DNA of 64,000 bases from Alkalihalobacterium alkalinitrilicum. Its GTDB lineage: Bacteria; Bacillota; Bacilli; Bacillales; Bacillaceae_F. This document shows positions 1-64,000 of the stretch, in pieces. Position 1 is the first letter of the stretch, and each line of letters begins with the position of its first letter. The stretch spans positions 3,519,698-3,583,697 of the forward strand of contig NZ_KV917368.1 of NCBI RefSeq assembly GCF_002019605.1, given 5' to 3'. The notes beneath the pieces are model-generated. The model searched no databases, was not told where the DNA came from, and saw nothing but the letters and a program-made list of their open reading frames with translations. Position numbers and translations under genes: made by a program.

Positions 1-122
1 AAGCAACTAAAAACTGCTTTCTCTCAAAAAAACCGTTATCAAATCAAACTACTCAACCAATGTTGGTTCTATTATCAAAAAACACAATACAAAAGAAATA
101 CTGCAATGGAGAAAAGTAATTA

Positions 123-152
123 ATAAGAGGCTGACTTAGGTCAGCCTCTTAT
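123..152 (-). terminator. Terminator of tex
   Basis: A perfect 13-bp inverted repeat (ATAAGAGGCTGAC at 123-135 and its complement at 140-152) closes a 4-nt loop just after the tex stop codon. On the minus strand it is followed by a T-rich stretch. It is the compact member of the hairpin family described under findings. The 120 bases left of it hold no gene that I can see. Confidence 0.8.
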
Positions 153-155
153 TCG

Positions 156-2345
156 TTACTGTATTTGTTTTTCTGGTTCCACCATCGTCAAAGCAACTCT
201 CTGCTTCTTAAAATCCACATCATCCACCCAAACCGTAACAACTTCACCTACCGCTACAACTTCAAGTGGATGTTTTACAAATCGGTTACTTAGTTTAGAA
301 ATGTGAACAAGTCCATCTTGTTTAACTCCAACATCAATAAATGCACCGAAATCAACTACATTACGTACGGTACCCTGTAATTCCATCCCTTTTTGTAGAT
401 CTTCGAGAGCTAACACCCCTTTTTTCAATAATGGTTTTGCTAAATCATCACGAGGATCACGTCCAGGGCGAATAAGAGCCTCAATAATATCCTTCAAGGT
501 CGGTTCTCCTATTTCTAACGTTTGAGCTGTTTCCGACAATGAAATTCGTTGCAATTTCTCTTTCAAGTCTTCCGTGCCTAACTCATCCATACTTGCATTA
601 ACAACCTCAAGCAGTCTCATTGTTTCACGGTATGATTCTGGATGAATGGCCGTATTATCTAATGGATTGTTTCCTTCTGCTATTCTCAAGAAACCAATAC
701 ACTGTTCATAGGTTTTTTCACCGAGTCGAGGTACCTTCTTCAACTGTTGGCGAGAAGTAAATTTCCCTTCCTCATTTCGTTTTTTAACGACGTTATTAGC
801 AACAACCTTCGATAAACCCGCAACATATTGTAAAAGCGATGAAGATGCTGTATTTACATTAACTCCTACACGGTTTACCGCTGTTTCTACAACAAACCCT
901 AGTGACTCTGCTAATCTTTTTTGGGAAACATCGTGTTGATATTGTCCAACACCAACAGATTTCGGGTCAATTTTTACAAGCTCTGCTAAAGGATCTTGAA
1001 GTCGGCGGGCAATAGAGACCGCACTTCGCTCTTCCACTTGTAAATCAGGAAACTCTTCACGGCCGAGTTCAGACGCAGAATAAACACTTGCACCGGCTTC
1101 GTTAACGATCAAATAAGATACAGGCAAGTTATTTTCCTTAATTAAATCAGCGATAAATTGCTCCGATTCTCTTGAAGCCGTGCCATTACCAATTGCTACG
1201 ACGTCAACTTTATGCTGCTCAATTAAACGATTTATTACTTTTTTAGCTTCATCTATCTTATTATGTGGTGGCGTTGGATAAATAACAGTAATGTCCAGTA
1301 CTTTACCTGTGTCATCAACAACCGCTAACTTACAACCTGTTCGATAAGCTGGATCAAGACCTAGTACTGTATGATCTTTAATCGGTGGCTGCAATAGGAG
1401 GTTTCGTAAGTTTTCTGAGAAAATATGTATGGCTTGTTCTTCAGCTTTCGTTGTCAGTTCACTACGAATTTCGCGCTCAATTGAGGGCTCAATCAACCGT
1501 TTATACCCATCCTCTATTGCCGTTGTAACAAACGATGCTGCACTTGAACTCCTATTTGTTATGTAGGTTTTTTGCATATAGTTTTCAATTTTTTGAACAG
1601 GAAAAGTAATCCCTACACGTAATACATCTTCTTTTTCACCGCGGTTCATCGCAAGAATTCGATGGGGGACTACTCGTTTTACTGGTTCCTCGTACTCGTA
1701 GTACATTTCATAAATTCCTTTTTCATCTTTATCCGCGTCTTTAACTTTTGTTACAATAATTCCATCTTTAAACGTTAACTCTCTTATATGTTTTCTTGCT
1801 TCAGCATCGTCAGAAACCCACTCAGCAATAATATCTCTTGCGCCTTGGATTGCTTCTTCAATCGATAACACTTCATATTCTTCAGAAATATACTTACTCG
1901 CTTCGTCTTCTACATTCGCAGATTTGGGTAACGAGAATAACCAATTTGCTAAAGGTTCTAGTCCTTTTTCTTTTGCAACAGTTGCCTTTGTACGACGTTT
2001 TTGTTTATATGGACGGTAAAGATCTTCTACTTCTTGGAGCTTTCCTGCCTTTTCAATTGCCACTTTTAACTCACTTGTTAATTTCCCTTGCTCCTCAATA
2101 AGCCGAATGACTTCACTTTTTCTTTCACTTAAATTCATTGCATATTGCCACGTTTCCGTTATCGAACGTATTTGCACTTCATCTATTCCACCCGTTAACT
2201 CTTTTCGGTAACGTGCAATAAATGGGACTGTATTTCCTTCCTCAATAAGTTCAATGACTTGCTGTACCGTTTTCGTTGGTAAACTTAATTCTTTCCCTAT
2301 TTTCATCATCATTTGCTGACGCAATTCATTACTACTCAAATTCAT
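156..2345 (-). CDS. tex: Tex-family RNA-binding transcription accessory protein
   Basis: Tex is a cytoplasmic nucleic-acid-binding protein linked to transcription and RNA metabolism; its exact job in Bacillus is poorly defined. The product (729 aa, close to the usual ~720) has the Tex N-terminal helical region with the typical NTVPFIARYRKE stretch, an RNase H-like/YqgF domain around residues 320-450 (LGLDPAYRTGCKLAV), helix-hairpin-helix repeats (around ASSSLLQYVAGLS and VPRLGEKTYEQCIGFLRI), and a C-terminal S1 domain (GTVRNVVDFGAFIDVGV). The frame opens at 2423, but the family N-terminus fits the ATG at 2345, which follows an AGAGGAG sequence at unusually short spacing. An ATG at 2372 is the alternative. 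It is the last gene before the left edge and has its own terminator. Confidence 0.93.
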   Translation of the reverse strand: MNLSSNELRQQMMMKIGKELSLPTKTVQQVIELIEEGNTVPFIARYRKELTGGIDEVQIRSITETWQYAMNLSERKSEVIRLIEEQGKLTSELKVAIEKAGKLQEVEDLYRPYKQKRRTKATVAKEKGLEPLANWLFSLPKSANVEDEASKYISEEYEVLSIEEAIQGARDIIAEWVSDDAEARKHIRELTFKDGIIVTKVKDADKDEKGIYEMYYEYEEPVKRVVPHRILAMNRGEKEDVLRVGITFPVQKIENYMQKTYITNRSSSAASFVTTAIEDGYKRLIEPSIEREIRSELTTKAEEQAIHIFSENLRNLLLQPPIKDHTVLGLDPAYRTGCKLAVVDDTGKVLDITVIYPTPPHNKIDEAKKVINRLIEQHKVDVVAIGNGTASRESEQFIADLIKENNLPVSYLIVNEAGASVYSASELGREEFPDLQVEERSAVSIARRLQDPLAELVKIDPKSVGVGQYQHDVSQKRLAESLGFVVETAVNRVGVNVNTASSSLLQYVAGLSKVVANNVVKKRNEEGKFTSRQQLKKVPRLGEKTYEQCIGFLRIAEGNNPLDNTAIHPESYRETMRLLEVVNASMDELGTEDLKEKLQRISLSETAQTLEIGEPTLKDIIEALIRPGRDPRDDLAKPLLKKGVLALEDLQKGMELQGTVRNVVDFGAFIDVGVKQDGLVHISKLSNRFVKHPLEVVAVGEVVTVWVDDVDFKKQRVALTMVEPEKQIQ

Positions 2346-2490
2346 CTCTCCTCTAAACAACAACTTACCCATGTTAGCATTTCTTCTATTATATTGAATT
2401 ATGCTCAAATGTGAATAACCCATACTATTCCTTCGACATGACCCGCTTCATTCCTTTAAATAAGCTATGCTTTTAAATACCTCATCAAAA

Positions 2491-2555
2491 TAAGAAGGCT
2501 GATTCCTTGTATTCTCCCCATAAAACGAGGCCCAACACTAGTGAATCAGCTCTTT
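2491..2555 (-). terminator. Long-loop hairpin downstream of rsbX
   Basis: GCTGATTC at 2498-2505 is complementary to GAATCAGC at 2543-2550, leaving a 37-nt loop. It sits just downstream of rsbX on the minus strand, where a terminator is expected, and belongs to the variable-loop hairpin family described under findings. Terminator function is inferred. Confidence 0.5.
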
Positions 2556-2561
2556 GCTAAT

Positions 2562-3164
2562 TTAATGTAGTTGTCCAATAAGTATCGTAATATCATCCTC
2601 AGTAACTTGTACATGTTTTTGAATAATTTGCTTCGCATTTTCTTCAGAACATAGATCGATTAAATTTTCCCGTTTCATACTACTAAGCTTAACTCCATCT
2701 GAAAAGATAACAAAAGTACTTCCCGAGTCATATGGAAATTGCTCTGTTTTCACATCAACTTTTCTCCCTGATAAAAAACCTCTATTCGGTATCGGCCTGA
2801 TCATTTGTCCATTTGCAGAATAAAACAAAAAACCGATATTGCCAATGCTACTATAGTGAACATTCTTTTTTTTACAATCAAACTTAACGACAGTTAGGAC
2901 AACCCCTCGTTTCGCGACCAGCGTCTCATTACATCGTTGAATGATTTCTTTTACACTTTTTTCATGGTTTTGTTTTATAACATTCATTACTGATACCGAA
3001 GATGAGTGAGCATGTTCACCACTACCTAATCCATCAGAAACAGCGCAAACGATGTAACCATCCACTTCAAGCACAACAAACGAATCCCCATTAAGAGAAT
3101 TCCCCTCTTTTGGTTTTTGATAGGTAGCGATATTCACATATTCCTTTAGTAGAAATTCAATCAT
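2562..3164 (-). CDS. rsbX: RsbX, PP2C-type phosphatase resetting the stressosome
   Basis: RsbX dephosphorylates phospho-RsbS and phospho-RsbR and so damps the sigma-B stress response after activation. The 200-aa product has the short single-domain PP2C form without a sensor, with AVSDGLGSGEHA and TFVIFSDGVKL as the metal-binding Asp-Gly motifs. Its ATG overlaps the sigB stop as ATGA, so it is translationally coupled and is the last gene of the rsb operon, as in B. subtilis. Length matches the B. subtilis protein (~199 aa). Confidence 0.95.
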   Translation of the reverse strand: MIEFLLKEYVNIATYQKPKEGNSLNGDSFVVLEVDGYIVCAVSDGLGSGEHAHSSSVSVMNVIKQNHEKSVKEIIQRCNETLVAKRGVVLTVVKFDCKKKNVHYSSIGNIGFLFYSANGQMIRPIPNRGFLSGRKVDVKTEQFPYDSGSTFVIFSDGVKLSSMKRENLIDLCSEENAKQIIQKHVQVTEDDITILIGQLH

Positions 3165-3949
3165 TTAAGGTACTCCGTTGGTTTAATATGAATAGAATCT
3201 CTTAACTTTTGTAGTGCTCTTCGTTGCAACCTCGAAACATGCATTTGTGAAATACTTAAGCGCTCTCCTGTTTCTTTTTGACTTAAATTTTCAAAATACG
3301 TCAGTTGTAATATTTGCTTTTCACGTTCATTTAGTACGCTGAAAGCTTTTTCTAGAAGGATTTGTTGATCGGTTTGTTCGTATCCTTTTTCTTGTCGACC
3401 GACAAGATCTAACAATGTAGCTTCTCCGCCTTCTTGATCAGCCTCTATCGGTTTATCCACCGATAAAGCTTGATAACTTCTGCCCATTTCCATTGCTTCT
3501 AACACTTCTTCAACGGAAACATTGATAAACTCTGCTATTTCGTCGACCTTAGGAGACCGTTGTAAGTCATTTGTTAATAGATCAACAGCCTTTTTAATCT
3601 TCGGCCCTAGCTCTTTTATTCTTCTTGGGACATGTACGCTCCACGTTTTATCGCGAATATAGCGTTTAATTTCACCAACAACAGTTGGAACTGCAAATGA
3701 TTCAAAACTTCTCCCTACCGATAAATCAAAACGGCGAATAGCACCTAATAAACCTAACATTCCGACTTGAAATAGGTCTTCAGCATGTTCAGGACCTCTC
3801 GAAAACTTACGTGAAAGTGTTTGTACAAGTGGCTTATAATGCTCGACTAACTTTGTCTGCGCTTCTTCTAGCTCATTCTCCTGATACTGTTTGATCCAAA
3901 GGATTACATCATCTTTACTATTGGGTCGTTGCTGAGGTTTCGTCGACAT
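3161..3949 (-). CDS. sigB: General stress sigma factor sigma-B
   Basis: Sigma-70 family group 3 sigma factor that directs RNA polymerase to general stress promoters. Region 2 (FQVGMLGLLGAIRRFD and SFESFAVPTVVGEIKRYIRD), region 3 (VPRRIKELGPKIK) and the region 4 helix-turn-helix (LSQKETGERLSISQMHVSRLQRRALQKLR) are all present. I chose the start MSTKPQQ at 3949, preceded by GGGGTGG; an in-frame ATG five codons upstream (3964) is possible. The start lies inside the 3' end of rsbW (overlap of about 30 nt), which couples sigma factor and anti-sigma factor synthesis. Confidence 0.96.
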   Translation of the reverse strand: MSTKPQQRPNSKDDVILWIKQYQENELEEAQTKLVEHYKPLVQTLSRKFSRGPEHAEDLFQVGMLGLLGAIRRFDLSVGRSFESFAVPTVVGEIKRYIRDKTWSVHVPRRIKELGPKIKKAVDLLTNDLQRSPKVDEIAEFINVSVEEVLEAMEMGRSYQALSVDKPIEADQEGGEATLLDLVGRQEKGYEQTDQQILLEKAFSVLNEREKQILQLTYFENLSQKETGERLSISQMHVSRLQRRALQKLRDSIHIKPTEYLK

Positions 3950-4394
3950 ATCGTTCCACCCCATCTCTTCCCAAATACTTCGTCATCATTAAAATCACGC
4001 CATCTTCATCACTAATTTCTACCTTATCCATTAATGTATTAATAAGAAAGAGCCCCAGCCCTCCTTCTTTTAACTCATGGACTGGTTGACTGCTATCAAT
4101 TGGTCCTAATTTATCTCTAATCCCATCGATATCAAAACTTTCACCGTTGTCCGCCACAACTACTTCTAAACGGTCCGCGAATACATGAAAAGTAACTGAA
4201 ATACAACCACTTCCCTCGTAAGCGTGTTCTACTACGTTCGTACATGCTTCTGCAACAGCAATTTTTATATCTTCTATATCATCGTACGTATACCCAATTC
4301 GATTGGCAATTCCAGAAACAGTCAAACGGATGACTCCTACATACTCTGGTTTTGCAGGAACTTTCATCTCGATGCGATCACTTTGACAAGTCAT
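3918..4394 (-). CDS. rsbW: RsbW, anti-sigma-B factor and serine kinase
   Basis: RsbW binds sigma-B and blocks polymerase association; it also phosphorylates the anti-anti-sigma factor RsbV. The 158-aa product has a GHKL ATPase fold with the N-box (IKIAVAEACTNVVEHAY), the G1 box (VADNGESFD) and the G2 box (EGGLGLFLINTLMD). The ATG at 4394 overlaps the rsbV stop as ATGA, and the 3' end overlaps sigB. Partner switching with RsbV and SigB is established for the family; here it is inferred from the conserved operon order. Confidence 0.96.
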   Translation of the reverse strand: MTCQSDRIEMKVPAKPEYVGVIRLTVSGIANRIGYTYDDIEDIKIAVAEACTNVVEHAYEGSGCISVTFHVFADRLEVVVADNGESFDIDGIRDKLGPIDSSQPVHELKEGGLGLFLINTLMDKVEISDEDGVILMMTKYLGRDGVERYVDETSATTQ

Positions 4395-4723
4395 TGCATT
4401 TCCTCCTTTTCTTGAGTTTCTATATCGATCACTTCATCTAATCCTGTAATTTTAAACAGTCGTTGCAACCGACTCGATAGACCTTGAAGTTGAATGTGAC
4501 TCTCATAGTTATGAGTTGACTTTAACGCCCCGATAAAAATCCCCAACCCTGTACTATCAATGTAATCTACGTCAGCTAAATCGACAATGATCTTCATCCC
4601 ACTTTCCTCGGTTAGCGGTATGAGTACTTCTCTCAATTTTGGCGCTGTAAAAGCATCTACTTCTCCTGATAGGCGTAATAAGTGCATATTCCCTTTTGTT
4701 TCCTGACGTATTTCTAAATTCAT
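4391..4723 (-). CDS. rsbV: RsbV, anti-anti-sigma factor
   Basis: Dephosphorylated RsbV captures RsbW and frees sigma-B. The 110-aa product is a STAS-domain protein; the phosphorylatable Ser lies in the DYIDSTGLGIFIGA motif. The ATG at 4723 has a strong AGGAGGG six bases upstream, so I prefer it over the TTG that opens the frame at 4768. A sigma-B-type promoter lies directly in front, so rsbV-rsbW-sigB-rsbX can be autoamplified. Confidence 0.96.
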   Translation of the reverse strand: MNLEIRQETKGNMHLLRLSGEVDAFTAPKLREVLIPLTEESGMKIIVDLADVDYIDSTGLGIFIGALKSTHNYESHIQLQGLSSRLQRLFKITGLDEVIDIETQEKEEMQ

Positions 4724-4757
4724 AATAACCCTCCTGAAAAAGTACTTATTCATGTAA

Positions 4758-4783
4758 TTACCACACAATAAGATTTTTTAAAC
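4758..4783 (-). promoter_or_regulatory. Sigma-B-type promoter in front of rsbV
   Basis: On the minus strand GTTTAA (4783-4778) is followed after 14 nt by TGGTAA (4763-4758), resembling the sigma-B consensus GTTTAA-N12-15-GGGTAT. The -35 box overlaps the rsbU stop codon. B. subtilis has its autoregulatory sigma-B promoter at the same place, which supports the call. The -10 box departs from consensus at two positions. Confidence 0.7.
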
Positions 4784-5800
4784 CTGCCTTCGTAAAAACA
4801 TTAACGTGAAATCATCTTTTAATTCAAAGTCTTGTAGTTGAGCCAACTCATCGTATACTTTCTCAACAATTTCTTGTGCTGGCCGATCAATATACCGACG
4901 AATGATGTCCGTAATTTCTGTCCGTTCAATAAAACGCTCTCCCACTCTACATTCTGTTACACCGTCTGATAATAAAATAATAGCATCGCCGACCTCAACT
5001 TCATGACTGTACTCACGAAAAGTCGTGCTTTTGGACACCCCTAAAACCAAGCCCTTAGCATATAAATCTACAAATTCGTCTCTGGCCGCAATATAATAAA
5101 AACCTGGTTCATGACCTGCACCTGAGTAAGTAAATGTGTGTTGATTAGGATTATAAGACCCATACATCATCGTAATAAACATACTGGCATCAATATTTTG
5201 AGCAACGACTCGGTTTAAGTTTTCGAGTAACGAACTCGGTTCCATACGATGAGCTGGTATACTGTCAATCCCGTATTTGATCATTGACATACACATCGCT
5301 GCCGGAATCCCTTTCCCGATAATATCTGCAATCGCAACCCCAAGATGTCCACCTTCATTTTTTACACAGTAATAATAGTCTCCACTCATCTTTCCTGCTG
5401 GGACACTTGTAACACCTATATCAACATCAGGCAACTGTGGTATTTTTTTAGGCAATAGTGTCTGTTGCATTTTAGCGGCTACATCAATTTGCATCTCTAA
5501 CTCTTTTTGCTTATCTCTTAAGCTTTGATGTTCTCGGTAGGCTAGTCCGTAACCTACCATCACTTCAAGCAAAACCGAAAAAGATTCTTTAATTTCAGGA
5601 GAAATCTCCTCAAACATCTCTTCTAAAACTTCACAATGTAAACTTACCATATCTTCGGGGGAAATTTGATTTTCAAGTAGACGTTTACTATATTGCTGAG
5701 CACCATACAAGTCCTGTTCACTTTTATTCTCTAAAAAACCACGAAGTAAATCTTTATAATCGGATTGTAAAGTTAAATCGCGACTTTCAGCTTCAATCAC
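4778..5800 (-). CDS. rsbU: RsbU, environmental-stress phosphatase of RsbV-P
   Basis: RsbU is a PP2C phosphatase that, once bound by RsbT, dephosphorylates RsbV-P and triggers sigma-B. The 340-aa product has the helical RsbT-binding N-domain (about residues 1-85), a linker coiled coil (LRDKQKELEMQIDVAAKMQQ) and the phosphatase domain with SGDYYYCV, IADIIGKGIPAA and ILLSDGVTE metal-site motifs. Translation starts at a GTG with AAGGAGGG seven bases upstream. The energy-stress phosphatase RsbP is not in this window. Confidence 0.96.
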   Translation of the reverse strand: MIEAESRDLTLQSDYKDLLRGFLENKSEQDLYGAQQYSKRLLENQISPEDMVSLHCEVLEEMFEEISPEIKESFSVLLEVMVGYGLAYREHQSLRDKQKELEMQIDVAAKMQQTLLPKKIPQLPDVDIGVTSVPAGKMSGDYYYCVKNEGGHLGVAIADIIGKGIPAAMCMSMIKYGIDSIPAHRMEPSSLLENLNRVVAQNIDASMFITMMYGSYNPNQHTFTYSGAGHEPGFYYIAARDEFVDLYAKGLVLGVSKSTTFREYSHEVEVGDAIILLSDGVTECRVGERFIERTEITDIIRRYIDRPAQEIVEKVYDELAQLQDFELKDDFTLMFLRRQV

Positions 5801-5812
5801 ATGTTTCCCTCC

Positions 5813-6226
5813 TTATCTCATCCATTTCGTAATCGTGATTATAGTCCCTTCCCCTACATTTGTTTCAATTTGAAAATCATCCATCAAGCGCTTAACACCA
5901 GGCAGTCCAGCACCTAATCCACCCGATGTTGTAAAACCATCCTCCATCACTTGTCGTACATCTTCTATTCCTGGTCCCTCATCTAAAGCTGTAATTTTTA
6001 TTCCTTGTTGAAACAAGTTTGTTTCTGTACCAACAACTCGTTCTATACAGACCTTCCCTTGTTTTGCATATAAATAGATATTACGAGCAAGTTCAGAAAT
6101 CGCAGTTGCAATCCTAGCCTGATCTACGGTACCAAAGCCAATTTCTTTAGCCAAGTTTCTACCAGCTTGTCTAGCTGCAACAATTTCCCATTCACTCTTT
6201 ACCTCTACACAGGATTGGATTTCCAT
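5813..6226 (-). CDS. rsbT: RsbT, switch-protein serine kinase
   Basis: RsbT phosphorylates RsbS and RsbR in the stressosome and on release activates RsbU. The 137-aa GHKL kinase shows an N-box (IATAISELARNIYLYA), a G1 box (ALDEGPGIED) and a Gly-rich lid (GGLGAGLPGVKRLMD). It sits two bases downstream of rsbS and 12 bases upstream of rsbU, in the same order as B. subtilis. Confidence 0.96.
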   Translation of the reverse strand: MEIQSCVEVKSEWEIVAARQAGRNLAKEIGFGTVDQARIATAISELARNIYLYAKQGKVCIERVVGTETNLFQQGIKITALDEGPGIEDVRQVMEDGFTTSGGLGAGLPGVKRLMDDFQIETNVGEGTIITITKWMR

Positions 6227-6228
6227 CC

Positions 6229-6591
6229 TTACCCCTCCAATACTTGCTGCAACTTTTCCAACCCTTGCTCTAAATCGAGCGCCGTTTGGACACCACCTAA
6301 CCCGACTCCCATATCAACTAGCGTGATGGCAACAGCAGGTTGTATTCCGGTAAGCACTACTTTTGCTCCCATTAAACTGGACATATCAACAACGTCCCCT
6401 AGTACTTTTGCAATAAAAGAGTCAATCATTTCTACAGATGTTAAGTCAATCACAACACCTATCGATCCTTCTTTATGAATTTTATTGAGCAAATCTTCTT
6501 GAAATTGAAGAGCTGTTTGATCATCGAGCTCTATCTGAACACTGACCAGTAAATAATTTTTCAACTTTAATATCGGGATTCGCATACTCAT
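6229..6591 (-). CDS. rsbS: RsbS, stressosome core STAS protein
   Basis: RsbS is the antagonist that holds RsbT in the stressosome until phosphorylated. The 120-aa product is a single STAS domain; the Ser of the [13 protein letters not shown] motif corresponds to the B. subtilis phospho-site Ser59. The ATG at 6591 has AGTAGGTGG upstream. Adjacent rsbR and rsbT complete the RST module. Confidence 0.96.
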
Positions 6592-6630
6592 TTTAAGCCA
6601 CCTACTTCTATAAATCTATTTCTCTATGAT

Positions 6631-7449
6631 TTACTTATTTGTGAGTTCAAGCGCAGTTTGCACCCCGACTCGGAGGGTACTCTTTGTTGGGAAGTGACTT
6701 AGATCAATGCCTAAGTTCACGATTGTTTGCGCAATCTCTGGCCTAATTCCAACTAAAATGCACTTAGATCCTACCAGACGCACAGCTTCTGCTGCTTGAA
6801 TAATATGATGAGCCACCATTGTATCGACAATTGGTACACCCGTAATATCAATTAGGACAACTTGAGCGCGATGCTTAATAACACCATTCAATAAGTTTTC
6901 CATAATTAATTTTGCTCTAGCTGTATCGATCGTTCCAATCAGAGGCATAACTGAAATATTTTCAAATATAGGGATGAGTGGAGCAGAAAGCTCTAATAAA
7001 GATAACTTTTGTAACTCAAAAGTATTCTCCCATGAACCTGTGTAGTTATGGATTACTTTATTAATAATGCCATCAATCCACGTCTCAATCTCATAAAATA
7101 AAGAAACGATTTTCTTACCATCACTTTCTCTTTCTGTTAACATCTCTAAGATGACACGACGGAATGCTTGTAGACCTTGGGTAATATACTCCAACTGCAA
7201 ACCTACTTGAACTAAGCGATCCGAATATTGTCCTATCCGTTCTGTTGCTTCAACCTGACTCCAATGAAGCGTATCTAAAATTAACTCTACAAACTCTCGA
7301 TTCGTATTTTCAAAGATATGTTCTGATACATTTTCCATATACGTTTCTTTCCGGACTGCTTCTACTTCTTTTAACCATCGGGCTTTTATTTCAACTTTGT
7401 TTTGCAAAATAATTTCAATAATATCTGGCTGCAATGATGCCACCTCCAT
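6631..7449 (-). CDS. rsbR: RsbR-family stressosome sensor protein
   Basis: RsbR paralogs form the stressosome shell with RsbS; their variable N-domain projects outward and is thought to sense stress. The 272-aa product has a non-heme globin-like N-domain (about residues 1-140) and a conserved C-terminal STAS domain, with LIGTIDTARAK and VPIVDTMVAHHI containing the two Thr sites phosphorylated by RsbT. The C-half closely resembles B. subtilis RsbRA while the N-half is much more divergent. The start is uncertain: the ATG at 7449 has a poor ribosome site, whereas a TTG at 7437 follows GGAGGT at good spacing. Confidence 0.93.
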   Translation of the reverse strand: MEVASLQPDIIEIILQNKVEIKARWLKEVEAVRKETYMENVSEHIFENTNREFVELILDTLHWSQVEATERIGQYSDRLVQVGLQLEYITQGLQAFRRVILEMLTERESDGKKIVSLFYEIETWIDGIINKVIHNYTGSWENTFELQKLSLLELSAPLIPIFENISVMPLIGTIDTARAKLIMENLLNGVIKHRAQVVLIDITGVPIVDTMVAHHIIQAAEAVRLVGSKCILVGIRPEIAQTIVNLGIDLSHFPTKSTLRVGVQTALELTNK

Positions 7450-7503
7450 TTCCTACTATTATTTCATGTCAACAAAAAAGTTGCAAAAGATGTACTTTAT
7501 TAG

Positions 7504-7568
7504 AAAAGCGGAAGCTCCCTGGGTAGCTCCAGCCAGCAAATGTTCTAGCAGGAATAAAGTCCGCTTTT
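7504..7568 (-). repeat. Imperfect inverted-repeat element in the mazF-rsbR gap
   Basis: AAAAGCGGA (7504-7512) is complementary to TCCGCTTTT (7560-7568), with a 47-nt loop. The following 60 bases contain further short complementary pieces. From memory, dispersed elements that begin AGAAAAGCGGA and contain GGAGCTGG-like arms are common between genes of Bacillaceae; I cannot confirm membership from one copy. An open frame here (7459-7698, minus) looks non-coding. Confidence 0.45.
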
Positions 7569-7662
7569 TGACTTTACCTTGACAGGATAATTGTCCTCGA
7601 GGAGCTGGGGACTGCAGCCCTCCCGTAGGAGATAAAGGATATACGGTGAGCGCTAATGCACA

Positions 7663-7872
7663 TATAAACTCTTCTTGGTTACCAGGCTCGAGTCTCAAAC
7701 TCTGTTGCGGGCACTATAAATCCTTCTTAGTTACCAGACTCGAGTTTCTACTCGCTGTTGCGGGCACTATAAACCCTTCTTAGTTACCAGACTCGAGTCT
7801 CAACCCGCTGTTGCGGGCACTATAAACCCTTCTTAGTTCCAGCGTCCTGTCTCAACTTCTGTTGCGGTTGGC
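7663..7872. repeat. Four tandem 52/53-bp repeats
   Basis: Four head-to-tail units start at about 7663, 7715, 7768 and 7821. Each runs TATAAAcyCTTCTTrGTT, then a CTCGAG-centred segment, then CTGTTGCGGgcac. The third unit contains a perfect 12-bp palindrome, AGACTCGAGTCT, and a CCCGC-TGTT-GCGGG hairpin; the first two keep most of this and the fourth is the most diverged. No open reading frame uses it convincingly. Function unknown. Confidence 0.85.
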
Positions 7873-7892
7873 AAGTAGTAACTTTTTTGCAA

Positions 7893-7930
7893 ATAAAAAA
7901 AGCTACTTCATCTAGTGAGGAGAAGTAACT
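7893..7930 (-). terminator. Terminator of the mazEF operon
   Basis: On the minus strand AGTTACTTC and GAAGTAGCT form a 9-bp stem with one G-T pair, followed by seven T residues, about 20 bases after the mazF stop. It separates the toxin-antitoxin pair from the rsb operon. Confidence 0.75.
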
Positions 7931-7950
7931 TTTCTACATTTGCAATAAAA

Positions 7951-8301
7951 TTAAAAATTAATAAGACCTAAACTAATTTGAAGCGCATCATCCACTCGAC
8001 TCATCATATCATCGTCCAAATGTGTGATTTTGTCAGTCAGCCGTTGCTTATCAATCGTCCTTATCTGCTCTAATAAAATCACCGAATCCCGATCAAACCC
8101 ATAGCGCTTGGCATTGATCTCTACATGAGTCGGTAACTTCGCTTTTTGAATTTGGGCTGTTATCGCCGCGACGATGACAGTTGGACTAAACCGATTCCCG
8201 ATATCGTTTTGAATGATGAGAACAGGCCTAACTCCACCTTGCTCTGAACCAACAACAGGAGATAAGTCAGCAAAGTAAACATCGCCACGTTTTACAATCA
8301 A
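7951..8301 (-). CDS. ndoA: MazF/NdoA-type mRNA endoribonuclease toxin
   Basis: Sequence-specific endoribonuclease toxin; the B. subtilis enzyme cuts at UACAU. The 116-aa product is full length with the PemK/MazF fold: [23 protein letters not shown], the catalytic-region Arg and Thr ([18 protein letters not shown]) and [11 protein letters not shown]. It begins with TTG at 8301, four bases after the antitoxin gene, and is close to identical in motif layout to B. subtilis EndoA. Position between alr and rsbR is the conserved Bacillus arrangement. Confidence 0.95.
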
Positions 8302-8304
8302 CAG

Positions 8305-8583
8305 CTACACCCCACTTACTAAGCGATCTAGGGTGTGCTCTGCTTCCTCCTCAGCAAGAAAGGCTTCTGATGCAATGTTTAAATTGATCTTTGCCATTTC
8401 CATATAACCCTGCTGCATAGATTCACGAATCTGACGTCTTTTTCGTTCTCGAAGATACATTTTTGTAGCTTGGGAGATAAACTCACTCCGGTTAACATTT
8501 TCTTGCTTTACTACCCCATCTACTTCGTTTAAAAGGTTCTGCGGCAAACTAATCATAATTCGCTTTGTGGCTTGTTCAGACAC
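8305..8583 (-). CDS. ndoAI: MazE/NdoAI-type antitoxin
   Basis: Ribbon-helix-helix antitoxin that binds and inhibits NdoA. The 92-aa product has an N-terminal RHH DNA-binding domain (KRIMISLPQNLLNEVDG) and a C-terminal toxin-binding tail (MEMAKINLNIASEAFLAEEEAEHTLDRLVSGV). I chose the GTG at 8583, with GGGGGTG upstream at normal spacing and alignment to the B. subtilis N-terminus MSES; the ATG at 8589 lies too close to that ribosome site. Confidence 0.93.
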   Translation of the reverse strand: MSEQATKRIMISLPQNLLNEVDGVVKQENVNRSEFISQATKMYLRERKRRQIRESMQQGYMEMAKINLNIASEAFLAEEEAEHTLDRLVSGV

Positions 8584-8698
8584 AAACATACACCCCCAAC
8601 GTACGGTACGACCTATTTACATTCCGTATCTATAATAGCACTCTATAGACTGAATTGCAAAGTCGTTCTTCAATATTTTATAACTATTTATCTTTTCA

Positions 8699-9877
8699 TT
8701 ATGGTACTAATTTATTTTTCACGGTATAAACTTCGTGATTTTTGATATAAACTCTCGGTATTCTAGATCCAACCATACAAGGAACTTCATAATTAATCGT
8801 TGATAATCGGCCTGCGACTTCATCAATTGAAATCATTCGTTCTCCTTGAGAACCAATCAGCGTTACCTTAGTTCCAACGGGGAGTTCCCGAGGTAATTTA
8901 ACCATACATTGATCCATACATATCCTTCCAACAAAAGGAACGTTTTCACCATTAACTAGAACCGTACCGCCATTTGTAGAATGGTATCGATACCATCCAT
9001 CGGCATAACCGATTGGAATGGTTCCAATCCATTCCCACCCTGTTGTTTTATACGTTATTCCATAGCTAATTCCTTCTCCAGGTGGCACGTTTTTCACTTG
9101 AATAAGCTTTGCATGCAAAGAGAAGGCTTCTTTTAATTGTACCGGTAATCTATCCTTGATTTCAATAGAGGGGGTAAGCCCGTACATCGAGATGCCTAGT
9201 CGAACCATATTAAATGCCTGATTTGGGTGCATCAATCCTGTCGCACTATTCCCACAATGAATGATAGAAATATCTACTTCCAATTTTTCCATCATAGTTA
9301 CAATTAAATTAAACCGCTCGTATTGCATATTAAAATAGTCATCACACAGCTCATCTGCGGTAGCAAAATGCGTATAGATACCTTCTAGTTGAAACCGTTT
9401 ATCGTCATGAAGAGCTTCAATAACAGCTTTTCCCTCTTCTTGGTCTCTTATACCAATTCTCCCCATGCCTGTATCGAATTTCATGTGGAACTTAATTTTC
9501 TTTCCCCCTTGGTATAATGATTTAGCTCGAACCAACCATTCAGCAGAAAAGACTGTTATCGTAATGTCATGACTTGCAGCAACTTCTATATCTTCTGGTC
9601 GAATTGCACCTAACACAAGAATAGGGGCTTGAATATGAGCTGCTCGTAACTGAAGAGCTTCATCTAATATTGCAACCGCCAAATAACTAGCACCTGCTTC
9701 AAGTGCTGTTTCCGCAACAGGTATTGCCCCGTGACCATAACCATCTGCTTTTACAACAGCCATAATTTCCATGTTCTGCTTAAAACTTGCCTTTATGTTT
9801 CGTACATTTTCCCTAATATGATCAAGGTTCACCTCAACCCACGTATCACGATAAAAAGAGTCATTCCAACGTTGCAA
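8699..9877 (-). CDS. alr: Alanine racemase
   Basis: PLP enzyme converting L-Ala to D-Ala for peptidoglycan. The product (392 aa) has the PLP lysine in AVVKADGYGHG (Lys43), a TIM-barrel N-domain with MKFDTGMGRIG, and a C-terminal beta domain with the catalytic Tyr region (GISYGITYK) and the conserved GRICMDQCMV. The frame is open from a GTG at 9889, but that GTG directly abuts the ribosome site, so the TTG at 9877 (AAGGTGG eight bases upstream) is preferred. It sits upstream of mazEF, as in B. subtilis. Confidence 0.95.
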   Translation of the reverse strand: MQRWNDSFYRDTWVEVNLDHIRENVRNIKASFKQNMEIMAVVKADGYGHGAIPVAETALEAGASYLAVAILDEALQLRAAHIQAPILVLGAIRPEDIEVAASHDITITVFSAEWLVRAKSLYQGGKKIKFHMKFDTGMGRIGIRDQEEGKAVIEALHDDKRFQLEGIYTHFATADELCDDYFNMQYERFNLIVTMMEKLEVDISIIHCGNSATGLMHPNQAFNMVRLGISMYGLTPSIEIKDRLPVQLKEAFSLHAKLIQVKNVPPGEGISYGITYKTTGWEWIGTIPIGYADGWYRYHSTNGGTVLVNGENVPFVGRICMDQCMVKLPRELPVGTKVTLIGSQGERMISIDEVAGRLSTINYEVPCMVGSRIPRVYIKNHEVYTVKNKLVP

Positions 9878-10007
9878 AACGTTCTCCACCTTCCAAAATG
9901 CAGCTTTTTCTCTTTATTGTGATTATCGTTTTCTTTGTACACACTTGTCAACAATTCAAAAGTTACATTGATAAAATGAACCGTATTTTTTAGCCCTGTT
10001 TAACTAA

Positions 10008-10100
10008 AAAGAAGAGGTCGACTAGAAATGTCTAAGCACCCATTTTTACACACGATCGTGCATGAGTGCATAGCCACATCAATTTGAGTCAACCTCTGCA
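10008..10100 (-). terminator. Long-loop hairpin downstream of the ydcC-like gene
   Basis: Arms AGAGGTCGACT (10013-10023) and AGTCAACCTCT (10087-10097) pair with one mismatch around a 63-nt interior that itself contains short inverted repeats (CACGATCGTG). It lies immediately after the lipoprotein gene on the minus strand and belongs to the variable-loop hairpin family. Confidence 0.55.
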
Positions 10101-10115
10101 AATCAGTTCTTATTT

Positions 10116-11132
10116 TTATTTTTCAAGTGTACCGTAAACCGAACGAGCTATCGCCATCATTTCTTCTGCGTCTAAATCATTCGATGCTAGGTAGAAGTCC
10201 ACCCCTTCATATGTCCACATTAATGAACCGTTTGACATAACACCAACCGTGAATCCTAAATCGACAGGATCTCCTGAACTTACATTCATTGGTGTACTAG
10301 CGGGTACAACTCTACTCTTTTCTTGAATTAATGTGAAGTTGTTTTCCCCTGTGTAAGTTAAAACGACTTTTTCACCGTCTTCTGTCATAATTGTTTCGGA
10401 ACCTGTTAGTGCTGTACCTTGTGGTTCATAGATTGGATAAAGTACAGTTAGCGGTTCTGACACATCCGCCATAGTCGGAATTTCTTGGCCCATTTGCGCC
10501 GCTGTCATATTTCGCTCCATATCGAAATCATCTTCATTAAAACTTGGATTCATTGAAAACGCACTAAAGTTGACTTGCACAAGTACCTGTAAATCTGAAT
10601 TCATAATTTTCACAGAAGCAGGTGTTAAATCTTTTTTATTGAGCATAATTTCTTGGCTGTTTAAATTCTTATTTTGATAATTGGTTCTCGTTTGAAACAC
10701 ATAATGATTTTCAGTAGCTTGGAACGTTCTTTCTGGGTCATTCAAAATATCTGAAACTAAAGACTCGTATAAATAGACTTGACTGTTATTTTTCGGCCAA
10801 TCACTTTGAAAACGGAAGCTTTTATTGAGAGCTGGTGTTAATACAAATACTCCGTCATCATTACGTAAAATAATCTGACTTTGGTTTTTCTCGTCATTCT
10901 TTAATGCGACACGATAATGATTTTCCACCTGATGCCATACTTCAACATCGTACTGTTGTGGTTCTTTTCCCGTTTGTAAAATCATGGTAGCATCTGTCTT
11001 ATAACCTGTCATTTCGCTAAGCTTTTGATCTAACCCTTCAATAATGTCCTCCTGCGTTTTTTCACCGCAACCTGCTAATACAAGAGTGAGAATGACGCTG
11101 ACAAACAATGCAACTAGTCCTTTCCTTCTCAC
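10116..11132 (-). CDS. ydcC: YdcC-type outer-surface lipoprotein (LolA-like fold)
   Basis: The 338-aa product has a lipoprotein signal peptide with lipobox LVLAGC, and the following ~310 residues resemble the B. subtilis YdcC/LolA-like family, whose role is unclear and in some species is linked to sporulation. Beta-strand-rich segments (MILQTGKEPQQYDVEVW, NHYVFQTRTNY) fit the LolA half-barrel. Start is a GTG with AAAGGGGTGA upstream. It keeps the Bacillus order acpS-ydcC-alr-ndoAI, though the usual nnrD (yjeF) between acpS and ydcC is missing. Assignment rests on length, signal and neighbourhood. Confidence 0.82.
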   Translation of the reverse strand: MRRKGLVALFVSVILTLVLAGCGEKTQEDIIEGLDQKLSEMTGYKTDATMILQTGKEPQQYDVEVWHQVENHYRVALKNDEKNQSQIILRNDDGVFVLTPALNKSFRFQSDWPKNNSQVYLYESLVSDILNDPERTFQATENHYVFQTRTNYQNKNLNSQEIMLNKKDLTPASVKIMNSDLQVLVQVNFSAFSMNPSFNEDDFDMERNMTAAQMGQEIPTMADVSEPLTVLYPIYEPQGTALTGSETIMTEDGEKVVLTYTGENNFTLIQEKSRVVPASTPMNVSSGDPVDLGFTVGVMSNGSLMWTYEGVDFYLASNDLDAEEMMAIARSVYGTLEK

Positions 11133-11520
11133 TTAGTTCACCCCTTTGTCTCATAATTAACGACAAAAGAGAAAGACATCCGTTACAAGTTTTTAAGTAA
11201 TTTCGTTAAAAGCAAAGAGTATCCGTTCGTGCCTATCATTTCATTTTGTAATGTCACGGACCTGAGTCAAAGCCATAGCCGACAGAAGATATCAATCTTT
11301 AATCTCAAGGAATTCTACTAAGAAGTTTATCAATGATGACATCGGGTACATCCCCCGAGATTTTTTCTATCGCTTATCACAAACCCCGTGTTTAGACATC
11401 CATCATTAATAGCGCACGTCCTTTCTGCTCAAAGTCTATTAATCCATTACTCTTTTTTGTAACGAGGCTTTCTCCTAACCGCACTAACACTATATGAGAC
11501 AAACTCCCACAATATGCAGA
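11133..11520. other. 388-bp gap between acpS and the ydcC-like gene
   Basis: I see no gene, tRNA or clear riboswitch here. The minus strand has a short frame (about 11326-11380, MYPMSSLINFLVEF...) that looks protein-like but is closed by stops on both sides. This is where nnrD lies in many relatives, so the gap may be what is left of a deletion. Confidence 0.4.
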
Positions 11521-11883
11521 CTAGCTTGACAAGCTTTCAATAATTACTTGAGCAACGGCAAATTCCTTGGAATGTGAAATTGAAACATGAACCTTATCAT
11601 TCCCTTTCCAGGCAATGCTTGGTTTTCCACTATTCACGTCGTTAACCACTTCAATATCTTGCCATCCCACTTCTTTTGAAATTCCTGTGCCTATTGCTTT
11701 GACAAAAGCCTCTTTGGCAGCAAAGCGTCCAGCGACATATTCAAATTGTCGTTGTTTTGTCAGGGTATGATATTTTTTTCTTTCATTTTCAGTTAAAATT
11801 CTCAAAATAAATTTATCTGTTCGTTCTATCGCTTGTTTAATTCTTGCAATCTCTACAATATCAATTCCTATCCCTTTAATCAT
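11521..11883 (-). CDS. acpS: Holo-[acyl-carrier-protein] synthase
   Basis: Transfers 4'-phosphopantetheine from CoA to acyl carrier protein in fatty acid synthesis. The 120-aa product has the family motifs GIDIVEIARI (Mg-binding Asp), RFAAKEAFVKAIGTG (Glu) and the C-terminal HVSISHSKEFAVA. Length is typical for trimeric AcpS. The ATG at 11883 has AAAGGAG upstream. Confidence 0.96.
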   Translation of the reverse strand: MIKGIGIDIVEIARIKQAIERTDKFILRILTENERKKYHTLTKQRQFEYVAGRFAAKEAFVKAIGTGISKEVGWQDIEVVNDVNSGKPSIAWKGNDKVHVSISHSKEFAVAQVIIESLSS

Positions 11884-11998
11884 AAGAAACGGGCTCCTTT
11901 TTTACATTCTACTCTCATTATGATCATCATAAACTTATCATAACCTATTCATTTCATGGTAGTATGTAAGAGAAATGAAGTAAAAAGGTGGTTTTTTT

Positions 11999-12745
11999 AT
12001 GTTTATAAGAAATGAAAGTTTTTACTCTTTCCGACGTAATTATCCTATAATTACAGTTATTGTTGCCATTCACCTACTTCTTTTTGTTTGGATGAACTTT
12101 TTACCTTTCGGCTACCTCGTTCGAAATATTGGGATCGGGTTCAATCCAGCAGTAGCTCAAGGTGAGTACTGGCGCTTGATTACCCCTATCTTTATGCATA
12201 TAGGGTTAGGTCACGTTTTATTTAACTCATTTTCACTCGTTTTATTTGGACCCGCACTGGAAAAGATGCTCGGGAAAGTTAAATTTATTACCATTTATTT
12301 GTTGACAGGAATTATTGCTAACATCGCTACTTTTTATTTAGGCGGTCTCTCGTACCCTCCACACCTTGGAGCTTCCGGCGCGATCTTTGGTCTATTTGGA
12401 GTTTATCTTTACATGGTATTAAACAGAAAAGATTTAATTGACCAAGCAAACTCACAAATCGTCATGACGATTTTAATTATTGGTCTTGTGATGACCTTTG
12501 TAAACAGCAATATTAACATCCTTGCCCACCTGTTTGGCTTAATCGGCGGAGCAGCATTAGCACCTATTTTCCTTGCAAAAGCACGCCCTTTTTATGCCTA
12601 TACACATGTACATGATCCTGAAGAAGTTACTTTTAATCCGAATCGTTGGAGACGCCGACGGATGAATAGTAAACTAGTTCAAAAAGTCATTTGGATTGGG
12701 TTCGGTGTACTAGTTGCACTTGGAATTATAATGCGCTTATTCTAA
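11999..12745 (+). CDS. Rhomboid-family intramembrane serine protease
   Basis: Cleaves transmembrane segments of client proteins inside the membrane. The 248-aa protein has about seven predicted membrane segments; the catalytic Ser lies in LGASGAIFGLFG and the catalytic His in NILAHLFGLIGG, with the Asn-bearing FNSFSL motif of TM2. It is divergent from acpS, as rhomboid-type ydcA is in B. subtilis. The product ends in a basic cytoplasmic stretch (NRWRRRRMN) plus one last hydrophobic helix. AAAAAGGTGG precedes the ATG. Confidence 0.93.
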   Translation: MFIRNESFYSFRRNYPIITVIVAIHLLLFVWMNFLPFGYLVRNIGIGFNPAVAQGEYWRLITPIFMHIGLGHVLFNSFSLVLFGPALEKMLGKVKFITIYLLTGIIANIATFYLGGLSYPPHLGASGAIFGLFGVYLYMVLNRKDLIDQANSQIVMTILIIGLVMTFVNSNINILAHLFGLIGGAALAPIFLAKARPFYAYTHVHDPEEVTFNPNRWRRRRMNSKLVQKVIWIGFGVLVALGIIMRLF

Positions 12746-12766
12746 AAAAAGAAGAAAAAAGACAGA

Positions 12767-12810
12767 AGCTAGCACCTATCCATTCAGGAAAAAGTGCTAG
12801 CTCTTTATTG
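12767..12810 (+). terminator. Terminator of the rhomboid gene
   Basis: AGCTAGCAC (12767-12775) and its complement GTGCTAGCT (12794-12802) form a 9-bp stem with an 18-nt loop, followed by CTTTATTGTT. Confidence 0.75.
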
Positions 12811-12922
12811 TTACAAAGTTAATAACAAATTTCATATGAAAGATGTTCATTTTAAACTAACTAGAAAACAAGGAGAGTATTTAGATGAGAACCCCTTCTC
12901 CTAAACCTGTTATTAGTGAAGT

Positions 12923-13828
12923 CTATTTAAGCCCGTTGACAAATATATTAACGTTATGTTCCATCATTTTAATATAACTCTCTGCTCCTGATCCTTCTGG
13001 GCCAATAGCATCAGTATAAACTTCTCCAGCAATTTCAACTCCTGCATTATTGGCTACTGTCTCCATATATCGTTGATCCACTGTTGTTTCAACAAATACA
13101 GCTGGTAGGTTACGTTCTTGTATTAAATCGACTAAACCAGAAATTTGACTTGGTGTTCCTTCTTCATGGGAGTTCAGTTCCCAAATTCCTGCTGTTTCAA
13201 TTCCGTATCCCTGCCCGAAATAGCGAAATGCATCTTCACTCACAGCAATCATACGTGCCGCTTCAGGAATACTATTAATTTCAGCTTTAATCCAAGTATC
13301 AAGGATTTCTAATTCTTGTTTATAAGCTTCTGCATTGGCACGGTAGAGCTCTTCTCCATCAGGGTCACGTTCAACTAAGTCTTCAACGAGATTATTTACC
13401 ATTATAATTACATTTTGTGCATCTAGCCAAATATGAGGGTCATCTCCATCCTCATTATTAAGCGGGATTACAGTTACACCTTCTGAAAGAGTGACTACTG
13501 GAATATCAGCTGTGTTTTGCACAAGCTTTTCAAGCCACTCCTCTAAACCTAATCCATTTACATAAAATACATCGGAATTGCTTACTTTTTGGAAATCACT
13601 TGGAATAGGCTCATATTCATGTGGTTCTTCACCAATTGGAACAATATACTCTACATTCCCACGATCACCTACAACATTATCAATAACATCACCTAATATA
13701 GAAAAACTGGTCGTAATGTTTAAACCTTCTCCTGTACTTTCTCCCTGCTCTCCATTGTCACCACCACATGCTACTAAAAACAACGACATAACCATAGCGG
13801 ATGCTAATAAAATTAATCTTTTCCTCAC
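12923..13828 (-). CDS. Manganese-type ABC transporter substrate-binding lipoprotein
   Basis: Cluster A-I (ZnuA/TroA/PsaA) metal-binding lipoprotein delivering a divalent metal to an ABC permease. The 301-aa product has lipobox LVACG, the metal His motifs EEPHEYEP and DPHIWLD, and SEDAFRYFGQGYG in which Glu takes the place of the His seen in zinc-type proteins; GIWELNSHEEGTP and YTDAIGPEG complete the Mn-type pattern. A GTG start follows AAAGGAGGG. It stands alone: no permease or ATPase gene is adjacent, so it must use components encoded elsewhere. An MntR-like operator lies upstream. Manganese is favoured by motif, not proven. Confidence 0.9.
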   Translation of the reverse strand: MRKRLILLASAMVMSLFLVACGGDNGEQGESTGEGLNITTSFSILGDVIDNVVGDRGNVEYIVPIGEEPHEYEPIPSDFQKVSNSDVFYVNGLGLEEWLEKLVQNTADIPVVTLSEGVTVIPLNNEDGDDPHIWLDAQNVIIMVNNLVEDLVERDPDGEELYRANAEAYKQELEILDTWIKAEINSIPEAARMIAVSEDAFRYFGQGYGIETAGIWELNSHEEGTPSQISGLVDLIQERNLPAVFVETTVDQRYMETVANNAGVEIAGEVYTDAIGPEGSGAESYIKMMEHNVNIFVNGLK

Positions 13829-13889
13829 AACAATTCCCTCCTTTAAAATATACGTACGTTAGTACAAGTTTTTTCATTCATATAAAATT

Positions 13890-13909
13890 GTTTCCTTAGG
13901 GCAAGTTTT
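13890..13909 (-). promoter_or_regulatory. MntR-box-like operator
   Basis: The stretch GTTTCCTTAGGGCAAGTTTT closely matches, from memory, the B. subtilis MntR operator (reverse complement TTTGCCTTAAGGAAAC). It lies about 60 bases upstream of the Mn-type binding protein start. This suggests repression by MntR under high manganese. Confidence 0.6.
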
Positions 13910-14011
13910 TGAGCAAAAAAATATAGCTCATTCTTTACCACTAACAATAATGTTGACTTAATACAACATTTATTTTTTCATAAATATGTATTTTTGTCTA
14001 GAGGTTTTAAA

Positions 14012-14050
14012 CAAAAAAATAAAAATGGGCACCTTAGCACGCATTTTTAT
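14012..14050 (-). terminator. Terminator of the DUF2325-partner gene
   Basis: On the minus strand ATAAAAATGCGTGC pairs with GCCCATTTTTAT around a short loop and runs into seven T residues. The stem overlaps the stop codon of the upstream gene. Confidence 0.65.
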
Positions 14051-14535
14051 TTCTTATCATAAAGTTTATACATACTTCCATCTGTTAAAGAGCAGATGCT
14101 TACCACTAGTTCTCTAGATATTCCAGGTCTCTCTATATGCCTTCTAATATTATTACAAAGATTTGTTGCCACTTCTACATCTACTTCCATCAGAAAAACG
14201 GTAGCACTTATTCCCCTGACTGATTCATCTATAATCACTGAATGACCTTTAATGATTTTAAGACTGCCGCCTTTATTGTAAGCTAGACCTTTCAATAAGA
14301 GGTCTGTAGTTTGAGCTAAAGTTTTGTAATAATCGGTTGTTGAATAAAAGTAATTGATGTTAATCTTTTTCCATTGTTCTGCGATCAGCAATAGTATGCG
14401 ATAAGCCGTCCTTTCAGCCATATTTACCTTTAGGTAACCTTCTACAACGTTATTAACTATAGCTTGAATTCTATTGTTGCATTCCTTTTCATTTACAAAA
14501 GACGTTTTCTTTAAACTAATATTACTGCGAGACAT
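14047..14535 (-). CDS. Unrecognised protein in a Fur-boxed operon
   Basis: I do not recognise this family. The 162-aa product is soluble (no signal peptide or membrane helix), lysine-rich at the N-terminus, with predicted alternating helices and strands and a Cys in both the N- and C-terminal thirds (EKECNNRI, NLCNNI, VSICSL). The ATG at 14535 has AGAAGGGA ten bases upstream; the frame is open further upstream, but that part overlaps the DUF2325 gene. It follows DUF2325 by 16 bases, so the two probably share a transcript controlled by the Fur boxes at 14901-14947. An iron-related role is inferred from context only. Confidence 0.75.
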   Translation of the reverse strand: MSRSNISLKKTSFVNEKECNNRIQAIVNNVVEGYLKVNMAERTAYRILLLIAEQWKKININYFYSTTDYYKTLAQTTDLLLKGLAYNKGGSLKIIKGHSVIIDESVRGISATVFLMEVDVEVATNLCNNIRRHIERPGISRELVVSICSLTDGSMYKLYDKK

Positions 14536-14551
14536 CGTCTTCACGTCCCTT

Positions 14552-14875
14552 CTAATTTGAAATTTGACAATTCTTTTTATTAGGACAGCCCTCATAATCG
14601 CAACTGCCAATGGCCTGATAAATGGAACACCAAGACCGCTTTGCGTAACAGATTGGGATCCCTTGTTCATTTGCTTTCTTTTTTAATACGGACGATAAAT
14701 TATGATTTATGTAATCCGTCAGTACGAGTACTAAGTCAACATGAGTTGGAATTTCTCTTTTTACTTGTTGAACTTTCCTTCCACTAATATGAATGACTTC
14801 TTTAAAACCAACTGACGCTAATTTACTTGGAATTTTACCTAAATGATCGGCACCAACAATGAGAAGAGCAGACAC
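14552..14875 (-). CDS. DUF2325 protein with a C-terminal Cys cluster
   Basis: DUF2325 proteins are ~95-110 aa and of unknown function. The 107-aa product has the family hallmarks ALLIVGADHLGKIPSKL, VIHISGRKVQ and LVLVLTDYINHNL, giving a Rossmann-like alpha/beta fold. It ends in a four-Cys tail (RSWCSIYQ, SCDYEGCPNKKNC) that could hold a metal or Fe-S cluster. The GTG at 14875 follows AAAGGGGGA at good spacing; the TTG at 14899 is less likely. Two Fur-box-like sequences lie just upstream and the ferric-iron ABC transporter genes are the next genes, so iron-limited expression is likely. Confidence 0.85.
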   Translation of the reverse strand: MSALLIVGADHLGKIPSKLASVGFKEVIHISGRKVQQVKREIPTHVDLVLVLTDYINHNLSSVLKKKANEQGIPICYAKRSWCSIYQAIGSCDYEGCPNKKNCQISN

Positions 14876-14900
14876 ATTATATCCCCCTTTAATTTTCAAG

Positions 14901-14921
14901 TGATAATAATTTTCATTATCA
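14901..14921 (-). promoter_or_regulatory. Fur box 1 upstream of DUF2325
   Basis: TGATAATAATTTTCATTATC matches the 19-bp Fur consensus (GATAATGATAATCATTATC) at nearly every position and is symmetric. It lies 26 bases upstream of the DUF2325 start. Confidence 0.8.
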
Positions 14922-14931
14922 CTATTTTAAT

Positions 14932-14947
14932 TGATAATGATTATCGG
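14932..14947 (-). promoter_or_regulatory. Fur box 2 upstream of DUF2325
   Basis: TGATAATGATTATCG is a near-perfect 7-1-7 Fur box (TGATAAT-N-ATTATCA). Together with box 1 it forms a tandem operator. Confidence 0.8.
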
Positions 14948-14977
14948 TGTCAACACCATTTGCAAAAATGTACAAAA

Positions 14978-15046
14978 AAAGGCTGATTTAGATAGGTAGT
15001 ACTCATCTATAAAAACGACGAGACCACAAATTCTAAGTCAACCTTT
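14978..15046 (-). terminator. Long-loop hairpin downstream of the iron permease
   Basis: AAAGGCTGATTTAGA (14978-14992) pairs imperfectly with TCTAAGTCAACCTTT (15032-15046); the interior contains GATAGGTAGTACTCATCTAT, itself able to pair. It follows the permease gene on the minus strand and belongs to the variable-loop hairpin family. Confidence 0.55.
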
Positions 15047-15063
15047 GTTAAACAAACGTTTAT

Positions 15064-16749
15064 TTAATACTTTTTTAACAAGTATCGTAGTGGAACAATC
15101 GATACTAGAATAATAATTAGTGCAGCGGGTGCTGCTAGATGATAGATAGCTTCTGACGCTTCAAAATATACACGTACAGCTAACGTATCAAACCCTGGTG
15201 GCCTGAGCATAAGTGTAGCTGGAAGCTCTTTAATTGAACTAACGAATACGAGAGCTCCTCCAGCCAGAACCCCTGGCAAAATAGATGGGAGGATCACTTT
15301 AAACATTACTTTCCATGGTGGATATCCAAGACTCCGTGCTGCCTCATCAATTCGAGGAGACACAAGACTTAATGAGGCTTCTCCCGCTTGCATTGCTTGT
15401 GGAAGAAAACGAACTACAAACGCTAGAGCCACCATATAAAATGTATTGTAAAGCATCGGAATATGGTTGTTAAAGATAAAAATAAATCCTAAGGCCACAA
15501 TAACACCAGGAAGCGCATATCCTGCATAACTTAATTTATCAATACCACTTGAAATCACTGAAGGATAACGAGATTTCAAATAAATGATTGGCATAGCTAG
15601 TAGCATACATAATATTGCCGCAAACCCTGAAACTTTTAAACTATTCCAGGCAAAACCAAAGAACCGATTATCTAAAGCCCCCATACCAATACTAATAATA
15701 GACCAATAAACTAAAACGACAATCGGAAGGACAACCGATACGAAAAACACTCCTACTACAAAAACTAGCGTCAGTGGCTTCCACTTTCCAAGAGATAAAA
15801 TATCTGGGGCCTTAAACGTATTCGACGTTTGGTAGTACTTATTTTTCTTTCTAGTTCTTGCTTCAATCCAAAGTATTACAATCGTAAAGAAAATAAGCAC
15901 TAAGCTTAGGACGGATGCAGAAGCAGTGTCAAAGCTTGCTCGCTGAAAATAGATCGCCGCGGTAAATGTGACGTACCGAAGCATGGCAATCGCGCCAAAA
16001 TCAGATAATACATACAATGAAATTAATATAGCTCCTGCCCCTATCGCAGGTCGCAAAAATGGAAGATTTACCTTCCAAAACACTTGTGATGTCGTCATCC
16101 CCTGGGAACGTGCCACTTCTTCAAAGTTTCGGTTCATTTTGCGAAGCGATGCACTCGCAATTAAAAAGACGTATGGGTAGGTAAACATCGTTAATACGAA
16201 AAACACTCCCCAAAATGAATAAATATTCAACGGATAATTACCAAAAAGATCAACAAGCCAAGGTGTATCTCTCCAAAAGTCACGAACCCATCCACTAGGG
16301 CCAAAGACAATTATATACGTAACTGCACCAACATAAGGTGGAATAACGAGTGGCATTGCTAAAAGCCATTGCCACATTTTCCTTCCAGGTAAATCTGTTC
16401 GCACAACAATCCAAGCAAGCATGACCCCTATTGTCACAGCACAAGCCGTAACGGCAAATGTAAGTGAGAACGTATTCCATAATAATTGTGGAATTCTTCC
16501 ATCAAGAAGGCGCATCCACCGATCTACGCCCGCAAACATGGAGCGCCAAATTACGTAAATTATTGGGATAGACATAATGAGTGCAACAAAAATACCGAAT
16601 AAGAGTAAAACTGGTCCAGGAGGGTTCCCTTTCCAAATATCAAACCACTTTCCCCGAAAGAAACGGAGAATGGCTGGGGAGTTACTCTCCCCAACCTCGG
16701 CATTCTGATCATTATTTATTTGTTTTTTGCGTTGACTATCATTACTCAT
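15064..16749 (-). CDS. Ferric-iron ABC transporter permease (FbpB type, fused halves)
   Basis: Membrane channel subunit for Fe(III) uptake. The 561-aa protein contains two tandem ~6-helix permease halves, each with an EAA loop that contacts the ATPase (EEVARSQGMTTSQVFWKVNLP near residue 212 and DEAARSLGYPPWKVMFKVILP near residue 475). This duplicated layout is typical of the FbpB/SfuB family. AGGAGAGGG precedes the ATG. It lies 33 bases downstream of the binding-protein gene, and the ATPase gene lies upstream of that as a separate unit with its own Fur box. Confidence 0.92.
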   Translation of the reverse strand: MSNDSQRKKQINNDQNAEVGESNSPAILRFFRGKWFDIWKGNPPGPVLLLFGIFVALIMSIPIIYVIWRSMFAGVDRWMRLLDGRIPQLLWNTFSLTFAVTACAVTIGVMLAWIVVRTDLPGRKMWQWLLAMPLVIPPYVGAVTYIIVFGPSGWVRDFWRDTPWLVDLFGNYPLNIYSFWGVFFVLTMFTYPYVFLIASASLRKMNRNFEEVARSQGMTTSQVFWKVNLPFLRPAIGAGAILISLYVLSDFGAIAMLRYVTFTAAIYFQRASFDTASASVLSLVLIFFTIVILWIEARTRKKNKYYQTSNTFKAPDILSLGKWKPLTLVFVVGVFFVSVVLPIVVLVYWSIISIGMGALDNRFFGFAWNSLKVSGFAAILCMLLAMPIIYLKSRYPSVISSGIDKLSYAGYALPGVIVALGFIFIFNNHIPMLYNTFYMVALAFVVRFLPQAMQAGEASLSLVSPRIDEAARSLGYPPWKVMFKVILPSILPGVLAGGALVFVSSIKELPATLMLRPPGFDTLAVRVYFEASEAIYHLAAPAALIIILVSIVPLRYLLKKY

Positions 16750-16782
16750 TATGCCCTCTCCTAAGTCGTAAATCGTTTACAC

Positions 16783-17919
16783 TTATCTTAATTCAAGGTC
16801 TAACCCTGATTGTTCAATAAGGTCTTTTGTATCTTCAAAGTATTCTCCTAATTCTTTCATAGGCATATCTTGAACTTTAAGCTCACTGAATTCTACAATG
16901 TGTGGCTCTACTTCTGGTGGATAAACTGCACCGTACTCTGAGTTAATTAGCAATTCTAAAGACTCACCAACAAACGCTACTTGGTTTTCGGGCAACAATA
17001 CCCACTCAAGAAATGCAAGTGCATTAGCTTCATTTGGTCCATCAGCAACAAGACCTACACCTGCCGCATTTGCAATAACACCCATTTGACCTTCTTCTTG
17101 GTCAAGATAGATAAATCCTACATTATTATCTTGAGGCTCAAGTAATTGTTGATGGAAGTAATAGTTGTTTACTAAACCAAATGAATGCAAACCTTCTCCT
17201 ACAGCTCGACGAATGTCACCGTGGCCATTGTAAATACCAGCTGCATTTTCTTTAATTGAAGTAACCCACTCAGCTGCTTTCTCATCACCCCACTCGTAAC
17301 GAAGTGCTGATACGTTTCCGATCATACCGCCGTTTCCACCACGAGTAATTGCGTAACCACCTTCAACATCTGCCCATTTTGCATCAAATAAGTCTTCAAT
17401 ACTCTTCGGCATTTCTTCTTCTGTAATCATATCTTTATTGTAAATAAACCCACGTGATCTAGCAGAAATTGCAAAATACGCATTGTCATCAGCACGGAAC
17501 TCTGCTGGAATTGTTTCAATTCCTTCAGGGTTTGCTCCTGTTAATAAACCTTCGTTGTGTAAGTAACCAAGTGCTCCTAGATCATTGGAGATATAAATAT
17601 CAGCTTGAACATTCCCTGCTTCTTCTACAATTTGTAGAGGCTCAGCTCCATGTAACGCTACCACTTCAACTCCAGTTTCTGCTTCAAACTTTTCTAATAA
17701 TGGTTGCACGAAATTTTCGTTACGTGCTGAGTATACTACAAGTTGCCCACCAAGTTCTACTACTTCTTCATCTTGTTCACCTTGTTGTTCTTCTTGCGGT
17801 TGATCTCCACCTGCTTCAGCTTCTGGCTCTGCTTCATCTTGTTGTCCGCAAGCTGCCACTACAAACACGATTGCTAATGACATCATTGCCAACATTAAAA
17901 GTTTTAATGATTTCTTCAT
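16783..17919 (-). CDS. Ferric-iron ABC transporter substrate-binding lipoprotein (FbpA type)
   Basis: Extracytoplasmic Fe(III)-binding lipoprotein. The 378-aa product has a signal peptide with lipobox FVVAACG and then a strongly acidic Glu/Gln-rich linker (about residues 27-56), as in exported proteins of alkaliphiles. The mature domain starts LVVYSARNENFVQPLLEKFE, and NNYYFHQQ holds the adjacent Tyr pair that binds iron in FbpA proteins. The ATG at 17919 follows GGGGGAA; in-frame upstream codons lack a ribosome site. Two Fur-box-like sites lie 45-110 bases upstream. Confidence 0.93.
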   Translation of the reverse strand: MKKSLKLLMLAMMSLAIVFVVAACGQQDEAEPEAEAGGDQPQEEQQGEQDEEVVELGGQLVVYSARNENFVQPLLEKFEAETGVEVVALHGAEPLQIVEEAGNVQADIYISNDLGALGYLHNEGLLTGANPEGIETIPAEFRADDNAYFAISARSRGFIYNKDMITEEEMPKSIEDLFDAKWADVEGGYAITRGGNGGMIGNVSALRYEWGDEKAAEWVTSIKENAAGIYNGHGDIRRAVGEGLHSFGLVNNYYFHQQLLEPQDNNVGFIYLDQEEGQMGVIANAAGVGLVADGPNEANALAFLEWVLLPENQVAFVGESLELLINSEYGAVYPPEVEPHIVEFSELKVQDMPMKELGEYFEDTKDLIEQSGLDLELR

Positions 17920-17962
17920 GCGTATGTTCCCCCTATATATGTACATGTATTTTGTTATAGTT

Positions 17963-17980
17963 AGAATGAAACTCATTCTC
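17963..17980 (-). promoter_or_regulatory. Fur box near the iron-binding lipoprotein start
   Basis: AGAATGAAACTCATTCTC is an imperfect inverted repeat of the TGAGAATGA-type Fur half-site, 44 bases upstream of the binding-protein start. Confidence 0.65.
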
Positions 17981-18012
17981 AATTCCAACCACAATTCGTA
18001 GTATAGTGCAAC

Positions 18013-18027
18013 TGATAATCATTGTCA
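18013..18027 (-). promoter_or_regulatory. Second Fur box upstream of the iron-binding lipoprotein
   Basis: TGATAATCATTGTCA matches the 7-1-7 Fur consensus with one departure. It lies about 95 bases upstream of the start codon. Confidence 0.7.
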
Positions 18028-18077
18028 ATAAGTTTTCAAAAAAGTTTTAACGTTTTTGTACTAACTTAGTAGACAAC

Positions 18078-18187
18078 AAAAAAGACTGACTTTAGCTAAA
18101 TGTTTCCTACTCAAACACAGTCTTATAGATACAAAATAGCTACCTATATTATGCGAAGAATAAGGACATTTAATGAGTCAGTCTTTT
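18078..18187 (-). terminator. Long-loop hairpin downstream of the iron ATPase
   Basis: AAAAAGACTGACT (18079-18091) pairs with AGTCAGTCTTTT (18176-18187). The ~85-nt interior contains further short complementary pieces. It lies just after the ATPase gene on the minus strand; one of the largest members of the hairpin family. Confidence 0.55.
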
Positions 18188-18194
18188 ATTTAAT

Positions 18195-19250
18195 TCAATC
18201 CACTAAAGCTACTAATTCAGGTGTTATATCAAATGAAACGACACTTCCAATTTCAATGTCCTGTTCAATTGGTGCATAAATAATCATCGGATCATTAGAT
18301 ACTTGGTCTGATTGCAAGCGTACATGTACTTCTTGATACTCTCCGCTATATGTAACGCGTTCGACCAAACCAGCATAACGCCCTTTTTCTGCAAGGCGAC
18401 AACCTTCAGGACGGATAGATACCATAACGTTTTCAATAACTTTATCCGTTTCTTGTGGCAAACAAACGCGACCGATATGTGTTTCTACATGTTTTAAGTC
18501 TGGACATAAAGTCCCAGAGATTAAATTTGTTTTACCCACAAATTGCGCAACAAAACAATTGGCAGGACAGCGGTACATTTCTTTCGGTGCTGCTATTTGT
18601 TGAATAATTCCTTCATTCATAACAACTACACGATCAGAAACAGCAAACGCATCTTTTTGATCATGGGTAACAATAATAGCTGTAGCGTTCGCTTTACGCA
18701 GAATATTTGTAACATCATAACGCATCTTTTCCCTTAGACCTGCATCAAGGTTACTAAATGGCTCATCCATCAAAATAACTTTCGGTCTTGGTGCTAATGC
18801 CCGTGCTAAAGCTACCCTTTGTTGCTGGCCACCCGAAAGTTCACTTGGTAAACGATGACCAAACTCACCAAGTCCCACTAATTCAAGGACTTCTTGCGCA
18901 CGTTTTTTCTTATCTCGATTTTTCCATCTATTTAATCCAAAGGTTACATTCTTTTCAATTGTTAAGTGCGGGAATAAGGCATAGTCTTGAAACACCATCC
19001 CAATTCCTCTTTTCTCAGGAGGTAAGGCACGGCGATCATCATAAACCACTTCATCACCGATGCGAATTTTCCCTGTAGTCGGTTGCTCGAAACCAGCTAG
19101 CATTCTAAGTGTCGTCGTCTTCCCACAACCACTAGGACCTAATAGAGTAATAATTTCACCCTCTAGTATTTCAAGGTTTAACTGATCTACGGCAGGTGTT
19201 GCTGCTCTATTATAATATTTGGTAACGTTATCAAACTGAATGAAGCTCAT
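18195..19250 (-). CDS. Ferric-iron ABC transporter ATPase (FbpC type)
   Basis: Cytoplasmic ATPase powering Fe(III) import with the adjacent permease and binding protein. The 351-aa product shows Walker [13 protein letters not shown]-loop [12 protein letters not shown], signature [16 protein letters not shown], Walker [13 protein letters not shown], and a C-terminal TOBE regulatory domain (about residues 240-351). The ATG at 19250 follows GGAGGTTAGTT; a GTG at 19283 overlaps the Fur operator and is unlikely. It heads its own transcription unit. Confidence 0.93.
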
Positions 19251-19283
19251 AACTAACCTCCGATGTTCCTCAATTACTTTCAC

Positions 19284-19300
19284 TGAGAATGATATTCATT
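19284..19300 (-). promoter_or_regulatory. Fur box upstream of the iron ATPase
   Basis: TGAGAATGATATTCATT matches the Fur consensus well and lies 34 bases upstream of the ATPase start. Confidence 0.75.
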
Positions 19301-19361
19301 GTTAAGATTTTAGCATAGGAACAACTCAGACGTCAATGAAAAGACAGATAATTACTAGGAA

Positions 19362-20351
19362 TTACCGTCCAATCTTTTCTTTATCATATTTTCCTCTCTG
19401 TCCAGTATTCGAAATATTAAAGGAAACATTAATGTTAAATTTAGATTCGACCCACCCTGTTTCTCTCCAGTTTAAAGTTTCATAAAACTTAGGGTCAGTA
19501 GCCCATATTTTATGCCCCAATAACCAAGGTTCTACGTTAATTCTTTTCATTTTGGCAATCGTTTGTTCCATTTCTTTTTTTATTTCTTGCTCCATTTTTC
19601 TTTCTAGCTTCTCAATAAATTTGATGTCTGTAAGTTCTTCAATCGTAGCCACATCGATAACTTCTGCATCACCTTTCACATCTAAATGAAACGTCACTGG
19701 TTTTGTTTTTTCATAATAACTTTTCATTCTTAAATTCATTCGACTTAACGATACTGGTGTCTTTTGTTGATCGGATTCGACTCCAAGTGGGAATGGGGAT
19801 TTTGAAAAATCTACTAAGTACTGACTTAATACTTTAGAAGATATGATTTGATCTGTCGTTACTTTTTTTAGGCGGTCTTGAAGCTTTCGTAATACACTCG
19901 GATCTACATATTCCTCTAAATAAACGACACCTATTTGCGTATGAGTGACAGATCCTACTTGGTATTTTTTTATTTTCAAACGTGGGTCAGGAAAATACTT
20001 TCTCATAATGGCCATATTTTTATGTACATCTTCAATAAAACCAACCTTCGGCCCATACACTTGTTGTTCAGTCGATGGATTTTCTAAACTTCTCGTTTCA
20101 ACATCACCAAGAGCAATCGTAATCGGTTTCCTTCCCGAAAAATGGCAAACGACCTCTCCTCGCATACACCGTTCGATTAACTCGTGCCAATCTAGTTAAT
20201 GTATCTTTTACACTCTCATGATTCTTAGAAATATTCTTACTATCTTCTATATTAATTTTCGGTTTTAAGTAATCTTCATAATCATACGTGTTAAACGTTG
20301 GTTGTTGCTTGAGTTTTTCTTTAGGAAGAACATGCTAACGCTCCATTTCAT
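19362..20351 (-). pseudogene. Collapsed gerA-type germinant receptor operon (GerAA N-part joined to GerAC C-part)
   Basis: The main open frame (19362-20165, 267 codons) joins two unrelated parts. Its first ~130 residues match the N-terminal soluble domain of GerAA-type receptor subunits (RSLENPSTEQQVYGPKVGF, then FIEDVHKNMAIMRKYF). Its last ~130 match the C-terminal domain of GerAC-type lipoproteins (RMKSYYEKTKPVTFHLDVKG, EPWLLGHKIWATDP). The GerAA membrane part, all of GerAB and the GerAC signal region are missing. Upstream, an ATG with AAAGGGAG at 20351 opens a diverged GerAA-like N-terminus in other frames (VLPKEKLKQQPTFNTYDYED), so at least two frameshifts precede the main frame. A remnant, unlikely to make a receptor. 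Confidence 0.78.
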
Positions 20352-20490
20352 AGTTGTTCTCCCTTTATTATGCGATGAACTCTGTCCTCTATACTTATTC
20401 TTATTAGATAAACACCATTTATAGCGTTTGAGAAAAATTGATATATTTTCTTTCCCTCACTAGACATCAACCTTCATACAATACAAAACA

Positions 20491-20588
20491 AAAAGAGACT
20501 GACACATTAGTATTAGTAACCCTCATTGAACGACCACTCGATTATCGATCGTTTTGAGAGCCTAACACTTTCCTGAGTCAGCCTCTTT
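20491..20588 (-). terminator. Long-loop hairpin downstream of the CsoR-family gene
   Basis: AAAGAGACTGAC (20492-20503) pairs with GTCAGCCTCTTT (20577-20588) with one A-C mismatch; the interior contains the palindrome CGATTATCGATCG. It ends 17 bases after the csoR-like stop. Member of the variable-loop hairpin family. Confidence 0.6.
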
Positions 20589-20604
20589 CATACTTTCAAA
20601 AAAG

Positions 20605-20871
20605 TTATCTACTTTTTACTAACAGGTTTACTGCTTCCTTAATCGTCTCTTCTGTATTCTCACCATTTTCAATCTGTTCACGAATACAAGCTTCTAAATT
20701 AGAGCTTACAACTACTCCAATTGCACGATCAAGGGCATTACGAACTGCAGCCATTTGTCCAACGATATCTTTACATTCTTTTTCATCTTCCATCATTCTA
20801 AGGATGCCTCGGACTTGACCTTCAATACGTTTCAATCTATTTTTCACTTTATCATCGTATTGCATGCCCAT
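20605..20871 (-). CDS. CsoR/CstR-family transcriptional repressor
   Basis: Small all-helical DNA-binding repressor. The 88-aa product has the family core NRLKRIEGQVRGILRMMEDE, a Cys in KECKDIVGQ and a second Cys in NLEACIREQIE. The Cu-binding His found in true CsoR is replaced by Asn (SNLEAC), as in persulfide-sensing CstR-type proteins and B. subtilis YrkD. I take the ATG at 20871, eight bases after GGGGGG. No sulfurtransferase or copper gene is adjacent, so its targets lie elsewhere or are self-only. Confidence 0.88.
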   Translation of the reverse strand: MGMQYDDKVKNRLKRIEGQVRGILRMMEDEKECKDIVGQMAAVRNALDRAIGVVVSSNLEACIREQIENGENTEETIKEAVNLLVKSR

Positions 20872-21092
20872 CACATACGCCCCCCGTCATCACATTTTTT
20901 TCATTATACACTAAACCTACTTGTTTAACACCTAATTACAGGTTAACGACCCTAAATGTATCATTAACTTTTGTTTTTTTATTAAAAATGTTTACTATTA
21001 CCAAAAGTTCTTGTACATTTTAATAGGGTTTTATCCATTCAAATCCAATAAATGACGCATACTATATAGAACGAATTCGAGTAGGTGATAAC

Positions 21093-22451
21093 ATGATTGC
21101 AAATATGTCCGAAAACCAAATGCTTGTTTTGGTTATAAAATATTTAAAGGAATCTAAACGTGGGTCACTGCAACAACTTTTAGATGAGCTTCATCCATAT
21201 GATTTTGCACAATTGTATCGGGGGTTACCCGATAAACACCATCATAAATTTCTAACCTTTTTAACACCTAATCAAATCGCAGCATTAATTGCAGAGTTAG
21301 AGAGAGAACTTCAAATACAAATCCTCCACAAACTCGGGATTGAACGTTCTTCAAAGGTCATGGATTTAATGGATAATGATGATGTTGTTGACTTACTGAA
21401 TGACCTTTCAGTAGATAAAATTCAAGAATTTCTTAATGCTATGAAACAAGAAGAATCGGATACAGTTCGTGACCTTATGAGTTATCCTGCTGATACTGCG
21501 GGCGGCTTGATGACAAACCAATTTATTTGGATTAAAGAACAAGCTACTGTTCGAGAAGCAGTAGATAAACTCAAGTTATATGCAAGTATGTCAGAGAACA
21601 TTTATTATTTATATGTAATTAATGAGGAAAAAAAGCTGGTTGGTGTTGTCTCTTATCGTGACCTCCTTATCGCTCATATCGATGACCAAATATCCGATAT
21701 TATGTTCAATCGTGTGATATCAGTACTTGTAGATGCCGACCAAGAAGAAGTTGCTCAAATTATTGAACGATACGACTTCATCGCAGTCCCTGTCGTTGAT
21801 AATGAACATACATTACTAGGTATTATAACCGTCGATGATGCAATTGATATTGTGATTAGAGAAGCTAACGAAGATATTGAAAAGCTTTCAGCTACTGGTA
21901 AATCTATAGATTTTAATACAAAAGCTCTAACCGCTTCCGCAAGACGTCTTCCTTGGCTCATATTACTTCTCTTTATTGGGCTTGTATCTGGTCAAATTTT
22001 AAATAGCTTTGAAGAGACATTAGACCAAGTACTAGCGCTTATCTTTTTTATGCCAATGATTGCTGGTATGACTGGAAACACAGGGACTCAATCACTTGCC
22101 GTTGTCGTAAGGGGGATTGTTACAACGACGGTTGATCGAAAAACGGTGATCAAACTAATTTTACGAGAATTTCGTGTTGGAATAACAATTGGGATTGTTT
22201 GTGGAATTCTAATCCTCCTCATCGCCTATATATGGCAAGGAAGTTTCATTCTTGGAATAGTTGTCGGTGTCTCCTTATTGATCACCCTAATCATCGGAAC
22301 AATGGCTGGAACAATTATTCCTCTCGTTCTTTACCGAGTTGGAGTCGACCCAGCAGTAGCATCTGGTCCTCTAATTACTACATTAAATGATATTTTCTCA
22401 CTCTTGATATATTTCGGGATTGCGAGTGCATTACTTACGCATTTATTGTAA
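21093..22451 (+). CDS. mgtE: MgtE magnesium transporter
   Basis: Mg2+-gated channel-type importer. The 452-aa product has the N-terminal superhelical MgtE_N domain (about 1-125), two CBS domains (about 130-250, with MSYPADTAGGLMT at the start) and a five-helix membrane domain carrying PMIAGMTGNTGTQS, the pore Mg2+ site region. Length is typical. The start ATG has TAGGTGA upstream. I see no M-box riboswitch in the 210-bp leader. Confidence 0.95.
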   Translation: MIANMSENQMLVLVIKYLKESKRGSLQQLLDELHPYDFAQLYRGLPDKHHHKFLTFLTPNQIAALIAELERELQIQILHKLGIERSSKVMDLMDNDDVVDLLNDLSVDKIQEFLNAMKQEESDTVRDLMSYPADTAGGLMTNQFIWIKEQATVREAVDKLKLYASMSENIYYLYVINEEKKLVGVVSYRDLLIAHIDDQISDIMFNRVISVLVDADQEEVAQIIERYDFIAVPVVDNEHTLLGIITVDDAIDIVIREANEDIEKLSATGKSIDFNTKALTASARRLPWLILLLFIGLVSGQILNSFEETLDQVLALIFFMPMIAGMTGNTGTQSLAVVVRGIVTTTVDRKTVIKLILREFRVGITIGIVCGILILLIAYIWQGSFILGIVVGVSLLITLIIGTMAGTIIPLVLYRVGVDPAVASGPLITTLNDIFSLLIYFGIASALLTHLL

Positions 22452-22580
22452 GACTTTTAAAGAAGCGGCGTTCACTGTAACGGGTTCGGTTTTGAAGTGC
22501 AAAATTACAAATAGAACGTAAGATAACATTGCTTTTACCAACCAAATCAGCAAGGTAAACACATTATAATTAGCAATAGA

Positions 22581-22620
22581 AAAACGCGTTGAGTGTGAAA
22601 AACTCAGAGCGTTTCTTTTT
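22581..22620 (+). terminator. Terminator of mgtE
   Basis: AAACGCGTTGAGT (22582-22594) pairs with ACTCAGAGCGTTT (22602-22614) with a small mismatch, followed by CTTTTT. Confidence 0.7.
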
Positions 22621-22666
22621 AATGTCCTCTTCAACAAAAAACACCCGTTTGTTGAAGTGAGATAAT

Positions 22667-23270
22667 TCACAAGCAACACTCTATATAGTCCTTTTCTGAT
22701 TCCCCAAACAATTCGTAATGAATCACGCCTTGTTTTGATTCACTTTCAATCATATAAGTGAAAGGATCGATATCATACTCTTCATTGGTATAAACTTTCG
22801 GATCGACCTCTAACATCTCCATTGATTTTTCTTTCATTTCTTCGAGGTATACTTCAGATTTATCTTCAGCTTCCTGTTTAACTTCTTCCATAATCTCTTG
22901 GGCTTCCGTTTCAGTTAAATCAAAAGAAAAATAATTTTCCATATAAATATATTGATGTATATTGACAGGTCTAATCTCGATAGTTGGTACATCTTCTTCA
23001 AGAATTTCTCGTGTTGTATCAAGTTCAAATGGATATTCACTAGCTGAAGGCGCATGCCAAAAGTACATATGCTCATCAGATGATTCTCTTACATATTTTG
23101 AAACCAATTCAAACGAATTATCTATAGTTATTTTGATAAGAATTTGGTAGTAACCATTCCGGTCCTTCATGTCCATCTTGAACAAACCCATAAATCGTAC
23201 TACTTGTCCCATCAGTTGAACAAGCCACCAGAAATATAAAGCCAATAAAAATAAGCCATATTTTCTTCAT
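22667..23270 (-). pseudogene. Frameshifted lipoprotein gene of unknown function
   Basis: An ATG at 23270 with AGGGGTG upstream opens a typical lipoprotein signal (MKKIWLIFIGFIFLVAC) and reads on as STDGTSSTIYGFVQDGHEG to about 23150, then stops. The rest of the protein continues in another frame from about ILIKITIDNSFELVSKYV to the stop at 22667, rich in Glu. The two halves read as one ~200-aa acidic lipoprotein broken by a single frameshift near 23140-23155. It may be a true pseudogene or a sequencing error. I do not recognise the family. Confidence 0.7.
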
Positions 23271-23483
23271 TTTTTCACCCCTGCTTCGTTAGTTGAATAG
23301 CGTCCAATTCTATTGGTTAATTGAACTGCTATTTGGTGTGTTATTTTCTACTTTGTACTCTTAAACCGAACCCGATACGTTCACTGCCTCTTTCTTATTT
23401 TTGTTCTAAGAAAATGAGACATGCATATACCTTACATATTAGAGGGCCAAGCTCCTAAACTCTAAATGCGAAGGGTGCTTCTC

Positions 23484-24071
23484 ATGTTAAAAAGTTTAAC
23501 CGCCATCCTTATTGGTAGTCTTTTAATTAGTTACGGTATCAACCAGTTTTTCATTCCTCACCACATTCTCGATGGTGGCATGATTGGTGTTGGATTAATT
23601 ATTCATTATGTTTGGGAACTAGACGTCGGATTTTCAATTATACTGTTAAGCATTCCCATTTACATCCTCGCATGGATCTATTATCGCGCTTTTTTCTTTT
23701 ACAGTATTCCAGGCTTTATCATTTCTTCGTTGTTTATTGATTGGTTTAGCTTTCTAGTTCTCCCTTATCAAGTAGATCCACTACTCAGTGCTATTTTAGG
23801 CGGCCTTATATTAGGAGCTGGAGTCGGCATTATGTTTAGAGAAGATATTAGTACAGGTGGGTTCGATCTACTAGCGCAAATGATTGCTGAGAAAACGAAG
23901 GTCAATATCGGAATTATGATTTTCATTATTGACTTTCTTGTTGTTATCGGTGGGATTTTTGTCATTACACCTACAGAGGTTCTATTATCCGTTATTGCCG
24001 TTACAGCTACAGGTTTTTCCACAATGCTCCTTACTTTAGATACTCACGGAACTATACATACATCATTTTAG
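23484..24071 (+). CDS. YitT/YczE-like multi-pass membrane protein
   Basis: Integral membrane protein of the YitT (DUF161) group, function unknown. The 195-aa product has about five or six hydrophobic helices with the family motif GINQFFIPHHILDGGMIGVG and ISTGGFDLLAQMI. The C-terminal cytoplasmic DUF2179 domain of typical YitT proteins is absent, so it is a short form. I prefer the ATG at 23484, with AAGGGTG eight bases upstream, over the ATG at 23466. Confidence 0.85.
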   Translation: MLKSLTAILIGSLLISYGINQFFIPHHILDGGMIGVGLIIHYVWELDVGFSIILLSIPIYILAWIYYRAFFFYSIPGFIISSLFIDWFSFLVLPYQVDPLLSAILGGLILGAGVGIMFREDISTGGFDLLAQMIAEKTKVNIGIMIFIIDFLVVIGGIFVITPTEVLLSVIAVTATGFSTMLLTLDTHGTIHTSF

Positions 24072-24191
24072 TATTTCCGACAGTTTATTTCCCAGGAAAG
24101 CAAATTTCGACTTTCACATTTCCCACTAGTCTCTGTTTTTATTAGAAGACCAGCGGCAAGTTTCTAATGCTTAATTGCTATACCTTGAAAG

Positions 24192-24229
24192 AAAAAATGA
24201 GGCTGGTCATAACGCCAGCCTCATTTTTT
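24192..24229. terminator. Bidirectional terminator between the YitT gene and rsiX
   Basis: A perfect 15-bp stem, AAAAAATGAGGCTGG and its complement, with an 8-nt loop. A- and T-tracts flank both sides, so it can serve the converging genes. Compact member of the hairpin family. Confidence 0.85.
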
Positions 24230-24232
24230 GTT

Positions 24233-25372
24233 TTAACGATAAGCAACACCATTAGGGTAGATTTTTGTAGAAATTGCATCATTAAACTTATAATGGCCTA
24301 ATTCCTCAACCCCAATATTCTCAAAGCGAATTTCTTGGATGCCAGAATCTCTAGCTGTTAATAATATAGCTTCAATCATCATTAATGGGGTTGGAGTCGT
24401 TAATACATCTGTATCATTCGAAAATGTAATTGTTGTAGTACCTGACTTCTCTTCTACTACACTTTCAATCACCACTTCTTCTGGGATTGTAGGAAATAAA
24501 CCTTGATTTGTAGATTGCATCATTTGTAAATTCTCCTCAAAATCTAGGGCCCCTGTTTCTTCACTTGGACCTTTTACTAATAATTTTATTCCGCTAGCAC
24601 TTTCATAAAAATAATATCCCGAAACAAAACTTTTTACATCTAAGCTGTCTAGCGGACCATACTGTCCGATATCTATTCCTTCTATTCCATTTACTAAGAC
24701 GGTAGCAAAACTATAGGATAACGGTCTGATCGCCATTTTTATTGCCTCGACCAATATTTTCTCATTAGCAGATCCAATAGGCACTTCTGGAATATCAACT
24801 GCAACTGTTGTGTCTGACACTTCTTCAAATGTTACACCCTTAAGAGGAGATTCACTTAATCCAATGTAAGACGGATCATACTCTTCAAGAATAGCTGTCA
24901 TTTGATGCAATATGGCATCGTCATCTCTTACGATAAAACTTACAGGAACTATAAAGTTTGCCTGTTCATCAACAAATGGTACCGTCACAATCCGCTGGTT
25001 TTCAAGAAGAATATCATCTACTAACGCTGAAATATATAGTTCTTGCTCTGTTGCTGCATTTTCATTTACTTCATCAACTTCAATAGCAAACATTTCATTA
25101 TCTTCTGCTTCCTCGGTGACTGGTAAGGCTTCTTCACTTTCATTGCTTTCATTACTTAACATCATTGGAATGAGTAAAATCAAGAGAAAAGCAGCAAAAG
25201 TACTGGCTACTGTCGGTACGAGCCACTGTTTTCTTTTCTTCATTGGTTCAGTATTCATTTGTTTTCTTATATTTTGATATATGACTTCTTTCGAACGATT
25301 ATCTTCTACTTTTGGTAATTGCCTGAGCTTTTTTTCAAACTCTTCGAAATCAAAATTATCTTTTTTGTCCAT
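24233..25372 (-). CDS. rsiX: RsiX-like anti-sigma-X factor
   Basis: Membrane-anchored anti-sigma factor holding SigX inactive. The 379-aa product has a ~45-residue cytoplasmic sigma-binding segment, one transmembrane helix (WLVPTVASTFAAFLLILLIP) and a large extracytoplasmic part with two GerMN-like regions (about 100-230 and 240-379). It starts one base after sigX, with GGAGGG inside the sigX end. Layout and length agree with B. subtilis RsiX (~368 aa). Confidence 0.88.
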   Translation of the reverse strand: MDKKDNFDFEEFEKKLRQLPKVEDNRSKEVIYQNIRKQMNTEPMKKRKQWLVPTVASTFAAFLLILLIPMMLSNESNESEEALPVTEEAEDNEMFAIEVDEVNENAATEQELYISALVDDILLENQRIVTVPFVDEQANFIVPVSFIVRDDDAILHQMTAILEEYDPSYIGLSESPLKGVTFEEVSDTTVAVDIPEVPIGSANEKILVEAIKMAIRPLSYSFATVLVNGIEGIDIGQYGPLDSLDVKSFVSGYYFYESASGIKLLVKGPSEETGALDFEENLQMMQSTNQGLFPTIPEEVVIESVVEEKSGTTTITFSNDTDVLTTPTPLMMIEAILLTARDSGIQEIRFENIGVEELGHYKFNDAISTKIYPNGVAYR

Positions 25373-25373
25373 G

Positions 25374-25907
25374 TTATCCCTCCTTTACTGCTCCTAAACT
25401 TGGCTGTCCAACATAATCTTTTAACGCTTTAATCGCCCTATGTGTTGTCGTTTTCACTTTACTTTCCGTCCACCCTAGCACTTGTGCTGTTTCAGTAATT
25501 GTTAATGACTGGACATACCTTAATACAATGACCTGTCGTTGATCAGTAGAGCATTGTTCGAGTCCTTTATAAATTAGACGTAATTCGTCCGATTGCGTTA
25601 CAATTTCTTCTGGTAAGGGGGCGGGATCACGAATATCTACCTTTTCAATAGGTCCAAGTAAGCCTAACCATTTTCTTTTTTGCCTGTTTTGTTTTCTAAT
25701 CCAATCAATTGCGACATTCCTCGCAATCGAATACAACCACGTCTTTTCACTACTTTTCCCTTCAAAAGTAGTATAAGACTGGAGAACTTTTATATAAACT
25801 TCTTGAACTAGCTCTTCTGCTGTTTCCCTGCTGCGAACCATATAAAATAAATATTGAAATAATGACTGGTGATACGTTTCATATAGTCGATCAAATGTGC
25901 TCTCCAA
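25374..25907 (-). CDS. sigX: ECF sigma factor SigX
   Basis: Extracytoplasmic-function sigma factor controlling cell-envelope charge and composition in B. subtilis. The 177-aa product has region 2 (LFQYLFYMVRSRETAEELVQE, EKTWLYSIARNVAIDW) and region 4 (LTITETAQVLGWTESKVKTTTHRA). The TTG at 25907 gives MESTFDRLYETYHQ, aligning with B. subtilis MEETFQLLYDTYHQ and sitting eight bases after GGGGAGG; the GTG at 25916 abuts the ribosome site. A matching ECF promoter lies upstream. Confidence 0.93.
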   Translation of the reverse strand: MESTFDRLYETYHQSLFQYLFYMVRSRETAEELVQEVYIKVLQSYTTFEGKSSEKTWLYSIARNVAIDWIRKQNRQKRKWLGLLGPIEKVDIRDPAPLPEEIVTQSDELRLIYKGLEQCSTDQRQVIVLRYVQSLTITETAQVLGWTESKVKTTTHRAIKALKDYVGQPSLGAVKEG

Positions 25908-25930
25908 AAAGGACACCTCCCCTTAGTACA

Positions 25931-25956
25931 GACGATAAACGCATGTGTACGTTACA
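25931..25956 (-). promoter_or_regulatory. ECF autoregulatory promoter of sigX
   Basis: TGTAAC (25956-25951) and CGTC (25934-25931) are separated by 16 nt, matching the sigma-X consensus. It lies about 24 bases upstream of the sigX start, supporting autoregulation. Confidence 0.8.
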
Positions 25957-26143
25957 TAGAAAGTAGGATTTACTTAAAAAGTAGCAAAATAATGGCATTA
26001 CCACCTACTATCCACATTTTCTTTAAGTAAAAAAACACAAAAAAAGCCCAAAAGGGAGAAACCTTGTGAGCTTCCTACACAATTTTTTTGTTTATCTCCT
26101 TGAAGATAAGATTATGTGAAAGTTTGGAAATTGACAACACAAT

Positions 26144-26242
26144 TTATTCGACAAATCTACTGCCAATAATCCAATATAAAAAACCATAAAGTAACGCAAT
26201 TCCCGCTATTAGTAGAAATAGTGCTCTATTGGATAATTTCAA
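26144..26242 (-). CDS. Possible 32-aa single-pass membrane peptide
   Basis: A TTG at 26242 preceded by GGGTGGTGG opens a 32-codon frame: a short polar N-terminus (MKLSNR), one ~20-residue hydrophobic helix (ALFLLIAGIALLYGFLYWII) and the tail GSRFVE. A TATAAT lies upstream (near 26289), and a C-rich hairpin followed by seven T residues lies downstream (26040-26060). No homolog is known to me. Composition, ribosome site and flanking signals favour a real small gene, but this is uncertain. Confidence 0.5.
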   Translation of the reverse strand: MKLSNRALFLLIAGIALLYGFLYWIIGSRFVE

Positions 26243-26455
26243 ATGCCATCCACCACCCTGACCGTTTTCTGTATCACATTATAGCATAGGGAATAGCAAA
26301 ATAAATGTAAAGCATTAAGACAAACTGATTAAGCGCTCGTACGGCTAGATTTTAAATCGTCGAGCCAACTATGAACTTTATATACTAGGAGATATTGTAG
26401 AAGGAAGAAAAGAAGGGTTTCTAGTGTAGTATAATGAGTTTTTCGTTTAGCATGG

Positions 26456-26650
26456 CTATTTTTCTAGAGCAACATTGCCTCTGAATCGTCTTTTTTGGAA
26501 TTTACCTGCTTCGTATTCAACCACCCAACGATGTACTAATCCGACACTTAACACGTACCTTCTAGCAATTAATGATTTATTTCCTGTTTCAATTGCTTCT
26601 TTCACCACCTTAACTTTGAACTCCTTCGAATAGCTAGCACGTTTCAACAT
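26456..26650 (-). pseudogene. IS3-family transposase OrfA fragment
   Basis: The 64-codon frame (SYSKEFKVKVVKEAIETGNKS, then LIARRYVLSVGLVHRWVVEYEAG) is the N-terminal helix-turn-helix of an IS3/IS911-type OrfA, interrupted after about two thirds of the usual ~95 residues. No OrfB follows and no terminal inverted repeats are evident, so it is a decayed insertion sequence. Confidence 0.8.
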
Positions 26651-26973
26651 TCATCCCCCATTCCATTGATTATTTGTAAACGCTTTCATCTTTAGCTACA
26701 AAAAAACAACCTTTTCGGTAGGCTGTTCTACACTACTTAAGATGTATATGTCTGAATTTTAAAAAAATATTGAAAATTTGTCAAGGTTTCAAACATTACA
26801 ATTATATTAAATACATTAAAATGAATACTCCCGCTACTTAATTTCTTAACGAAATCTAGTCCTGAAAACCGCCAGTTCACCTAAAATTAACCGAATTTTT
26901 GAGGAAGGAGTCCTCTGGCTGAATGATAGAGGAATTGATACTATTACATCTACAATTTTTACTTTTCAAAATA
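26651..26973. other. 322-bp gap between the IS3 fragment and the UspA gene
   Basis: AT-rich and without a recognisable gene. AACAGCC/GGTTGTT (26705-26727, minus) followed by seven T residues is a plausible terminator, about 250 bases beyond the UspA stop. The rest may be old insertion-sequence debris. Confidence 0.45.
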
Positions 26974-27393
26974 TCACTTTACAATCATAACTGGGCAATG
27001 AGCACGCTTGGCTACTTTATGACTGACACTTCCTAGGACCATCTCTTGTAGAACATTTAATCCTCTACTCCCCATCACGATTAAGTCATAATGATGGTCA
27101 TTTGCGTATTTCACAATAGCAGCTCCTGGTTCACCCCGAACAATTTTGATCTCATACTTAACTTTTTCCATTTTCGCTTGTTGCTCAATTGCACTTAGCT
27201 TCGCTTTTCTTTGTGAAGCTATCCCTAATGCATCCCAATTCTTTAGCACATCCGCTTTTGAAATATTCCCATCGACTACATATAATACCGTTACCATGGC
27301 TTCGTTGGTTCCTTTTGAAATTGTGATCGCTTTTTCCGCAGCTCTTATGGAATGTTCTGACCCATCAGCTGGAAGTAATATACGTTTAAACAT
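26974..27393 (-). CDS. Universal stress protein (UspA family)
   Basis: Single-domain 139-aa UspA protein. The ATP-binding signature GSRG-N9-GSVSH is intact (MGSRGLNVLQEMVLGSVSHKV), and the N-terminus ILLPADGSEHSIRAAEKA is typical, so it is of the nucleotide-binding class. Such proteins are often induced by starvation or stress; the exact role is unknown. AAAGGGGG precedes the ATG. Confidence 0.93.
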   Translation of the reverse strand: MFKRILLPADGSEHSIRAAEKAITISKGTNEAMVTVLYVVDGNISKADVLKNWDALGIASQRKAKLSAIEQQAKMEKVKYEIKIVRGEPGAAIVKYANDHHYDLIVMGSRGLNVLQEMVLGSVSHKVAKRAHCPVMIVK

Positions 27394-27727
27394 GAAAAGC
27401 CCCCTTTAAGAAAATGTACATGAAACTACCTCACCTGGTTAGCCTATATTAGTAAAATATTAATAGAATGATTTCACTTTTTCTTACAATCAGTATACCT
27501 TAAAATACCAAGAAGGTCATTGAAGAATAGTCAAATGTAACTAGTTAAAGCTTGAGTTGGTATCCTATACACCTTCTTTTTTACCTACTCACTTAGTTCG
27601 TAAAGGAGTATGACCATTTCTATTAACGAATAATTAATCTCTATTGAAAATGTCATTTACGTATATGAAATAATCAGTTTATAATAAATTAACATTGTAC
27701 GTTAAAACCTTATGATTGAGGGACATT
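27394..27727. other. 333-bp gap upstream of the DedA gene
   Basis: Divergent control region of the UspA gene and dedA. AT-rich; I see no open frame, RNA or clear operator apart from possible -10-like elements. Confidence 0.4.
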
Positions 27728-28336
27728 ATGGAATTATTTGAATTTTTAATAATGAAATATGGCTATATTGCGATTGTATTAATACTTATGGGGGGGATCG
27801 TTGGTCTTCCAATACCAGATGAAGTATTACTTACATTGATTGGCTATTATACATACCTTGGCAAGATGTCTTACTTTTTAGCCATTTTATCTGCATTTAT
27901 AGGTTCGGCTATCGGCATTACAATTAGTTACTTTTTAGGAGCAAAACTTGGACTACCATTTTTAATGAAGTATGGACCACGTTTTCATATTTCGCATAAG
28001 AAAATTGAATATACCCAACAACTCTTTCATAAATATGGACCTGTCCTTCTTTTTATCGGTTATTTCATTCCTGGGATACGTCACATCACAGGCTATTTAT
28101 CTGGAATATCTAAGTATAGGCTAGTTAAATTCGCATTATTTGCCTACACAGGTGCGTTTACATGGGTATTTATTTTTATTGCATTAGGACATGAACTTGG
28201 GAATAAATGGTTTATTGTTGAAAAATACTTTTTAAAGTTTAGTATATACCTATTTATTATATTACTACTTGTAGTCCTTTTTCTTATTATTCGATATAAA
28301 ACACAACCATCGAGTAAAAATATTGAAAAAAAGTGA
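27728..28336 (+). CDS. DedA-family membrane protein
   Basis: Member of the DedA/SNARE-associated (VTT domain) family; some members flip undecaprenyl phosphate or phosphatidylethanolamine across the membrane. The 202-aa product has four to five hydrophobic segments, the GLPIPDEVLLTLIGYY motif and the conserved FIGYFIPGIRHITGYLSG helix. The ATG at 27728 follows GAGGGA; the upstream TTG at 27716 is unlikely. Confidence 0.9.
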   Translation: MELFEFLIMKYGYIAIVLILMGGIVGLPIPDEVLLTLIGYYTYLGKMSYFLAILSAFIGSAIGITISYFLGAKLGLPFLMKYGPRFHISHKKIEYTQQLFHKYGPVLLFIGYFIPGIRHITGYLSGISKYRLVKFALFAYTGAFTWVFIFIALGHELGNKWFIVEKYFLKFSIYLFIILLLVVLFLIIRYKTQPSSKNIEKK

Positions 28337-28361
28337 GGAAATTCCTCTCCTCACTTTTTAC
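28328..28361. terminator. Bidirectional terminator between dedA and a lipoprotein gene
   Basis: AAAAAGTGAGG (28328-28338) and CCTCACTTTTT (28349-28359) form an 11-bp stem that overlaps the dedA stop codon and ends four bases from the converging gene. Confidence 0.8.
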
Positions 28362-28364
28362 TAA

Positions 28365-28775
28365 TTATTCAGTTGCTTCTACTTGAATTTCTTCTCTCAG
28401 TTCTTCAACTGTTTCAAATGTCCATGATCCTGTAATTTCTTCACCATCAAAAGCAACGGCAACAAAACCATCTTCGACTTTGATGATATCAACTTTATAA
28501 GCACCATACTCTTCTTTATCTGTATCAATTGTGTCCATATAACGTACTTCTTGTGCAGAACCCCATAAAAGTAATTCAGTTGCATACGAGCTATATGTTT
28601 TTCCTTCAGGAGCTCTTTCAATAAACTCTTCAGCTGTTAAATAGCCTTCTTCTTCAGTCACTTCTTCCGTTTCTGGTGCTCCTGTTTGCTCTGCTTCTTC
28701 TACTGGCTCATTTTCTGCCGTGCCACAGCCAACTAATAGCAAACCTGCTGCTACTACTACTAAAAACTTTTTCAT
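28365..28775 (-). CDS. Small acidic lipoprotein of unknown function
   Basis: The 136-aa product has a signal peptide with lipobox LLLVGCG, followed by a Glu-rich linker (about residues 20-45) and a ~90-residue domain (LTAEEFIERAPEGKTYSSYA... GSWTFETVEELREEI) that I do not recognise. It is probably anchored on the outer face of the membrane. It is monocistronic, converging on dedA. Confidence 0.8.
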   Translation of the reverse strand: MKKFLVVVAAGLLLVGCGTAENEPVEEAEQTGAPETEEVTEEEGYLTAEEFIERAPEGKTYSSYATELLLWGSAQEVRYMDTIDTDKEEYGAYKVDIIKVEDGFVAVAFDGEEITGSWTFETVEELREEIQVEATE

Positions 28776-29088
28776 ATCTGTCTCATCCCCTATATCCTTT
28801 TTTCTCTCCTACGATATTATATAACAAAACAAATTTTAAGATAAAGTAGAAAGTTTTTACTTCTAAAAACCTAGAAAATTCTGCATTATTACATTTTTCT
28901 AAAATAATATTTTTTTGACTTGTTTTAGAATTATTTTACCTTTGCATAAAAAGATAATGTTTATTAAAAAATCTATATTTATTTATAGAAGATTATCATG
29001 TATTATATACAATTGTATGGTTATTTACGCTTACTTTTAATTGCTACTGTCTTATTTACATACAAGTTACATTTAGGAGTCGATCAAT
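28776..29088. other. 312-bp AT-rich gap
   Basis: Very AT-rich divergent control region between the lipoprotein gene and the 63-aa gene. No open frame or structured RNA is evident; a TTGACT is present at about 28916. Confidence 0.4.
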
Positions 29089-29280
29089 ATGAAAAAAGAT
29101 AAAATTCGTGGAGTTAGTATCCACACAACGGGAGAAGGATTAGCTTACTATATTCATTATGACCAAAATGGTACAAAACATGTAAACAAACAAATGTATG
29201 AAGAAGCAATCTCTTCTTTACAAAAATGGGATCATCAAATTGACCAAAACAAAACTGAGGTTAGAGCATTAAAGCTCTAA
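29089..29280 (+). CDS. 63-aa protein of unknown function
   Basis: The product (MKKDKIRGVSIHTTGEGLAY...) is soluble and fairly polar; I do not recognise the family. A good TTTAGGAG lies nine bases upstream of the ATG. Its last codons (KTEVRALKL) form the left arm of a strong terminator, so transcript end and coding end are fused. Coding nature is supported by the ribosome site and the exact fit before the terminator. Confidence 0.7.
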   Translation: MKKDKIRGVSIHTTGEGLAYYIHYDQNGTKHVNKQMYEEAISSLQKWDHQIDQNKTEVRALKL

Positions 29281-29295
29281 TCTCAGTTTTTTCTT
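29253..29295 (+). terminator. Terminator overlapping the end of the 63-aa gene
   Basis: AACTGAGGTTAGAGC (29253-29267) pairs with GCTCTAATCTCAGTT (29274-29288) with one G-T/mismatch position, followed by TTTTC. The left arm and loop are coding sequence. Confidence 0.85.
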
Positions 29296-29388
29296 TTTTC
29301 AAAGATTTGTCTTGAAATATTTTGTTGTTCCCATTATACTAATCCCAAGTAAACTAATAAGTTTTATTGTGATTAGGAGGCGTTATAC

Positions 29389-30198
29389 TTGATTAAGCCC
29401 GTTCTTTTCCCATCAGGAAGTCTACAATTATCGGCTATGACTCATTATCCACAACAAATGTCAGTAAAAGAAAAAGCACCTGCCATTATTTTTGTTCACG
29501 GCTTTGTAGGCAGTAAAGTCGGTGAGCATCGTCTATTTGTTAAAGCTGCTCGATTTTTTTCAGAGCGTGGATACCTCGTGTTTCGGTTTGATTTTAGTGG
29601 ATGTGGTGAGAGTGAAGGTGACTACGGTCAAGTTACCCTATCTAATCAAATCAAAGAACTACAATCAGCTATTGACTATGTTTTATCTATAGATAGCGTA
29701 GACCCTAACTTTTTAACCATTGTTGGTCATAGCTTAGGAGGAGCAGTCTCTTCTTTAACCGCAAGTCGTGATGAGCGAATTAAACAGTTAATCCTTTGGT
29801 CTCCTGTTGCAAGACCATACACGGATATTGTACGAATTACAGGCCAAGAAGCGGTAATTCGTACAAAAGAAGAAGGTGCTTATGATTACAACGGATTTTA
29901 TTTAAGCCCTACTTTTTTTGAGGATTTAAAACTGCATCAACCTTTGAAAAGTGTTCAAAACTACCGTGGGCCTGCATATATCATTCATGCAGCGTTGGAT
30001 GAGGATGTTCCTAAAGAGAATGCATTTGACTATTATCAAGCTTTTAGTAATAAAAAAACTACTTCTACTACGCATTATTCTTACATCGAAAAGGCAGATC
30101 ACACCTTTTCAAGCTATACATTTGAACAACAGTTATTTGAACTAACATTTCAATGGATTACTGAACAAAACACGCAAAATACAGCTCAAATCATTTAA
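29389..30198 (+). CDS. Alpha/beta hydrolase (serine esterase/peptidase type)
   Basis: The 269-aa product is a cytoplasmic alpha/beta hydrolase: oxyanion-hole region FVHGFVGS, FDFSGCGESEGDYG, nucleophile elbow VGHSLGG (Ser near 115), acid in ALDEDVP and catalytic His in KADHTFSS. No signal peptide. Substrate cannot be told from sequence. A TTG start is supported by AGGAGG eight bases upstream. It stands alone between two terminators. Confidence 0.88.
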   Translation: MIKPVLFPSGSLQLSAMTHYPQQMSVKEKAPAIIFVHGFVGSKVGEHRLFVKAARFFSERGYLVFRFDFSGCGESEGDYGQVTLSNQIKELQSAIDYVLSIDSVDPNFLTIVGHSLGGAVSSLTASRDERIKQLILWSPVARPYTDIVRITGQEAVIRTKEEGAYDYNGFYLSPTFFEDLKLHQPLKSVQNYRGPAYIIHAALDEDVPKENAFDYYQAFSNKKTTSTTHYSYIEKADHTFSSYTFEQQLFELTFQWITEQNTQNTAQII

Positions 30199-30201
30199 AT
30201 A

Positions 30202-30314
30202 AAAAAGCTGATTTCCTTAGTGTTCAGGCTATAGACGAACTAAACGATTGCAACTCTTTTAGCAGCAATCGTTATATCTATATACCTACCCCAATTAGGA
30301 ATCAGCTTTTTGTT
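30202..30314. terminator. Long-loop hairpin between the hydrolase gene and prfC
   Basis: AAAAAGCTGATTTCC (30202-30216) pairs with AGGAATCAGCTTTTT (30298-30312). The interior has a second hairpin, AACGATTGC...GCAATCGTT. It lies between converging genes and ends in TTTTTGTTTT; member of the variable-loop family. Confidence 0.65.
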
Positions 30315-30362
30315 TTCTAATAACCTGTTTAAAGCCTTAGCTAAGCTTGACGAGTCAAATTC

Positions 30363-31910
30363 TTAAAATAACATATCCCAACCAGAAGAAAGCTTTATTT
30401 CAGGATACTTATCTACAAACCAATTATACGTAAAGTCATTTTCAAATAATATAACAGTTCGCTCATGTAAATCTTTTACAAGAAGCTTTCGACTATCGGT
30501 CATTCGATCCGTCACTTCTCCTTCGACAACCCAACGTGCAAGTGAATGTGGCAAATAATTCAACTCAATGTCGACATTGTACTCATTTTTCATTCTGTAT
30601 TCAAAGACTTGATATTGTAATTCCCCGACGGCCCCTAAAATATAATCATCAAAGTAAGGTGTACGGTACAACTGAATGGTCCCTTCTTGCACAAGCTGGT
30701 GAAGACCTTTATGAAAATGTTTATGTTTTAAAGCATTTTTTGCCAAGACTTTCGCAAAGCGCTCAGGTGGGAACTGTGGTAATTCCTCATATTGAAATAC
30801 TTCATTCCCTGTTAATAACGTATCTCCAACTTGATAAACACCTGAATCATAAATTCCAATAATATCTCCAGCATAAGCTGTATCCACCGTTTCCCGCTCT
30901 GAAGCAAAAAATTGATGAGATTGAGCAAGCTTTATTTTTTTGCCTGTTCGAGCAAGAGTTACATCCATCCCTCGTTCAAAAGAACCTGAACAAATACGTA
31001 GAAACGCAATTCGGTCACGATGTTTTGGGTTCATATTCGCTTGGATCTTAAAAATAAACCCAGAAAATTTAGCGGATTCTGGCTGTATCTCCCCTTTTGA
31101 TGACTGCCTCGGTTGTGGTGGGGATGCTAAACGAACAAACTGATCAAGAAAACCTTGAACCCCAAAGTTGCTTAGGGCACTCCCAAAAAATACTGGCGTC
31201 ATCTTTCCTTCTCTTACTTTTTCCATAGCAAAATCGTTACCCGCTTCATCAAGAAGCATGATATCTTCATCTAACTTTTCGGTTTCATAATCACGAAGCC
31301 CCGCTTCTTCAAGACTCACTACTTGATGTTCTTGCCCTTCAATAAAAACTTCAATCGACTGATCCGTTCTGTTATAAATGCCTTTTAATGTTTTTCCCAT
31401 ACCAATCGGCCAATTCATCGCATACGTTTCCATTTCCAATACTTCTTCAATTTCAGCTAATAAGTCTAATGGTTCTTTTCCTTCACGATCGAGCTTATTA
31501 ATAAAGGTTAAGATAGGAATTCCTCGCATCTTACATACTTTAAACAACTTCAACGTTTGCGCCTCAATACCTTTTGTACCATCAATCACCATGACCGCAG
31601 TGTCTACTGCCGTTAAGGTTCGATATGTATCTTCACTAAAGTCTTGGTGACCAGGAGTATCTAGAATATTAATTTGAACACCTTCATATTCGAGTTGCAT
31701 GACACTTGATGTAACAGAAATTCCACGTTGCTTTTCAATTTCCATCCAGTCTGATGTGGCATAGACACCTGACTTCTTCCCTTTTACTGTCCCTGCTTTT
31801 CTAATTCCTCCACCGAGTAACAACACTTTTTCTGTTAAGGTCGTTTTCCCTGCATCGGGGTGAGAAATAATAGCGAATGTTTTTCTGGGTAATACTTCTT
31901 GTTTACTCAT
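30363..31910 (-). CDS. prfC: Peptide chain release factor 3
   Basis: Translational GTPase that recycles RF1/RF2 from the ribosome after termination. The 515-aa product has G1 [14 protein letters not shown]3 [14 protein letters not shown] and G4 FINKLDREG, plus domain 2 and the C-terminal domain 3 of RF3. The G1 loop and overall length separate it from EF-G. The gene is absent from B. subtilis but present in several other bacilli, so it is part of the variable content here. Confidence 0.95.
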
Positions 31911-31987
31911 CTATTTGCTTCCTTCCTGTCATTGCTGCTATCCCAATAGTATAATGAAAGTTTTAACGACATACAATTATATTTTAT

Positions 31988-32986
31988 TTAAGAGGTAACT
32001 TCTACTCTACTTTTTTGAGACATCGATTGAAAACAAGCATCCATAATCCGCATATTTTGTATTGTTTGTTGTCCATTATAGATAGGCTCGGTTTGTTCTA
32101 AGATTACACTTGAGAAATATTCAATTTGAGCTCGATACTGATCCGTCTCTATTTTTTCACTTCTTTCTCCATCATTAGTTGTAACTATGATTTCTCCTAC
32201 TCCATTTCGTTTATCGGGTCGAAATGCATGTGGAACAACAATTTTTCCTTTCGTACCAATTATCTCATAGTCATTCATTGGAAACTGTTCAAAACTACAA
32301 GTAAACGTCGCCACGACGTTTTCAGGAAAAGACAGGACACCTTGAACGGTAACGTCAACATTTGTTCTAGAGTCTATATTAGCTTCACAGTACACAGAAA
32401 TAGGTTCTACTTGTAATATGGAACGACTGGCATGGATACAATAACAGCCGACATCATATAGGCTACCACCCCCAAGATTTTGGTTGAGCCGAATATTATC
32501 CTCCTCTAGGTTGAGCAAATAGGTGAATGAGGAATTCATTTGTTTTACTTTTCCGATTTCCCCTGATGCTATGATTTCTTGTACGCGACGGTGTTGCAGA
32601 TGAAATTGATACATAAATGCTTCCATGAATTGTACGTTTTTTTGCCGACAAGCCATAATCATCTCTTCTGCTTCTGCACTCGTTAACGCTGCTGGCTTTT
32701 CACACAAGATATGTTTGCCCTTTAACGCAGCTTCAATGACCCACTGTTTATGAAGAGCATTAGGCAGTGGGAGATAAATAACATCGACTTGTGAATCGGC
32801 TAATAATTGATTGTATGATGAGTATGCTTTTGCAATATTAAATTCTTCTGCCGTTTCTTGTGGCGCTCCTTTTTGACTAGCTATAGCAACAACTTCCGCA
32901 TATTTTGATCGTTGTATTGCTGGAATGACCGCTTTCTTTGCAATACTAGAATCACCCAAAATCCCCCAGTTTATTGTGTTTTTCAT
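31988..32986 (-). CDS. Gfo/Idh/MocA-family NAD(P)-dependent oxidoreductase
   Basis: The 332-aa product has an N-terminal Rossmann fold (WGILGDSSIAKKAVIPAI; the usual GxGxxG is GILGDS) and the C-terminal GFO_IDH_MocA domain with the catalytic Lys in HILCEKPAALTSAEA. Such enzymes oxidise sugars or cyclitols; the substrate is not predictable. The ATG at 32986 follows AAGGAGGG. It is monocistronic after a terminator. Confidence 0.9.
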   Translation of the reverse strand: MKNTINWGILGDSSIAKKAVIPAIQRSKYAEVVAIASQKGAPQETAEEFNIAKAYSSYNQLLADSQVDVIYLPLPNALHKQWVIEAALKGKHILCEKPAALTSAEAEEMIMACRQKNVQFMEAFMYQFHLQHRRVQEIIASGEIGKVKQMNSSFTYLLNLEEDNIRLNQNLGGGSLYDVGCYCIHASRSILQVEPISVYCEANIDSRTNVDVTVQGVLSFPENVVATFTCSFEQFPMNDYEIIGTKGKIVVPHAFRPDKRNGVGEIIVTTNDGERSEKIETDQYRAQIEYFSSVILEQTEPIYNGQQTIQNMRIMDACFQSMSQKSRVEVTS

Positions 32987-33011
32987 TTCAAGATCCCTCC
33001 TTCTTAGCATA

Positions 33012-33050
33012 TAAAAACCCTACTATGTAGTGGACTTTACATAATAGGAT
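33012..33050 (-). terminator. Terminator downstream of the beta-propeller gene
   Basis: On the minus strand CCTATTATGTA pairs with TACATAGTAGG around AAGTCCAC, ending GTTTTTAT, about 30 bases after the stop at 33080. Confidence 0.7.
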
Positions 33051-33079
33051 TCTCATTTATTCATGGTTTTTAATACGTT

Positions 33080-33997
33080 TTATTTTTTTATGTATGCCAT
33101 TCCATCAGGGTGGATACCAACGTCTATTCTTTTATCTTCCTTTAACGTTTCCATATTGATGACCGAAACATCATTAGTTTTGTTATTGGCAACATAAGCT
33201 AACGTTCCATCCTCGTTAAACACGGTACCCCCAGGCCAAACACCTACACGGATTCGTTTCACTTCCCAAGGACGAACATTCCCTTTTAATTTATGTGCCG
33301 TATCTATGATTGATAAATCACCTGATTCACGATTAGGAATTAAGGCATACTTTCCATCTGGTGAAAATACTACTCGAATTGGTATCTCTCCTATACGACG
33401 TTTATGTTCGACTTCAAATGTTTCTGTATTTATCACATATAAATTATTGTCCCCTTGGTTAGCTACATACAATTGCTCTCCATTCGGATGAACCGCTACA
33501 CCTTCTGGTGCTTTCCCTACTGGAAAGTGGTTAATAACTAGCTCTTTTTCTACATCAATAACTGTCATATTATCAGAACCTATATTAGGTACGTAGACTG
33601 TTTTCCCGTCTGGAGAAAACGAAATCATATGAGATAATTTTTGATATGTAGGAAATACCTTTTCAATTTCATCCGTCTCACTATTGATAATAAACACTTT
33701 TTCACTATATGTAGAGGCCATAAAAACTTTTTTTCCGTCATTTGTAACACCGAGTCCATGCGGAAAGTTGAATTCAGGATGTTCTAACGTTTTTACTATT
33801 TCAAACGTTTCATTATTCATGATATTGATTTTATTTCCTAACGAGCACGTTATATATGTCTTTTTACCGTCTGGAGTTACTACTACTTCGTGGGGATTAT
33901 AGTCAGTATCAATCGTTTTAACTACTTCGTTTGTTGCTAATTCAACAATGGATATGGTATCTTCGTCCTTATTCAAAACAATTAAATATTCATGCAT
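33080..33997 (-). CDS. YVTN-repeat beta-propeller protein (YncE-like)
   Basis: The 305-aa product consists of about seven ~42-residue YVTN/cytochrome-d1-like blades (VVVTPDGKKTYITC, ISFSPDGKTVYVPN, VAVHPNGEQLYVAN, VVFSPDGKYALIPN). There is no signal peptide, so it appears to be intracellular or attached by other means. YncE-like proteins may bind nucleic acid or act as scaffolds; function here is unknown. A cluster of such repeats without an enzyme domain argues for a binding role. Confidence 0.88.
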   Translation of the reverse strand: MHEYLIVLNKDEDTISIVELATNEVVKTIDTDYNPHEVVVTPDGKKTYITCSLGNKINIMNNETFEIVKTLEHPEFNFPHGLGVTNDGKKVFMASTYSEKVFIINSETDEIEKVFPTYQKLSHMISFSPDGKTVYVPNIGSDNMTVIDVEKELVINHFPVGKAPEGVAVHPNGEQLYVANQGDNNLYVINTETFEVEHKRRIGEIPIRVVFSPDGKYALIPNRESGDLSIIDTAHKLKGNVRPWEVKRIRVGVWPGGTVFNEDGTLAYVANNKTNDVSVINMETLKEDKRIDVGIHPDGMAYIKK

Positions 33998-34195
33998 AAA
34001 CCTACCTCCAAAATTAAGTTTCGTCTCCCTAAATATATCATTGTCCTAGAAATTTCACAAACGCAAAATGGTGTAAATGTTGTTCATAAATTGTGGTAAA
34101 ATATATACTCAATAAGTCTCATTAGAAGAACACGTTTTTGGCTAATAAAGGGAAATATTGATATATATGTTATTTTATTCCGCAACAACAGTAAT

Positions 34196-34384
34196 ACCCC
34201 CACTTTAGACTTGATGAAGCAAAGAAGGATAAGTGGGGATTAACTGCCAGTAAAGACAAAGTCAACACAGACTAAAGACGCCACGTCCTGCGGCAACGTC
34301 TGTGTGACCCAGATCGTGTGGGCCTCAACTAACCTTCAGTAGGGAAGAGGAAAACCCTCACTGATGGAAGTTCCACTTTATCTA
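34196..34384 (+). ncRNA. Structured RNA-like element, copy A
   Basis: A ~185-nt segment with several strong inverted repeats: CCCCACTT/AAGTGGGG (34198-34205 and 34231-34238), CACAGAC/GTCTGTG enclosing GCCACGTCCTGCGGC, and a terminal CAGTAGGG/CCCTCACTG hairpin with GAAGAGGAA in the loop. A related copy lies at 57673-57853 in the opposite orientation, with paired changes that keep the stems. It starts about 50 bases upstream of the metallo-beta-lactamase-fold gene. It may correspond to an already catalogued Bacillaceae RNA motif (Bacillaceae-1 is described as having RUCCU loops and lying near rRNA operons); I cannot confirm this. The transcribed strand is not certain. Confidence 0.65.
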
Positions 34385-34433
34385 TGAAGAGAAATTAATA
34401 TTATTGGAAGTATAAAAAAACTAGGTGATATCA

Positions 34434-35267
34434 ATGAAACTTTCTAAAACCATTACAACACATGAAGATGTAATTTGTTTACACGGGACAATTAAAAAGT
34501 TCGGTCGCGTTTTTACGTTTAATGTTTATTACGTGGACGGTTTACTTATTGATACTGGACCAATGTGTGTAAAAGATACTGTCGTAGAATTTGCTAAGGA
34601 AGTACAACCGAAACAAATTATTCTAACTCACTTTCATGAAGATCATTCGGGCAATGCCGATACCTTATCTAAGCTTTTTAATATACCGATAAGGACGAGC
34701 TCTTTAACCGCTGACTTATTAAAAACGTCCCCTACTATTCCTTTATACCGTCGCTTAATTTGGGGAAAAGAGCTTAAAGCTATTGAAGGAGACATTGTAG
34801 AACACTCTATCTCCACAGATAAATATCAATTTTCGATTGTCAAAACACCAGGCCATTCCATTGACCATATATGTCTCGTAAATGAGGTAAACGGTTGGCT
34901 TTTCTCAGGTGACTTATTTTTAGGAAAGCGCCTATTGTACGGTATGAAAGGTGAATCTATTCCGCAACTATATCATTCTGTGAGTAACATCTTGTCCTAT
35001 GACTTTGATACCGTCTTTTGTGGTCATGCTGGGATCGTAGGGCATGGACATGAAGCACTCAAAGCAAAACAATCCTTTCTTCAAAAACTTATTCAAGACA
35101 CCACCTCACTGTACAACCGTGGGTGGAGTGAAGAAAAGATAACAAAAAGACTACTCTCGCGACAATCTGCGATCCAACTTTTTTCTGGCGGTGAAATGGC
35201 TCCTAAACATCTCATTCACTCGATTATTAAATCCATTTCATCCAAAAAGAGTATACAAACTAATTAA
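34434..35267 (+). CDS. Metallo-beta-lactamase-fold hydrolase
   Basis: The 277-aa product has the complete MBL metal site: LTHFHEDHSGN, the His in TPGHSIDH, the Asp in FSGDLFLG and the last His in FCGHAGI. It fits glyoxalase II-like or general MBL hydrolases; substrate unknown. The C-terminal ~70 residues (RGWSEEKITKRLLSRQS) are helical. The ATG at 34434 follows AGGTGAT. The structured element copy A lies in its leader region. Confidence 0.9.
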   Translation: MKLSKTITTHEDVICLHGTIKKFGRVFTFNVYYVDGLLIDTGPMCVKDTVVEFAKEVQPKQIILTHFHEDHSGNADTLSKLFNIPIRTSSLTADLLKTSPTIPLYRRLIWGKELKAIEGDIVEHSISTDKYQFSIVKTPGHSIDHICLVNEVNGWLFSGDLFLGKRLLYGMKGESIPQLYHSVSNILSYDFDTVFCGHAGIVGHGHEALKAKQSFLQKLIQDTTSLYNRGWSEEKITKRLLSRQSAIQLFSGGEMAPKHLIHSIIKSISSKKSIQTN

Positions 35268-35273
35268 ACATGT

Positions 35274-35321
35274 AAAAAGTGAAGGTACTCCAAAAAGAAA
35301 CATGGATACACCTTCACTTTA
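35274..35321. terminator. Bidirectional terminator between the MBL gene and ybjQ
   Basis: AAAAGTGAAGGT (35275-35286) pairs with ACCTTCACTTT (35310-35320); A- and T-tracts on both sides serve converging genes. Confidence 0.7.
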
Positions 35322-35329
35322 CTATGTTC

Positions 35330-35644
35330 TTATTTTATTTTAACTGCCGTACCACTCGCAATACACATCATCATACCATCTCTTAATGTCTCAAAATCAA
35401 GGTCAACACCAATAACCGCATCTGCACCCATCCGCCGTGCTCTCTCCACCATTTCTTTAATGGCCAACTCTCGCCCTTCAGCAAGCTTACTTTCATATGC
35501 ACCACTTCGGCCACCAATGATATCTGTTATTCCAGCTAAAAAATCACGAACAACATTTGCCCCCATTATTGCTTCCCCACTAACAATTCCATAATAAGTT
35601 TCAATTTCTTTCCCCTGTAAAATATGGGTTGTCGTTACAATCAT
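35330..35644 (-). CDS. YbjQ (UPF0145/DUF74) family protein
   Basis: The 104-aa product is a compact YbjQ-type pentamer-forming protein once called a heavy-metal-binding domain; function unknown. Motifs [32 protein letters not shown] and [13 protein letters not shown] are typical. The ATG at 35644 follows GAGAGGAGA; upstream in-frame codons are not needed. Confidence 0.92.
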
Positions 35645-35832
35645 CGGTATTCTCCTCTCAACCACTTTTTTATTACAGGATAAATATACCATACGGATTC
35701 CGTTTTAAATACTGCCTTCTAAGCAGACATTTGAACATTTATTTGCTGATTTGCGGGACAAACTATTTTTCTTTTTATATAAAATCGTTTACAATATTAT
35801 CTAAATAGTCAAAATTATTAGGGGGTTTATTA

Positions 35833-36288
35833 ATGGCTACTACCGCATTTACTTTTGCCCGATCGGCAAATCTACAAGTACTACAAGCTGCAAAAGAACA
35901 CCAACTGGATGCTATTCCAGAAGGCTTCAACAATTCAATACGCTGGAATGCTGGGCATGTGCTCGTTATCGCAGAAAATGTCTTAAGCCATTCCGATCAT
36001 TACGAGCCTGTCTTACCAAGTCTATATAAAACACTATTTGATATGGGTACTAGCCCTTCAGGGTGGACAGAAGAACCACCTTCTGTTGTAGAAATCGTTG
36101 AGATGTCTAAGAAACAATTAGAAGCTGTACAGAAGCTAAGTCAAAACTATGGAGATACTACTTTCTCCAAACCTTTCGTTTTATTTGGTACAAGCTTTGA
36201 TAATGTTTCCGATGCAGTAGGTTTTATCTCTTTCCATGAGGGATTGCATTTTACAGCAATCAAATCGTTATTAAAGAAAACAAAGTAA
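35833..36288 (+). CDS. DinB-family putative metal-dependent protein
   Basis: The 151-aa product is a DinB/YfiT-like four-helix bundle; RWNAGHVLVIAEN and SFHEGLHFTAIKSL carry the His residues that would make the metal site. Some members are bacillithiol-dependent transferases, but the substrate here is unknown. GGGGG lies 8-12 bases before the ATG. It stands alone upstream of a strong terminator. Confidence 0.88.
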   Translation: MATTAFTFARSANLQVLQAAKEHQLDAIPEGFNNSIRWNAGHVLVIAENVLSHSDHYEPVLPSLYKTLFDMGTSPSGWTEEPPSVVEIVEMSKKQLEAVQKLSQNYGDTTFSKPFVLFGTSFDNVSDAVGFISFHEGLHFTAIKSLLKKTK

Positions 36289-36316
36289 TCAATTAACAAA
36301 TGGTTAGAAAAGGCTC

Positions 36317-36354
36317 AAAAAAGGGAGAAAGAGCTTATACTCTTTCTCCCTTTT
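36317..36354. terminator. Bidirectional terminator between the DinB gene and the SASP gene
   Basis: A perfect 15-bp stem AAAAGGGAGAAAGAG/CTCTTTCTCCCTTTT with a 6-nt loop between converging genes. Confidence 0.85.
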
Positions 36355-36360
36355 CACCTA

Positions 36361-36564
36361 TTATCGTTGAAATCCACCAAGTTGTTGCTCGGCCATTTGT
36401 ACTAATCGCTTCGTAATTTCTCCCCCTACAGATCCGTTTGATCGAGAGGTTGTGTCAGCTCCGAGTTGTACACCAAATTCTTGCGCAATTTCCATTTTCA
36501 TTTGATCAATTGCTTGTTGTGCATTAGGTGTTACTAGTTGGTTTGAAGAATTATTGTTTGCCAC
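36361..36564 (-). CDS. Small acid-soluble spore protein, alpha/beta type
   Basis: DNA-coating protein of the spore core that protects against UV and heat and is degraded at germination. The 67-aa product has the two conserved SASP blocks: the GPR protease site region ([12 protein letters not shown], cleavage in EFG) and [22 protein letters not shown]. Length and composition are typical. It is likely made in the forespore under sigma-G. Confidence 0.95.
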
Positions 36565-36740
36565 TAGAAATCAACTCCTTAATTAGATTTAATAATATTA
36601 TCTTCGCAAACTGAGTTTATAAACCCGGTAATTTTTTCATGTAATTTGTACTTTTACATCATGCAATTCAATTATTAATACGTCTTCCAATTCGTTTAAG
36701 CCTTAATCATATAGACAAGACTGATGATGAGGTGATTGAA

Positions 36741-37043
36741 GTGAAGGTACTTTTAATTTTAGGTAGTTTTGTTGTTCCAATGATTATGGTAATCATGCAA
36801 AATAAATGGTCCAAATTCCGATTGATTTTTAACTTAATAGCTATATTAGCTGCACTGACCTTTGGAAATATGTTATCTCTTGCAATTTACCAAATTCTAC
36901 ATGATAACACCGTGTTCATGACGAATATACACGGTATCCTACTAAACCCTTTTTTCTTATTAACAGGAGCGTATTTAGGCGTATATCTCGTCTATACAAT
37001 TACCCTTAATATATTTCAAGATGTTAGTAGTAAGCTATTTTAG
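36741..37043 (+). CDS. Small three-helix membrane protein of unknown function
   Basis: The product (about 100 aa) has three hydrophobic helices (LLILGSFVVPMIMVIM, LIFNLIAILAALTFGNML, FFLLTGAYLGVYLVYTITLNIF). I do not recognise a family. GAGGTGATTGAA precedes the GTG at 36741; a GTG at 36732 is the alternative start. It is divergent from the SASP gene. Confidence 0.7.
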   Translation: MKVLLILGSFVVPMIMVIMQNKWSKFRLIFNLIAILAALTFGNMLSLAIYQILHDNTVFMTNIHGILLNPFFLLTGAYLGVYLVYTITLNIFQDVSSKLF

Positions 37044-37620
37044 AGAAAAATATCTGTAAATGTTGATTTTCTCGAAACATTCACAGAATCCCAGATTAAA
37101 TCAAACTTACCGCGACCCTTTTAAATGAATCATTCAAGTTTTTGAAGCGTAAATACTTCATATGATGTCGAAGTTATTCATTTAATCCGCACCGACCAAC
37201 CTGGAAAAACAGCAAGGATTTTCATGAATTTTTTGAGGGAAAAAGATATGTGTCAGCTCGCATGCCCCAACTAATAAAATGCAGAGGTTACTCTCTGCAT
37301 TTTAATGTCGTTATGACACAAGTTCTATATATTCCTAAATATTTAGCTTGTTTATTAAAAAAATCTTCATTAGCTAGGTCCTCAAATAGTAATACCAATT
37401 TCATACTTTCTATCATAATGTCGTAATCATGTTATCTGTGATTTTAAAGTGTTGAGGTATGTACATGTTTTTCGGCTCCTAATAACGTTGTAAAGACATA
37501 ACTAACTTGGTTATATTTCATTTTATATTCATTGAAACGATCGGCATCTTTCGTTTGTATACCTTAAGAAAGCGACACAACACATATTTAATTAAACATT
37601 TATTTAACATTATTCATACT
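37044..37620. other. ~580-bp non-coding gap upstream of the glmS end
   Basis: No gene is supported. A hairpin-rich part at 37127-37183 (AAATGAAT...ATTCATTT enclosing GAAG-TATTTAC-type and CTTCATATGATGTCGAAG pieces) and a perfect AAAATGCAGAG/CTCTGCATTTT terminator-like stem at 37277-37303 stand out. The remainder is AT-rich and could be decayed sequence. Confidence 0.45.
37277..37303. terminator. Terminator-like hairpin
   Basis: Perfect 11-bp stem with a 5-nt loop (GTTAC), A- and T-flanked. It lies 230 bases beyond the membrane-protein gene. Confidence 0.6.
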
Positions 37621-37651
37621 AAAAGGAGTCGGCTCATACCAACTCCTTTTT
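37620..37651 (-). terminator. Probable glmS terminator
   Basis: AAAAGGAGT (37621-37629) pairs with ACTCCTTTT (37642-37650) around an 12-nt loop; about 120 bases beyond the glmS stop. Confidence 0.55.
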
Positions 37652-37769
37652 GATGTTATACTTGTAAATTAAGTTTAGTTCCCTATCTTTTTTCTTTGAA
37701 AAGAGACTTAGAAGTAATAACAGTGGTTACCCACATTATTGTCGGTGAACAAAAAAATCAAATTCGAGA

Positions 37770-39572
37770 TTATTCCACGGTAACCGACTTTGCTAGGTTA
37801 CGTGGTTTATCTACGTCACATCCACGGTGTAATGCTGCATAATAAGCGAGCAATTGTAATGGAATGACACTAACTAGCGGTGTAAGCTCTTCATGTACAT
37901 TTGGAATAACAAATGCATCATTTACATCATCTAAACCTTCCATACTAATAATGCATGCGTTCGCTCCACGTGCTGAAACTTCTTTCACATTTCCTCGGAT
38001 ACTCAAGTTAACGTGTTCTTGTGTTGCTAATGCAATTACAGGTGTTCCATCTTCAATCAGTGCAATTGTACCGTGCTTTAGCTCTCCACCAGCAAATCCT
38101 TCAGCTTGGATATACGATATTTCTTTTAACTTAAGAGCACCTTCTAAACCGACAAAATAATCAAGCCCACGGCCAATAAAGAAACAGTTACGTGTCGTCG
38201 ATAAATAATCACGAGCTAATTTCTCAATCAATTCTTTTTGATCACATAACGCTTCAATCGATGTGGCTACAAGGCTTAACTCATAGATCGGATCAAAATC
38301 GATATCTAATCCTTGAGCAATTGCTGTGTCCGCTGCTAATATAGCCAGAACCGCCATTTGTGCTGTATAAGCTTTCGTTGAGGCTACTGCAATTTCTGGT
38401 CCTGCATACGTATGAAGGGTATAATTCGCTTCACGCGATAATGTAGAACCTGGTACATTGGTAATCGTTAAGGCAGGATACCCGAGTTTTCGTACATTGA
38501 CTAAAACACCTCGGCTATCTGCTGTTTCACCACTTTGTGATATAAAGATAAAGAGTGGATTTTCTGATAACAATGGCATATTATATAAAAATTCACTCGC
38601 AATGTGAACTTCTACTGGTTTTTTCGCAAGACGCTCAATTAGTTGTTTTCCAACTAACCCCGCATGATAACTTGTTCCTGCTGCAATGATATAAATGCGA
38701 TCCGCTACTTTCATTGCTTCTCGAATATTATCATCTAACTGAAGCTTATCATTACTATCTTTGTACTTAGAAATAATATTACGAATAACAACGGGTTGCT
38801 CATCGATTTCTTTTAACATGAAATGTGGATACGTTCCTTTTTCGATATCACTAGCATCTAGCTCAGCTGTAAATGGTTCTCTCGCGATCGTAACTCCAGC
38901 TAAGTTTTTAATCTCAATGTTTTCACGCGTCACAATTACAATCTCTTGATCCATTAATTCAACAAAGGTGTTTGTCACTTGTAACATCGCCATTGCATCA
39001 CTTGCCACAACATTGACACCATCACCAATACCGATCAAGAGTGGGCTTTTATTTTTACCTACATAAATTTTCTCTGGATCTTTCTCGTCGATCAATGCAG
39101 CTGCATACGATCCTTTTAAAAGTGATAATGTTTGGCGAAAGGCTTTCTCTACCGTTTGCCCTTCATTAAGGGATTTTTCTACGAGTTGTACGATAACCTC
39201 TGTATCTGTATCACTTTCAAACGTTACATCTTGTAAATAATCACGTTTCAGTTGTTCATAGTTTTCAATCACGCCATTATGCACGATCGTAAATCGATGT
39301 GAAGTACTTTGATGCGGGTGAGCATTCACTTTACTCGGTTCTCCGTGCGTCGCCCAACGAGTGTGGCCGATTCCGACTGTTCCAGCTACATTCGCATCAA
39401 CAATTCCTCGAAGAGTGGCTATTCGCCCCTTTTCTTTGAAAAGATGCACTCCTTTTTCATTAACAATGGCAATCCCTGCAGAGTCATACCCACGATACTC
39501 AAGCTTCTCTAACCCTTTTAATAAAATCTCTTTTGCGTCTTGTGTTCCAATATATCCTACTATTCCGCACAT
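37770..39572 (-). CDS. glmS: Glutamine-fructose-6-phosphate aminotransferase (isomerizing)
   Basis: Makes glucosamine-6-phosphate from fructose-6-phosphate and glutamine, the first step to UDP-GlcNAc. The 600-aa product has the N-terminal Ntn glutaminase domain with nucleophile Cys2 (MCGIVGYIG, after Met removal Cys1), GHTRWATHG, and two SIS sugar-isomerase domains ([34 protein letters not shown]), ending [13 protein letters not shown]. The ATG at 39572 follows GGAGGAAA; the upstream in-frame ATG is in the leader. A glmS ribozyme lies in that leader. Confidence 0.97.
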
Positions 39573-39694
39573 GGTTAATTTCCTCCTATGATCGGGAGGC
39601 AAGTAACACCCATGTAAATTTACATAACCCTAGGGCATTCTCTTGCCCCCACTCTTAGTTAATACCGTTTAGTGCATCAATGTTTTTGATTTTG

Positions 39695-39824
39695 TACAGA
39701 AAGTCACCTCTCTGTTTTTTACAAAAACTTTCGGTTGTGATGTTCAACCGAGGGGCATCCGCCGATCATCGATAAACCCCTTCCTCGTCAACTATTCTTC
39801 TCATCCGTGAATAGTTCAGGCGCT
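39695..39824 (-). promoter_or_regulatory. glmS self-cleaving ribozyme/riboswitch
   Basis: On the minus strand the leader reads AAAGCGCCTGAAC, a P2 hairpin (ACTATTC...GAATAGT), the conserved TGACGAGGAAGGGGTTTATCG, CGGCGGATGCCCC, CGGTTGAACATCACAACCG and the P4 hairpin ACAGAGAGGTGACTTTCTGT. These match the glmS ribozyme core seen in B. subtilis; the cleavage site lies before the G at 39823. It is cut when GlcN6P binds, lowering glmS mRNA. The start codon lies about 120 bases further on. Confidence 0.93.
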
Positions 39825-40000
39825 TTAAAAAATACAGTTGTCTGACCTCCAATCTCCTTTCAAAGTCAAAGATAATCATACAATATGAAACTGAAATTGG
39901 TCAATCCATTTCCTAATTGAAATAAAAATTGTAAAAAACTCCCACGACATATTAACTCAAAAAAATTTTCAATTTCAGATCATATAATATTAAAAATATG

Positions 40001-40025
40001 CAAAAGCGGCACGTCTTGTGCCGCT
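40001..40025 (-). terminator. Terminator of glmM
   Basis: AGCGGCAC/GTGCCGCT stem with a 5-nt loop followed on the minus strand by TTTTGCATATTTTTA, just after the glmM stop and before the glmS ribozyme leader. Confidence 0.75.
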
Positions 40026-40030
40026 ATCAC

Positions 40031-41377
40031 TTACTCCGATATTCCCATTTCTTCTCGTACTACGTCAGAAATTTCGTTCACATACTGTTCACAAAGCTCT
40101 TCTGTTTTTGCTTCGACCATGACACGAACTAATGGTTCTGTACCAGAAGGTCTCACAAGTACACGACCATTACCTGCCATTTCTTCCTCCACTTTTGCAA
40201 TCACTTGTGAAACTCTTTCATTTGCTTGAACCGCTTCTTTATCTGTTACTCGAATATTGACAAGTACTTGCGGGAATTTTTTCATCTCACCTGCAAGTAG
40301 AGACAATGGCTTACCTGTTGCTTTTATGATATTGACTAATTGAAGAGCCGACAACATACCATCCCCCGTTGTAATATGGTCTAAAAATATAATATGGCCA
40401 GACTGTTCCCCACCAAGGTTAAAACCGCCTTTACGCATTTCTTCCATTACATAACGGTCACCGACACTTGTTTGTTTGGCTTCAATCCCAACTTCTTCTA
40501 TTGCTTTATAAAACCCTAAATTACTCATGACCGTCGATACAACGGTATTGTGCTTTAACCAACCTTGCTCATTCATATATTTAGCGCAAATAAACATAAT
40601 TTGATCGCCATCTACAATATTTCCTTTTTCATCAACAGCAATTAATCGATCAGCATCACCATCAAATGCTAGTCCGAGATGTGCTCCTTTTTCAACAACA
40701 AATGCGGAAAGCACTTCTGGATGAGTCGAACCTACTTTATCATTAATATTAACACCATTAGGTGATGTTCCCATTGTGTAAATATCCGCTTCTAAATCAG
40801 CAAATAAATGAGGTGCTAAAGAAGATGCCGCACCGTGAGCACAATCAAGAGCAATACTTAAGCCTGAAAAATCTTCTTGTACGGTTTGCTTTAAGAATTG
40901 AAGGTACTTCTGTCCTCCCTCAAAATAGTCATTTACTTGCCCTAATTCAGCTCCAACTGGTCGTGGTAATGTATCTTCTTCGTCTAATAGTCTTTCAATT
41001 TCCTTTTCTTGATCATCCAATAATTTAAATCCATCTGGACCAAAAAATTTAATTCCATTATCGGCAACTGGATTATGCGAAGCTGAAATCATAATTCCAG
41101 CTTGACCACTTAAAGCTTTTGTAAGAAAAGCAACACCTGGCGTAGAAATTACACCTAAGCGCATAACCTCTGCTCCGATGGAAAGTAAACCTGCAATGAG
41201 GGCCCCCTCAAGCATTTCACCAGACAATCGTGTATCACGTCCGATTAATACCTTTGGCTTTTGTGTGTTTTTGGTTAATATGTATCCACCTATGCGACCT
41301 AATTTAAACGCCAATTCTGGTGTTAGTTCAGTATTCGCAACTCCACGGACTCCATCAGTTCCAAAATATTTACCCAT
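40031..41377 (-). CDS. glmM: Phosphoglucosamine mutase
   Basis: Interconverts GlcN-6-P and GlcN-1-P in UDP-GlcNAc synthesis. The 448-aa product begins [20 protein letters not shown], has the catalytic phospho-serine loop [15 protein letters not shown], the metal loop [10 protein letters not shown], the sugar-binding GGEQSGHII and the phosphate-binding [12 protein letters not shown]. The ATG at 41377 follows AAGGAGAG. It is downstream of cdaA-cdaR as in other bacilli, where GlmM also interacts with CdaA. Confidence 0.97.
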
Positions 41378-41403
41378 GAATAATCTCTCCTTCAATAAAT
41401 CCC

Positions 41404-42654
41404 TTATTGATCTTCTTGTTCCATTTCTTCTACTACAATTAACGCTTTTTCAATTTCCGTAAAAAACAATAAGTTTTGTGGACCTACTATTTGTATATCG
41501 ACTTCATGTTCTCCTGGAGAAAGCTGATTAATATCGACAAATGCCTGAATATCTTCAGTCGTTAATTTATCTAAAAGTAACCTAGACCCTTTGACTAGTA
41601 TATCGGTTACTTGATTTTCAGGAGTTATAATTTCAGCCGTAAACCCTTCAGGTAACCCTGTAATCTCTAAAGGTATATCTTCTATCGTTAAGGTTTCTTC
41701 CACACTTAATTCAATCGTTACATTAACTACTTCAGGATCTACCTTTTCCACTCCTCGCGGTCTCGGTACATTTAATTGTACTGTCTGACTTTGAGAAATT
41801 TCATTTAAATCTAAAATGATCCCCTCAATTAATGAAATATTGTTTAATACATTTTGTGGTCCAAAAATTGTCACCACTTTTGGATCTACAGTGATAGAAT
41901 TTATGCTTACTCCTTCTGGTAGCTCCCCTTGTTTTGTTACTTTAACGGGTACTTCTTTATATGGACTTGTTATCGGAACACGCACATCGACTACTGATGG
42001 CTCAATATCAAGATGTAGCTCATTCCCAAAATGATCATACAACTTTACTGGCGCACTTTTTTCAATGGTTTTATCTGCATCTTTTACATCGACATACACT
42101 TTTGCTATTGCCACTTGATCAATGAATTCTTCTGCTGCAGTAATCTCTACATTTACTGGCGTCACAATTGGTGTACCTATAGAATACCCTTCAGCGATTT
42201 CGGCACGATTCACTAAATCAACTTCAACAGGTAACGATACCGTTCTTTTCTCCTGTAAAACCACTCGAACAAACTGTGGGACAATCGTAACCGAGACGTC
42301 ATTTGGGAAGCCTCTATGTTCAATACTAATATGATGCACGCCCGCTTCTCGATCCGTTAAATCTGCAAACACCTCATAGGATGGCCGCGTCACTTGAAAA
42401 AGTGTAATTGAACTTTGCGGTCCTTTTAAGTTGACTTGAACGCTTTCTGTCATTTCTGTTATAGCAAAACGATCTTCATCATAATATGCGGTAACATCCA
42501 CTTCTTCTAACGTATATGTACCAGGAGTAACGGTAGGTAAGACCCCTACTGGTTGATTAGTTAAGTTATCATAATTGACCATCATAAATAACATTAAGGC
42601 AATGAAAAAAGATACAATCTTAACAAACCATGGACTATTAAAGAATTTATCCAT
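41404..42654 (-). CDS. cdaR: CdaR (YbbR), membrane regulator of CdaA
   Basis: Extracytoplasmic regulator of the diadenylate cyclase CdaA. The 416-aa product has an N-terminal membrane helix ([16 protein letters not shown]) followed by four YbbR repeats of ~80 residues (e.g. [59 protein letters not shown]). Its ATG overlaps the 3' end of cdaA by eight bases, so the two are translationally coupled. Confidence 0.95.
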
Positions 42655-43471
42655 TTTTCTTCCCTCCCCATTGCCAACGAGAGGTGGTAGTTGGTCTTGT
42701 TTCCAACATAAGCTCTTTTTCTAGTAAGTGACGTAGTTGCTCTTCATTTAGATCACGGTGAAGCTCTCCATTTTTGGTAAGAGAAACATTCCCGGTTTCC
42801 TCGGATACAACAATTGTTATACTATCCGTTACTTCACTAATTCCTAGAGCTGCGCGGTGCCTTGTACCGAGTTCTTTTGAAATAAACGGGTTTTCTGATA
42901 AAGGTAAATAACAACCCGCAGCAAGGATTGAATTTTCCTTAATAATGACGGCTCCATCATGCAATGGTGTATTTGGTATAAAGACATTAATTAAAAGTTC
43001 TGAAGTTAACTTTGCATTCATACCAATTCCAGTTTCAACATAGTCATTCATGCCCGTTTCTCTTTCGACTGAAATAAGTGCACCAATTCGACGTTTCGCC
43101 ATATAACTAGAAGCTTTTAAAATTGCTTCTATTGACTTCGTCGCTAACTCTTCTTGAGGGATATTCGTTCTTGAAAAGAAGCGTCCTCTCCCTAATTGTT
43201 CTAACGCCCTTCTAAGCTCAGGCTGGAAAATAATAATAATCGCTAATAAACCGTATGTCACTGTTTGCGTCATAAGCCAATGAAGTGTCCGTAAGCCGAG
43301 GATGTTACTTAATATCCATACAGCTAATATAACGGTAATCCCCTTTAATAATTGGACCGCTCTCGTTCCACGGATCACAATAATAAGCTTATAGATCACA
43401 TAGGTGACTAATAATATATCAATTATACTTCCTAAATGCGTAAGAATTTGTATTTCACCGTCAGGAAACAT
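42647..43471 (-). CDS. cdaA: CdaA (DacA), diadenylate cyclase
   Basis: Membrane enzyme making c-di-AMP from two ATP; c-di-AMP controls potassium and cell-wall homeostasis. The 274-aa product has three N-terminal membrane helices (about residues 10-90) and the DAC domain with the DGA motif (PLHDGAVII) and the RHR motif (GTRHRAALG). The ATG at 43471 follows GGAGG at eight bases; the frame is open a little further up to a TTG at 43486. Gene order cdaA-cdaR-glmM-glmS is conserved in Bacillus. Confidence 0.96.
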   Translation of the reverse strand: MFPDGEIQILTHLGSIIDILLVTYVIYKLIIVIRGTRAVQLLKGITVILAVWILSNILGLRTLHWLMTQTVTYGLLAIIIIFQPELRRALEQLGRGRFFSRTNIPQEELATKSIEAILKASSYMAKRRIGALISVERETGMNDYVETGIGMNAKLTSELLINVFIPNTPLHDGAVIIKENSILAAGCYLPLSENPFISKELGTRHRAALGISEVTDSITIVVSEETGNVSLTKNGELHRDLNEEQLRHLLEKELMLETRPTTTSRWQWGGKKNG

Positions 43472-43594
43472 ACTTGCGTCCTCCAAACATTATTAAAACG
43501 AAACTATACTCTAATAAATAGCTTTTTCATTATACCATAAAGAAATACTTCAATATTTTTACTTTTACTTTAAAACTATGAACGCTCAAAAAAG

Positions 43595-44236
43595 TTACTC
43601 CTCTGAGTCACGTTCAAAAACATTAATCACTTCTAATAGGAAATGCTTAATATGATACCAAGTCCAATCTAACACTTGATTAATTTCTTTGATTTCTCCA
43701 CTTACTGAACCAGCAGAAGCCAAATACTGCTCACTATTAATTAGCAGTATACTCCCTTTAACCTCACCAGCTACCTCAAGCTTTCCATTTCGTATCGTCA
43801 AATCCCCTTCAACAACTTCACCTTCTGGGACAACAACTGTTCCAGTCTCCTTATCTATTTGTAAGTTCCCAGCACCAGAGACCGTCAACTGTCCTTCTTG
43901 ATGATTCCATAAGGAAACAACACTCGAAGACATAAATACTAAAAATATAGCAGCAGCAATTAAGAAAGGATGGCGTTTAATCCAACTTTTCCAAACACGC
44001 GAAGTAGTTCTTTTATCTTCAGGCAATTGCTTTAATACGTTCGCCGTTAAATCTTTAGGGGCGGATATATGAGAAGAACTTTGGACAAATGCTATCGTTC
44101 GTTTTAACTCTTTATAATGTTCATTACAGTCTTCACACTGTTTTATATGTTCGTAAAGGCTAGCACGTTCTTTGTCACACGCTTCACCGTCTAAATATTT
44201 ATGCATTAATGAAACATATTTCGATTCACATGCCAT
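43595..44236 (-). CDS. rsiW: RsiW, zinc anti-sigma-W factor
   Basis: Membrane anti-sigma factor that is cut by regulated proteolysis under envelope stress to free sigma-W. The 213-aa product has the ZAS zinc motif H-x3-C-x2-C (EHIKQCEDCNEHYKEL), one membrane helix (FLIAAAIFLVFMSSSVVSLW) and an extracytoplasmic tail. It follows sigW by 15 bases with AAAAGGAGG inside the gap. Confidence 0.95.
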   Translation of the reverse strand: MACESKYVSLMHKYLDGEACDKERASLYEHIKQCEDCNEHYKELKRTIAFVQSSSHISAPKDLTANVLKQLPEDKRTTSRVWKSWIKRHPFLIAAAIFLVFMSSSVVSLWNHQEGQLTVSGAGNLQIDKETGTVVVPEGEVVEGDLTIRNGKLEVAGEVKGSILLINSEQYLASAGSVSGEIKEINQVLDWTWYHIKHFLLEVINVFERDSEE

Positions 44237-44251
44237 TTGAAAGTCCTCCTT

Positions 44252-44815
44252 TTACTTATTTCTCATTCTCTTTCTTAATGCTTCTCTCCCTCTATGTATC
44301 CTTGTTTTTACCGTTGAAATAGGCAAATCTAGGACTTCACTAATTTCCTTGAGAGAAAGATCTTCGATGTATTTGAGTATAATCGCTGAACGATACTTCG
44401 GAGGAAGTTGACTAATTTCATCCTGAATCCACTCTTGCATTTCTAATACGACCACTTGATCTTCTGGAAGCTCTTGATCAGCTGCAATTTGTGATTGAAC
44501 CGTCAGTCCCTCGCCCCCAGAAATTGGATCACCCAAAAATTGATCTGGCTTTTTCTTTCGCAGCCGATCAATTGATAAGTTTGTCGTTATTCTAAACAGC
44601 CAAGTAGAAAATTTACGAGAAGTGTCATAACTATCAAGGTTAGTATATGCACGTAAAAAAGCTTCTTGGGCAATATCTTGTGCTTCATGTACGTTACCAA
44701 CCATCCGATATGACAACTGATACACTTTATCTTTAAATAATTCTACAAGTTCACCAAAAGCCTGTTGGTCACCTTTTTTCACTTCTTTAATTAGTTGCTG
44801 CACAATTCTATCCAT
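44252..44815 (-). CDS. sigW: ECF sigma factor SigW
   Basis: ECF sigma factor activating genes against antimicrobial and membrane stress. The 187-aa product has region 2 (YQLSYRMVGNVHEAQDIAQE, RKFSTWLFRITTNLSIDRLR) and region 4 (LSLKEISEVLDLPISTVKTRIHRGREALRKRM). Length equals B. subtilis SigW. AGCGGAGG precedes the ATG and an autoregulatory promoter lies upstream. Confidence 0.97.
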   Translation of the reverse strand: MDRIVQQLIKEVKKGDQQAFGELVELFKDKVYQLSYRMVGNVHEAQDIAQEAFLRAYTNLDSYDTSRKFSTWLFRITTNLSIDRLRKKKPDQFLGDPISGGEGLTVQSQIAADQELPEDQVVVLEMQEWIQDEISQLPPKYRSAIILKYIEDLSLKEISEVLDLPISTVKTRIHRGREALRKRMRNK

Positions 44816-44852
44816 TTTTTATTACCTCCGCTTAAATTGCGGTTAGTCTATA

Positions 44853-44878
44853 TACGAACCACTGTAGAAAAAGTTTCT
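44853..44878 (-). promoter_or_regulatory. Sigma-W autoregulatory promoter
   Basis: AGAAAC (44878-44873) is followed after 16 nt by CGTA (44856-44853), matching the sigma-W consensus TGAAAC-N16-CGTA apart from the first base. It lies about 40 bases upstream of sigW. Confidence 0.82.
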
Positions 44879-44974
44879 ATTTCACTAATTTTTTTCAAAA
44901 CATACTTCCTATTTTACCATGTTTATATGGAAATTGAAGGAATAAGATAGAATAATAGATTACACCTCACAAAA

Positions 44975-45005
44975 ACAAAAAAATCCTTAGATATTCTATC
45001 TAAGG
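44975..45005 (-). terminator. Terminator of the tRNA cluster
   Basis: On the minus strand CCTTAGATA/TATCTAAGG with a GAA loop, followed by ATTTTTTTG, just after tRNA-Ala. Confidence 0.85.
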
Positions 45006-45018
45006 TTGTAGTAAATTA

Positions 45019-45094
45019 TGGTGGAGCCTAGCGGGATCGAACCGCTGACCTCCTGCGTGCAAGGCAGGCGCTCTCCCAGCTGAGCTAAGGCCCC
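45019..45094 (-). tRNA. tRNA-Ala (UGC)
   Basis: Complete cloverleaf on the minus strand with encoded CCA; acceptor GGGGCCT/AGGCTCC, anticodon loop CTTGCAC with anticodon TGC, T-arm GTTCGATCC. Last gene of the cluster. Confidence 0.96.
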
Positions 45095-45105
45095 ACTAAA
45101 TATTA

Positions 45106-45179
45106 TGGAGCGGGTGATGAGAATCGAACTCACGACATCAGCTTGGAAGGCTGAGGTTTTACCATTAAACTACACCCGC
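45106..45179 (-). tRNA. tRNA-Gly (UCC)
   Basis: Complete 74-nt gene with CCA: acceptor GCGGGTG, anticodon loop CTTCCAA with TCC, T-arm GTTCGATTC. Confidence 0.95.
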
Positions 45180-45281
45180 AGTTTATTCACTTACATTATC
45201 ATGCCTCTTCCTCTTCTAGCAGATGCATAGATGTTCTTGCGTCAAGGCAACTCGATGTTATCTCACAGATGTTTCGCTCGT

Positions 45282-45313
45282 GGCTGAGGTTTTACCATTA
45301 AGCTATACCTGCA
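45282..45313 (-). pseudogene. 5' fragment of a tRNA-Gly gene
   Basis: 32 nt matching the 5' half of the adjacent tRNA-Gly (UCC) (45149-45180) with three transitions, followed by the same upstream flank (TTCACTTACATT). The anticodon and 3' half are missing, so it cannot fold as a tRNA. It looks like a partial duplication of the cluster. Confidence 0.85.
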
Positions 45314-45337
45314 ATTCACTTACATTGTTATACCATT

Positions 45338-45412
45338 TGGAGCGGAAGACGGGACTCGAACCCGCGACCCTCACCTTGGCAAGGTGATGTTCTACCACTG
45401 AACTACTTCCGC
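45338..45412 (-). tRNA. tRNA-Gly (GCC)
   Basis: 75-nt gene with CCA: acceptor GCGGAAG, anticodon loop TTGCCAA, T-arm GTTCGAGTC. Confidence 0.96.
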
Positions 45413-45419
45413 ATTGAAA

Positions 45420-45495
45420 TGGTGAGCCATGAAGGACTCGAACCTTCGACCCTCTGATTAAAAGTCAGATGCTCTACCAACTGAGCTAATGGCTC
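45420..45495 (-). tRNA. tRNA-Lys (UUU)
   Basis: 76-nt gene with CCA: acceptor GAGCCAT, anticodon loop CTTTTAA, T-arm GTTCGAGTC. Confidence 0.96.
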
Positions 45496-45498
45496 GAA

Positions 45499-45573
45499 TG
45501 GCTGGGCTAGCAGGATTCGAACCTACGCATGACGGAGTCAAAGTCCGTTGCCTTACCGCTTGGCTATAGCCCA
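45499..45573 (-). tRNA. tRNA-Gln (UUG)
   Basis: 75-nt gene with CCA: acceptor TGGGCTA, anticodon loop CTTTGAC, T-arm GTTCGAATC. Confidence 0.96.
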
Positions 45574-45585
45574 TCCTATATTTAG

Positions 45586-45670
45586 TGGTGGAGGGGGACG
45601 GATTCGAACCGCCGAACCCTCAGGGAGCGGATTTACAGTCCGCCGCGTTTAGCCACTTCGCTACCCCTCC
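45586..45670 (-). tRNA. tRNA-Tyr (GUA)
   Basis: 85-nt gene with a long variable arm and CCA: acceptor GGAGGGG, anticodon loop CTGTAAA, T-arm GTTCGAATC. Confidence 0.96.
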
Positions 45671-45705
45671 AAAAGATTGTACTTTGCTTAATTGTAAGCT
45701 GAAAA

Positions 45706-45781
<76 letters not shown>

Positions 45782-45782
45782 A

Positions 45783-45858
45783 TGGTGGAGGATGACGGGC
45801 TCGAACCGCCGACCCCCTGCTTGTAAGGCAGGTGCTCTCCCAGCTGAGCTAATCCTCC
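45783..45858 (-). tRNA. tRNA-Val (UAC)
   Basis: 76-nt gene with CCA: acceptor GGAGGAT, anticodon loop CTTACAA, T-arm GTTCGAGCC. One base separates it from tRNA-Thr. Confidence 0.96.
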
Positions 45859-45986
45859 ATTAAGATTTTGATAAGCTGCGAATTTCTTCGTCAGTTTCGC
45901 CCTTCTGTACTCACGTATCTAGATACGATCTGTTCCTCAGGACTTCACTTCCTCGAACTTCTTGCTTCTAAAAATCTTTTAGAAAT

Positions 45987-46061
45987 TGGTGACCCGTACG
46001 GGATTCGAACCCGTGTTACCGCCGTGAAAGGGCGGTGTCTTAACCGCTTGACCAACGGGCC
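45987..46061 (-). tRNA. tRNA-Glu (UUC)
   Basis: 75-nt gene with CCA: acceptor GGCCCGT, anticodon loop CTTTCAC, T-arm GTTCGAATC. First gene of this cluster; a 128-bp spacer with a CGTATCTAGATACG palindrome separates it from tRNA-Val. Confidence 0.96.
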
Positions 46062-46090
46062 ATGTGTTACCTTTTATACTGACAAAAGAG

Positions 46091-46120
46091 ATTATATCAG
46101 AGGTAACCATTCGTTTGCAA
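46091..46120 (-). promoter_or_regulatory. Promoter of the nine-tRNA cluster
   Basis: On the minus strand TTGCAA is followed after 18 nt by a perfect TATAAT, 30 bases upstream of tRNA-Glu. Fits a vegetative sigma-A promoter. Confidence 0.7.
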
Positions 46121-46158
46121 CCCTTTTTAAAAACTTTTGAAATAAAAAAACGATAATG

Positions 46159-46256
46159 GAGGCTGAAAAAGTTTTTGCTCTGACATACATCTCTATTTAT
46201 ACGATGTCAGAACAAAATTTCTTCATTAAAAACCAATAGACTCTATATTCAGCCTC
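46159..46256 (-). terminator. Long-loop hairpin downstream of the TRAP operon
   Basis: GAGGCTGAA (46159-46167) pairs with TTCAGCCTC (46248-46256); inside, TCTGACAT/ATGTCAGA forms a second hairpin. It lies 14 bases after the DctM stop and belongs to the variable-loop family. Confidence 0.6.
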
Positions 46257-46269
46257 TCACAATACTTTT

Positions 46270-47532
46270 CTAAAGTAAAAATAAACTAATTTGAGGAACA
46301 AAAGAAATAATTAATACACAAAGAATCATCACTATTATAAATGGAATAATGGCACGAACAATATTTTCAAATTTCGTTCCTGCAATATTAGAAGCAACGA
46401 ATAAGTTTATCCCTACAGGCGGAGTAATAAAACCAATTGCTAAATTCACTATCATAATAATTCCAAAATGCACCATATCAATCCCTAATGCTAGCGCAAC
46501 TGGTGCTAAAATAGGTGTTAAAATAATAATCGCTGCAGCTGTCTCTAAAAAGATACCAATGATCAATAATAAGACATTGATAATTAGAAGCGCTACAATC
46601 CAATTATCAGTAATCCCTAACATAAACTCAGTAATTTGAGCTGGAATCTTTTCTCTCGTTAAGTAATAACCAAAGATTGAAGCTCCTACAATAATGAACA
46701 TAATTACTGATGTCATCAAGACAGAAGCCGAAAAAATTTCATATAATTGTTTTAGTTTGATTTCTCGATATATAAATACACCGACAATTAACCCGTAAAC
46801 GACTGCAACTACTGCGGCTTCCGTTGGAGTAAAAATCCCACCGTAAATTCCACCTAAAATAATTACTGGCATCATAAGTGCTAAAAACGCATCTTTAAAA
46901 GCTTTCAGGAACTCTGAAAAATTGTAAGGTTCCCCACCACCATAGCCTTTGATTACAGAAATGATATAAACTAATACTGTTAATGAACAAACAATAAACA
47001 CGCCAGGAATAATCCCCGCAATGAATAAATCACTAATTGAAACCCCTGCCGCTACACCAAATAATACGAGTGGAACACTCGGTGGGATGACTACGCCAAC
47101 TGTTCCACCAGCAGCTTGAATGGCTGTTGAAAAATTTTTGTCATATCCCTTTTTAACCATTGCAGGGATAAGAATAGACCCTACTGCAGCTGTTGTCGCA
47201 GCAGCCGAACCTGAAAGAGCTGCAAAAAAGGCGCAGGCAACCACTGAAACGATTGCTAAACCTCCTCTAATTCTACCAAAGATCACATTTGCTAAATGAA
47301 TAAGCCTTTTGGAGATTCCCCCACTTTCCATTAATTTACCGGCTAAAATAAAGAAAGGGATCGCGAGTAAAGGGAAAGAATCTACAGAATTAAACATACG
47401 TTGCATGATTGCAACGAGTGGAACCGAGTCTTGAATGATAAATATAATTGCTGCGGACATCCCTAGTGCAATAGCTACAGGAACGTTAATAATAAATAAA
47501 ATAAATAATAAGATAAATAAAATAGTGCCCAC
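46270..47532 (-). CDS. TRAP transporter large permease (DctM type)
   Basis: Sodium-coupled TRAP membrane subunit forming the transport pathway. The 420-aa product has about 12 membrane helices and family motifs PFFILAGKLMESGGISKRLI, ALSGSAAATTAAVGSILIPAM and GFITPPVGINLFVASNIAG. A GTG start follows a GGAGGGG-like site. It follows the small permease by two bases. Confidence 0.94.
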   Translation of the reverse strand: MGTILFILLFILFIINVPVAIALGMSAAIIFIIQDSVPLVAIMQRMFNSVDSFPLLAIPFFILAGKLMESGGISKRLIHLANVIFGRIRGGLAIVSVVACAFFAALSGSAAATTAAVGSILIPAMVKKGYDKNFSTAIQAAGGTVGVVIPPSVPLVLFGVAAGVSISDLFIAGIIPGVFIVCSLTVLVYIISVIKGYGGGEPYNFSEFLKAFKDAFLALMMPVIILGGIYGGIFTPTEAAVVAVVYGLIVGVFIYREIKLKQLYEIFSASVLMTSVIMFIIVGASIFGYYLTREKIPAQITEFMLGITDNWIVALLIINVLLLIIGIFLETAAAIIILTPILAPVALALGIDMVHFGIIMIVNLAIGFITPPVGINLFVASNIAGTKFENIVRAIIPFIIVMILCVLIISFVPQISLFLL

Positions 47533-47534
47533 CC

Positions 47535-48011
47535 TTACCCCTCCTCTCTTTGCCTTAATTGCCGAATGGTTACATCTATAATATTAATTGCTAGTATAAC
47601 GCCACTTATTGGTATTACAGAATATACTATTCCCATCGGTATCTTTAATACGGGTGACAGTTGATTCATTGATCTTCCAGCTAAACTATAACCTTCTTTT
47701 ATCATAATGAAGAAAAATCCAAGACAAACAACTGTTGCCACGATCGCCAAAATTTTTTTAAGAAAAGCAGGCGCTCGATCTCTAAGAACCTCCATACCGA
47801 TATGTGCATTTTTGGACATGGCAAAGGCTGCTCCTAGAAAGGTAATCCAAACTAAACTATATCTCGATAGTTCTTCAGTCCAAGCTAAAGGTTGGTTAAG
47901 TACAAAACGAAATATAATTTGGCAAAAAACAGCTACAGTAAGGACTACAAAAATCAGGACTAATATAATATTTAATGTTTGATTCATTCCCTTTATGGCT
48001 TTTCTCAACAT
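47535..48011 (-). CDS. TRAP transporter small permease (DctQ type)
   Basis: Four-helix membrane subunit of the same TRAP system (158 aa). It has NQPLAWTEELSRYSLVWITFLGAAF and NAHIGMEVLRDRAP, both typical of DctQ. The ATG at 48011 follows AAGGCGG; the GTG at 48017 is less likely. Confidence 0.92.
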   Translation of the reverse strand: MLRKAIKGMNQTLNIILVLIFVVLTVAVFCQIIFRFVLNQPLAWTEELSRYSLVWITFLGAAFAMSKNAHIGMEVLRDRAPAFLKKILAIVATVVCLGFFFIMIKEGYSLAGRSMNQLSPVLKIPMGIVYSVIPISGVILAINIIDVTIRQLRQREEG

Positions 48012-48147
48012 AATCACCGCCTTTTGGCAACTTTTAATATAACATTATTATCAACATGTAGTACTACCACAGGATTATTGACAGATTTAAAGACCAGATA
48101 AGAAGAAAAACGGGAAGACAACTTCCCGCTTTCCTTAACTTCAATGC

Positions 48148-49191
48148 TTATTGTTGTGCATCTAAAATTTGTTGTAACAACTCTTGATATTCAAATCTAT
48201 CATATACATCAGAAATCGCTGAACGGAAAGGTTCAACATCTATATCTTCAATAATTTGCATACCTTGCTCAGCTAATTTGTTAAGAGATTCTTGTTCCAT
48301 TTCCACAATTAAATCTCTTTGATACGAACCAATATTTTGACCTTCTTCAACTAAAATCTCACGTAAGTCTTCTGGTAATTTATCATATGTGTCTTGGCTT
48401 AACATAAAGATGGCTACAGAATAGACATGTCCAGTTAATGTCATATGTTCTTGATTTGCATTATATAAATCAAACTGATCAGCAACGATTGCAGGATTTT
48501 CTTGTCCCTTAACAACACCTTGTTGAAGAGCTGTTAAAGCTTCTGTCCAAGCCATCGGAGACGGACTAGCACCTAACATTTCAAATGCAGCTAAATGAAA
48601 CTCATTTTCTTGTGTACGAATCGTTAACCCTTCTAAATCACTAGGACTATTGATTGGTCGTTCACTATTTGTAATATGTCTAAAGCCATTCTCACCCCAA
48701 GATAATCCGATAATTCCTTGCTCACTTAGACTTGAAAATAACCCCTGTCCAATTTCACCTTCTAATACTTCTACTGCAGCTTCACGATCATTAAATAAAA
48801 ATGGCAAATCGAGCACACCTAATTCAGGAACAAAGTTCGTTACAGGTGCAGTTGAAGAAACTACTAAATCAACTGTACCAAAAGTAAGCCCTTCTGTTAA
48901 TTCTCTTTCTGCACCAATTTGACTACTTGGAAACGTCTCAATTACAATTTGGCCATCTGTTCTTTCTTCAACAGTTTCAGCTAATTTCTGAAAAGCCTTT
49001 TCATAAGGATGATCTTCTGGTAAAGAGTGACCTGCTTGAAGTTTAAAAACTTCACCACTATCAGTACTGTCACTTCCGCTAGTAGTTTCTCCTTCATTTG
49101 TTGAGTCTGAGTCTGACCCACTGCCACACGCTACTAGTGATAAACTAGCAAGGACAGCAACAAATGGTGCTAAATACTTTCTCTTTTTCAT
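48148..49191 (-). CDS. TRAP transporter substrate-binding lipoprotein (DctP type)
   Basis: The 347-aa product has a lipobox SLVACG and a Ser/Asp/Thr-rich acidic linker, then the DctP fold: AGHSLPEDHPYEKAF, ETFPSSQIGAERELTEG, and GLTIRTQENEFHLAAF with the Arg that binds the substrate carboxylate. Lipoprotein anchoring suits a Gram-positive. Substrate is an organic acid; the adjacent oxidase gene points to a 2-hydroxy acid such as D-lactate or glycolate (inference). Confidence 0.92.
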   Translation of the reverse strand: MKKRKYLAPFVAVLASLSLVACGSGSDSDSTNEGETTSGSDSTDSGEVFKLQAGHSLPEDHPYEKAFQKLAETVEERTDGQIVIETFPSSQIGAERELTEGLTFGTVDLVVSSTAPVTNFVPELGVLDLPFLFNDREAAVEVLEGEIGQGLFSSLSEQGIIGLSWGENGFRHITNSERPINSPSDLEGLTIRTQENEFHLAAFEMLGASPSPMAWTEALTALQQGVVKGQENPAIVADQFDLYNANQEHMTLTGHVYSVAIFMLSQDTYDKLPEDLREILVEEGQNIGSYQRDLIVEMEQESLNKLAEQGMQIIEDIDVEPFRSAISDVYDRFEYQELLQQILDAQQ

Positions 49192-49240
49192 TTTGAATCC
49201 CCCAAATTTAATTTTTTATTTATTTTGTTTTGTTGATCGA

Positions 49241-50608
49241 TTAATCAACAAAAATTTTACCTGGATTTAATATATTATTAGGATCTAAAGACTTTTTAAT
49301 AGCCTTCATCACTTCGTATGAACTGCCATGCTCTAACCGTTGGTACTTGGCCTTTCCAAGTCCGACACCATGTTCACCAGTACAGGTTCCACCCTTTGAA
49401 ATAGCGTATTGAACAATGGTCTGGTTGAATTTTTGAGCTAACTTCATTTCTTCTTCATTGTTTAAATCAACCATTAACAATACATGGTAGTTACCATCGC
49501 CTACATGGCCTGTTATCGCACCATCTAAACCTAATTTATCTACTTCACTTCTTGAGTGCGCAATCGCATTCGACAACTCTGAAAGAGGAACACTAACGTC
49601 AGTAACCATTAACTTTCGCCCTGGTGAACCGTGTATAAAAGCATAAGCTAAATTATGGCGAGCTTCCCATAATTCATGTCTCGCTTTTGAGTCTATTTCA
49701 AACAAGATATCTTTACACCCTAAGTCATGTACGATTTCTTTCGTAAATTCTACATCCTGTTGTAAACCAGCTTCATTTCCATGAAATTCTAAGAATAACG
49801 TAGGACTCTCTTCATACGTCGTTTTCAATTGTTGGTTTACTTGTTTTATGGAACGTGCATCTACTAATTCAATTCTAGCAATAGGAATGCCTGCCGATAA
49901 AATTGACACAACCGCATCTACAGCATTATCTACTGAAGGAAAAGATGCTCTCGCCGCCATAGTCTCCTCTGGGATCCCGTACACTTTTAACGTTAACTCA
50001 GTTATTACACCTAATGTCCCTTCTGAACCGACCATTAAACCATTCAAATGATAACCAGAAGACGACTTAGCTGCCAAACCTCCTGTATGAATAATGTCAC
50101 CATTAGCAAGGACGACTTCAAGGTCTCGTACTTGATCCCTCATAATTCCATACTTAACCGATGTTGTTCCACTAGCATTTGTTGCAGCCATACCACCGAG
50201 GGTAGCATCCGCTCCTGGATCTACAGAAAAGAACAACCCATATTTTTTTAACTCTTTATTTAATTGCGTTCTTGTCACCCCTGGCCCAACTTTTACAAGA
50301 AAGTCCTTTTCTTTTATTTCAACAATTTGATTCATGAGCGACAGATCGAGTGAAATTCCTCCATTGTAAGGAATAACATGTGCTTCAAGGCTTGTCCCTA
50401 ATCCAAAAGGAACAACTGGAATTTTATGTTGATTTGCATAAGCTAAGATTTTACTAACTTCTTCTTTAGACTCAGGAAAAATAACGACATCTGGAAGGCT
50501 AGGACGATGATAAGATTCGTCTCTACTATGTTGTTCTAACATCGTCTCATTCGTAGTAACTCTTTCATTGGATATCAATTTTTTTAATTCGTTTATGTGG
50601 TTTAACAT
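49241..50608 (-). CDS. FAD-linked 2-hydroxy-acid dehydrogenase (GlcD/D-lactate type)
   Basis: FAD enzyme oxidising D-lactate or glycolate. The 455-aa product has the FAD_binding_4 domain (VPFGLGTSLEAHV, DPGADATLGGMAATNASGT) and the FAD-oxidase C-domain with ITGHVGDGNYH and TCTGEHGVGLGKAKY. It lacks an N-terminal extension. As first gene of the cassette, 50 bases before the DctP gene, it would oxidise the acid imported by the TRAP system. Glycolate oxidase partners GlcE/GlcF are absent here, which favours a single-subunit D-lactate-type enzyme. Confidence 0.9.
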   Translation of the reverse strand: MLNHINELKKLISNERVTTNETMLEQHSRDESYHRPSLPDVVIFPESKEEVSKILAYANQHKIPVVPFGLGTSLEAHVIPYNGGISLDLSLMNQIVEIKEKDFLVKVGPGVTRTQLNKELKKYGLFFSVDPGADATLGGMAATNASGTTSVKYGIMRDQVRDLEVVLANGDIIHTGGLAAKSSSGYHLNGLMVGSEGTLGVITELTLKVYGIPEETMAARASFPSVDNAVDAVVSILSAGIPIARIELVDARSIKQVNQQLKTTYEESPTLFLEFHGNEAGLQQDVEFTKEIVHDLGCKDILFEIDSKARHELWEARHNLAYAFIHGSPGRKLMVTDVSVPLSELSNAIAHSRSEVDKLGLDGAITGHVGDGNYHVLLMVDLNNEEEMKLAQKFNQTIVQYAISKGGTCTGEHGVGLGKAKYQRLEHGSSYEVMKAIKKSLDPNNILNPGKIFVD

Positions 50609-50861
50609 GGCTATCTCCTTCTGACTTAACTACAGCGAGCAATCGTCTTTTTCTCTATTCTGGTTTTTAAAAACTATTCTGATATTTTTCTTGAAATGCA
50701 AACTCAGTCTATAACCTACCATCTTCCTATAATTAATACTTTATAATTATGCACTATTGTAACAAATAAATCAAAATAATTAAACAGTTCAAATTATAAT
50801 ATTATTATACAAATTTAGTATTTTTTATTTTATTCAAGAAATTGTTGAAATTTTTTAGATA
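50609..50861. other. Gap between the oxidase gene and the second tRNA pair
   Basis: Very AT-rich promoter region of the TRAP cassette. No open frame or operator is evident; the rrn/tRNA terminator starts at its right edge. Confidence 0.4.
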
Positions 50862-50890
50862 CAAAAAAAGACCTTCCATTACGGAAAGTC
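50862..50890 (-). terminator. Terminator of the rRNA-tRNA operon
   Basis: GACTTTCC/GGAAGGTC with a GTAAT loop followed by seven T residues on the minus strand, just after tRNA-Thr (GGU). Confidence 0.85.
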
Positions 50891-50914
50891 ATTATACCAA
50901 ATATGTAAGTGTGC

Positions 50915-50991
<77 letters not shown>

Positions 50992-50995
50992 GAGT

Positions 50996-51071
50996 TGGCT
51001 CCACAGGCAGGACTCGAACCTGCGACCGATCGGTTAACAGCCGATTGCTCTACCAACTGAGCTACTGTGGA
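50996..51071 (-). tRNA. tRNA-Asn (GUU)
   Basis: 76-nt gene with CCA: acceptor TCCACAG, anticodon loop CTGTTAA, T-arm GTTCGAGTC. It follows the 5S gene. Confidence 0.96.
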
Positions 51072-51089
51072 ACGAGAAATTATGTAATA

Positions 51090-51205
<116 letters not shown>

Positions 51206-51308
51206 CTTATAAAATGGTGATAAGCTTCGCATTTCTACGATGCTTATGATGGAGCGTCATTCTCTCAAAACTGGATAATGTACTAGAAGAATATCAACGC
51301 TTTATGTT

Positions 51309-56174
<4,866 letters not shown>

Positions 56175-56313
56175 AAAGTGTTTGATTAAGCTCATCGTCA
56201 CAAACGTGACGTTTTTAAAACTTTGACGAGATATCATGTATCTCTTTATTTCGCTTGGCTTTTTGTTCAGTTTTCAAAGAACTTTTTCGTCTCATCTTAA
56301 CGACGACTTATTA

Positions 56314-56343
56314 ATCATAACACATTTCAAAACTTGAAGTCAA
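56314..56343 (-). promoter_or_regulatory. rrn promoter P2
   Basis: TTGACT-N18-TATGAT on the minus strand, about 140 bases upstream of 16S. Confidence 0.75.
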
Positions 56344-56410
56344 TATATTTTTTAAACGAAGAAACATATTAACTTGTTGATAATTAGTGTTTAATTAGTG
56401 CGTAAGAAAT

Positions 56411-56439
56411 ACTATAACAAACTCCTATATATTCGTCAA
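56411..56439 (-). promoter_or_regulatory. rrn promoter P1
   Basis: TTGACG-N17-TATAGT on the minus strand, about 100 bases upstream of P2. Tandem promoters are typical of Bacillus rRNA operons. Confidence 0.75.
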
Positions 56440-56508
56440 TACATTATATTAAAAAATTCTACCCCGTGTAGATACACCTTACTTCACGAGGTAGTAGGAA
56501 TAGCTTAC

Positions 56509-56736
56509 TTAATTTAAATGTTTATACTGTGATGTTCTAATATACTTTGAACATTCTTTAGGTGATGCAAAGCGACGATATATCCCAAAAATGATTTGAT
56601 ACTTTTCTTCCATAGCTTTTTTTACTACGTTATCTATTCTTGGATCAGTTAAATCAAGAAGTAATTCCTCCATCTCTCTCTTCAACAAATATTCTACTTC
56701 TTGTACTTCTTTCATGTTTAGTAAAAACCCAAGCAT
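56509..56736 (-). CDS. 75-aa helical protein of unknown function
   Basis: The product (MLGFLLNMKEVQEVEYLLKRE..., then DLTDPRIDNVVKKAMEEKYQIIFGIYRRFASPKECSKYIR) is a small charged, mostly helical protein; I recall similar uncharacterised proteins in this locus of other bacilli but cannot name the family. AGAGGTGG precedes the ATG. It lies between the rrn promoters and the divergent pdaB. Confidence 0.78.
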   Translation of the reverse strand: MLGFLLNMKEVQEVEYLLKREMEELLLDLTDPRIDNVVKKAMEEKYQIIFGIYRRFASPKECSKYIRTSQYKHLN

Positions 56737-56865
56737 TATTTTCCACCTCTACCAATAAATTTAAGAGTCTGTTTTAAAATTGTTTTCTAAAACTTGTAAT
56801 TTTATTCATATCTTGTCCGTTATTGCATAGAGTTATTTTAGGGCATGGGACAAGGGAGGGGTAAA

Positions 56866-57624
56866 ATGAAGTTCTTTTTGGTGTGGAATGGAAAAAAAAT
56901 AAAGCAATTATCAATTATTATTGTTGCGGCCTTTTTTACCGCTGGACTATTGTTTGTCGAACGAAATGAATTAATGGTTTTTTCGACATCGGATGGACCT
57001 CAAGCGTTTCACAAAGCAAAAACCGATGATAAAGTGATGTCTCTAACTTTTAACATTAGTTGGGGTGATCAAAGAGCCTTACCAATTCTGGACATATTAA
57101 AAGATAAAAATGTTCAGGCTACTTTTTTTCTCTCAGGTGCATGGGCCGAACGTCACCCAGATACCGTCAAACGTATCGTTGAGGATGGACATGAAATTGG
57201 TAACCATGGTTATCAATATGAAAGCTACCCTTCTTGGGATGATGAAAAAATAAAAAAAGATATTCGAAGAGGAGATCAAGTTCTTACTGAACTAACGGAA
57301 AAAAAACCTACCTTATTGAGACCCCCACATGGACAGTTTGACAAACGCGTTCTTGGAATAGCTGACAAACTAGATTACTCCATTGTCCACTGGAGTGTTA
57401 ATACTAATGACTGGGAAAACCCTGGAGTGGACCAAATTGTCGATCAAACGCTAGAACAATCTAGTAAAGGAGATGTAATTCTATTTCATGCATCAGACTC
57501 CGTGAAACAAACTCATAAAGCATTACCTATCATTCTAGACCGCCTAAAAAGTAAAGGGTATCAGTTCACAACAGTAACTGAATTAATAGCTAGTACAACA
57601 ACTAAGAGTGAAGAAATTAAGTAG
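56866..57624 (+). CDS. pdaB: PdaB-type polysaccharide deacetylase
   Basis: Sporulation-specific deacetylase-family protein needed for spore cortex/late sporulation in B. subtilis. The 252-aa product has an N-terminal membrane anchor (LSIIIVAAFFTAGLLFV) and the NodB domain: LTFNISWGDQ in place of the usual TFDDG, GHEIGNHGYQY, LRPPHGQFD and ILFHASDSV. The usual second Asp of the metal motif is not conserved, as in other PdaB proteins. The ATG at 56866 follows AGGGAGGGG. Confidence 0.93.
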   Translation: MKFFLVWNGKKIKQLSIIIVAAFFTAGLLFVERNELMVFSTSDGPQAFHKAKTDDKVMSLTFNISWGDQRALPILDILKDKNVQATFFLSGAWAERHPDTVKRIVEDGHEIGNHGYQYESYPSWDDEKIKKDIRRGDQVLTELTEKKPTLLRPPHGQFDKRVLGIADKLDYSIVHWSVNTNDWENPGVDQIVDQTLEQSSKGDVILFHASDSVKQTHKALPIILDRLKSKGYQFTTVTELIASTTTKSEEIK

Positions 57625-57672
57625 TACCACCGACAATGCGGTCAAAAGTTCTTCCTATTAAATCTACAATTT

Positions 57673-57853
57673 GATAAAGCTAAACAACCAACAGTGAGGG
57701 TGTTCCTCTTCCCCCACTGTTGGTTAGTCGAGACCCACACGATGTAATGCAGGTCTCATAGATGTTGCCATAGGACGTGGCAATGTTCATTAAGACTGGC
57801 AACTTATTCCCAACTTAAGCTTCTTTAATTCCTCGAAGTCTTCAAGTTAGATG
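57673..57853 (-). ncRNA. Structured RNA-like element, copy B
   Basis: Reverse-oriented relative of the 34196-34384 element: read on the minus strand it has CTAACTT/AAGTTGG (57850-57844 with 57816-57810), TTGCCACGTCCTATGGCAA, ATCGTGTGGGTCTC and the terminal CAGTGGGGGAAGAGGAACAC/CCTCACTG hairpin. The stems differ in sequence from copy A but stay paired. It lies between pdaB and kbaA, close to the rRNA operon. Confidence 0.65.
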
Positions 57854-57897
57854 TTAACCGCCTGTTAATTCTGGAAAAATTATAGTTTTAATAAAAA

Positions 57898-57940
57898 GAA
57901 AAAAGAAACAGATGGGAATTTTACATCTGTTTCCTTTTAT
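57898..57940. terminator. Terminator of kbaA
   Basis: GAAACAGATG/CATCTGTTTC (57905-57914 and 57924-57933) with a 9-nt loop and A/T tracts; serves kbaA on the minus strand. Confidence 0.8.
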
Positions 57941-57952
57941 TAATCGTTGGTT

Positions 57953-58546
57953 TTATTTCGTTTGATTTCCAGTTAGCCGGTGCAATATTAATAACTGCCA
58001 CGTATTAGCTGCTAACAACGGTGCAAAATAAATCCATAACCATTTTGGGTCATTTACAGTAAGTGCTGGAACCCACTCAATTGTAGTGACAACTACAATG
58101 AAGAATAATGCAGGTATGAAAGCTCCTTGATTCGTATCTTTTGCTTTTATATACGCGATAATAATACCGTAAATCAAAATTAGAATAGGCATCAATACAT
58201 AATTAAAAATGGTTTCATCCGCTTCGGCAAAAGCAATATAACGAAGGTATATTAAATCAAAAATGACAAAAGCAATAACAATAACTTGAACTTTGTTCCA
58301 CAGCTTCGCTGTTTTAAATAGACCTAACCCTAAGCGATGAATAGTTAAATATGCAAAGAAACCCATTTGACTAATTAAACTAAAGGCAGCACTAATACCT
58401 AGTAACCAAACTAAACCAAAGATAAAGTTCATGGCACCTTCACTTGTATACAATGACCAGTCAATGACTAGTCCTACAATCGCACCACTAATACTTCCAA
58501 TTAAAAGAGAGGTGAAAAACAAATAAACAACTTTACGGCTATTCAC
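57953..58546 (-). CDS. kbaA: KbaA, KinB-signalling activation protein
   Basis: Membrane protein required for KinB to feed phosphate into the sporulation phosphorelay in B. subtilis. The 197-aa product has six predicted membrane helices, the count expected for KbaA, and sits between gerD and pdaB as in B. subtilis. A GTG start follows GGAGGAG. Confidence 0.9.
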   Translation of the reverse strand: MNSRKVVYLFFTSLLIGSISGAIVGLVIDWSLYTSEGAMNFIFGLVWLLGISAAFSLISQMGFFAYLTIHRLGLGLFKTAKLWNKVQVIVIAFVIFDLIYLRYIAFAEADETIFNYVLMPILILIYGIIIAYIKAKDTNQGAFIPALFFIVVVTTIEWVPALTVNDPKWLWIYFAPLLAANTWQLLILHRLTGNQTK

Positions 58547-58691
58547 GATGAACGCTCCTCCATCTTTCTAATCATGCTCTATTGATTGTACCAATGACAT
58601 TCTAAAAAATCTAGATTATGGCTTGAAGATACGCATAAAATTTGTAGAAATATTGCATATTAATGACAAAATGAGCGAAAGGAAGAGATTT

Positions 58692-59309
58692 ATGGGGCGA
58701 TATCGCAAACTAATCATAATACCAACTATCCTCATCTTTTTCATTACTGGTTGTGCGACTGCCGAAGGTGGCGGAAACTCCCAACCTGATTACGAGAGTA
58801 TGAAAAAAATGATGGTCGATATGTTGCAAACAGATGAAGGAAAAAAAGCCATCTCAGAAGCGATAACGGATGAAGAAGTCCAACAGGAACTAATTATGGA
58901 ACAGGCTTTTGTTAAGCAAACAATCCAACAAACCTTAACTTCTGAACAAGGAAAAGCCTTTTGGCAACAAACGATGCAAGACCCCGAATTTGCACGAGCA
59001 TTAGCTGAAAGTATAAAACCCGAAACAGAAAAAATGCTTAAAGCACTAATGAAGGACCCAGAGTATCAACAAATGATGATGGATATACTAAAAGACCCGG
59101 AAATGGAAAAGGCCGCTCTTGATTTAATGAGAACAAAAGAATACCGCCAACAAGTGATGACCATTATGGCGGATGCTTTTGAAAGTCCATTCTTCGTTTC
59201 AAAAGTTAACCAAATATTAGGGAAGGTTACAGCGGAACAATTACAAAAGGAAGCGAAACAACAAGAAGAGAAAGAACAACAAGGTGAAGGTGGCGGAGAA
59301 GGCTCATAG
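58692..59309 (+). CDS. gerD: GerD, spore germination lipoprotein
   Basis: Inner-spore-membrane lipoprotein needed to cluster germinant receptors (the germinosome). The 205-aa product has lipobox FFITGCA and a Met/Glu/Gln-rich helical body (YESMKKMMVDMLQTDEGKKA, repeated DPEYQQMMMDILKDPEM motifs), ending in a Gly/Glu-rich tail. The ATG at 58692 follows AAAGGAAGAG. Confidence 0.95.
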   Translation: MGRYRKLIIIPTILIFFITGCATAEGGGNSQPDYESMKKMMVDMLQTDEGKKAISEAITDEEVQQELIMEQAFVKQTIQQTLTSEQGKAFWQQTMQDPEFARALAESIKPETEKMLKALMKDPEYQQMMMDILKDPEMEKAALDLMRTKEYRQQVMTIMADAFESPFFVSKVNQILGKVTAEQLQKEAKQQEEKEQQGEGGGEGS

Positions 59310-59318
59310 CCAAAACAA

Positions 59319-59352
59319 GCAGTCCCAAAATTACAATGGGACTGCTTCTTTA
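59319..59352. terminator. Terminator between gerD and salA
   Basis: GCAGTCCCA/TGGGACTGC (59319-59327 and 59337-59345) with a 9-nt loop, followed by TTCTTTAATTT; serves converging genes. Confidence 0.8.
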
Positions 59353-59354
59353 AT

Positions 59355-60401
59355 TTATTTTTCTACTTTTTCAATAACACGTTTTGCAATTTCAGTATAA
59401 ATTTTTCCAATCGGATGATTATCATCATAAATTGAAGGTGCAAAATCATCTTTATTAATTTCTGGCTGACCTAGTGGAATTTGCCCTATGACCTTCGTCT
59501 TCAATTCTTCAGCAAGACGCTCTCCACCACCGCGACCAAATACGTACTCTTTTTCTCCTGTTACTTTGCTTTCGAAATAAGACATATTTTCAACTACTCC
59601 AATGATCTCATGATTCGTTTTAATCGCCATTGCGCCCGCACGTGCAGCAACAAATGCTGCAGTTGCATGTGGCGTAGTTACAATAATTTCCTTAGACGTC
59701 GGAAGCATTGTATGAACATCTAGCGCTACATCTCCAGTACCAGGAGGTAAATCTAAAATTAAATAATCGAGCTCCCCCCACTCTACTTCACTAAAAAAGT
59801 TGTTAAGCATTTTCCCTAACATCGGCCCTCTCCAAATAACAGGTGCATTATCTTCGACGAAAAATCCCATTGAAATTACTTTTACGCCAAAACGTTCTAC
59901 AGGATAAATGCGCTCAGCGATAACCTTTGGACGTTCTTCTACACCCATCATATCAGGAACACTAAACCCGTATATGTCAGCATCTATAATTCCTACTTTT
60001 TTACCTAATCGAGCGAGTGTTGTTGCCAGGTTTACAGATACTGTTGACTTTCCAACACCACCTTTACCACTTGTCACTGCAATAAACGTTGTATCTTGAG
60101 ATGTAAGTAATGATGGAGCTTGCTTCTGTTGAACTCCACCTCGCTGTTGCAATTCTGGTTCTGTTAGATTTTCAAAACGCAGTCCAACGGATTCAGCTCC
60201 AGCTTCTTTAAGTGTATTGACCATCTGTTGTTGTAATTGCATTTGTTCAGCTGTTCCTGTTTTTGCAATAGCTACTTTTAAACTTACATGATTATCATTT
60301 ATTTTGATTTCTCTAATAGCATCAACTTCAACAATGGACTTATCTAAAAATGGATCCATCACTGTTTTTAATGCGCCTATTACTTTTTCTTCTGATAACA
60401 A
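59355..60401 (-). CDS. salA: SalA/ApbC (Mrp) P-loop ATPase
   Basis: Mrp/NBP35-family ATPase; the family carries Fe-S clusters, and in B. subtilis SalA also represses scoC. The 348-aa product has an N-terminal MIP18-like domain (residues 1-90) and the deviant Walker A SGKGGVGKSTVSVNLA, DADIYGFSVPDMMG and DLPPGTGDVALDVH. The CxxC of canonical ApbC is absent. The TTG at 60401 fits the ribosome site (AAGGGTGG) and the B. subtilis N-terminus better than the GTG at 60413. Confidence 0.94.
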   Translation of the reverse strand: MLSEEKVIGALKTVMDPFLDKSIVEVDAIREIKINDNHVSLKVAIAKTGTAEQMQLQQQMVNTLKEAGAESVGLRFENLTEPELQQRGGVQQKQAPSLLTSQDTTFIAVTSGKGGVGKSTVSVNLATTLARLGKKVGIIDADIYGFSVPDMMGVEERPKVIAERIYPVERFGVKVISMGFFVEDNAPVIWRGPMLGKMLNNFFSEVEWGELDYLILDLPPGTGDVALDVHTMLPTSKEIIVTTPHATAAFVAARAGAMAIKTNHEIIGVVENMSYFESKVTGEKEYVFGRGGGERLAEELKTKVIGQIPLGQPEINKDDFAPSIYDDNHPIGKIYTEIAKRVIEKVEK

Positions 60402-60482
60402 CGAGCACACCACCCTTTTTATGTAGATATAATTAGTATAGCATAACTCGTTTAAGGAATACGTTGATTTCGCTTACATGAG

Positions 60483-61199
60483 TTATGAAGCGGGAACTGG
60501 TTCTTCTGAATAATAACGGAGAATTCCTTGATAAATAGATGCAGCCACTTTTTGTTGATACTTTTCGGTTTCAAGTAATTCGGCTTCTTCTGGATTGGAT
60601 AAAAATCCAACTTCGACGAGAACACCTGGGGTTACTGCTTGTTTTATTAAATAAACATTACCAATCGGTTTGGCCACTCGGTGAGTATTTTCTAAATTTC
60701 GACGAATTTCATCTTGAACAAACTTAGCAATGTACTCATTTTCTTCTATTGTCCGGTTGTAAAAGGTTTGTGCCCCTTTCCACTTCGGTGAAGGAATAGC
60801 GTTAAGGTGAATACTAACAAACATATCTCCATCTGAACCATTGATTAACTCGACTCTTCGCTTTAAGTCTTGTACTTTACGCTGGCGTATTTTTTTTATA
60901 TCACTATCGGCTAAATCTCTGTCTTCTTCTCGAGTCATAAGAACTAGCGCTCCTGCTTCTTGTAAATAATCGCGAAGCTCTAATGAAATGTCTAACGTTA
61001 CATCTTTTTCAAGTAATCCGTCTTTGGATACTGCTCCACCGTCTGGACCTCCATGACCTGGATCAAGTATAATTACTTTTCCTGACAAGGGGAGTTGCCA
61101 CGTTGACCAAGAGTCATCGCTAATAAATTGGTATTGCACAATAAATAATAGTCCAACAACCGCAAGAGCGAAGCCGCCCCCTTTAATCCACTTTTTCAT
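60483..61199 (-). CDS. cwlD: CwlD, N-acetylmuramoyl-L-alanine amidase
   Basis: Amidase needed to form muramic-delta-lactam in the spore cortex. The 238-aa product has a signal-anchor helix and the amidase_3 domain: zinc motifs DPGHGGPDGGAV, EKDVTLDISLELRDYL, SIHLNAIP and the catalytic Glu in VEVGFLSNPEEA. Location between salA and ybaK is conserved. Confidence 0.96.
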   Translation of the reverse strand: MKKWIKGGGFALAVVGLLFIVQYQFISDDSWSTWQLPLSGKVIILDPGHGGPDGGAVSKDGLLEKDVTLDISLELRDYLQEAGALVLMTREEDRDLADSDIKKIRQRKVQDLKRRVELINGSDGDMFVSIHLNAIPSPKWKGAQTFYNRTIEENEYIAKFVQDEIRRNLENTHRVAKPIGNVYLIKQAVTPGVLVEVGFLSNPEEAELLETEKYQQKVAASIYQGILRYYSEEPVPAS

Positions 61200-61275
61200 T
61201 CCAGTCCCTCCTACGTCCTCTTCTCTTTATTTATATTTGGACAAGGAGGAAATTATGAACAGAAACTTGTCTTTC

Positions 61276-61713
61276 TTAATGAAGACGCATTCGGTACCGT
61301 TTTGTACCTTCCGTGAACCCCTTTTCCCACCACTGTTCTACAAATTGTTCTACTGCTATATATAATGAATCCAACCCGATATCTCGATATGTGTACCAAC
61401 CTTCAAGAATGTAAAATAATTGTGTATAAATATCTTTTAGTTCTTCTTCACAACGAAAGCGAACATCTAGAACCGTCTCTCCATAGTAGCCAAAACGGCT
61501 AAATTCTGCACCAATTAAAAAGGAATCAATCGCTGCATCAATAATAGGATCGACTAAAAACGGCTCATATTGAAAGTGGAAAGGAAACAAATGTTCAAAG
61601 TGTTGCTGAGCATCTTTTCGTAGATCATTTAACGACAATTGTCTCAATACTTTACGTTCAAACTTCCAGCGCTTTTCTCGTTGTTTTTCTGAGAACGTTG
61701 TTATGACTGTCAT
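61276..61713 (-). CDS. ybaK: YbaK-like DUF2521 protein
   Basis: Uncharacterised 145-aa cytoplasmic protein conserved next to cwlD in Bacillus. Mostly helical (LSLNDLRKDAQQHFEHLFPF, DLYTQLFYILEGWYTYRD...) and rich in aromatic residues; function unknown. GAGGAGAGG precedes the ATG. Confidence 0.9.
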   Translation of the reverse strand: MTVITTFSEKQREKRWKFERKVLRQLSLNDLRKDAQQHFEHLFPFHFQYEPFLVDPIIDAAIDSFLIGAEFSRFGYYGETVLDVRFRCEEELKDIYTQLFYILEGWYTYRDIGLDSLYIAVEQFVEQWWEKGFTEGTKRYRMRLH

Positions 61714-61836
61714 AGGGACCTCTCCTCGTACCTTTTTTCATTAGTATCGAGAAAAACAAACAGACTCATGCGATGGAAATACCGTTGAATTTATCCAATA
61801 AGTAAATGAAATGTTAATTAACGAGGGGCGATGTTG

Positions 61837-61942
61837 ATTTTATTGGTCTAATTCTAGATTTATCAGTCTAATTCCAATTTTATTGGTCTACTTGCTCATT
61901 TATTGGTCTAACAGCAAATTTTTTTAGTCAAATTCCCAATTT
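61837..61942. repeat. Five tandem 20-bp repeats
   Basis: The decamer TATTGGTCTA recurs at 61841, 61881 and 61901, with variants TATCAGTCTA at 61861 and TTTTAGTCAA near 61922, so the period is exactly 20 bp. The intervening 10 bases (ATTCTAGATT, ATTCCAATTT, CTTGCTCATT, ACAGCAAATT) are variable but end in ATT. No gene lies here; the block sits in the gap between ybaK and rpsI. Confidence 0.85.
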
Positions 61943-61979
61943 TAAAATCGAACCCTTAAGTGCACATTTCATATACAAA

Positions 61980-62012
61980 AAAGACCCCCAAGCATAAATG
62001 CCTGAGAGCCTT
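61980..62012 (-). terminator. Terminator of rplM-rpsI
   Basis: On the minus strand CAGGCATTTATGCTTG forms a short hairpin followed by GGGGTCTTTTTTG, about 15-45 bases after the rpsI stop. Confidence 0.6.
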
Positions 62013-62026
62013 GAAACGCATGTATA

Positions 62027-62422
62027 TTAACGTTTTGAGAACTGAGGTGCACGACGTGCTGCTTTAAGACCGTATTTCTTACGCTCTTTCATACGTGCAT
62101 CACGAGTTAAGAAACCAGCGCTTTTTAATGACGCACGGTATTCTGGATCTACTTCTAAAAGCGCACGAGAAACTCCGTGACGGATAGCTCCCGCTTGTCC
62201 AGTATAGCCTCCACCAGTAACATTAACAACAACATCATATTGTCCTTCTGTTCCTGTTTCAACTAGTGGTTGTTGAATGATTAACTTTAATACTTCTTTG
62301 TTTCCGAAGTATTCATTGAATTCACGATTATTGATAACGATACGACCGTCGCCTGGCACTAAACGAACACGTGCAACAGAGTGCTTACGGCGACCTGTAC
62401 CATAATATTGTACTTGTGCCAA
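62027..62422 (-). CDS. rpsI: 30S ribosomal protein S9
   Basis: Small-subunit protein contacting the P-site tRNA with its C-terminal tail. The 131-aa product begins [21 protein letters not shown] and ends APQFSKR, the universal C-terminus. It follows rplM by 19 bases, the usual operon. Confidence 0.98.
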
Positions 62423-62441
62423 AGTAATACCCTCCCTTTAA

Positions 62442-62879
62442 TTAACCACGAAGTTCAAGAACTTCTGGTTTTTGTGCTTGGTTTTTATGTTCGCTACCAG
62501 CATAAACGTGTAACTTCATACCTTGTTTACGACCAAGAGTGTTCTTTGGAAGCATGCCTTTAATTGCAAGCTCTAACATACGCTCTGGTTTGTTTTGTAG
62601 CATTTCGCCAGCTGTAGTTTGCTTAAGTCCACCTGGGTGATTTGTGTGACGGTAGTAAATTTTGTCTTGTAATTTCTTTCCTGTAAGAACGATTTTTGAT
62701 GCGTTGATAATAATTACGTGATCACCTGTATCTACATTCGGAGTAAAGATTGGTTTATGTTTACCACGAAGAATAGAGGCAACTTCACTAGCAAGACGAC
62801 CTAAAGTTTGGCCTTCTGCATCAACAACATACCATTTACGTTCAACTTCATTTGGCTTTGCCATAAATGTTGTACGCAT
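62442..62879 (-). CDS. rplM: 50S ribosomal protein L13
   Basis: Early-assembly large-subunit protein. The 145-aa product begins [20 protein letters not shown], matching the B. subtilis N-terminus MRTTPMANASTIERKW, and has the core [29 protein letters not shown] and [21 protein letters not shown] precedes the ATG. Confidence 0.98.
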
Positions 62880-62894
62880 GATTTTCCCTCCTAT

Positions 62895-62998
62895 TTAAAC
62901 ATTCATAAATTTTTTTAATTTCGATTTTATGGTAATTGCATTGTTTTTAGTAACAAGCCTAAACAACCCGGGGCTAGTGGGTTTCATTTAGAAATACC
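62895..62998 (-). promoter_or_regulatory. Candidate L13 autoregulatory leader
   Basis: The ~100-nt leader on the minus strand contains AACCCACTAGCCCCGGGTTG, TTAGGCTTGTTAC and CAATGCAATTACCATA, which resembles from memory the Firmicute L13 leader structure bound by free L13. It lies between the promoter and rplM. Confidence 0.55.
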
Positions 62999-63005
62999 AT
63001 CTAAC

Positions 63006-63034
63006 ATCTTATAATATATATCACATGATGTCAA
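63006..63034 (-). promoter_or_regulatory. Promoter of rplM-rpsI
   Basis: TTGACA-N17-TAAGAT on the minus strand, about 130 bases upstream of rplM; consensus -35 and correct spacing. Confidence 0.65.
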
Positions 63035-63114
63035 TAACTTGTTACACTAGGATGAGTTGTTTTGTTAAATTTATTTTTTTTCTTGTCTTTACAGAGATTC
63101 TTACACCCACATCT

Positions 63115-63855
63115 TCATTTATAATCAACTTCCCATAAATATAAACCATGTCCTGGAGCTGTTTTTCCAGCCATCGCTCGATCTTTAGCTAAGATGATAT
63201 CCTTTATGTCCTTTACATCCCGTTTTCCTGTACCGACTTCTAATAAAGTACCTACAATAATTCGAACCATATTATAGAGAAAACCATTTCCTTGGATACT
63301 AAAAATAATCTCATCCTCTTCTATTAGAATTTCAAGCTGATATATGGTTCTGATTTTATCTTCAACTGGCGAACCTGTTGAACAAAAGGAAGTAAAATCA
63401 TGTGTCCCTATAAGGAAATTAGTCGCTTCCTTCATCACATCAATATTGATTTCATACGGAACGTGGTACGTATAACGCCGACGAAAGACGTCACTAAGTT
63501 TATGATTCAAGACACGGTATCGGTACTCTTTACGAACCGCATGAAATCGTGCATGAAAATCAGGATTTACTCCTTGTACATTACGGATTGTGATATCATC
63601 TGGTAAGTTTGCAGCTAAAGCTTGTCCCCATTTTTCAGTCGGTATGTGAAGAGGCGTATCAAAGTGAATGACTTGGCCAACAGCATGAACAGAAGCATCC
63701 GTCCTACCTGAAGCAAACACTTGAACTGTTTGATTTTTATGAATCGTTTTTAGTGCTTTCTCTAATTCTCCCTGAACTGTTCTCCTTTGGGGTTGAACTT
63801 GATAGCCAGAAAAATCTGTTCCATCATATGAAATGACGCACTTAAACCTTCTCAT
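63115..63855 (-). CDS. truA: tRNA pseudouridine(38-40) synthase TruA
   Basis: Converts U38-40 of many tRNAs to pseudouridine. The 246-aa product has the catalytic Asp in FASGRTDASVHAVGQ, plus SYDGTDFSGYQVQPQ, RVLNHKLSDVFRRRYTYH and QGNGFLYNMVRIIVGTL. GAGGTGG precedes the ATG. It follows ecfT by 13 bases as in B. subtilis. Confidence 0.97.
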   Translation of the reverse strand: MRRFKCVISYDGTDFSGYQVQPQRRTVQGELEKALKTIHKNQTVQVFASGRTDASVHAVGQVIHFDTPLHIPTEKWGQALAANLPDDITIRNVQGVNPDFHARFHAVRKEYRYRVLNHKLSDVFRRRYTYHVPYEINIDVMKEATNFLIGTHDFTSFCSTGSPVEDKIRTIYQLEILIEEDEIIFSIQGNGFLYNMVRIIVGTLLEVGTGKRDVKDIKDIILAKDRAMAGKTAPGHGLYLWEVDYK

Positions 63856-63868
63856 AATTCCACCTCAC

Positions 63869-64000
63869 CTATACCCTTAAAAAGAATAAGCCTACTCCAA
63901 AACTAATAACAACAATGACGATCGTCGTGTCACGAAACGTCCAGCACAGTTGACGTAACTTTGTACGACCATCCCCTCCCCGATAACCTCTGGCCTCCAT
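63869..64000 (-). CDS. ecfT: EcfT energy-coupling-factor transporter transmembrane protein (3' end only)
   Basis: The last 43 codons of a minus-strand gene run off the right edge. MEARGYRGGDGRTKLRQ is the conserved EcfT coupling-helix region and the end is a final hydrophobic helix (TIVIVVISFGVGLFFL). EcfT links the ECF ATPases to vitamin-binding S-subunits. The stop is at 63869-63871. Confidence 0.9.
   Translation of the reverse strand: MEARGYRGGDGRTKLRQLCWTFRDTTIVIVVISFGVGLFFLRV

Follow-up and report, generated by a model that had tools for sequence, protein, structure and literature searches.

Two structured stretches in the window

The window, that is, the whole stretch of 64,000 nucleotides analysed here, contains two structured stretches (copies A and B) on opposite strands about 23 kb apart, as the initial annotation had reported. 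Both had been placed correctly, if slightly short, and the boundaries used here are given in Table 1. The gene after copy A encodes, as had been read from the DNA, a metallo-beta-lactamase-fold protein (PF00753, 68 bits). Copy B, described as lying next to the rRNA operon, is near it, about 1.5 kb upstream of the 16S gene, but is not in the operon; an open reading frame (56845–57624) separates it from the 16S gene. The rRNA operon of the window (51090–56176) has a short 23S–5S spacer without a Bacillaceae-1 module.

The cmscan search of the window against Rfam gave matches to rRNA, tRNA and glmS and, besides these, only to Bacillaceae-1 (RF01690), which covers the core of copy A at 61.1 bits against a gathering cut-off of 35 bits. 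At that cut-off copy B was absent from the matches. A covariance model of the core (R1) was built from 35 cores in many contexts; in the window it found only copy A (70.1 bits, a score given by construction because A was included in the model) and copy B, which was not included (22.5 bits, E 0.0026 in 306,600 bases). The proposal that the element is the known Bacillaceae-1 motif thus holds by score for the core of A but not for B, which is a degraded relative of Bacillaceae-1 and not a member. The consensus of this motif, which we take to have RUCCU in both terminal loops, fits the first loop of A (GTCCT) and not the second (ATCGT), where most rows of our 38-copy alignment have TCGT, so that copy A is filed under Bacillaceae-1 by its Rfam score alone. 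A and B are members of one family: each aligns with 36 further copies from the same genome, B over most of its length.

Table 1. Features of copies A and B in the window and Bacillaceae-1 modules in the rRNA spacers of the genome
Feature	Position	Strand	Basis
Copy A, whole TTTAT-bounded repeat, 208 bp	34174..34381	+	alignment with 37 other copies including B; ends fit the family ends
Copy A, left TTTAT pentamer	34174..34178	+	sequence
Copy A, hairpin 1 (CCCCCACTT / AAGTGGGG)	34197..34238	+	sequence; scored helix in both covariation sets
Copy A, Bacillaceae-1 module (RF01690), two hairpins, loops GTCCT then ATCGT	34256..34322	+	cmscan, 61.1 bits, gathering 35
Copy A, right-end hairpin (CCTTCAGTAGGG / CCCTCACTGATGG)	34333..34367	+	sequence; scored helix in both covariation sets
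Copy A, right TTTAT pentamer	34377..34381	+	sequence
Copy B, degraded; right end GCTTTAT retained, left end decayed	about 57674..57879, boundary approximate	-	alignment, sequence
Copy B, degraded Bacillaceae-1 module	57734..57795	-	model R1, 22.5 bits, E 0.0026; under the Rfam cut-off
rRNA-spacer Bacillaceae-1 modules, 65 nt, identical-scoring (L039-L046)	G000 C1 3182898, 3358222, 3472624, 3512274, 3635858, 3642229, 3707821, 1856494	rRNA strand	

Anatomy of the repeat

The family has the pattern TTTAT-CCCG...GTTTCAC-TTTAT and occurs in size classes near 54, 108, 158 and 215 bp. In the genome (G000), the right-end motif was found at 148 places with up to one mismatch and the left-end motif at 96 places with up to two, while the reversed patterns gave 3 and 1, respectively. 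The loci fetched held 81 copies bounded at both ends, 79 of which fell into four size classes (53–57 bp, 4 copies; 105–112 bp, 6; 137–172 bp, 19; 180–222 bp, 50), and two lay outside them.

Each repeat is laid out as a left stem, an inner hairpin and a right-end hairpin, with no gene inside. The 158-bp class has no Bacillaceae-1 module, the unit being about 150 bp without the module and about 215 bp with it. The two shortest classes resemble, by eye, deletions between GTGGGGG/CCCCCAC arms. Pairing of the left end TTTATCCC with an internal stretch, GGGGATAAA, is possible in two copies. This might be a guide-like contact, which we take as a lead only, as the inner stretch varies in other genera.

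Spread across genomes

With one mismatch allowed, the left-end motif was present in 87 of 397 genomes of the order, from 48 of 135 genera, and the reversed pattern in 18 genomes, once each. Of ten loci read, five (L142, L144, L147, L149 and L150) seem to be chance hits in sequence of other kinds, and genomes with a single match therefore mean little. Fifteen genomes, meanwhile, have ten or more left-end matches, up to 92.

The scan of named genomes yielded at least 120 stretches with the left-end motif. Among the 80 matches listed were Lysinibacillus, Sporosarcina, Psychrobacillus, Rummeliibacillus, Peribacillus, Cytobacillus, Neobacillus, Domibacillus, Oceanobacillus, Terrilactibacillus, Planococcus and others. 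Of 129 left ends in the 120 stretches examined, 104 have a right end no more than 420 nt away; the paired copies show similar size classes, and longer ones occur too. TTTAT is present on the right in 97 of these 104, which is not an independent count, as the right-end pattern itself included TTTAT (with two mismatches permitted overall) and TTTAT on the left was a requirement of the scan.

Several matches lie in records of other kinds. One (L247, NZ_JAPVBI010000007.1) is on a 4.6-kb contig filed as Modestobacter and may be contamination; four (L229, L263, L279 and L296) come from contigs labelled Paenibacillus sp. FJAT-29882. The 361-kb plasmid pNY3A, recorded under Klebsiella grimontii (L422, CP079755.1, 217561–225624), contains part of the repeat with about 80% identity over 64 bp; the other matches in the plasmid collection were only in Bacillaceae, and mislabelling or a mixed assembly is possible. 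In four viral contigs (L432, L434, L437 and L438) there is almost the same 100-bp copy, each time at an equal distance of about 535 nt into the stretch, and these four copies probably sit in one shared flank. Phage records gave no match to the repeat.

The Bacillaceae-1 module in and outside the repeat

The initial annotation had counted two copies, which is far too few: RF01690 alone has 109 matches in this genome at E<=0.1, of which 98, copy A among them, exceed the curated cut-off and 11 fall below it. Even this is a lower bound, as 150 of 544 first-look candidates were scored. RF01690 was found in 22 of 41 genomes (this one included) with 1 to 93 matches each; three genomes of the same genus have 6, 18 and 13 matches, and three genomes of another genus of the family have none.

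The sequence was compared for 99 of the 109 core places, eight of them linked to rRNA and the other 91 not. The eight rRNA-linked cores are identical and sit between the 23S and 5S genes, all eight on the rRNA strand. Directly downstream of one 5S gene in this genome there is a match to group II intron D1-D4 (L040, 327–499). Of the 91 non-rRNA cores, 76 have the right end GAAGTTTCACTTTAT in the next 150 nt at up to two mismatches, compared with none for the reversed motif and none for the same motif upstream; at up to four mismatches the numbers are 86, 7 and 5.

The module was then searched for in 150 sources (149 loci and the window; L247 was left out) and found 62 times, two of these in the window. 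Of the 60 finds outside the window, 53 were assigned by script to TTTAT repeats, four by the left end alone (that of L370 doubtful) and two by the right end alone, and seven lie outside repeats. Among the 53 assigned modules of other genomes, 31 are reversed and 22 forward, and 13 of the forward ones lie inside the loop of the right-end hairpin; as at least seven of the 31 reversed modules come from one genome (G084), the events are not independent. Some copies (L328, L329 and L236) carry two modules, one reversed and one forward. Across genera, the module thus occupies three or more positions in the repeat, forward or reversed. Besides the rRNA spacers, the core also occurs outside TTTAT repeats in further repeated contexts, such as the flanks that L013 and L033 of G037 have in common. 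In this setting Bacillaceae-1 appears to be an exchangeable module that the repeat carries, and not an independent RNA gene. Automatic annotation would label the 98 places in this genome as genes for sRNAs; leaving aside the eight in rRNA spacers, the majority are probably copies of a single mobile repeat.

Another module, about 120 nt long (GGTGAGATACAGTGAAACTT...ACCAATCGGGTTCGTAGTGTCGC...GCGACACTAGAACGGGAC), was seen at a Bacillaceae-1-like place inside TTTAT repeats in L263, L279, L258, L276, L313, L318 and L331. Its form in L279 has a strong fold (-48.7 kcal/mol), and it had no Rfam match at the gathering cut-off. The reverse-strand loops CAGGACG/ACAGGATG resemble the sequence that we take to be the CsrA consensus, which would suit a CsrA sponge; CsrA is present in 39 of 41 relatives, whatever their number of motifs.

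Orientation of the copies and replication

The gene dnaA of this genome lies at 3.751 Mb on the minus strand. Of the non-rRNA cores, 89 of 101 fit a two-arm orientation with respect to replication, and none of 300 shuffles was as good. Of the 81 bounded copies, 74 fit when the terminus is set by eye at 1.24 Mb. Copy B follows the bias, and copy A is an exception. Flanking genes were called by a simple open reading frame rule for 13 copies at which only lagging-strand genes were seen (three of them with a gene seen on one side only), and 12 of the 13 still follow replication and not the neighbouring genes.

In other genomes the result was different. The bias is weak in G084, where 42 of the 57 listed places (of 115) fit the split and 18 of 500 shuffles were as good, and there is none in G383 (59 of 92 fit; 81 of 300 shuffles as good). 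Replication bias is therefore strong in this genome and not general, and its use as a universal sign of single-strand transposition was dropped because of G383.

Two-sided changes in the stems

Between the two copies, the stem CCCACTT/AAGTGGG of A, which is CTAACTT/AAGTTGG in B, had been read as changing on both sides together. One of its changes is indeed two-sided (C-G to A-T), whereas the other is single-sided (C-G to T.G), and two copies alone prove little on covariation. The stems were examined in larger sets, in which conserved, co-varying stems proved to be real. For 38 copies of this genome (B included) on a fixed structure, 30 cells were two-sided compared with 7.7 in shuffles (none of 500 as high), although two-sided changes in 13 of 44 pairs were not above two slid controls (14 each). 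For 46 copies of 145–162 bp, of which 42 came from the named-genome scan, three from this genome and one from G243, and among which one copy (L267) holds a reversed module, two-sided changes were seen in 16 of 30 pairs and 78 cells compared with 8.3 and 20.6 in shuffles (0 of 500), and slid controls reached at most 10 pairs and 18 cells.

Next, G.T and A.C mismatches were compared. RNAalifold found no pairs in the re-aligned set A1, and automatic structures lean to G.T whichever strand is folded; we therefore relied on counts with fixed structures and recounted the riboswitch control on pairs found from both strands. The G.T to A.C ratio was 53:54 and 32:32 over the whole element and 14:21 in the 35 cores across contexts. 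In thirty SAM riboswitches it was 17:3 on 25 pairs found from either strand and 23:3 with the sense-strand structure. As the two mismatch types are about equal in the repeat, unlike in the SAM control, the strong covariation does not show selection on RNA at the A and B loci, as had been proposed for them. The stems are conserved and the mismatches balanced, which indicates that individual copies drift after insertion. A mobile DNA hairpin can thus yield strong covariation, which calls for caution in RNA discovery from repeats.

Bacillaceae-1 could still be a genuine small RNA or cis element that was spread by the repeat, with every copy a functional RNA. The two-sided changes suit this, as do the listing of RF01690 as an sRNA in Rfam, the "Y" under "RNA?" in Table 1 of PMC2864571, the strand shared by the eight spacer copies and the slight lean of the 91 cores of this genome to G.T (72:51). 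We nevertheless consider it unlikely, since G.T is not in excess in the other three counts, the module is reversed in the majority of assigned cases, its orientation in this genome is independent of the neighbouring genes and size classes without the module exist. The outcome that the initial annotation had named as speaking against RNA selection, membership of a mobile-element family, was also largely found, in that A and B are members of a dispersed TTTAT-bounded repeat.

The covariation might also stem from mutation. Palindromes of the kind found in these stems are prone to strand switching, and template switching at hairpins during replication, which perfects imperfect palindromes, would leave G.T and A.C balanced as observed. 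As the main source of the stem changes this seems equally unlikely to us, because three helices are kept over many genera, each with different two-sided changes, a pattern consistent with selection on copies of equal mobility. If the structure is maintained by selection, this acts at the level of the moving copies, with template switching as a second possible source.

Empty sites and the TTTAT pentamer

For the analysis of insertion sites, the joined flanks of six sites (nine were prepared) were queried against three genomes of the same genus (G001, G002 and G003). The junction was crossed by alignments for L122 in all three genomes and, in a single genome each, for L131 and L116; no such match was obtained in these genomes for the remaining three sites. 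At L122 (G000, 186650), a copy of the repeat interrupts an open reading frame, and the insertion is missing in all three relatives. The frame is open in G001 and G002, and G003 carries a frame-broken remnant. The empty site has a single TTTAT in G001, TATAT in G002 and a gapped alignment in G003. The junctions of L131 and L116 have gaps and are not base-exact, so that L122 is the only clean empty site, with TTTAT itself there only in G001.

TTTAT occupies 0.3% of positions in the window. Copy A has it at both ends and copy B on the right only. Among 56 copies of this genome with near-perfect inner ends, TTTAT is present on the left in 47, on the right in 39 and on both sides in 32; for the 81 bounded copies pentamer counts are biased upwards, because the filter on total mismatches includes the pentamers. 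In G343 (L163), three tandem copies have single TTTATs in common.

An identical pentamer on both sides, with one in the empty site of G001, is what a miniature element moved by a DDE transposase with a 5-bp target duplication would leave. However, one or both pentamers deviate in 24 of the 56 copies, and in none of these 24 is the same deviating pentamer found on both sides, indicating that the pentamer is a fixed site and not a random duplication. Moreover, a scan of two copies found no inverted repeat joining both termini, and we regard such an element as improbable. In G272 (L157, 172 onward), a repeat of the 54-bp type is broken off right before a gene that resembles, by eye, an IS110-family transposase; IS110-like elements may insert into the hairpins of the repeat.

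Search for the moving enzyme

An autonomous relative of the repeat was sought in the named-genome stretches, at least 120 in number, and in 20 viral-contig stretches, and none was found in either. Of 30 fetched Y1-transposase loci, 12 were examined; the pair of family ends was not present around any of them, apart from one right-end-like match with three mismatches. IS200/IS605-type copies with compared boundaries have ends that differ from those of the repeat. For this genome's own IS605-type element (L372–L375), insertion is after TTTAAC or a similar sequence, and the end reads GTTCAC, close to the GTTTCAC of the repeat; GTTTCACTTTAT is present in the right flank of L374.

Movement by a RAYT-like Y1 protein, as known for REP elements, is highly improbable in spite of weaker-scoring Y1 proteins (open frames of about 180–290 aa) in many of 33 genomes searched: the left-end motif has 88 matches in G084 and 92 in G341, yet each of these genomes shows just two full-scoring IS200-type Y1 genes and no RAYT-like proteins.

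Our leading guess, although less likely than not, is that a Y1-type transposase moves the repeat in trans. It fits the TTTAT target known from passages of PMC4227781, the subterminal palindromes and the replication bias in this genome. It fits poorly with the presence of TTTAT on both sides, with G383, where there is no bias, and with the examined loci, among which there was no Y1 gene with these ends.

Interpretation

Taken together, copies A and B are probably worn insertions of a short, non-autonomous, TTTAT-specific mobile repeat that carries Bacillaceae-1 as an exchangeable module. The family has a high copy number, fixed ends, one site both occupied and empty, modular sizes, conserved hairpins and a module in both directions. 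An enzyme supplied in trans would recognise the top-strand hairpins and insert the unit at TTTAT; most likely it would be a single-strand (HUH/Y1-like) transposase or another TTTAT-specific recombinase. The structure would be kept because only well-folding copies move, while inserted copies would then decay freely, and Bacillaceae-1 would be carried along as an exchangeable hairpin module. Against this stand the search for an autonomous relative, which found none, the TTTAT on both sides, the replication bias, weak in G084 and absent in G383, the single clean empty site and the slight G.T lean (72:51) in the cores of this genome.

A wider reading, possible but doubtful, is that Bacillaceae-1 is a transferable DNA hairpin cassette and no RNA gene. 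It would have been taken up by TTTAT repeats on at least three occasions (between hairpins in forward and in reversed orientation, and forward in the loop of the right hairpin) as well as by rRNA spacers and other repeats. The TTTAT repeat would then be a modular mobile element of the single-strand type, distributed over Bacillaceae and Planococcaceae, which gathers such cassettes through a trans-acting enzyme. If the modular reading is true, the size series (about 54, 108, 158, 215 and 280 bp, with and without modules) is a natural one for finding the parts essential for movement and the enzyme.

Comparison with known systems

The closest catalogued relative is Bacillaceae-1 RNA (RF01690), shared through the module of copy A and the other places above the cut-off, and known from rRNA spacers as well. 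Rfam describes a 67-nt sRNA gene, whereas here it is an optional module in a larger TTTAT repeat and occurs in either orientation. One study of Bacillaceae-1 reportedly separated rRNA-linked hits from intergenic ones. Our searches of the open-access literature listed no earlier work that sets Bacillaceae-1 inside a TTTAT repeat.

REP sequences, which are associated with RAYT proteins, are likewise dispersed hairpin repeats without a gene of their own, but genomes with many copies of the present repeat, such as G084 and G341, are without RAYT-like proteins. With IS200/IS605-type elements, the repeat has in common the subterminal palindromes and a T-rich pentamer target: the group A IStrons of this type insert downstream of TTGAT, ATTAT or TTTAT, and the target is not duplicated, according to passages of PMC4227781. 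It differs from them in having no gene, in TTTAT on both sides and in that no Y1 gene with its ends was found among the loci examined.

The bcr1–bcr3 elements of the Bacillus cereus group are, in the parts of PMC6542083 and PMC3446304 that describe them, short intergenic MITE-like repeats of high copy number whose mobility is tied to TTTAT, and bcr1 is present on plasmids of the group. Compared by description, the present repeat resembles them in TTTAT at both ends (in copy A and in 32 of 56 well-bounded copies) and in high copy number. Plasmid records of the B. cereus group gave no match to it at E<=0.01 or E<=0.001, and the present family differs in that it occurs in many other genera. Thus, the core was already catalogued and TTTAT repeats were familiar from the bcr elements; new are the link of Bacillaceae-1 to a TTTAT repeat, the breadth of the family and the change of place and strand of the module within it.
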